From a virus, in the IMG/VR virus record IMGVR_UViG_3300008107_004627, positions 1 through 23,765 of that record: a stretch of 23,765 bases of DNA; one strand, given 5' to 3'. Under the pieces are notes generated by a model that made no database searches, was not told where the DNA came from, and saw only the letters and a list, made by a program, of their open reading frames with translations. A program made the position numbers and the translations under genes. The stretch's first letter is position 1, and every line of letters starts with the position of its first letter. This document shows positions 1 through 23,765 of this stretch, in pieces.

Positions 1-144
1 TGGATCAATATATTTTTCAAGTACTTGACCTGTCAATACTTTGTGAAATTGACTATCACCTTCTTCATATATATGGGCTGTATAAAGCCATTCGTTGTAA
101 AATTTTAATTTGAGTAAGTCAAGCGTATTGTTAATATCAATCAT
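1..144 (-). CDS. Partial unknown phage protein (N-terminal 48 residues)
   Basis: Open reading frame that begins with ATG at 144 and runs off the left edge of the window without a stop. An AGGA Shine-Dalgarno lies about 6 nt before the ATG. The visible protein starts MIDINNTLDLLKLKFYNEW and has no recognisable motif, signal peptide or membrane segment. It lies 52 nt downstream of the second putative head-targeted protein gene and may belong to the same transcript. No function is assigned. Confidence 0.6.
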   Translation of the reverse strand, partial: MIDINNTLDLLKLKFYNEWLYTAHIYEEGDSQFHKVLTGQVLEKYIDP

Positions 145-196
145 TTAGAATCCTGTAATTTGATACTATTACTTATTCTGATTGATATGACTTAAA

Positions 197-574
197 TTAT
201 TTTCTTTTGTAACCTTTAAAGGGTTTGACTATGCTTTGAGCATTTGTATCAGATAGTTCTTCACTATCCATATCACCTTTATTTAAATCTACATATGCTA
301 AACCGGCAGCTTTATATGCTAATTTAAGCATATCTTGTTCTTCTTTAGTGTAGGGGTGCGTAGTATTGTGTTTACCTACCCAACTTTCTGCAGGCATTTC
401 AATTGGATTTATACCATCACTACTTGCGACAGCCATCATTAAACGATTTAAATCATAATTTCTATCATAGCTATCTATTTTTTTTGAAAAAATATTTAAC
501 CCGCGGGTAGATTGTTGCTGACGTTTGGATATTTTACCCATCTTAGTTTCGGATATAAATTCATTTGCTCTCAT
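197..574 (-). CDS. Putative capsid-targeted internal protein, paralog of 571-975
   Basis: 125-aa soluble protein with no membrane segment. Its first nine residues, MRANEFISE, match the plan of the T4 internal-protein capsid targeting sequence (IPIII begins MKTYQEFIAE), which directs proteins into the prohead and is cut after an (I/L)-x-E motif; here the site would be ISE/T. The body shares features with the next gene upstream: a YDLxR segment, an AESW-x-G-x-H motif near residues 62-69, and a basic C-terminus ending FKGYKRK. The start ATG overlaps the upstream stop by 4 nt (ATGA), so translation is probably coupled. Seen: shared leader, middle motif and tail. Known: the T4 leader mechanism. 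Inferred: packaging into the head. The molecular activity is unknown. Confidence 0.7.
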   Translation of the reverse strand: MRANEFISETKMGKISKRQQQSTRGLNIFSKKIDSYDRNYDLNRLMMAVASSDGINPIEMPAESWVGKHNTTHPYTKEEQDMLKLAYKAAGLAYVDLNKGDMDSEELSDTNAQSIVKPFKGYKRK

Positions 575-975
575 CTTTTATATCCTTTGAATCCTTTAAT
601 CGGTGACTGCGTTAATGTATCATCCATCTCACCACTTTTATGATTACTTACCATTTTCTTACCGGATTTTCCAACTTTCTTTAATGCTTGGTCAATAGTG
701 TTACCAATGTCTTTGTCGAACTCAGAGGATACTACTTGATGTTCTCCCCAACTACTTTCTGCTCTAAAATCAGGCTTATAACCATTTTGTACATTATCGT
801 CTCCGCTTTCACCTCTTACTGCGGCAATTGCTACACCAAAACGATATAAATCATAGAAGTCATTGTTTTTTAAATCTGGAATAACATAGGTGTTAGGAAG
901 AGCCATAGATGCTAAATCTAATCCATCGTGTACTTTACTCAATGCTGTTTCAGTAATGAATTCTTTGGCTCTCAT
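571..975 (-). CDS. Putative capsid-targeted internal protein, paralog of 197-574
   Basis: 134-aa soluble protein beginning MRAKEFITE/T, almost the same leader as the 125-aa neighbour and a good match to the T4 head-targeting pattern with an (I/L)-x-E cleavage site. It shares the YDLxR segment, an AESSWGEH motif in the middle and the basic end FKGYKR. Outside these blocks the two proteins have diverged, which suggests an old tandem duplication in which both ends stayed constrained. It overlaps the upstream NDG-repeat gene and the downstream paralog by 4 nt each, so the three genes form one translationally coupled unit behind the late promoter at 1842-1850. A head-internal location is inferred; no enzymatic motif is visible. 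Confidence 0.72.
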   Translation of the reverse strand: MRAKEFITETALSKVHDGLDLASMALPNTYVIPDLKNNDFYDLYRFGVAIAAVRGESGDDNVQNGYKPDFRAESSWGEHQVVSSEFDKDIGNTIDQALKKVGKSGKKMVSNHKSGEMDDTLTQSPIKGFKGYKR

Positions 976-1820
976 TCTGTTTCCGTTGTCAATATTAAAT
1001 TAGTTTCAGTACCCATTAGATAATTATTTGCATATCCGTCTAACGCTAACTCAAGTCCGGTTGGGGGGACTACGTTTGGATAAGTGATTACTGCTGAAAT
1101 AAAATGCTCTAATACAGTATTTACTAGAGGATTAATTAATACTCTAACATTACTACCTACTACATCCATGTCATAACGACAAATTGCATTTCCCTGAAAC
1201 AAAGTTGAATGACCACTGAATCTAACGCCGGCTAAATTATTAGTGATAGATGAACTAAGTGTAATATCCTGCATGTCGGGAGTTCCCGGATCACTTGAAC
1301 GAATTTGAAATTGTCCCTGATAAAATTGTGATGCGGGAATTTCAAATATAACTTGATTTGATGTGATTCCCAAAGTATATGCCGTAGATATAGTAGTAGC
1401 AGTAAGAAATAAATTACTGAAATTATTATTAATCTTATTAAATGCTACACGTAATGGGTCACCATTACCATCATTTGGTGTTGCACCAATATTAATATAT
1501 TCTTGTTCACCGTATGGTCCGGTTGATAACTCTAGTGGAGTAGGAACACTTAATGGCTTAGTAGGAGTGATAGTAAGACTTGATTTGCTATCAAATGTAT
1601 TAGTAATATAAACATTACCAATGTTAAGCGTATTTGTATTACCAACAGAAGATTCAGTAGTCTCATTAAATGGATTTACTATTTCAACTAATTCAGTATT
1701 ACTTCCGGTTAACGTAAACAGATTAGCAAAGTTGTTATTAATTTTATTAAAGGCTTCACGTAATGGATCACCACTACCGTCGTTTGGTACGCTACCTGTA
1801 TCAATAATTTCCTGCGTCAT
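972..1820 (-). CDS. Phage virion structural protein with two NDG-type repeats
   Basis: 282 aa. Two copies of a repeat with the core GxxPNDGxGDPLRxAFNKINNNF lie at about residues 5-35 and 108-138. This repeat is common in tail-fibre and baseplate-associated structural proteins of T4-like and other large phages. The remainder is rich in Thr, Ser, Asn and Val, as expected for a beta-rich virion protein, with no signal peptide or membrane span. Only the first ATG gives the full repeat. It is preceded by an AGGA-type ribosome site and by the late promoter motif TGATAAATA 22 nt upstream, supporting late virion expression. It is followed by two coupled genes with head-targeting leaders. The structural role follows from family knowledge; its exact place in the virion is not shown. 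Confidence 0.7.
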   Translation of the reverse strand: MTQEIIDTGSVPNDGSGDPLREAFNKINNNFANLFTLTGSNTELVEIVNPFNETTESSVGNTNTLNIGNVYITNTFDSKSSLTITPTKPLSVPTPLELSTGPYGEQEYINIGATPNDGNGDPLRVAFNKINNNFSNLFLTATTISTAYTLGITSNQVIFEIPASQFYQGQFQIRSSDPGTPDMQDITLSSSITNNLAGVRFSGHSTLFQGNAICRYDMDVVGSNVRVLINPLVNTVLEHFISAVITYPNVVPPTGLELALDGYANNYLMGTETNLILTTETE

Positions 1821-1841
1821 ATTAAATCCTACCCTATATAG

Positions 1842-1850
1842 TATTTATCA
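1842..1850 (-). promoter_or_regulatory. T4-like late promoter motif TGATAAATA
   Basis: TGATAAATA on the minus strand, 22 nt before the ATG of the NDG-repeat gene. The same 9-mer occurs 20-21 nt before three other structural-type starts (16302, 19171, 21235). It contains the TAAATA core of the T4 late consensus TATAAATA. Transcription would start about 6-7 nt downstream and leave a very short leader that just contains the ribosome site. Confidence 0.6.
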
Positions 1851-2141
1851 GTTACCTAGCCAACCTTTGGGTTGTTGAATAATAACTTGACGTTTACTGC
1901 GTTGGATTTCTTGCAAAGCTTTGATTGCCTGAATTTTTACTTCATTGTCTGAACTCTTAACCATCTCTGTTAAGGCGGCTATTCTAGCGGCTTCAGCTAC
2001 AGTAGCATCTCTACTTAATGACTTCTGTGCTTCTACGTATACTGGATAGTTGTCTACTGTTGCACAACCTGTCAATAACAAACAAAATGCTAATAATATG
2101 CTATTATTTTGCAATACTATCATAAATTTTCTTCTGTGCAT
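1848..2141 (-). CDS. Small phage lipoprotein of the lysis block
   Basis: About 97 aa from the start chosen at 2141. The N-terminus has a basic n-region (MHRRKF), a hydrophobic core and the lipobox LLLTGC, so it should be cut by signal peptidase II and lipidated on Cys26. The mature part is short and alpha-helical (AARIAALTEMV, IQAIKALQEIQRSK) and ends in a QQPKGWLGN tail. The ATG at 2141 keeps the basic n-region; starts at 2162 and 2123 are also possible, none with a strong ribosome site. It overlaps the preceding lipoprotein gene out of frame. Because it sits directly after the two spanin-like genes it may be a second outer-membrane lysis factor. The lipoprotein call is firm; the role is not. 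Confidence 0.65.
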   Translation of the reverse strand: MHRRKFMIVLQNNSILLAFCLLLTGCATVDNYPVYVEAQKSLSRDATVAEAARIAALTEMVKSSDNEVKIQAIKALQEIQRSKRQVIIQQPKGWLGN

Positions 2142-2367
2142 TATACCAATCTTGCCATCCATCTACCTTTGCACTGCATTCCCAGTACAATGAATAGTTA
2201 TGTACAATAACTTTCATCATTTCAGTAATAGCTACTTTGTCTCCCTCAATCTTCTTGAGGTCTTCACACTTCTTCATTAATTCAGGGGTAGCGTTGGGGA
2301 ATTTCTGAGTTACAGGAACTGTAGTAGAACATCCTGCTAATAATAGAGCAATTAAGAGATATCTCAT
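2104..2367 (-). CDS. Putative outer-membrane spanin (Rz1-like lipoprotein)
   Basis: 87 aa with a very short signal sequence, MRYLLIALLLAGC, carrying a lipobox (LLAGC), which predicts a 75-residue mature lipoprotein anchored through Cys13. The mature part has a PxTQKFPNATPEL segment and two further Cys residues. Such small lipoproteins encoded directly after a membrane-anchored coiled-coil protein are typical outer spanins (o-spanin), which fuse the two membranes in the last step of lysis. The gene overlaps the inner spanin gene by 4 nt and the next lipoprotein gene by up to 38 nt. The assignment rests on architecture and gene order; classical Rz1 is shorter and richer in proline. Confidence 0.65.
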   Translation of the reverse strand: MRYLLIALLLAGCSTTVPVTQKFPNATPELMKKCEDLKKIEGDKVAITEMMKVIVHNYSLYWECSAKVDGWQDWYNAQKKIYDSIAK

Positions 2368-2822
2368 TTGGTTGCTCCTTTGTTCAATTCAGCGGCTTGA
2401 TTGTGTAAGTCTATGAATTCTTTAGGGACAGGACAGTTTTCAATGTACTTGATAACTTCCTCTTTTTTAATGACTTCTTTATCAATGTACTTGATAATGT
2501 CACGACCTTTTTCACGGATAACCTTGGTCTTTTCAACAATCTTTTCTTGTATTTCTACGTTCTTGTTGGCGGATTCAGCTTCAGCTTTTGCTACTTTAGC
2601 TTCCATTTCTTTGACTCTGAGTTCCCATTCTTTATAGTCGGCTAATCCACCCTCAAGATATACACCTAAGACTAACACTAATAGGCTTATGACCTGAATA
2701 GCTAATTTGTAGGTTTTAATGAAAGGAATGAATCCTAGGACGAATCCTGCTATTGTGCCCAAAATACCTAATCCAAAGATTATATGTATTGCGGCTTCTG
2801 GTAAAATTGATAATATCCACAT
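2364..2822 (-). CDS. Putative inner-membrane spanin (Rz-like) with two membrane segments
   Basis: 152 aa. Two hydrophobic segments, about residues 8-31 and 38-56, are joined by a short basic turn (KTYK) and followed by a long Lys/Glu-rich coiled coil (about 60-120) and a conserved-looking end, NCPVPKEFIDLHNQAAELN. The positive-inside rule places the KTYK turn in the cytoplasm, so the N-terminus and coiled coil face the periplasm, as an inner spanin requires. It is followed by two lipoprotein genes, the first with a 4-nt overlap, which is the usual spanin order. Classical Rz has a single N-terminal membrane segment, so two is unusual. No endolysin or holin gene is visible next to it. Confidence 0.68.
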   Translation of the reverse strand: MWILSILPEAAIHIIFGLGILGTIAGFVLGFIPFIKTYKLAIQVISLLVLVLGVYLEGGLADYKEWELRVKEMEAKVAKAEAESANKNVEIQEKIVEKTKVIREKGRDIIKYIDKEVIKKEEVIKYIENCPVPKEFIDLHNQAAELNKGATK

Positions 2823-2826
2823 AAAA

Positions 2827-3789
2827 CTATTTAGCCCTAATCTTAGTAGACACTAAATCAGTAGAACATACGCATTGATTACTAGTGCAGGGTATAAAAT
2901 CGTCCGTAAATCCAAAATTATCACTGAATATGCTAGTTGCACCGCTCACTTTGCATACCCCTCTATATGAGTTTGTGCCCTCTATTCGCATGAATTGTCT
3001 TCCAAAGTCACATAGCCAACCAGTATAGATGTTATGTCTATCTTTCAATATCTTTTGAGGATCCATTTTTAACTGTATACCGTTATCATACGTTACAGTC
3101 AAATTGTGTCTGATTTGATGTTCTTTGGGAACATTACTAGATTTCTTAGTCTTTCCCAGATTTGATATGACAGTGTTGACAGATTTTAAAGTTTTTAGTT
3201 GCTCAGGGGAATATTTTTCAAAAATATTATAGTGTTGTATCATTATTGCTTTGAAAATAACTATACATCCGGTGTTTTCTTTTATGTATTCTACTGCTTC
3301 AAATGCCAAATCAATTGACGTTTCCACATGTGTAACTAAGCATACAACATCTGTTGGTTCGTCATGAAATAGATTTATAACATCTGTTACATGCTTATAG
3401 TTAGTAGTTTGCTCACTATGATATGAAACATACAAATGATCCAATACTTTCTTTTGCTTTAGTTCTTCCCACCATCTAATAGTTCTAGAACCATTTGAGA
3501 TTAGACTAGTATATGCGTTCTTTGACTTTATGTACTCTAGTAGTTCAATTAACTCGGGAAACAAAGTAGGCTCTCCACCTGTAATTTGAATCCACAATGG
3601 GTCTGTGCCTGCGGCCTCTACTAATCTGTCTAAAATTTTCTTATATTCATCTAGTGATAGCCATCGTTGCGAACCATCTTTGAATTCGCTACCACAAAAG
3701 CTACAATCATTGTTGCATACATTATGTATAAGCCATTCAATTACTTTATAAGGTTGTGGCTCTGATTTTTCTACTTTAATTGGTATCAT
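2827..3789 (-). CDS. Radical SAM enzyme with cysteine-rich C-terminal domain
   Basis: About 320 aa from the ATG at 3789; a TTG three codons upstream is less likely. The [4Fe-4S]-SAM motif CxxxCxxC is CNNDCSFC (about residues 25-32), followed by the SAM-contacting ITGGEPT motif (about 69-75), so a functional radical SAM core is expected. The last 60 residues contain five Cys (WLCDF, RGVCK, PCTSNQCVC), resembling the auxiliary cluster-binding SPASM or twitch domains of the MoaA/PqqE/SkfB group. It overlaps the aminotransferase gene by 14 nt and sits 4 nt before the inner spanin gene. The substrate is unknown; gene order suggests modification of a sugar or peptide made with the neighbouring aminotransferase and epimerase. 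It lacks QueE-type hallmarks. Confidence 0.85.
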   Translation of the reverse strand: MIPIKVEKSEPQPYKVIEWLIHNVCNNDCSFCGSEFKDGSQRWLSLDEYKKILDRLVEAAGTDPLWIQITGGEPTLFPELIELLEYIKSKNAYTSLISNGSRTIRWWEELKQKKVLDHLYVSYHSEQTTNYKHVTDVINLFHDEPTDVVCLVTHVETSIDLAFEAVEYIKENTGCIVIFKAIMIQHYNIFEKYSPEQLKTLKSVNTVISNLGKTKKSSNVPKEHQIRHNLTVTYDNGIQLKMDPQKILKDRHNIYTGWLCDFGRQFMRIEGTNSYRGVCKVSGATSIFSDNFGFTDDFIPCTSNQCVCSTDLVSTKIRAK

Positions 3790-4837
3790 AGAATTCAATG
3801 ACCTTCTCTGCTATATAGTCCACTTCTAGGTCAGTAAGCTCAGGATACATAGGGAGACTTATTACTCCTCGACTTAACATCACACTAGTAGACAATAAGT
3901 CCGGTTTTTGTAGGTTCTTTGCTGTGGGTAGATCGCCCAAGACATACTCATAATGAACTTTACTGTCAATACCATCAGTCAATAAATGAGTATGCATTGA
4001 ATTTCTATCGGCCATGTACATCACAAATTTTTGATGAGCATGAGGATCTACTGTATCTGACAAACAATTTATAGGCAAATCCTTAAATTTATCACACCAA
4101 TATTTTGCTATATTACTTCTACGTTTTTGCCACTCATCTATATAATTTGCTCTAACTAATATTTGGGCACAATCTTGTTCACTCATTTTACTATTAGTAC
4201 CAGCATCGTAAAAATAAGGCTTGTTATTATCTCTATAACTTGACGCATATAGATATAATTTTTCATCATTGGTAACAATAGCACCACCGTTACCTGAGCT
4301 AGGTAAATTCTTTGTAGGATCAAAACTGATTGACATTCCTCCACCTACATCACCGTCACATACTAGCCAATGTTGTGCTCCATCAACTATTACTCCATAT
4401 GCATTTGAATAACTAGCATTAGACCATGGCTTACGACCTGCAAAGCCCATCAAGCAATCATATACGCCGGCACTGTTGCCAATGTTAATGATACCATTCT
4501 TATCAGTATCAGCTAATTCAATATCCCAGCCGGCTGTAAGAAAGGCATTTAGTGTTGCCGGGTAGGTTAAGTTAGGAATACGAATTATAGGATTACCCTC
4601 CATAGTATTACTATGTTTAATCTTTTTCCAACGGGCAATAATCTCTAATGCTTGTGTACCACTATGTAAGGTTATAGCATATTTTGTTTTAGTACGGTGT
4701 TTAAGCCATTCTTCAAATGACCGTGTATAATGACCACCAACTAACTGTCCGTCTTTAAGAGCACGGTCTGTGGCATCTAGTAATTCATCTCTTAAATTAC
4801 TGTACTGTCTTTTTAGACCGAAGTGAGGGATTTGCAT
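3776..4837 (-). CDS. DegT/DnrJ/EryC1/StrS-family PLP aminotransferase
   Basis: 353 aa, close to the usual size of nucleotide-sugar aminotransferases. Family landmarks are visible: the N-terminal GxxVGGxYTxxFE-like segment (about 30-43), HSGTQAL for phosphate binding (58-64), the cofactor-contacting VDGAQ (151-155), and SFDPTKNL with the PLP Schiff-base lysine at about K176, followed by GNGGAIVT. These enzymes transfer an amino group, usually from glutamate, to a keto-sugar nucleotide. The adjacent NAD-dependent epimerase/dehydratase would supply the sugar substrate. The gene overlaps the 70-aa gene by 41 nt and the radical SAM gene by 14 nt, so all are probably made together. Fold and chemistry are well supported; the actual sugar is not known. 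Confidence 0.9.
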   Translation of the reverse strand: MQIPHFGLKRQYSNLRDELLDATDRALKDGQLVGGHYTRSFEEWLKHRTKTKYAITLHSGTQALEIIARWKKIKHSNTMEGNPIIRIPNLTYPATLNAFLTAGWDIELADTDKNGIINIGNSAGVYDCLMGFAGRKPWSNASYSNAYGVIVDGAQHWLVCDGDVGGGMSISFDPTKNLPSSGNGGAIVTNDEKLYLYASSYRDNNKPYFYDAGTNSKMSEQDCAQILVRANYIDEWQKRRSNIAKYWCDKFKDLPINCLSDTVDPHAHQKFVMYMADRNSMHTHLLTDGIDSKVHYEYVLGDLPTAKNLQKPDLLSTSVMLSRGVISLPMYPELTDLEVDYIAEKVIEFYDTN

Positions 4838-5009
4838 TTTTTGTCCATTCTATATAGCCGCCGTTAGTAACAGACCACGGACAATATTGTTCCCATAACG
4901 CATTTGATTGTTCCGTATTTTCTTTCATCAACTTGTCTATATTGACTCTGGATTTATATCCATCTAAAGTCCAATCGTGCACCTTCAATGCAGTTTCTAA
5001 TGCATTCAT
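4797..5009 (-). CDS. 70-aa conserved-looking phage protein of unknown function
   Basis: Small soluble protein lying between the epimerase and aminotransferase genes. The start ATG overlaps the epimerase stop (ATGA), and its 3' end overlaps the aminotransferase start by 41 nt in another frame, which argues that it is a real coupled gene. It contains an aromatic block, LWEQYCPWSVTNGGYIEW (about residues 38-55), and a basic C-terminus. There are no known catalytic motifs. It could be a small partner of the flanking sugar enzymes, or an unrelated small phage gene. Confidence 0.65.
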   Translation of the reverse strand: MNALETALKVHDWTLDGYKSRVNIDKLMKENTEQSNALWEQYCPWSVTNGGYIEWTKNANPSLRSKKTVQ

Positions 5010-5974
5010 TTTACTTTATCCTGCCAGTAACTTGATGTGCTAAGCCAATCATAATATTTTTGAAATCCTTCTTCTACATCTACTTTAGGATCGTATCCAA
5101 AATCTCTACGTGCCGCATCGATATTCAATGCACCACGACTTGGGAAATCAACATCTTTATCTTTAACTACTAATGTCCCACCGCCAGCTAATTTTAATGA
5201 AAGTTGTGCGGCTTCTAACAATGTACGACTGTGACTCTTAGTAATATTATATGTCTTGTTTTCTGTGTTATCACTTAATGAGGCAGCAACAATACCATCA
5301 GCTGCATCTTCAACATACGTAAAGTCTAATGTTTCATTTGCACCATTAACATTTAATGTTCCACCACGCATAGCTGTTAACATAAACTTAGCAATAACTC
5401 TATCTTCAACATCTAATTCACCATACACAGCACTAGGACGAATGATAGTATGACTAAAGCATTTACGGCGGCTATAATCTTCAACCAATCGTTCTCCGGC
5501 TAATTTCATAATACCATATTGACCTTGTGGTTTACAGTTATAATCTTCTGTTACATCATCTGTGAAATCACCATATACCATTGAACTACTGATATAAACA
5601 AACTTCTTTATTTTATGTTTCTTGCTTACTTCACACAAATTCAATAGACCTTCCATCATTGTTTTTGCTCCCATAGTTGGGTTAGCATTAACAACTTTTT
5701 GTCGTGGGAAGCTAGCCATATGAATTACAATATCAAACTTGTATCTATCAAATAACCAATCAATGCTTTCACTAGAAATGTCAATGGCATGAATACTGCC
5801 GGGTTGAATTTTCTTCAACCGTTCTGTCATTAGATAGTCAATTTCATCTTGTGGGATGATACCATAGTTAGTTCGTATATCGGTAATAGCAACACGGTGC
5901 CCCATACGTTGTAATCTATCTACTACGTTATGTCCTATAAGTCCTAATCCACCTGTAACTAGTATACTACTCAT
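5006..5974 (-). CDS. NAD-dependent sugar epimerase/dehydratase (extended SDR)
   Basis: 322 aa, typical of the extended short-chain dehydrogenase family (GalE/RmlB-like). The Rossmann dinucleotide motif GGLGLIG lies at residues 8-14, an acidic residue at the end of beta-2 (TD) favours NAD, the active-site Ser is in ISSSMVYGD (128-136), and the catalytic YxxxK is Y153-K157 (YGIMK). The RPSAVYG and FTYVEDAADG segments typical of NDP-sugar binding follow. It should oxidise, epimerise or dehydrate a nucleotide sugar. It overlaps the upstream small gene by 8 nt and the 70-aa gene by 4 nt. With the aminotransferase, radical SAM enzyme, glycosyltransferase and sulfotransferase of this window it points to phage-encoded glycan synthesis or remodelling. 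Confidence 0.9.
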   Translation of the reverse strand: MSSILVTGGLGLIGHNVVDRLQRMGHRVAITDIRTNYGIIPQDEIDYLMTERLKKIQPGSIHAIDISSESIDWLFDRYKFDIVIHMASFPRQKVVNANPTMGAKTMMEGLLNLCEVSKKHKIKKFVYISSSMVYGDFTDDVTEDYNCKPQGQYGIMKLAGERLVEDYSRRKCFSHTIIRPSAVYGELDVEDRVIAKFMLTAMRGGTLNVNGANETLDFTYVEDAADGIVAASLSDNTENKTYNITKSHSRTLLEAAQLSLKLAGGGTLVVKDKDVDFPSRGALNIDAARRDFGYDPKVDVEEGFQKYYDWLSTSSYWQDKVK

Positions 5975-6299
5975 ATTTTAATTTCCAAAATGTTAATTGT
6001 TTGTGTGTTAGATATGCTCTAATATGATATACATAACTGTAATCGTATAGATCATTGTTACGATGCCAACTAGGTGCAGGATTAGAGTTTTCCATTATCC
6101 ACTTACCAGCTTCTGTTTGTTGCCACTCATATATAGGTTGTGCTACAAATAAGTCAGGATCTTCAACATCACCCATTCTAATAGTATGAACTACTTGAGT
6201 AATAGATACTGATTCTTCCCCGGTATCAGACACTTGTACCTGATACTTAGGTCTAGTAAATTCGTCTTTAGACTGCCATTGTTGCTTTGATAGGGCCAT
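5967..6299 (-). CDS. Unknown 110-aa phage protein coupled to thyA
   Basis: Soluble protein whose start lies inside the 3' end of thyA (32-nt overlap); the ATG at 6299 is preferred over the adjacent GTG at 6302. It contains a VEDPDLFVAQPIYEWQQTEAG stretch and ends with an aromatic segment (YSYVYHIRAYL, FWKLKYE). The fold is unknown and there is no signal peptide or membrane span. The overlap with thyA upstream and the 8-nt overlap with the epimerase downstream indicate a single polycistronic message. No function is proposed. Confidence 0.65.
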   Translation of the reverse strand: MALSKQQWQSKDEFTRPKYQVQVSDTGEESVSITQVVHTIRMGDVEDPDLFVAQPIYEWQQTEAGKWIMENSNPAPSWHRNNDLYDYSYVYHIRAYLTHKQLTFWKLKYE

Positions 6300-7167
6300 C
6301 ACTTTGATAGTTCTCCAAATGTATATCTGCCATTGTTATCTCAAAAATGTTTGTCTTTGAAGCATTTAACATCAATGTAGGCAATGGATAAGGTTCACGT
6401 GTTAATTGTTCTTTGACTTGTTCAATGTGGTCTTTGTAAATATGTGTATCACCTGTGCTGATTACAAGTTCACCTACTTTTAGATTACAGTGATGTGCCA
6501 ATAGATGTGTAAGTAATGCGTAACTAGAAATATTGAAGGGGAGGCCTAAAAAAACATCCACTGATCTTTGATACATATGGCAAGATAGTTCTTTATTTTT
6601 GTTGACATAGAATTGACTCATAACGTGACAAGGGGGCAATGCCATTTCGTCTAACTCGCTCACGTTCCAGGCACTTAATATATGCCTGCGCCCATTAGGA
6701 TCTGTAGTTAATCCTTTAATGAGATTTGCCAATTGGTCAACTTCTGTTTGGTCAACAGCGAGGCGTGTGCCACCTTTGTGTGCCGCGCCCATGTCTTTTT
6801 CTGTGCGATATTTGTTCCAATGACGCCATTGTACCCCATAGACACGACCGAGATCACCTTCAAATTTCGCTTTAGATTTCCAATACGATGCCTCTGCGTT
6901 TGGCGTCCAGATAGTAACCTTTCCTTCGCTACTACCGTGGGTAAGTTCTGCCAATCTACGCTCATCACTAGATCCTTCAATGAACCAGAGAAGCTCACCA
7001 ACGCAAGCTTTCCAAGCAAGTTTCTTAGTAGTGACTGCGGGAAAGCCCCTACGCAAATCAAAGCGAAGATGACGTCCAAACACACTATAAGTGCCAATAC
7101 CAGTTCTATCATCTTTAATCTCTCCGTTATCTAAAATATCTTGTAGTAAATCTAAATATTGTTTCAT
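6268..7167 (-). CDS. thyA: Thymidylate synthase
   Basis: 299 aa. Converts dUMP to dTMP with methylene-tetrahydrofolate. Visible landmarks: phosphate-binding DDRTGIGT with R21, IWTPNA (86-91), the paired RR at 160-161, the catalytic cysteine C180 in LPPCH, the YQRSVDVFLGLPFN block, and N212, the dUMP-selecting asparagine (dCMP hydroxymethylases have Asp here). It is therefore an ordinary thymidylate synthase, giving dTMP for phage DNA synthesis. Compared with E. coli ThyA (264 aa) the extra length lies mainly around residues 118-150. The ATG has no Shine-Dalgarno. It follows a strong terminator by only 24 nt, and a TGTTACAAT extended -10-like sequence ends 5 nt before the ATG, so a leaderless message is possible. 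Confidence 0.97.
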   Translation of the reverse strand: MKQYLDLLQDILDNGEIKDDRTGIGTYSVFGRHLRFDLRRGFPAVTTKKLAWKACVGELLWFIEGSSDERRLAELTHGSSEGKVTIWTPNAEASYWKSKAKFEGDLGRVYGVQWRHWNKYRTEKDMGAAHKGGTRLAVDQTEVDQLANLIKGLTTDPNGRRHILSAWNVSELDEMALPPCHVMSQFYVNKNKELSCHMYQRSVDVFLGLPFNISSYALLTHLLAHHCNLKVGELVISTGDTHIYKDHIEQVKEQLTREPYPLPTLMLNASKTNIFEITMADIHLENYQSDGPIKATMAV

Positions 7168-7191
7168 AAATTATTGTAACATGTTAATAAG

Positions 7192-7218
7192 AAAAGCCCC
7201 GATGATCAGGGCTTTTTT
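7192..7218 (-). terminator. Bidirectional rho-independent terminator
   Basis: Stem AAAAGCCC/GGGCTTTT with a 9-nt loop, lying between the 98-aa gene (stop at 7225) and thyA (start 7167). T-runs flank it on both strands, so it can work in either direction. It should end transcription from the 7225-8227 unit and implies separate transcription of thyA, or regulated readthrough. Confidence 0.75.
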
Positions 7219-7224
7219 AAATAG

Positions 7225-7521
7225 TTAAAGTTTCCCTAAAAGTCTATCTGTTTCAGGTTGTACTGTTTCAGCAATACTTTGTACGTTAAGTACAAATTCT
7301 ACACTAACTATTAAATCTTCTAGTTCATGTAGTTTTCTGCTTACCGCATCTTCTACTTGATCTGGATCCAATCCTTGTTGAAGTAACTTCTGAATATTAA
7401 TCGTTTGTTGCTTCTTACCTTCTAGTTTAATAATTAATTTCTTAATAAATTCAACTGGTATTTTGTTTTTCTCAACATCTTCAAGGATGTGTTCCCATTT
7501 ATCGATAAAATCAGGCGACAT
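7225..7521 (-). CDS. Unknown 98-aa alpha-helical phage protein
   Basis: Acidic and basic residues alternate in a predicted mostly helical protein beginning MSPDFIDKWEHILEDVEKN, with a central INIQKLLQQGLDPDQVEDAV segment. No membrane span, signal or catalytic motif is visible. It overlaps the upstream 238-aa gene by 11 nt and is followed by a terminator, so the two form a small operon, possibly from the late-like motif at 8257-8265. The sequence has the look of a conserved T4-like accessory gene, but I cannot name a family. Confidence 0.7.
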   Translation of the reverse strand: MSPDFIDKWEHILEDVEKNKIPVEFIKKLIIKLEGKKQQTINIQKLLQQGLDPDQVEDAVSRKLHELEDLIVSVEFVLNVQSIAETVQPETDRLLGKL

Positions 7522-8227
7522 TAGTTACTTTTTTTGTAGTTTTCTTTTTTGCAGGTGTAGCTACTTCAGCAACAACCACGGCTTTTTTAGCTTTAGATAC
7601 CTTAGCTGGTTTAGGAGCTAATGAAGGATCTAATGATTGTGCTTCTTCTGTTAAACGTTGTGCTTCTGCTAATAATCCTTTAGCTTCACGTTCCATTTTT
7701 TGTGCTTGTTCTAACCGTTGTTTAGCTAATGAAGCGTCACCTAATGCATCACCTGAGGGTGCTACTACTGGTGGTTGATTACCTTGAGGGCCACGCATTC
7801 TACGTGCTACATCAGCCGGATCTTGTAATCCACGACTTTGATCCAATTCAGCCATACGTTTGACTGCATCTTCACCTAATTTCATTTCATCTAAAATTTT
7901 ATTAAGTTCATTTAACTTAATACGTGTGTTTGGTGCAGGTGTCATTACAATCATTTCTGTATTGACTTTCTTTAATTGACCTTCAATATGTAAAACTTGT
8001 AGTATTGGTCTGCCATCTTGTGTGTAGCTTCTGTTTAATGCATCAGCTAAATTTTCACTATTTTGACCAATGTCACTCTCAATGCAACGAATTAATGAAT
8101 CATGTATATTTTTATTAATTGTTTCGGTATATGTTACCAAGCACATATGAGGCTCGCCTGGTACTTCTCGGAAAATTACAGCTACTTTTCTATCCCCGTG
8201 TTTCCCTACGTGTCTTGTAAAACTCAT
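7511..8227 (-). CDS. Conserved-looking phage protein with coiled coil and histone-like basic tail
   Basis: 238 aa in three parts. The N-terminal domain (about 1-100) begins MSFTRHVGKHGDRKVAVIFR. A middle linker is rich in Pro, Gly and Arg (RMRGPQGNQPPVV). A coiled coil (about 165-195, KQRLEQAQKMEREAKGLL) leads into a C-terminal Ala/Lys/Pro-rich tail (KPAKVSKAKKAVV, PAKKKTTKKV) resembling histone H1-type DNA-binding tails. The start has a strong AAGGAGAAC ribosome site. Nucleic-acid binding by the tail is inferred from composition only. It overlaps the 98-aa gene, suggesting stoichiometric co-expression. The N-terminal domain gives me a sense of similarity to proteins of T4-like marine phages, but no family name can be given. 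Confidence 0.72.
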   Translation of the reverse strand: MSFTRHVGKHGDRKVAVIFREVPGEPHMCLVTYTETINKNIHDSLIRCIESDIGQNSENLADALNRSYTQDGRPILQVLHIEGQLKKVNTEMIVMTPAPNTRIKLNELNKILDEMKLGEDAVKRMAELDQSRGLQDPADVARRMRGPQGNQPPVVAPSGDALGDASLAKQRLEQAQKMEREAKGLLAEAQRLTEEAQSLDPSLAPKPAKVSKAKKAVVVAEVATPAKKKTTKKVTNVA

Positions 8228-8256
8228 ATTATGTTCTCCTTGTAATATGCTAAAGT

Positions 8257-8265
8257 TATTTAATA
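8257..8265 (-). promoter_or_regulatory. Possible late promoter motif TATTAAATA
   Basis: TATTAAATA 30 nt before the ATG at 8227. It keeps the TAAATA core of the four TGATAAATA motifs but is farther from the start and differs at the first positions. Weaker support than those four. Confidence 0.3.
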
Positions 8266-8301
8266 AGAAATTTGTTCTCTACAAAATTTCCATATACCCA
8301 T

Positions 8302-8559
8302 TTATGACCATTTTAATTCATAAAATATTGCTTCTTGCGGATCTTCAAACGCTATACAACTAGGGGTAAGCAGTTCAATTAAATTGTTATTATTACTTAA
8401 TGTAGGATATGTTACACTAAACCTACCATTAAGTTTATCTAATACCCATTGTTTGGATTCTTCTGTACAGTGATGTGATGTTATGACAAAATGTTTAGGA
8501 GTATATGTTAGTTCTCTCTCGCTAAACCAAGTAATAGGATCTAACTTATATTCAATCAT
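8302..8559 (-). CDS. Unknown 85-aa phage protein
   Basis: Soluble protein beginning MIEYKLDPITWFSERELTY with a HCTEESKQWVLDKLNG helix. No motif is recognised. It starts inside the stop of the upstream 143-aa gene (ATGA overlap) and is the last gene of the run that begins with the VWA protein at 10735. The coupling supports it being real. No function is assigned. Confidence 0.6.
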   Translation of the reverse strand: MIEYKLDPITWFSERELTYTPKHFVITSHHCTEESKQWVLDKLNGRFSVTYPTLSNNNNLIELLTPSCIAFEDPQEAIFYELKWS

Positions 8560-8987
8560 TTTGTTAAATTATCCAACATTTTATATTTCTCCCAAGCCTC
8601 TACTACCGCAGGTGTTGAGTTATCGTTAGTTGGTACAACTTGCATCCACAATCCTTGGCCCAATTTAGCCGGATGATTATACGAATAACTATGTCCAGCT
8701 TTGCGACCTGCATCATCAAATACTCTAGGTTGGTGTATCCTACCTGAGTAATATAATCTGGTTGCTAATGCTTTTACTTTGGTCAAATCATACGTACCTA
8801 ATTCATCTAGAGTAGAACGCCGTTGATAAGGGTTGCCTTCAGCGTAATATTGTTCTACTACTTGCATAAAAGTATCATAATCGGGACATAATGTACGTGT
8901 TACAATGAACATAACCTCATCCTCGGACACTTCGTTGTGCATAAGACTAACTAAGCAACCACCAAGACTAGTACCAATATACATCAT
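8556..8987 (-). CDS. Unknown 143-aa conserved-looking phage protein
   Basis: Begins MMYIGTSLGGCLVSLMHNEV and contains DYDTFMQVVEQYYAEGNPY, a YYSGRIHQPR segment and an end rich in charged and aromatic residues (VVEAWEKYKMLDNLTK). No membrane span or signal. The start overlaps the upstream stop (ATGA) and its stop overlaps the next start, so it lies in the middle of a coupled chain of small genes downstream of the MoxR/VWA module. The sequence looks conserved rather than random, but I know no family name. Function unknown. Confidence 0.68.
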   Translation of the reverse strand: MMYIGTSLGGCLVSLMHNEVSEDEVMFIVTRTLCPDYDTFMQVVEQYYAEGNPYQRRSTLDELGTYDLTKVKALATRLYYSGRIHQPRVFDDAGRKAGHSYSYNHPAKLGQGLWMQVVPTNDNSTPAVVEAWEKYKMLDNLTK

Positions 8988-9346
8988 ACAATCATTTTCC
9001 TATCACTATTAACATAGTCACTATAGACTTTCTTACCGTTCTCTCTAATCCATTCTACTATAGGTTGCGGATTATCATTAAATGCTTCAGTAAGTTCTTT
9101 ATATTTTAAAGTACTATTGAATTCATAAATTTCATATGAACGTTGACTATTTGCTCTAGCACGAAGGATCAGCATTTGTAATGGTACACCAGTGGGTCTT
9201 GCCGGGATTCGTTCTTCTTTAAGAATAGCAACAACCTTTTGCTTCTCCCATTGATTGTACCTATCCATATGATAGCCAACATCATGTAGGCTTTCAAGAC
9301 CATTACAGTCCCAAACTGCTAAGTAATGCTTGGTCTTAGTCATCAT
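8984..9346 (-). CDS. Unknown 120-aa phage protein
   Basis: Soluble, slightly basic protein with LAVWDCNGLESLHDVGYHMD near the N-terminus, a basic middle (KEERIPARPTGVPLQM, LRARANSQRSYEIYEF) and a WIRENGKKVYSDYV segment near the end. The start overlaps the 3' end of the 38-aa membrane protein gene by 11 nt and the stop overlaps the next start by 4 nt. No catalytic motif is recognised. Co-translation with the VWA protein is likely. Confidence 0.66.
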   Translation of the reverse strand: MMTKTKHYLAVWDCNGLESLHDVGYHMDRYNQWEKQKVVAILKEERIPARPTGVPLQMLILRARANSQRSYEIYEFNSTLKYKELTEAFNDNPQPIVEWIRENGKKVYSDYVNSDRKMIV

Positions 9347-9452
9347 GTTTTGAAAGTGTATCTAATGCTCCGGATAGTAGTCTAATAAAAATATACAAGA
9401 CTACTCCCAGTACTACTACTATAAAGCCATAGCCAAGTATATCTACTATCAT
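9336..9452 (-). CDS. 38-aa single-pass membrane protein
   Basis: Short gene placed exactly between the VWA protein and the 120-aa gene. Its ATG overlaps the VWA stop (ATGA at 9452-9449) and its TAA overlaps the next start by 11 nt. The product begins MIVDILGYGFIVVVLGVVLY, continues IFIRLLSGALD and ends with a polar tail (TLSKHDD). A hydrophobic stretch of about 20 residues followed by one Arg fits a small inner-membrane protein. Perfect coupling on both sides is the main reason to call it. It could anchor a neighbouring protein such as the VWA factor to the membrane, but that is inference. Confidence 0.65.
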   Translation of the reverse strand: MIVDILGYGFIVVVLGVVLYIFIRLLSGALDTLSKHDD

Positions 9453-10735
9453 GCTGTTACCGGCTCATCATAAATTGCATAAGTGCCGAATGGGGGATTG
9501 GGATTCTTATCACCGTGAATGATCCATGTAGTATCACAATAGTCAGCATCACCCCAGCTACCAAAAGGATAACCATCAGTAAATACAATTAATCGTTTTG
9601 GATCAATTGCATTATCTTTCAAATATTTAAAGATACAATCAAAGTCAGTACCACCACCGCCCATTGGCTCATATTCTTCAATCAAATCCATATTCTCACT
9701 ACTGAAGTCTTTTGGATTATAAGTTTCAGTATCAAAACAGAATACGTGGACCTTGTAGCCATCAAAACTATTCATCATGCCACCAATTTCACCTAAGAAT
9801 TGTTGTGCTTGTTTGTTACTGATAGAACCTGACATGTCAATGGCAACAACAACATCAATTTCTTCACCGGGATTCATGCCGGGCATAATAGCATCCATAT
9901 GCCAACCTCTACGTGAAGGACGCATCCAAGAATAATCTGTACGAATAGCACTTGTCAAATTAGTTTGAATCAGTTCACGCCAGGGCATAACTGGGTTAGT
10001 ATGTTGTTTAATCAAACGCTCAACACCTAAGGGCAATGAACCTGCTTCAGCACTACTTGCGGCATTGATAATTGCTTGCTTAACTTCCTGACGCACACGT
10101 TCACGTTCTTCAGGACTCATTGAGGGACGCTTACCTTGTTTGTTACCTTCACCTTCTTGATCACCGTCACCATCACCTTCATCATCCATGTGGTCGTCAA
10201 TCATTTGGTCAAGTAAATCATCAATAGAGATTTTCTGAACATTCTTCATCAAATCATCATATATTTCTTCTGCGGCTTTACCATCATACTTCTGCTCATA
10301 CAAGCAAGGTACTGTCTTAATAAACTCACCTACTTTATGACGTTTCAAATCAGCGTTGACAGCATAGTCATCAGCAATGTTCCAGATTTCGGGATCACGA
10401 TTACCTCTACGACCCATATGATCGTACACAACGTGTAACACTTCATGCCCAACTAAGAATTCAACTTCTTTGGGTTTCAACATCATAATGAAACGACTAT
10501 TGTAATAGAACTTCAAGCCATCAGTTGCCGCTGTACTACACCATAAATCAGCATTAATCAATTGCATACGTGTAGCAAGATTGCCGAAAAAGCTATGACG
10601 CAACAATAGACCAATACGTGCAGTAACTAATTTTTCACGTGCTTGATAGTCAATTTTGCTATCTGTAGGTCCTACAAGATTCTCAAATTTCTTACTACGA
10701 CTACGTTTCTTACTGGGATTAATTACTTCACTCAT
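9449..10735 (-). CDS. DUF2201-type putative metallopeptidase with C-terminal VWA domain
   Basis: 428 aa. The N-terminal domain (about 30-160) carries a zinc-site-like HExxH, HEVLHVVYDH (H97, E98, H101), and an NIADDYAVNADL segment. A very acidic linker follows (about 180-200, DDEGDGDGDQEGEG). The C-terminal VWA domain has a complete MIDAS metal site: DMSGS at 300-304, T363-D364 in GGGTDFD, and FTDGYPFG near 385-392. This architecture matches the DUF2201 family, usually encoded beside a MoxR AAA+ ATPase, as here at 10959. Such pairs act as remodelling or metal-insertion chaperones (CbbQ/CbbO, NorQ/NorD, RavA/ViaA). It has its own sigma70 promoter and an AAAGGA ribosome site. Its phage target is unknown. 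Confidence 0.88.
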   Translation of the reverse strand: MSEVINPSKKRSRSKKFENLVGPTDSKIDYQAREKLVTARIGLLLRHSFFGNLATRMQLINADLWCSTAATDGLKFYYNSRFIMMLKPKEVEFLVGHEVLHVVYDHMGRRGNRDPEIWNIADDYAVNADLKRHKVGEFIKTVPCLYEQKYDGKAAEEIYDDLMKNVQKISIDDLLDQMIDDHMDDEGDGDGDQEGEGNKQGKRPSMSPEERERVRQEVKQAIINAASSAEAGSLPLGVERLIKQHTNPVMPWRELIQTNLTSAIRTDYSWMRPSRRGWHMDAIMPGMNPGEEIDVVVAIDMSGSISNKQAQQFLGEIGGMMNSFDGYKVHVFCFDTETYNPKDFSSENMDLIEEYEPMGGGGTDFDCIFKYLKDNAIDPKRLIVFTDGYPFGSWGDADYCDTTWIIHGDKNPNPPFGTYAIYDEPVTA

Positions 10736-10761
10736 ATTGGTCCTTTGTTAGTTATGTATGT

Positions 10762-10790
10762 ATTGTAACACACTTGTGATTTACTGTCAA
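10762..10790 (-). promoter_or_regulatory. Sigma70 promoter of the VWA gene
   Basis: TTGACA, a 17-nt spacer, then TACAAT preceded by TGT (extended -10). It lies 27 nt before the ATG at 10735, immediately after the stop of the 54-aa gene. The -35 is extended as TTGACAGTAAATCA, nearly the same as in the two promoters at 12094-12122 and 12195-12223. Confidence 0.8.
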
Positions 10791-10792
10791 AA

Positions 10793-10957
10793 TTACATTG
10801 ATAGCTTGCGATAACCTTTATCAAAGTAAATCCTTGCGTAAGGATCCGCACCTTTAGTGTACAGTTCCTCGGCTTCACTTTTGTTCAATCCACGATCACG
10901 GGCACTTTGACCCATTGCGTAGAAATACTTCTTGCCAGTTAAAATCTTTGTTGCCAT
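10793..10957 (-). CDS. 54-aa protein between the AAA+ and VWA genes
   Basis: Small basic protein beginning MATKILTGKKYFYAMGQSAR and continuing with an acidic helix (LNKSEAEELYTKG) and DPYARIYFDKGYRKLSM. The ATG comes one base after the ATPase stop, with an AGGT ribosome-site match about 7 nt upstream, so it is translated from the ATPase message. Its stop abuts the promoter of the VWA gene. It has no known motif. Its position inside the ATPase/VWA pair makes an adaptor or substrate-linking role worth considering, as inference only. Confidence 0.62.
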   Translation of the reverse strand: MATKILTGKKYFYAMGQSARDRGLNKSEAEELYTKGADPYARIYFDKGYRKLSM

Positions 10958-10958
10958 A

Positions 10959-12059
10959 TTAATTACCTGCGTCTACAATGTACTTGCCGTATTTCTTATG
11001 AAACTCATCAAAGTTCTTCAACTGACTAGGTTCAATCGGTAACTTGTATGTCTTAAGCGCAATCTTAGCACCCATAACAACTAGTTCAGTCTCAAAGTTT
11101 GCCATAATGTAACTGAAGAAATTATCAGCCATTGTGTGGAACTCTTTGCTAGAAACTTTCTTTGTCTCTAGTGCATCACGCAATTCATAACACATTGAAA
11201 TTGTCAATGAATACATAGCAGAAATTTCTTTAACTGCAAGGTCCTTAACTTTACCTGACAAGATATCAGAGGGTTCAGGCATACGACCTGCTACTTTACG
11301 ATGTGCCGCAAACTTAACAGCAAGACCTTCACCAACAGCACCACTAATCAAATTGAATAATGTATCACTATCTGTATCATCTTCATCATTCAACAAGTCA
11401 CTAACGAAACACCATGTACGAGGTGTAGCAAATGCTCTACTTGCTGATTTAGCATCAAAATCATACAAATCTTGTTTAGCGAAACTCAAGTAACCCACAA
11501 CGTCTTTGTGAATACCTTTGTTCACTGCCCAATTCTGCCATGAAGTAAAATCTGCTCTCATCTCTAAGTGTAAGAAACGATTAGCTAGGGGCATTGGCAT
11601 ACGATATGTAACACCTTTGTCAGAGTCACGATTGCCTGCCGCAACGATAACAACATTATTGGGAAGTACATACTTACCAACTCTACGATTCAAAATCAAC
11701 TGATAACCGGCCGCTTGTACTGCGGGACTTGCTGAATTCATTTCATCTAAGAATAGAACAACGATTGGGTACTGACTTGCTAGGTCCTCATCAGGCAAGT
11801 CAACAGGTGCCGCCCAATCCATTTTATTAATATCTTTATTAAAGAATGGGATACCACGAATGTCTGTAGGCTCCATTTGTGCCATACGCAAGTCAATCAT
11901 GTAGCCACCTAGTTCTTCAGTAACTTCTGCTACGACTTCTGATTTACCGATGCCGGGAGGGCCCCACAAGAAAAGCGGGCGTTTTGCTTTGAATGCTTTG
12001 AGCATTGCTTTGCGAGTTTGTACACTAGTGATAGTGAGATTGTCTGATACTGATGCCAT
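10959..12059 (-). CDS. MoxR-type AAA+ ATPase
   Basis: 366 aa. Walker A is GPPGIGKS (33-40), Walker B is LFLDEMN (about 102-108), followed by the VQAAGYQLILNRRVG region, a sensor-1 Asn in VVIVAAGNRD and an arginine-finger region in PMPLANRFLHLEM. The layout fits the MoxR branch, whose members work with VWA-domain partners; the partner is encoded at 9449-10735. The start has a good ribosome site (AGGAG, 7-nt spacing). Two tandem near-consensus sigma70 promoters lie upstream. The ATPase call is firm. What it remodels is unknown; candidates are virion assembly intermediates or a host metalloprotein. Confidence 0.93.
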   Translation of the reverse strand: MASVSDNLTITSVQTRKAMLKAFKAKRPLFLWGPPGIGKSEVVAEVTEELGGYMIDLRMAQMEPTDIRGIPFFNKDINKMDWAAPVDLPDEDLASQYPIVVLFLDEMNSASPAVQAAGYQLILNRRVGKYVLPNNVVIVAAGNRDSDKGVTYRMPMPLANRFLHLEMRADFTSWQNWAVNKGIHKDVVGYLSFAKQDLYDFDAKSASRAFATPRTWCFVSDLLNDEDDTDSDTLFNLISGAVGEGLAVKFAAHRKVAGRMPEPSDILSGKVKDLAVKEISAMYSLTISMCYELRDALETKKVSSKEFHTMADNFFSYIMANFETELVVMGAKIALKTYKLPIEPSQLKNFDEFHKKYGKYIVDAGN

Positions 12060-12093
12060 TAGATGCTCCTGTTGAAAAATTTAATATGTATGA

Positions 12094-12122
12094 AGTATAG
12101 TCTAAAACTGATTTATTGTCAA
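12094..12122 (-). promoter_or_regulatory. Sigma70 promoter of the AAA+ ATPase gene (proximal)
   Basis: TTGACA, a 17-nt spacer, TATACT, 35 nt before the ATG at 12059. The -35 is part of the longer motif TTGACAATAAATCA, which is repeated exactly about 100 nt upstream. Confidence 0.8.
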
Positions 12123-12194
12123 ATTTAGTGTTGTTGTTTATTTACAACAGATTGTACGTTGATAAACAGATAGTTTTCTAGCTTCAATACGTAT

Positions 12195-12223
12195 ATTATA
12201 ACACCAAAATGATTTATTGTCAA
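12195..12223 (-). promoter_or_regulatory. Sigma70 promoter upstream of the ATPase gene (distal)
   Basis: TTGACA, a 17-nt spacer, TATAAT: full consensus hexamers with extended -10 TGT. It reads leftward and would give the ATPase message a leader of about 130 nt containing the proximal promoter. It lies back-to-back with the start of the plus-strand glycosyltransferase gene and overlaps any upstream promoter of that gene. No credible ORF lies between the two promoters. Confidence 0.8.
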
Positions 12224-12249
12224 CTTATCATACCTTACTAAATATTTCA

Positions 12250-13611
12250 ATGACAAAATTACACGTTTTAGTGGTCTTACAGACCCATAGTAAGGGTGAT
12301 AATCAACATTATTTTGGGTATACCACTGAGGAGAGATTTTGTAGAGCACCTAAAGGTGAGATTACTAGAAGGTGTACTAGGAGTCTAGTGGAAAGTATGA
12401 ACCATGCTAAAGAATTATTTGTAGATAGTGATTTTGAATTGGTAGTATATGATGACCATAGTGATGACCAAGCAGTTATTGATATTAAGAATAACCTTAA
12501 TATTGCTAGTTTTAAAACACAATTTATTCCTTTAGTTACCTATGGAATTATGTCAAGTATTTTAAAATGCTATGAGCATGGTAGAGATCATGGTAAGGAA
12601 ATTGTATATTTTGCACAAGATGATTACTTATATGATACTACTGCTATTTTCGACATGATACAAACAATGATGCACACCTCATATGCATTAGGTAATTTTA
12701 CCTCTATATATCCATATGATGATCCATATCGGTATATTCCTCAAAATACTGCAATACCTAGTCATGTAATTCGTTCACAAAAAAGACATTGGAGATCATC
12801 AAAGGGGTGTGCTAGTTGTATTATGGTCCATCATAAAATGCTAACTGACAATTGGGATTTATTTGAGGGAATGGGTAGACATGTTCCTGATCCTAGAATG
12901 GAAGATCGTACACTTAACAGATTATGGAATGAACGAAATTACTATTTGTTTACACCAATACCTAGTTTAGCGTTACACATGCAATATATGTCTGAACATG
13001 ATAATCAGATGAATTGGCGTGAATGGTGGGATAGATATGATAAAGCAGAATCGTTAAGTCCAACAACTGATGATACCATATTAAATGTAGGGTTTGGTGG
13101 TCATTTTATAAAAAACATGTCATATATAGATGAATTTGCAGGTATGCGTGAGATAACATTAGATATTGACAATAAGCATAATCCTGATATCATTGCAGAT
13201 GTGAATAATCTTAGCCATATACCTGATAATTATGTAAATTGCGTCTATACTTCGCATATGATTGAGCATATTGATTACTTTAAGGTTTCACCTGTTCTTA
13301 AAGAATTACTTCGTATATGTAAACTCGGTGGTATTGTTAGAATTGTAACTCCTAATTTACAAGTAATAGGAGAACATATTAGTAAAGGAGATTTATTGAC
13401 TCCGATATATGATAGTAATGGTGGACCAATTAGTCCTATAGATATTATATATGGACATCGTCATAGTGTTCATCGCAATCGTGTTGATTTTATGATTCAT
13501 AGAACTGGATTTACTAAACAGGTATTTGAACATATAGCGACAGAAAATAATTTTGATATTGATATTAAAGAAATAGATTTTGATTTAATAGTAGATATTA
13601 AAAAACATTAA
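12250..13611 (+). CDS. Glycosyltransferase-methyltransferase fusion protein
   Basis: 453 aa from the ATG at 12250; a TTG at 12217 would add 11 residues but overlaps the opposing promoter. The N-terminal half resembles a GT-A glycosyltransferase: a beta strand (KLHVLVVLQTH), then VVYDDHSDD (about 65-73) and YFAQDDYLY (about 120-128), candidates for nucleotide-sugar and metal-binding acidic motifs. The C-terminal 185 residues look like a class I SAM methyltransferase of the Methyltransf_11 type: LNVGFGGHF (motif I), TLDID, DIIADVNNL and YTSHMIEHI. It is the only plus-strand gene and converges on the 84-aa gene with a 1-nt gap. No Shine-Dalgarno precedes the ATG; TAAATA ends 5 nt before it. Likely role: build and cap a glycan. 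The acceptor is unknown. Confidence 0.82.
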   Translation: MTKLHVLVVLQTHSKGDNQHYFGYTTEERFCRAPKGEITRRCTRSLVESMNHAKELFVDSDFELVVYDDHSDDQAVIDIKNNLNIASFKTQFIPLVTYGIMSSILKCYEHGRDHGKEIVYFAQDDYLYDTTAIFDMIQTMMHTSYALGNFTSIYPYDDPYRYIPQNTAIPSHVIRSQKRHWRSSKGCASCIMVHHKMLTDNWDLFEGMGRHVPDPRMEDRTLNRLWNERNYYLFTPIPSLALHMQYMSEHDNQMNWREWWDRYDKAESLSPTTDDTILNVGFGGHFIKNMSYIDEFAGMREITLDIDNKHNPDIIADVNNLSHIPDNYVNCVYTSHMIEHIDYFKVSPVLKELLRICKLGGIVRIVTPNLQVIGEHISKGDLLTPIYDSNGGPISPIDIIYGHRHSVHRNRVDFMIHRTGFTKQVFEHIATENNFDIDIKEIDFDLIVDIKKH

Positions 13612-13612
13612 A

Positions 13613-13867
13613 TTATTTCATTAAGTTTGCCATCAATACTAGTTTTTCTAAATGGTTAATTGCTTTATTGATTTCTTCAACTCTGTCATCAAGCATTTCG
13701 TATTTGCCCGTTCTACGTAGATTGACTTCTAGTTTGCTTAATTCTGTGACCATTTTATCAATGTTTTTGTGCATACGATGTAGGTCTGGATTGTAACCAA
13801 TCCCATTCATTTGACTACTTAAGTCACTACTAACTTGATTCCAATCTAATGCACGTTCTATTTTCAT
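13613..13867 (-). CDS. 84-aa helical protein from a possibly leaderless message
   Basis: Predicted alpha-helical protein beginning MKIERALDWNQVSSDL, with heptad-like helices (KNIDKMVTELSKLEVNLRR, VEEINKAINHLEKLVLMA) suggesting a small coiled-coil oligomer. The frame is open 26 codons further upstream, but that stretch contains the promoter itself, so the ATG at 13867 is preferred. A strong sigma70 promoter ends 6 nt before this ATG, which would put the transcript start at the ATG, and there is no Shine-Dalgarno. It converges with the plus-strand gene. Function unknown. Confidence 0.66.
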   Translation of the reverse strand: MKIERALDWNQVSSDLSSQMNGIGYNPDLHRMHKNIDKMVTELSKLEVNLRRTGKYEMLDDRVEEINKAINHLEKLVLMANLMK

Positions 13868-13873
13868 AAGAGT

Positions 13874-13902
13874 ACTATAACATAGTATGGTATTTATGTC
13901 AA
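13874..13902 (-). promoter_or_regulatory. Sigma70 promoter abutting the 84-aa gene
   Basis: TTGACA, a 17-nt spacer, TATAGT with extended -10 TGT. The -35 begins within a few bases of the T-run of the terminator at 13904-13927, so terminator and promoter are fused back to back. The -10 ends only 6 nt before the ATG at 13867. Confidence 0.72.
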
Positions 13903-13903
13903 C

Positions 13904-13927
13904 AAAAAAGGCTCCTAAGAGCCTTTT
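13904..13927 (-). terminator. Terminator after the larger propeller fibre gene
   Basis: Stem AAAAGGCTC/GAGCCTTTT with loop CTAA (plus-strand reading), followed on the minus strand by TTTTTT. It lies 20 nt beyond the stop of the 784-aa gene. Same stem family as the terminators at 16352 and 21287. Confidence 0.8.
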
Positions 13928-13947
13928 GTTTGTATGTTTATACAATT

Positions 13948-16302
13948 TTATGTCAACGAATACCCTGCGGCTGCCAAGGCACTTCTTGCAGTACCTACAC
14001 CTGTAGTATCTGTAGCAACTACACCCGTATTTGACACTAAGTTGGTCATTGATAAACGAGTAACCCCTGAAACTCCATATCCAAATATAGCTTTATCAGC
14101 GCCATATGTTGAGGCTGCAAGAGTACTTCTAGCAGTTCCTACACCAGTGGTGTTGGTAGCAACTACACCGGTGTTTGAAACTAGGTTTGTAACCGCAGTA
14201 TTAGGATTACCACCATATCCAAATATAGCCTTATCACCACCATAACCTGCTGCCGCAAGATATCCTCTAATAGTACCTACACCTGTTGTGTCACCTGAAA
14301 CTACACCTGTGTTTGATATTAGGTTGGTTACTGCTGTGTAATTACTGGTAGAAGTAATGAAGCCATAACCAAATAGAGCTTTATCTGTCCCGTAGGCTGC
14401 GGCTGCTAGGGCCATTCTTACAGTACCAACTCCTGCAGTATTAGTAGCAACTACACCGGTATTACTTACTAAATTGGTTACTGAAGTGCTACTAGAAGTA
14501 AATCCATATCCAAATATAGCTTTATCTGTTCCATATGTTGCGGCCGCTAACAAACCTCTTGATGTACCGGCTCCAGTAGAATTGTTAGCAACTACACCTG
14601 TATTTGATACTAGGTTAGTTGTATTAACCGGACCACTACCTTGTGTGTCAGTAAACCCATACGCAAATATAGCTTTATCTGTTCCGTATCCTGCTGCCGC
14701 TAATTCCATTCTAGCAGTACCTACACCTGTAGTATCTGCGGCGACTACACCTGTATCACTTACTAAGTTGGTCATACTTAATACCGATGCATTTCTACCA
14801 TATCCAAATATAGCTTTTCTAGGTGTGACTAAAGGTGTATCAGTGATGATACTATTACTTGCCTCACTTGCGCTACCTGTACCTACACTGTTAGTGGCAG
14901 TTACAGTAAATGTATAAGTAGTGGCTCCTGTTAATCCGGTAACTGTAATAGTACCACTACCTGCTTGACTTAGTGTACCGGTAATCCCTCCAGGACTACT
15001 TGTTGCTGTATAAGTTGTGATTGTAGCACCGCCATCACTTGCTGGTGCAGTAAATGCTACAGTTGCGGTTGTTTCACCTGTTGCCGTAGCAGAACCAATA
15101 GTTGGAGCTCCTGGTACTACAGCTACTACATTAGCCGTAGCATTAGAATTAGCAGATGAATTACCATAACTATTAGTGCCAGTTACTACACAACGAATAG
15201 GATTACCAATGTCGGCTGCAACTAATGTATAAGTGCTTGCTGTTGCAGACCCTATGTCAATACCATTTCGTTGCCATTGATATGTAAATGTTATTGTTGC
15301 TGTTCCAGTCCATGTACCATCAGTAGTTGACAATGTTGAACCAAAACTTGCTGTTCCACTAACAACAGGTGCTACTGTATTAGCTGGTATTGTAAATGTC
15401 GTTATGCTATTACTTGCCGCACTTGCATTACCTGTACCAATACTATTAGTAGCAGTTACTGTAAATGTATAGCTGGTACCGGATGTTAGTCCAGTCATAT
15501 TAATAGTACCACTGCCCGATTGATTTAGTGTGCCAGTTATATTATCCGGACTACTTGTTGCCGTATAACTTGTAATTGTGGCTCCGCCATCACTAGCAGG
15601 TGCTGTAAATGCTACTGTAGCAGTTGTTAAACCAGTTGCTGTTGCTGTGCCAATTGTTGGTGCACTCGGAGCGATAGCAGATACATTAGAAGTAGCATTA
15701 GAATTAGCAGATGCATTACCGTAACTGTTAGTACCAGTTACTACGCATCTAATTGGATTACCCACATCGGCTGCTACTAGTGTATATGTACTATTTGTAG
15801 CTGATGATATATTAGATCCATTTCGTTGCCATTGATATGTAAATGTTATTGTAGCTGTGCCAGTCCAAGTACCATCAGTAGTTGACAATGTTGAACCAAA
15901 ACTCGCAGTTCCACTAACAACTGGTGCTACTGTGTTAACCGGCGGAGTTGTTGCTGAGGGTGTAGTAATGCTATTACTTGATGTACTTGGACTACTTGTT
16001 CCAATACTATTAGTTGCAGTTACTGTAAATGTATAACTTGTATTTTGTGTTAATCCGGATATTGTAATTGTTCCAGATCCAGCTTGGTTTACTGTACCGG
16101 TTAAGTTGCCAGGACTACTTGTTGCTGTATAACTTGTGATTGTGGCACCGCCATTATTGACTGGAGCAGTAAATGTTACAGTTGCTGTAGTTGCACTTGT
16201 AGCCGTTGCAGTACCAATTGTTGGTGCACCTGGTGCTATTGGAGGTAATGTTAGTGTAAATCCACCTGAAAGTGTTACACCTGAAATTGCCATGTCGGCC
16301 AT
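13948..16302 (-). CDS. Modular tail-fibre/adhesin with FN3 and Ig-like domains and six-repeat propeller-like head
   Basis: 784 aa. A short N-terminal segment (MADMAISGVTLSGGFT), shared with the 418-aa paralog, probably attaches to the virion. FN3-type domains lie at about 23-115, 211-305 and 401-495, alternating with Ig-like domains at about 120-208 and 306-398 (TYQWQRNG, IRCVVTGTNSYGN). Residues 496-784 are six repeats of 46-51 aa (KAIFGYG, a variable stretch of 7-12 residues, TNLVSNTGVV, TTGVGTAR, LAAAxYGTD). Repeat length and number suggest a six-bladed beta-propeller, as in kelch or RCC1-like folds, with the variable stretches as exposed loops. The late motif lies 20 nt before the ATG, with an AAAGGA ribosome site. 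Likely a receptor-binding or surface-decorating fibre; the propeller is inferred. Confidence 0.8.
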   Translation of the reverse strand: MADMAISGVTLSGGFTLTLPPIAPGAPTIGTATATSATTATVTFTAPVNNGGATITSYTATSSPGNLTGTVNQAGSGTITISGLTQNTSYTFTVTATNSIGTSSPSTSSNSITTPSATTPPVNTVAPVVSGTASFGSTLSTTDGTWTGTATITFTYQWQRNGSNISSATNSTYTLVAADVGNPIRCVVTGTNSYGNASANSNATSNVSAIAPSAPTIGTATATGLTTATVAFTAPASDGGATITSYTATSSPDNITGTLNQSGSGTINMTGLTSGTSYTFTVTATNSIGTGNASAASNSITTFTIPANTVAPVVSGTASFGSTLSTTDGTWTGTATITFTYQWQRNGIDIGSATASTYTLVAADIGNPIRCVVTGTNSYGNSSANSNATANVVAVVPGAPTIGSATATGETTATVAFTAPASDGGATITTYTATSSPGGITGTLSQAGSGTITVTGLTGATTYTFTVTATNSVGTGSASEASNSIITDTPLVTPRKAIFGYGRNASVLSMTNLVSDTGVVAADTTGVGTARMELAAAGYGTDKAIFAYGFTDTQGSGPVNTTNLVSNTGVVANNSTGAGTSRGLLAAATYGTDKAIFGYGFTSSSTSVTNLVSNTGVVATNTAGVGTVRMALAAAAYGTDKALFGYGFITSTSNYTAVTNLISNTGVVSGDTTGVGTIRGYLAAAGYGGDKAIFGYGGNPNTAVTNLVSNTGVVATNTTGVGTARSTLAASTYGADKAIFGYGVSGVTRLSMTNLVSNTGVVATDTTGVGTARSALAAAGYSLT

Positions 16303-16362
16303 AATCTGTTGTCCTTTATGTTATTTATCACTATATATTAATATTACCATGAAAAAAGGCTC
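16301..16362. repeat. Direct repeat copy 1: start codon, late promoter and terminator arm
   Basis: 62 nt covering the end of the start codon, ribosome site, late promoter and left terminator arm of the 784-aa gene. Matches 21234-21297 (64 nt) except for one TA insertion in the other copy. Similarity continues into the FN3 coding region but stops at the terminator loop. Confidence 0.85.
16322..16330 (-). promoter_or_regulatory. T4-like late promoter motif TGATAAATA
   Basis: 20 nt before the ATG at 16302, inside the 62-nt repeat; preceded by an AT-rich TATATAG tract. Identical to the motif before the 418-aa paralog. Confidence 0.6.
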
Positions 16363-16375
16363 CAAGAGCCTTTTT
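16352..16375 (-). terminator. Terminator after the sulfotransferase gene
   Basis: Stem AAAAAGGCTC/GAGCCTTTTT with a 3-nt loop, T-runs on both strands, 22 nt after the sulfotransferase stop and directly before the late promoter of the 784-aa gene. Confidence 0.82.
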
Positions 16376-16397
16376 GTAATTATAATAATAGTTATCC

Positions 16398-17213
16398 TTA
16401 CATTTTATAAGGAGATTTTGTAGAAAAATCAACTTCCGGATTTCGCCAAAATTCTTTACCACCATATTTTTCCCAAACAGATTTAGGTAAAATACTAGGT
16501 CTTTCTTGCCAAGTTACCTCTTTACGTACCGAATGTAAACTTTTCATATTTAACGAATTATCATATACTTCATTCTCATACTTTACATTTTTAAAATCAT
16601 GGTTGTAATAGGTTTTACTAATAAATTCATATATCTCACGCATGACACTTTCTGGTTTTTTACATAAAGATTCGTATTCTACTAACATAATCATATCGGG
16701 ATTTAATAATAAACCTTCTTCTAAGAAGTAATAGGGTTTAACAATTTGACCCTCTTTTCTTACATCCATAAGTGCATCACACCGTGTAGTAACTGTTTGT
16801 CCCGCTTCATCATCAGTTAATTTTGCATTGTATAAACTATTTTTTGCAGAGATACGTTCAAATGAATCTAATATCCAAGGCAAATCCCGTACACAGCAAA
16901 TAATTTTAGTTTTCGGGTACAATTCTTTTAATAAAGATGTTTTAGCTGTCCAACCTCTAGAGGTATCAAACACGGTGGGAGGTGTAACATTTTCATAGTA
17001 AGAATTGAACAATGAACGTAATAGTTGTTTTCTTCTATCCTCATCAATTAAATGATTATTTTCGCTACCAGTAATCACATTGATAGTTGACATAACTAAA
17101 TTTTGTACAGGTGAAGATATATCTGCATAAAATTCAGGATTTTGTCGTAAAATTGCCGATAACAGTGTTGATCCAGATCTGGGTAATCCGGATATAAATA
17201 AAAATTCTTTCAT
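16398..17213 (-). CDS. PAPS-dependent sulfotransferase family protein
   Basis: 271 aa from the ATG at 17213; a TTG at 17237 inside the upstream gene is less likely. The N-terminus MKEFLFISGLPRSGSTLLS carries the 5'-phosphosulfate-binding loop (PRSGST, residues 11-16) at the end of beta-1. A later IICCVRDLPWILDSFERIS segment fits the 3'-phosphate-binding helix with its Arg and Ser. These enzymes move sulfate from PAPS to hydroxyls on sugars, lipids or proteins. The gene follows the 142-aa accessory gene by 2 nt and lies between two fibre genes, so its acceptor may be a glycan on the fibres or on the host surface. The family is reasonably clear; the acceptor is inference. Confidence 0.82.
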   Translation of the reverse strand: MKEFLFISGLPRSGSTLLSAILRQNPEFYADISSPVQNLVMSTINVITGSENNHLIDEDRRKQLLRSLFNSYYENVTPPTVFDTSRGWTAKTSLLKELYPKTKIICCVRDLPWILDSFERISAKNSLYNAKLTDDEAGQTVTTRCDALMDVRKEGQIVKPYYFLEEGLLLNPDMIMLVEYESLCKKPESVMREIYEFISKTYYNHDFKNVKYENEVYDNSLNMKSLHSVRKEVTWQERPSILPKSVWEKYGGKEFWRNPEVDFSTKSPYKM

Positions 17214-17215
17214 CT

Positions 17216-17644
17216 TTAATTTTCGAGTGGTTTCCAATTAACTGTTGTTTCATCCCACTGATAACGGACATTACCGCCGTTAATCATTGCATCAGCTGGT
17301 CTTGGAAAAGGAGGGTACCACTCATGTATTGATTCATTCCATACCCAAGATGCAAATGGTTTACGAGCAAGAATTTCTGCTTCCTTGCGTTCTACAAAAT
17401 CTTGTTCAGTAAGTACTTCTAATACACCCGCAATAGTTATGTCAGCATCGTCATCACATGTACCGTAATATTTTGGTGCACGAAGATATTTACCAGTTGT
17501 ATGAATTTCAATAGGCCAAGTAGATATATCGGCCCATAGTATAGTTAACCCTTTAACATCGGGCATAGATGGACCTGTACGTTGTGGTTCAACGGTACAA
17601 GGAATTTTTGTATCGTAATCAACTTCTGTAACACTTATATACAT
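17216..17644 (-). CDS. Unknown fibre-region protein with Trp-rich C-terminal motif
   Basis: 142 aa, strong ribosome site (AAGGAG, 5-nt spacing). The C-terminal third carries spaced aromatics: SWVWNESIHEWYPPFPRPAD then VRYQWDETTVNWKPLEN. This SW-x-W, W-x-PP-x-P, Y-x-W-x-E-x-x-x-x-W pattern is common at the ends of small tail-fibre-region proteins of T4-like phages of aquatic bacteria. The N-terminal part has no known motif. It is followed 2 nt later by the sulfotransferase gene. Probably a virion or fibre-associated protein; the exact role is unknown. Confidence 0.65.
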   Translation of the reverse strand: MYISVTEVDYDTKIPCTVEPQRTGPSMPDVKGLTILWADISTWPIEIHTTGKYLRAPKYYGTCDDDADITIAGVLEVLTEQDFVERKEAEILARKPFASWVWNESIHEWYPPFPRPADAMINGGNVRYQWDETTVNWKPLEN

Positions 17645-17674
17645 TGTATCTCCTTAAAATATTGATTTTTGTTA

Positions 17675-19171
17675 TTAAACTGCTACTCTACGAACTGGTC
17701 TTGCTCTACTAAAGTTGGATTTATAGTAAGAATTCTGAAATCCATTTTGAAAGCCTTGTAACCAGGCGTTAGTAGAAGAAGCTTGAGTACTTGACCAGTA
17801 TGTCGGCGGACCAAAAGCTTGCGATTGATTTAATCTAAAAGGCAATGCCGCAGTCTGCGACGGGTCGCCACTAGAGTAATTACTATCTCTACTTGGTACT
17901 GCATTAGTATTAGTACCGGCACTTGAACTGTTGACATCTGTTGTCGGTTTTAAATTATAATAACATATTTCTAACTCATTCTTTGCGGGAAGATACCAAT
18001 CAAAATATCCATTTATTGGACTAGCTTGAATTGAAAAGGCAAGATAAGAACTAGAGGCCATATTTGTAGTATTTGTCGGACCATCAATGACTGAAGTTGC
18101 ACCAGGTACGTCACTATTGTTATCATTCCATTGCATACCAAACTGTGTAGAGGAAGTTGGCGCAATCACAAGATTATGTGTTGCCACTCCGTTTCCTGTT
18201 GTAGAGATTTGCCCTGCATAATATCCTCCACCATATGATTGTCCTATTACTAATCCGGAAGCAGGAGTAGTAATACTACTACTTGCGGCACTTGCACTAC
18301 CGGTACCCACGCTATTTGTAGCAGTTACTGTAAATGTATAACTTGTACCTGCTGTTAAACCAGATACTGTAATAATTCCCGAACCGGCTTGACTTAATGT
18401 ACCAGTTATATTACCTGGACTACTTGTTGCGGTGTAAGTTGTAATAGTAGCACCGCCGTTGCTTGCAGGTGCAGTGTATTGCACATAGGCTGAGGTTGTG
18501 CTTGCCGCGCTTGCCGGGCCAATTGTTGGCGCTCCCGGAACATTTGCAGAAATATCACCTGTAGCATTAGATGTAGCAGAAGAATTTCCTATACTATTAG
18601 TACCAGTTACTACGCATCGTATTACGTTGTTAATATCTGCTTGAACTAATGTATATGTACTACTTGTTGCAGTGTTAATATTAGATCCATTACGTGTCCA
18701 TTGATATGTATATGTTATTGTAGCAGTCCCAGTCCATGTTCCTGTAGTACATGATAATGTTGAACCAAATGTTTGAGTGCCACTCAATACAGGAGCCACT
18801 GTATTAACCGGTGCCGTACCTGCCGCTGATGTAGTAATACTATTACTTGCGGCACTTGCACTACTTGTTCCTACACTGTTTGTAGCAGTAACTGTAAATG
18901 TATAGCTTGTGCTTGCTGTTAATCCAGATACAGTAATAGTCCCACTACCGGCTTGACTTAATGTACCAGTTATATTACCTGGACTACTTGTTGCCGTATA
19001 TGTAGTGATAGTAGAACCGCCGTCACTTGCAGGTGCTGTAAATGCAACTGTTGCGGTAGTTGCTCCTGTAGCTGTGGCAGATCCTATTGTCGGTGCATCA
19101 GGTGCTGTCGGTGGTAGTGTTAATGAAATTCCACTAGTAAATGTTAATCCTGATCCAATATTTAATCCCAT
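17675..19171 (-). CDS. FN3/Ig-like fibre protein with Lcl/DUF1566-type lectin-like C-terminal domain
   Basis: 498 aa from the ATG at 19171, preceded by AAAGGAAG; a GTG ten codons upstream is in frame but lies in the promoter. Order: a short N-terminal segment (MGLNIGSGLTFTSGISLTL), FN3 (about 20-112), Ig-like (115-205), FN3 (208-302), then a C-terminal domain of about 190 aa. The latter contains YFDWYLPAKNELEICYYNL-like and YWSSTQASSTNAW segments and ends RARPVRRVAV, the pattern of Lcl/DUF1566 C-type-lectin-like domains (LPxxxEL, YWSS, RPVR). It replaces the propeller of the two paralogs, so this looks like a swapped binding head. The late motif is 21 nt upstream. Such domains can be targets of diversity-generating retroelements, but no template or reverse transcriptase is in the window. 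Confidence 0.8.
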   Translation of the reverse strand: MGLNIGSGLTFTSGISLTLPPTAPDAPTIGSATATGATTATVAFTAPASDGGSTITTYTATSSPGNITGTLSQAGSGTITVSGLTASTSYTFTVTATNSVGTSSASAASNSITTSAAGTAPVNTVAPVLSGTQTFGSTLSCTTGTWTGTATITYTYQWTRNGSNINTATSSTYTLVQADINNVIRCVVTGTNSIGNSSATSNATGDISANVPGAPTIGPASAASTTSAYVQYTAPASNGGATITTYTATSSPGNITGTLSQAGSGIITVSGLTAGTSYTFTVTATNSVGTGSASAASSSITTPASGLVIGQSYGGGYYAGQISTTGNGVATHNLVIAPTSSTQFGMQWNDNNSDVPGATSVIDGPTNTTNMASSSYLAFSIQASPINGYFDWYLPAKNELEICYYNLKPTTDVNSSSAGTNTNAVPSRDSNYSSGDPSQTAALPFRLNQSQAFGPPTYWSSTQASSTNAWLQGFQNGFQNSYYKSNFSRARPVRRVAV

Positions 19172-19191
19172 AGTATTATCTTCCTTTATCT

Positions 19192-19200
19192 TATTTATCA
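19192..19200 (-). promoter_or_regulatory. T4-like late promoter motif TGATAAATA
   Basis: 21 nt before the ATG at 19171; followed by AGATAAAGGAAG, which supplies the ribosome site. Same motif and spacing class as at 1842, 16322 and 21255. Confidence 0.6.
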
Positions 19201-19247
19201 CAACGCATAAAAGTCTATGTGGGAATCTATTTTATGTAAGAATTATA

Positions 19248-19916
19248 TTATTTTGTTCGTTTTATTTTCTTTTTTGACGGGGAGATTTCTAATTCATTCA
19301 ATGGTTCAACCGCTGTAGTTGGTTGATTAGAAAGCTGTAACATGATATCCTTTTGTTCCAATAATACTGTATTTTGCGGAACAAGACCAATATGCATTAA
19401 TGATTCTAACGTCTGTGGATTACTCATGGCATTTAACAGTTTAGCTGGACTTGGTCTACCCATAGCAATGATTTCAGATTGTATCTCTCGACCAATTGTT
19501 ACTGTGAATTCATAGTTAGCATTAGCTTCAAACATTTCGTCATCACTATATGGTGTACCATCTGGATGTTTAAGTCTAGTTGGTTCTACTTCAGCATAGA
19601 GTTCAGCCATTAGTTTTTCTAATATTTTAATCTCTTTGCGATTGAGTTCAAAAGCGTGTTTTTGGTCATCTAAGTGTGATTCCAACTCAATAATTTCTGC
19701 TTGTAAGTTAAGAATAATATGTGGTAATGCTGGAACTGTTTTTAGATGTTTTAGTTCTTCAAGTTTAGCCTGATATTTTAGTTCTGCTACTTCTTCTAGT
19801 ACTGCCGCTCGTTTACGACCAACATAGAAGCCTTGAAGTGTTTTGATTTTTTCCCATGGGGTTGAACCGATAACTTGATAACGGTAGTTGAATTCTGAAT
19901 TTAGATTGGAAGCCAT
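19248..19916 (-). CDS. Unknown coiled-coil protein of the tail-fibre region
   Basis: 222 aa beginning MASNLNSEFNYRYQVIGSTP, with long helices (about 35-120) rich in Glu, Lys and Leu, including LEEVAELKYQAKLEELKHL and LQAEIIELESHLDDQKHAF, then a globular part and a basic end (SPSKKKIKRTK). No signal or membrane segment. It lies between two fibre genes, so it may be a structural or assembly protein. The ribosome site is weak (GAGAG) and a 9-bp hairpin lies just upstream. The sequence looks like a conserved T4-like-phage hypothetical, but no function is known to me. Confidence 0.7.
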   Translation of the reverse strand: MASNLNSEFNYRYQVIGSTPWEKIKTLQGFYVGRKRAAVLEEVAELKYQAKLEELKHLKTVPALPHIILNLQAEIIELESHLDDQKHAFELNRKEIKILEKLMAELYAEVEPTRLKHPDGTPYSDDEMFEANANYEFTVTIGREIQSEIIAMGRPSPAKLLNAMSNPQTLESLMHIGLVPQNTVLLEQKDIMLQLSNQPTTAVEPLNELEISPSKKKIKRTK

Positions 19917-19922
19917 TTTATC

Positions 19923-19945
19923 TCTCTATAAGTTGTTTATAGAGA
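19923..19945 (-). other. Hairpin directly upstream of the coiled-coil gene
   Basis: Perfect 9-bp inverted repeat TCTCTATAA/TTATAGAGA with a 5-nt loop, ending 6 nt before the ATG at 19916 and abutting a TATTAAATA late-like motif at 19946-19954. It could limit ribosome access or be a DNA-level element; it has no T-run typical of a terminator. Confidence 0.5.
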
Positions 19946-19978
19946 TATTTAATAGCTTGGTAGGGGATAGTAAAATTT

Positions 19979-21235
19979 TTATGTACCGTAACTTGCGGCG
20001 GCCAGACGATATCTAGCAGTACCAACACCGGTTGTATCTGTAGCTACTACACCTGTATTTGATACTAGGTTGGTTATTGAAGTTAATCCAGAATTTTGTT
20101 CACCATAACCAAATATAGCCTTATCAGTATTATAACCTGCGGCCGCAAGTCCCTGTCTAGCACTACCAACACCGGTAGTATCAGTAGCTACCACACCAGT
20201 GTTTGATACTTTGTTAGTTATTGCGGTATTACTAACTCCAGCAATAAATCCATAACCAAATATAGCTTTATCAGTTCCATAACTTGCGGCTGCTAGTGTA
20301 TATCTAGCAGTACCAACACCGGTTGTATTTGTAGCTACTACACCAGTGTTTGATACTAAATTGGTTAATGAATAGGTGGTTTCTATGTAATTAGGAGGAC
20401 CTGAATTTGTAACTCCATATCCAAATATAGCTTGGCCAGAACTACCATAACCTGAGGCTGCTAGCAATCCTCTATTAGCGCCCACACCAGTAGTATCATT
20501 AGCAACTACACCTGTATTAGAAACAAGATTGGTTATTGATAAATAAGCTCCGGTATCCGCGACTTGTCCATATCCAAATATAGCTTTATCAGTGCCATAG
20601 CCTGCGGCTGCTAATGCTTGTCTAGCAGTACCAACACCGGTAACATCATTACCGACAACACCGGTATTACTTACTAGGTTAGTAATTGATACACCTCCGC
20701 TAGCAGTTCCATATCCAAATATAGCCTTATCACCTCCATAACCAGCGGCTGCTAAATCACGTCTGCCAGTGCCAACACCAGTAGTATTATTAGCAACTAC
20801 ACCTGTATCTGATACAAGGTTAGTTATTGATGTGGATGCTCCTCCAGGATTTCCAAATCCAAATATAGCTTTTTTAACCGGTATTACTGAAGGAGTAGTA
20901 ATGCTATTACTTGAAGCACTTGGACTACTTGTACCTGCACCATTAGTAGCTGTAACTGTAAATGTATAACTTGTACTTCCACTTAGTCCGGATACAGTAA
21001 TAGTACCACTTCCGGCTTGATTTAATGTACCGGTAACTCCGCCTGGATTACTTGTCGCTGTATAACTTGTGATTGTAGCACCGCCATCATTTGCCGGAGC
21101 AGTAAATGTTACTGTTGCAGTTGTTGCACTTGTAGCTGTTGCTGTACCAATTGTCGGTGCACCTGGTGCTGTTGGTGGAAGTGTCATTGTAAATCCACCT
21201 GAAAGTGTTACACCTGAAATAGTCATATCTGCCAT
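19979..21235 (-). CDS. Short propeller-type fibre/adhesin with one FN3 domain
   Basis: 418 aa, paralog of the 784-aa protein. The N-terminal segment MADMTISGVTLSGGFTMTL is almost identical to that of the larger protein. One FN3 domain (about 22-115) follows, then six repeats of 47-55 aa (residues 122-418): KAIFGYG, a variable stretch of 8-16 residues, TNLVSNTGVV, TTGVGTAR, LAAAxYGTD. It lacks the two Ig-like and two extra FN3 domains of the larger paralog. The C-terminus ends at the last repeat. The late motif lies 20 nt upstream with an AAAGGA ribosome site. Likely an alternative or additional receptor-binding or decoration fibre. Its stop lies 62 nt before the coiled-coil gene start. Confidence 0.8.
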   Translation of the reverse strand: MADMTISGVTLSGGFTMTLPPTAPGAPTIGTATATSATTATVTFTAPANDGGATITSYTATSNPGGVTGTLNQAGSGTITVSGLSGSTSYTFTVTATNGAGTSSPSASSNSITTPSVIPVKKAIFGFGNPGGASTSITNLVSDTGVVANNTTGVGTGRRDLAAAGYGGDKAIFGYGTASGGVSITNLVSNTGVVGNDVTGVGTARQALAAAGYGTDKAIFGYGQVADTGAYLSITNLVSNTGVVANDTTGVGANRGLLAASGYGSSGQAIFGYGVTNSGPPNYIETTYSLTNLVSNTGVVATNTTGVGTARYTLAAASYGTDKAIFGYGFIAGVSNTAITNKVSNTGVVATDTTGVGSARQGLAAAGYNTDKAIFGYGEQNSGLTSITNLVSNTGVVATDTTGVGTARYRLAAASYGT

Positions 21236-21297
21236 AATCTGTTGTCCTTTATGTTATTTATCACTATATATATTAATATTACCATGAAAAAAGGCTC
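21234..21297. repeat. Direct repeat copy 2: start codon, late promoter and terminator arm
   Basis: 64 nt matching 16301-16362 with a single TA insertion. It holds the start, ribosome site, late promoter and left terminator arm of the 418-aa fibre gene. Confidence 0.85.
21255..21263 (-). promoter_or_regulatory. T4-like late promoter motif TGATAAATA
   Basis: 20 nt before the ATG at 21235, inside the direct repeat shared with 16301-16362. Confidence 0.6.
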
Positions 21298-21311
21298 AAA
21301 AGAGCCTTTTT
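21287..21311 (-). terminator. Terminator after the porin gene
   Basis: Stem AAAAAGGCTC/GAGCCTTTTT with loop AAAA, T-runs on both strands, 18 nt after the porin stop and upstream of the late promoter of the 418-aa gene. Confidence 0.83.
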
Positions 21312-21329
21312 ATTCAATCTCAATGGAGA

Positions 21330-22211
21330 TTAGAAGCGATGTGTTACACCAACTCCAACTTGTTTTACGTCATTTGATGTACCTGTAGCATCAACATTAC
21401 GATAGTTGACACCCATAAGAGTACGCTTACTGAAGTGATAATCAGCACCCATTGCATAAGCTTTTACATCAGTATTTGTTTTACCATAGCTTGCTTTAGC
21501 AGTTACTCTACCGAATTGTTGGCTTGCACCAAACAAATCACCGGTATGTGCGGCTACACCGTTATTATCACTATGTGAGTAAAATACTTGTGTATTTCCT
21601 AATTTTGCACTACCAGCATATACTGTGCTTTTCTCAATACCTTGAGTATATTGTGCAACTGTTGCGTTAATGCCAAACAATTTTGCACTTGCACTATAAC
21701 TAGATGCTTCTGTACCTACACCATTTTGTGTGCGGTCATACGTTGCAGTTACACCTTTGATTGGTGTTAATGCAAAGAATGTACCATTGCTGATACGTAG
21801 ACCGCGCAAGTTGTGTACGTCACCGGCTACACTACCATACAATGTGCCAAAAGCGTCATTGTTAGTAATTGCCAAGAAGTGACTGTGTAGATTGCGACCT
21901 AAATCGATGCTACCCATCTTGTTTGATAAACCAATTGTTGATTGACGATCACCAAGTTTAGTATCTGCACCAGTAATAGGATCATTGGCTTTTAAACTTG
22001 TATCTAGTACTATACGAGCCTTCATGCCACCAATGTTTTCATTTACTGAAATTGTGATGTTACTTGTTGGGTCAGTAGCTAGAGTCGTTTTGCTAATAGC
22101 ACCAGTTTTAGTATTGTCAACGAATTCGCTGATTTTACCATTTAAATTAACTTGTGCTGTAGCAACCATAGTTGTTGCTGCCAATAATGTCGCTATTGCG
22201 ATTTTCTTCAT
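21330..22211 (-). CDS. Outer-membrane porin, Gram-negative (betaproteobacterial) type
   Basis: 293 aa. A clear Sec signal peptide (MKKIAIATLLAATTMVATAQ, cleavage after ATA or nearby) is followed by VNLNGKISEF, the first strand typical of betaproteobacterial porins. The body alternates hydrophobic and polar residues in beta-strand fashion (MKARIVLDTSL, IDLGRNLHSHFLAI, VTATYDRTQNG, AMGADYHFSKRT) and ends VGVGVTHRF, a C-terminal Phe beta-signal read by the BAM complex. Typical Burkholderiales porins are 330-390 aa, so this one is trimmed, probably in loops, but both ends are intact. Ribosome site AAAGGAAAC; terminators on both sides isolate it as a single-gene unit. It would put a phage-made channel in the host outer membrane; purpose unknown. 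Confidence 0.87.
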   Translation of the reverse strand: MKKIAIATLLAATTMVATAQVNLNGKISEFVDNTKTGAISKTTLATDPTSNITISVNENIGGMKARIVLDTSLKANDPITGADTKLGDRQSTIGLSNKMGSIDLGRNLHSHFLAITNNDAFGTLYGSVAGDVHNLRGLRISNGTFFALTPIKGVTATYDRTQNGVGTEASSYSASAKLFGINATVAQYTQGIEKSTVYAGSAKLGNTQVFYSHSDNNGVAAHTGDLFGASQQFGRVTAKASYGKTNTDVKAYAMGADYHFSKRTLMGVNYRNVDATGTSNDVKQVGVGVTHRF

Positions 22212-22233
22212 AAGAGTTTCCTTTAAAAATAAA

Positions 22234-22247
22234 CCTGATTTCTCAGG
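22234..22247 (-). other. Stem-loop in the porin leader
   Basis: CCTGA/TCAGG stem with a GAAA (GNRA) tetraloop on the minus strand, about 22 nt before the porin ATG and just upstream of its ribosome site. It could stabilise the message or tune initiation. A weak TAAATA at 22257-22262 is the only late-promoter candidate; no good sigma70 promoter was found. Confidence 0.4.
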
Positions 22248-22321
22248 CTAGACTAATATTTAGATTGATTTTTACTACCCATATAATTTAGTTGTTTACG
22301 CAATAACATATGCTTCATGGC

Positions 22322-22346
22322 AAAAAAGGCACCAAAGTGCCTCTTT
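22322..22346 (-). terminator. Terminator after the DUF4214 gene
   Basis: On the minus strand AGGCAC-TTTG-GTGCCT followed by TTTTTT, 14 nt after the stop at 22360. It separates the DUF4214 unit from the porin unit. Confidence 0.8.
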
Positions 22347-22359
22347 ATAGTAGTATAGA

Positions 22360-23259
22360 TTACGCTACAAATGGAGTGTACTCAATACCAGTTGTTGCTA
22401 GTCCAACTAAACCTATAGTTGTTTCAAATGCAGCCAACTCACTTGCGGCTACTAAAACATCTGCTTGACTTAGATTACTAGTAGTCATCCAAGCTGTGTA
22501 TTCAGTAACTTGTGCCAATGTAGCATCAGTACCAAATACGTTTTTGTAAACGTGCTTGATAAATGTTTCATTGCTAACACCACCGGCGTCAGTTTTGTAA
22601 GTATCAGTAGCAAGCAAGGCTGTTGCTAATTCTTTGTTAGTCCAACCTGCATCTGCAAGATGAATACCAATGCCTTTATATGCGTTAGTAACATCGGCTG
22701 TGCCAAGTGCGGCTGCTAGTAATGCATATACATCACCTGCACGACCTGCGGCATCATACGCAATAGCTTTATCTGTGAATACAACACGTTCATGGTCGGC
22801 AAGATTAAATTCCATGTTACTAACTAATGTGCTGTCTAATTCAATTTTACCAGCAGTCTTGGTAATTGTATATTCAGTACTAGCACCACCCATTGTGTAA
22901 CTGTCAACTCCGATTGTGCCAGTTACATCAACCGTAACATCTACTGTGCCGTCTCCGATACGACCTGTACCCACTACACCAAATGTAGCAATCTTACCTG
23001 CTGTACCAACTGTAGCTACTGTAACGATTAAGTTGTTAGTACTTGTGCCACCTAGTGCTGTACCAGCTAAAGTGATTGTATCACCTGCTAAATAGCCTGT
23101 ACCTGCACTGGCTGCTAATGAATCTAATACAACGGAATAAACTCCGTTAGTTTTTGTAACATCAAATGCGGCACCATCACCTGAACCACCTGTCAATCCT
23201 GTGACATTTTGATATGTAGTGTTTACTGCTTTATCTTTGATTGTAATTGTTGTTGTCAT
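22360..23259 (-). CDS. Phage-structural repeat/DUF4214 chimeric protein
   Basis: 299 aa without a signal peptide. The N-terminal part (about 20-95) has the GGSGDGAAFDVTKTNGVYSV ... GYLAGDTITLAGTALGG pattern seen in virion structural proteins of T4-like phages. A beta-rich middle follows. The C-terminal 110 residues (LLAAALGTADVTNAYKGIGI ... TFIKHVYKNVFGTDATLAQV ... WMTTSNLSQADVLVAAS) match the DUF4214 pattern, a helical domain usually found in type I-secreted or S-layer/RTX-like surface proteins. It has its own sigma70 promoter, an AAGGAA ribosome site, an upstream CRP-type palindrome and a downstream terminator. The combination suggests a virion or cell-surface protein; activity unknown. Confidence 0.75.
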   Translation of the reverse strand: MTTTITIKDKAVNTTYQNVTGLTGGSGDGAAFDVTKTNGVYSVVLDSLAASAGTGYLAGDTITLAGTALGGTSTNNLIVTVATVGTAGKIATFGVVGTGRIGDGTVDVTVDVTGTIGVDSYTMGGASTEYTITKTAGKIELDSTLVSNMEFNLADHERVVFTDKAIAYDAAGRAGDVYALLAAALGTADVTNAYKGIGIHLADAGWTNKELATALLATDTYKTDAGGVSNETFIKHVYKNVFGTDATLAQVTEYTAWMTTSNLSQADVLVAASELAAFETTIGLVGLATTGIEYTPFVA

Positions 23260-23289
23260 AAATTTCCTTATATAAAAAATAACTTAACA

Positions 23290-23319
23290 AGTATATAGCG
23301 TTTCTACTAGTACTGTCAA
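23290..23319 (-). promoter_or_regulatory. Sigma70 promoter of the DUF4214 gene
   Basis: TTGACA at 23319-23314 with either TATATA (16-nt spacer) or TATACT (18-nt spacer) as -10, ending 30-32 nt before the ATG at 23259. It is a single-gene unit closed by the terminator at 22322. Confidence 0.68.
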
Positions 23320-23347
23320 TACTAATTTGTTATTTTTAGGCTAAAGG

Positions 23348-23365
23348 ATGTGATCCGGATCACAT
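23348..23365. promoter_or_regulatory. CRP/FNR-type operator palindrome
   Basis: Perfect 18-bp palindrome ATGTGATCCGGATCACAT containing TGTGA-N6-TCACA, the CRP consensus; its core also fits looser FNR-family sites (TGAT-N4-ATCA). Its centre is about 72-74 bp upstream of the likely transcript start of the DUF4214 gene, a spacing used by class I CRP activation (about -61.5, -71.5). Confidence 0.6.
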
Positions 23366-23402
23366 GTTGGTGTAGGAAATGGTGTTTTTTTGTTCTGATA
23401 TT

Positions 23403-23765
23403 CTATATCCTTGTTATATCAAATTTTAAGTTGGGATGATCGGGATAATTCACAATTACTTCGCCCTCAGGACATTTGTATTTGATATGAGCCAGTAAAG
23501 TTGCTGGTCCTGGTGCAACTTTGGCAGGATCAGCAAGTGTGATGCGATACCCAAACTTATCAATTTTTTGAGAAGCAGGACCAGAAAACACACTAATAGA
23601 ACTTTTGGCATCATGCACCTGAAACTCTGCATCTCTAACTTCCAATTTGAATTCTTTTACTTCACAGTCATCTCGGTGTTTTTCTCTAGCTACCACCACT
23701 GCAAATTCACCATTTGCTGGTCCTGACTGTATTTTGAAATACTCTCCGTGCCAGGTCAATATAGG
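23403..23765 (-). CDS. Partial unknown protein (C-terminal 120 residues)
   Basis: The frame is open to the right edge (upstream codons CCT ATA read Pro-Ile before the TTG at 23759), so the true start lies outside the window and the TTG need not be the start. The visible part is beta-rich, with paired motifs QSGPANGEFAVVVAREKHRD and SVFSGPASQKIDKFGYRITL, two Cys (DDCEV, YKCPEG) and the end NYPDHPNLKFDITRI. Secreted or periplasmic location is possible but not visible here. No family is recognised. Its stop is 37 nt before the CRP-type palindrome. Confidence 0.6.
   Translation of the reverse strand, partial: PILTWHGEYFKIQSGPANGEFAVVVAREKHRDDCEVKEFKLEVRDAEFQVHDAKSSISVFSGPASQKIDKFGYRITLADPAKVAPGPATLLAHIKYKCPEGEVIVNYPDHPNLKFDITRI

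Follow-up and report, generated by a model that had tools for sequence, protein, structure and literature searches.

The window, meaning the whole stretch of DNA analysed, is an entire IMG/VR record of 23,765 bp. Its minus strand harbors a porin gene (positions 21330 to 22211, stop codon included) with an ATG start codon and an intact reading frame of 293 amino acids. Residues 1 to 20 constitute the signal peptide MKKIAIATLLAATTMVATAQ, as read from the sequence, and the C-terminal residue is a phenylalanine, F293, which is invariant across 75 aligned phage rows. The protein is a member of the Pfam family Porin_4 (PF13609; residues 7 to 292, E=7.4e-19, 69.1 bits against a cut-off of 27), and a PHROG search with it gave no match. 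On the same strand, the porin gene is preceded by a gene for a DUF4214 repeat protein of 299 amino acids (22360 to 23259), homologues of which are encoded in many related loci, and followed by a gene for an fn3 fibre-like protein recognized by Pfam (19979 to 21235). Both flanks of the porin are fibre- or adhesin-like phage genes, in agreement with a preliminary description of this DNA that had reported a complete porin with signal peptide and C-terminal Phe among phage fibre genes. The contig stops about 500 bases beyond the DUF4214 gene. A gene pair for a MoxR-like ATPase and a DUF2201/VWA protein at 9449 to 12059 (minus strand) marks the position of a conserved porin slot in relatives.

Several other genes of the window are of interest in their own right. 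The fn3 proteins encoded at 13948 to 16302 and at 19979 to 21235 (both minus strand) contain repeats of the type KAIFGYG...NLVSNTGVVA; both genes are preceded by the near-identical leader GATAAATAACATAAAGGACAACAG, and in relatives these proteins form a multi-copy fibre family. A sulfotransferase gene (PF13469, phrog_27463; 16398 to 17237, minus strand) is located among the fibre genes. At 2827 to 5974 (minus strand), a gene for a radical SAM protein identified with Pfam stands in a row with genes that by eye are aminotransferase-like and epimerase-like, which suggests that the phage encodes enzymes for sugar or surface modification. Only one long gene is clear on the plus strand (12217 to 13611); its product has 464 amino acids, with a methyltransferase domain in the C-terminal portion.

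The porin gene looks like a transcription unit of its own, because terminator hairpins are found before and after it, as had been proposed. Downstream, a hairpin with a U-tract resembling an intrinsic terminator is located at about 21287 to 21312 (minus strand, -14.4 kcal/mol, z -3.3), and a similar hairpin is present 3' of the porin in most relatives inspected. Upstream, the DUF4214 gene ends in an intrinsic terminator with a U-tract at about 22320 to 22345 (minus strand, -13.1 kcal/mol, z -3.1). The hexamer TAAATA, which is the core of T4-type late promoters, occurs at 22257 to 22262 (minus strand), 51 bases ahead of the porin start codon. The short hairpin AGCCTGAGAAATCAGGTT (22232 to 22249, minus strand) is located close to where the mRNA is expected to begin; it is weak alone (z -1.1) and is kept in close relatives. 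The arrangement of TAAATA followed by the run TAAATATTA.TCTA and a hairpin is conserved among close relatives and also in several distant relatives. The downstream fn3 gene has its own TAAATA 25 bases ahead of its start. Across eleven loci, the hexamer is enriched 13-fold at 8 to 60 bases upstream of genes (63 of 171 sites), with a P of ~1e-51 that overstates independence because some of these loci are related. Eight of the 17 minus-strand copies in the window are less than 100 bases from a gene start, fibre genes included (P 3e-4). Other members of the porin family have, by eye, sigma70-like boxes in place of TAAATA. The promoter motif suggests that the porin may be made late in infection, although the MCP genes of L038 and L039 contain no TAAATA within 150 bases.

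The late-promoter-like motif and the fibre-gene surroundings would also fit a protein that aids release at lysis as a barrel or belongs to the virion. Such a role is highly improbable, given the typical Sec signal peptide, the C-terminal Phe for BAM, a separate spanin-like gene at 2364 to 2822 of the window, and a porin sequence in which no structural domain was found.

IMG/VR was scanned with words taken from several regions of the protein, and 15, 36, at least 80, and at least 80 loci were recovered. After removal of duplicates, at least 77 distinct full-length sequences remained, including that of the window and with nearly all on other IMG/VR phage contigs; they comprise 285 to 312 amino acids and are 36 to 96% identical to the window protein. 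Porin-bearing contigs reach 349, 352, 400, and 524 kb, and a family-profile search of 14 records found one porin copy per record. Matches to T4 gp23 of at least 207 bits were obtained on eight records (L006, L011, L013, L073, L075, L114, L239, and L243). As the window is a whole record of 23,765 bp, its earlier placement in a large T4-like genome rests on these relatives, and they bear out the T4-like setting. Close relatives share around the porin the genes for DUF4214, fn3, a small protein of 84 to 110 amino acids, the MoxR-like ATPase, and the DUF2201/VWA protein; other family members adjoin other gene sets.

No head gene was found in the window, a 24-kb fragment, and a bacterial porin might in principle have been assembled into it as contamination, as passive cargo, or through a chimeric contig. 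The chance of this is negligible, and the chimeric contig was rejected, because many independent contigs, several of them with T4 gp23, contain this gene in similar surroundings, its frames are intact with a dN/dS of 0.165, and no bacterial genome with a close copy was found among 85,000 species genomes scanned by pattern or about 770 genomes searched by profile.

The gene had initially been regarded as a host-type porin whose donor might be found by phylogeny, but it is not host-type in the sense of a gene recently taken from a host. When 85,000 species genomes were scanned by pattern for the most conserved words of the family, no relative was found, a result that excludes close kin only, as these words are family-specific. 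Profile searches in 369 and 399 genomes revealed ordinary porins and no near bacterial donor. With the family profile, bacterial porins reach at most 60 bits for a single aligned piece and 88 bits for the entire protein, and full-length phage members score 169 to 516 bits. Kin porins occur in the order searched around the genome G239, presumably Burkholderiales in view of its numerous porin copies, and a Hydrogenophaga plasmid porin used as genome query gave one weak match only. In the tree, which comprises 55 phage and 49 bacterial porins, a branch (SH-aLRT 94, stem 0.71) sets the phage sequences apart, while the porin of Pelagibacter phage HTVC008M is placed far outside the phage branch on a very long branch. 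The simplest reading, with moderate support and from a limited bacterial sample in both donor search and tree, is a single old capture of a porin by phages; recent capture from a host was rejected, there being no close bacterial porin and a single phage branch. The term moron, which had been applied to the gene, holds at the motif level for a unit with its own promoter and terminator between phage genes, but not for a recently acquired, sporadic insert: the 77 distinct members form a single phage-only branch, and the place beside the MoxR/VWA pair is kept in many relatives.

A structure model based on the 75 phage rows (pLDDT 89, pTM 0.81) has the form of a 16-strand barrel according to DSSP, with the hairpin at residues 39 to 46 counted with L1. 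In this model, the constriction loop L3 (residues 109 to 138, motif around NDAFGTLYGSVAGDVHNLRGL; codons at 21798 to 21887, minus strand) is present with its helix and is folded into the pore. The long extracellular loops L4 to L8, which are typical of Porin_4 but do not define it, are absent from the window porin; L4, L5, L6, L7, and L8 comprise about 7, 2, 4, 4, and 7 residues, respectively (DSSP on the model). A PDB search yielded 217 matches with E<=0.001, and the top matches listed are porins, led by Omp32 with bound malate (2fgq; TM 0.81, 19% identity) and followed by OmpU, Burkholderia Omp38, and PorB.

The earlier view that the phage protein is shorter than host porins and has lost loop sequence is borne out. 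Its median length in the phage family is 293 amino acids compared to 349 in the 51 most similar bacterial porins, a set chosen by similarity to the family profile and not a random sample, and all but one of these 51 exceed the longest phage protein in length. In the 32 bacterial porins in which the GR motif of strand 5 could be placed, the part before this motif has 108.5 amino acids versus 105 in the phage proteins, and the part after it has 243.5 versus 188. Thus, the approximately 55 residues lost were all lost after strand 5, where L4 to L8 are cut to 2 to 7 residues.

The porin is under purifying selection, with a median pairwise dN/dS of 0.165 (range 0.079 to 0.326) in 71 pairs that are not independent of each other. 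By region, dN/dS is 0.068 in L3, 0.161 in the strands, and 0.20 in the outer loops, L3 thus being the most constrained part; its conservation could be inflated by scans that used L3 words, but a scan with a C-terminal word free of these recovered the same family. The residues R89, R106, D119, R136, R139, K239, K262, and R263 are each kept in at least 93% of the sequences. The pore rather than the surface is therefore held tightest by selection.

A comparison of the window with L243 is informative about the slot itself. The MoxR proteins of the two are 98% identical, while their porins are only 50% identical. The promoter region and signal peptide of L243 are of the window-group type (90 to 95% in residues 1 to 20), whereas its barrel is of the L237-group type (69 to 83% by segment), and L243 and the window differ in L3 too. 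Porin distance and MoxR distance show moderate correlation only (r 0.63). As judged from these sequences, the slot is kept while its porin content is apparently exchanged, with pore and surface changing together, and recombination between phages would swap which porin occupies it.

Such exchange between close phages is expected in phage-phage or phage-host conflict, and together with the trimmed outer loops it would suit superinfection exclusion or receptor replacement, in which a loop-less porin displaces that of the host or competes for BAM, leaving related phages that rely on the loops of the host porin unable to adsorb. Porins are common phage receptors, and the lambdoid temperate phage PA-2 carries the porin gene lc. 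This main rival is possible, if doubtful, because selection is strictest in the pore loop L3 rather than on the surface, uptake genes are linked to the porin in several relatives (see below), and a late-promoter-like motif would act too late against early secondary infection.

In L006, L008, and L243, the porin is found just downstream of genes for a periplasmic solute-binding protein (SBP_bac_3), an SDF sodium:dicarboxylate symporter, a protein of 200 amino acids, and an Asp/Glu-type racemase; this module is located at 2942 to 6372 in L006, 1489 to 4860 in L008, and 530 to 3913 in L243. The same cluster, or the portion held by the respective contig, is present in L004, L005, L007, and L013, and since some of these records are near copies, about three cases are independent. 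In the 524,565-bp record L013, which may be a chimeric or duplicated assembly, the porin protein is identical to that of the 171-kb record L008, and the SBP-SDF pair occurs twice, the second time at 84926 to 86869. The racemase of L006 scores above the NCBIfam cut-off for the cysteate racemase CuyB, and the matches of the symporter to the DctA and GltP models are far below the cut-offs. The symporter reaches at most 38% identity in the order around G239, and among the matches listed from the phage collection identity is about 25% or less, these matches looking like bacterial DNA in phage records. The module possibly serves the uptake of acidic amino acids or sulfonates. An Asp/Glu-type racemase was not found in the window record, where the uptake genes are missing from the contig, and the SDF symporter is absent from 21 of the 27 related records searched; the module can therefore not be the whole purpose of the porin.

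That the porin is kept where uptake genes are absent, together with the conservation of L3, would be in line with general envelope maintenance: in the course of a long infection by a very large phage, the porin might compensate for envelope stress or for host porins that are lost, with no particular substrate. This is an unlikely explanation, as several relatives have an SBP, a symporter, and a racemase linked to the porin, which speaks for the uptake of specific solutes.

The evidence is best accommodated by a working outer-membrane diffusion channel that is added to the host late in infection, to which a probability of about 0.5 is assigned. A working channel fits better than a decoy because the pore is constrained, the best fold match is an anion porin, and the rest of an uptake route for dicarboxylate-like solutes is present in about three independent genomes; the earlier idea that the porin keeps nutrients entering the cell is sound as one option. 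In its favored form, this reading has the phage make, late in infection, a channel without receptor loops for the uptake of small anions. The signal peptide would direct the protein to Sec and then to BAM for insertion into the outer membrane, where it would form trimers and let through small anionic nutrients, either dicarboxylates or acidic amino acids, in support of phage production. The substrate is a guess from the fold and the neighbouring genes at 19% identity, and the anion reading is opposed by an Asn at the position aligned to R38 of Omp32 and by a median net charge of the mature protein of only +4. The lost loops would make the protein a poor target for receptor binding or bacteriocins, so that permeability could be raised or kept without giving rivals a handle; the stripped surface and the allele exchange fit this second benefit, poor recognition by rival phages. 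More tentatively, large aquatic T4-like phages might carry a whole uptake route consisting of a loop-stripped outer-membrane channel, a periplasmic binding protein, an inner-membrane dicarboxylate symporter, and a racemase, with pore types switched by allele swaps in a fixed slot and a stripped surface by which the infected cell would be hard for rival phages to target.

Phages are generally seen as altering the interior of the host. A widespread, phage-only branch of porins with the pore kept and the surface stripped suggests that the outer membrane, too, is remodelled by large phages during infection. It provides a testable case for the questions whether phages import nutrients to feed their own production and whether the removal of receptor loops serves to shut out rivals. 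For structural and channel work, it offers a porin with naturally minimal loops.

Among characterized proteins, the anion-selective Omp32 of Delftia (Comamonas) acidovorans (PDB 2fgq/1e54) has the same 16-strand fold with an in-folded L3 (TM 0.81), and the profile match to it spans residues 44 to 123, with YDLF of Omp32 aligning with NDAF. The basic eyelet residues of Omp32 are R38, R75, and R133; R75 aligns with the conserved R89 and R38 with Asn51, and R139 is a candidate for R133. In contrast to Omp32, which has a chain of 332 amino acids, the phage porin has about 273 in its mature form, its loops L4 to L8 are trimmed, and identity is limited to 19%. PorB of Neisseria (4aui, 3wi4) is the best sequence match among solved structures, covering the N-terminal 108 residues and the C-terminal strands, but its chain is longer and the window porin reaches 29.7 bits compared to an NCBIfam cut-off of 480 for NF040479.

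Phage porins as such are already on record. A literature search retrieved no description of the present branch, its trimmed loops, or a linkage with symporter genes, and porins are mentioned neither in the main text of a paper on large freshwater phages nor in an aquatic phage paper (PMC6802176). The OmpC-type entries A0A6J5L4P1 and A0A6J5LP82 (uncultured Caudovirales, BFVD/UniProt) likewise have a porin fold and come from environmental phages, but they are 15 to 17% identical and bear automatic names only. A porin in a T4-like genome, which had been thought unexpected, has a precedent in the cultured Pelagibacter phage HTVC008M (Kyanoviridae). Its porin AGE60376.1 is of similar length (285 amino acids), but it is 26% identical over 76% of L033 (E 0.01), belongs outside the branch, and has different neighbours. 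The corresponding locus L041 (HTVC008M 28040 to 28897) comes from a cultured T4-like pelagiphage and would be a convenient test system for phage porin function. The porin gene of phage PA-2, lc (NmpC), encodes an enterobacterial OmpC-like porin of normal length, unlike the trimmed window porin. Viral OmpL, encoded with glnK-amtB in viruses of oxygen-depleted marine waters and connected with ammonium uptake, with genes traced to Bacteroidetes (PMC8115048), is likewise a viral porin beside uptake genes, although it is a different porin.
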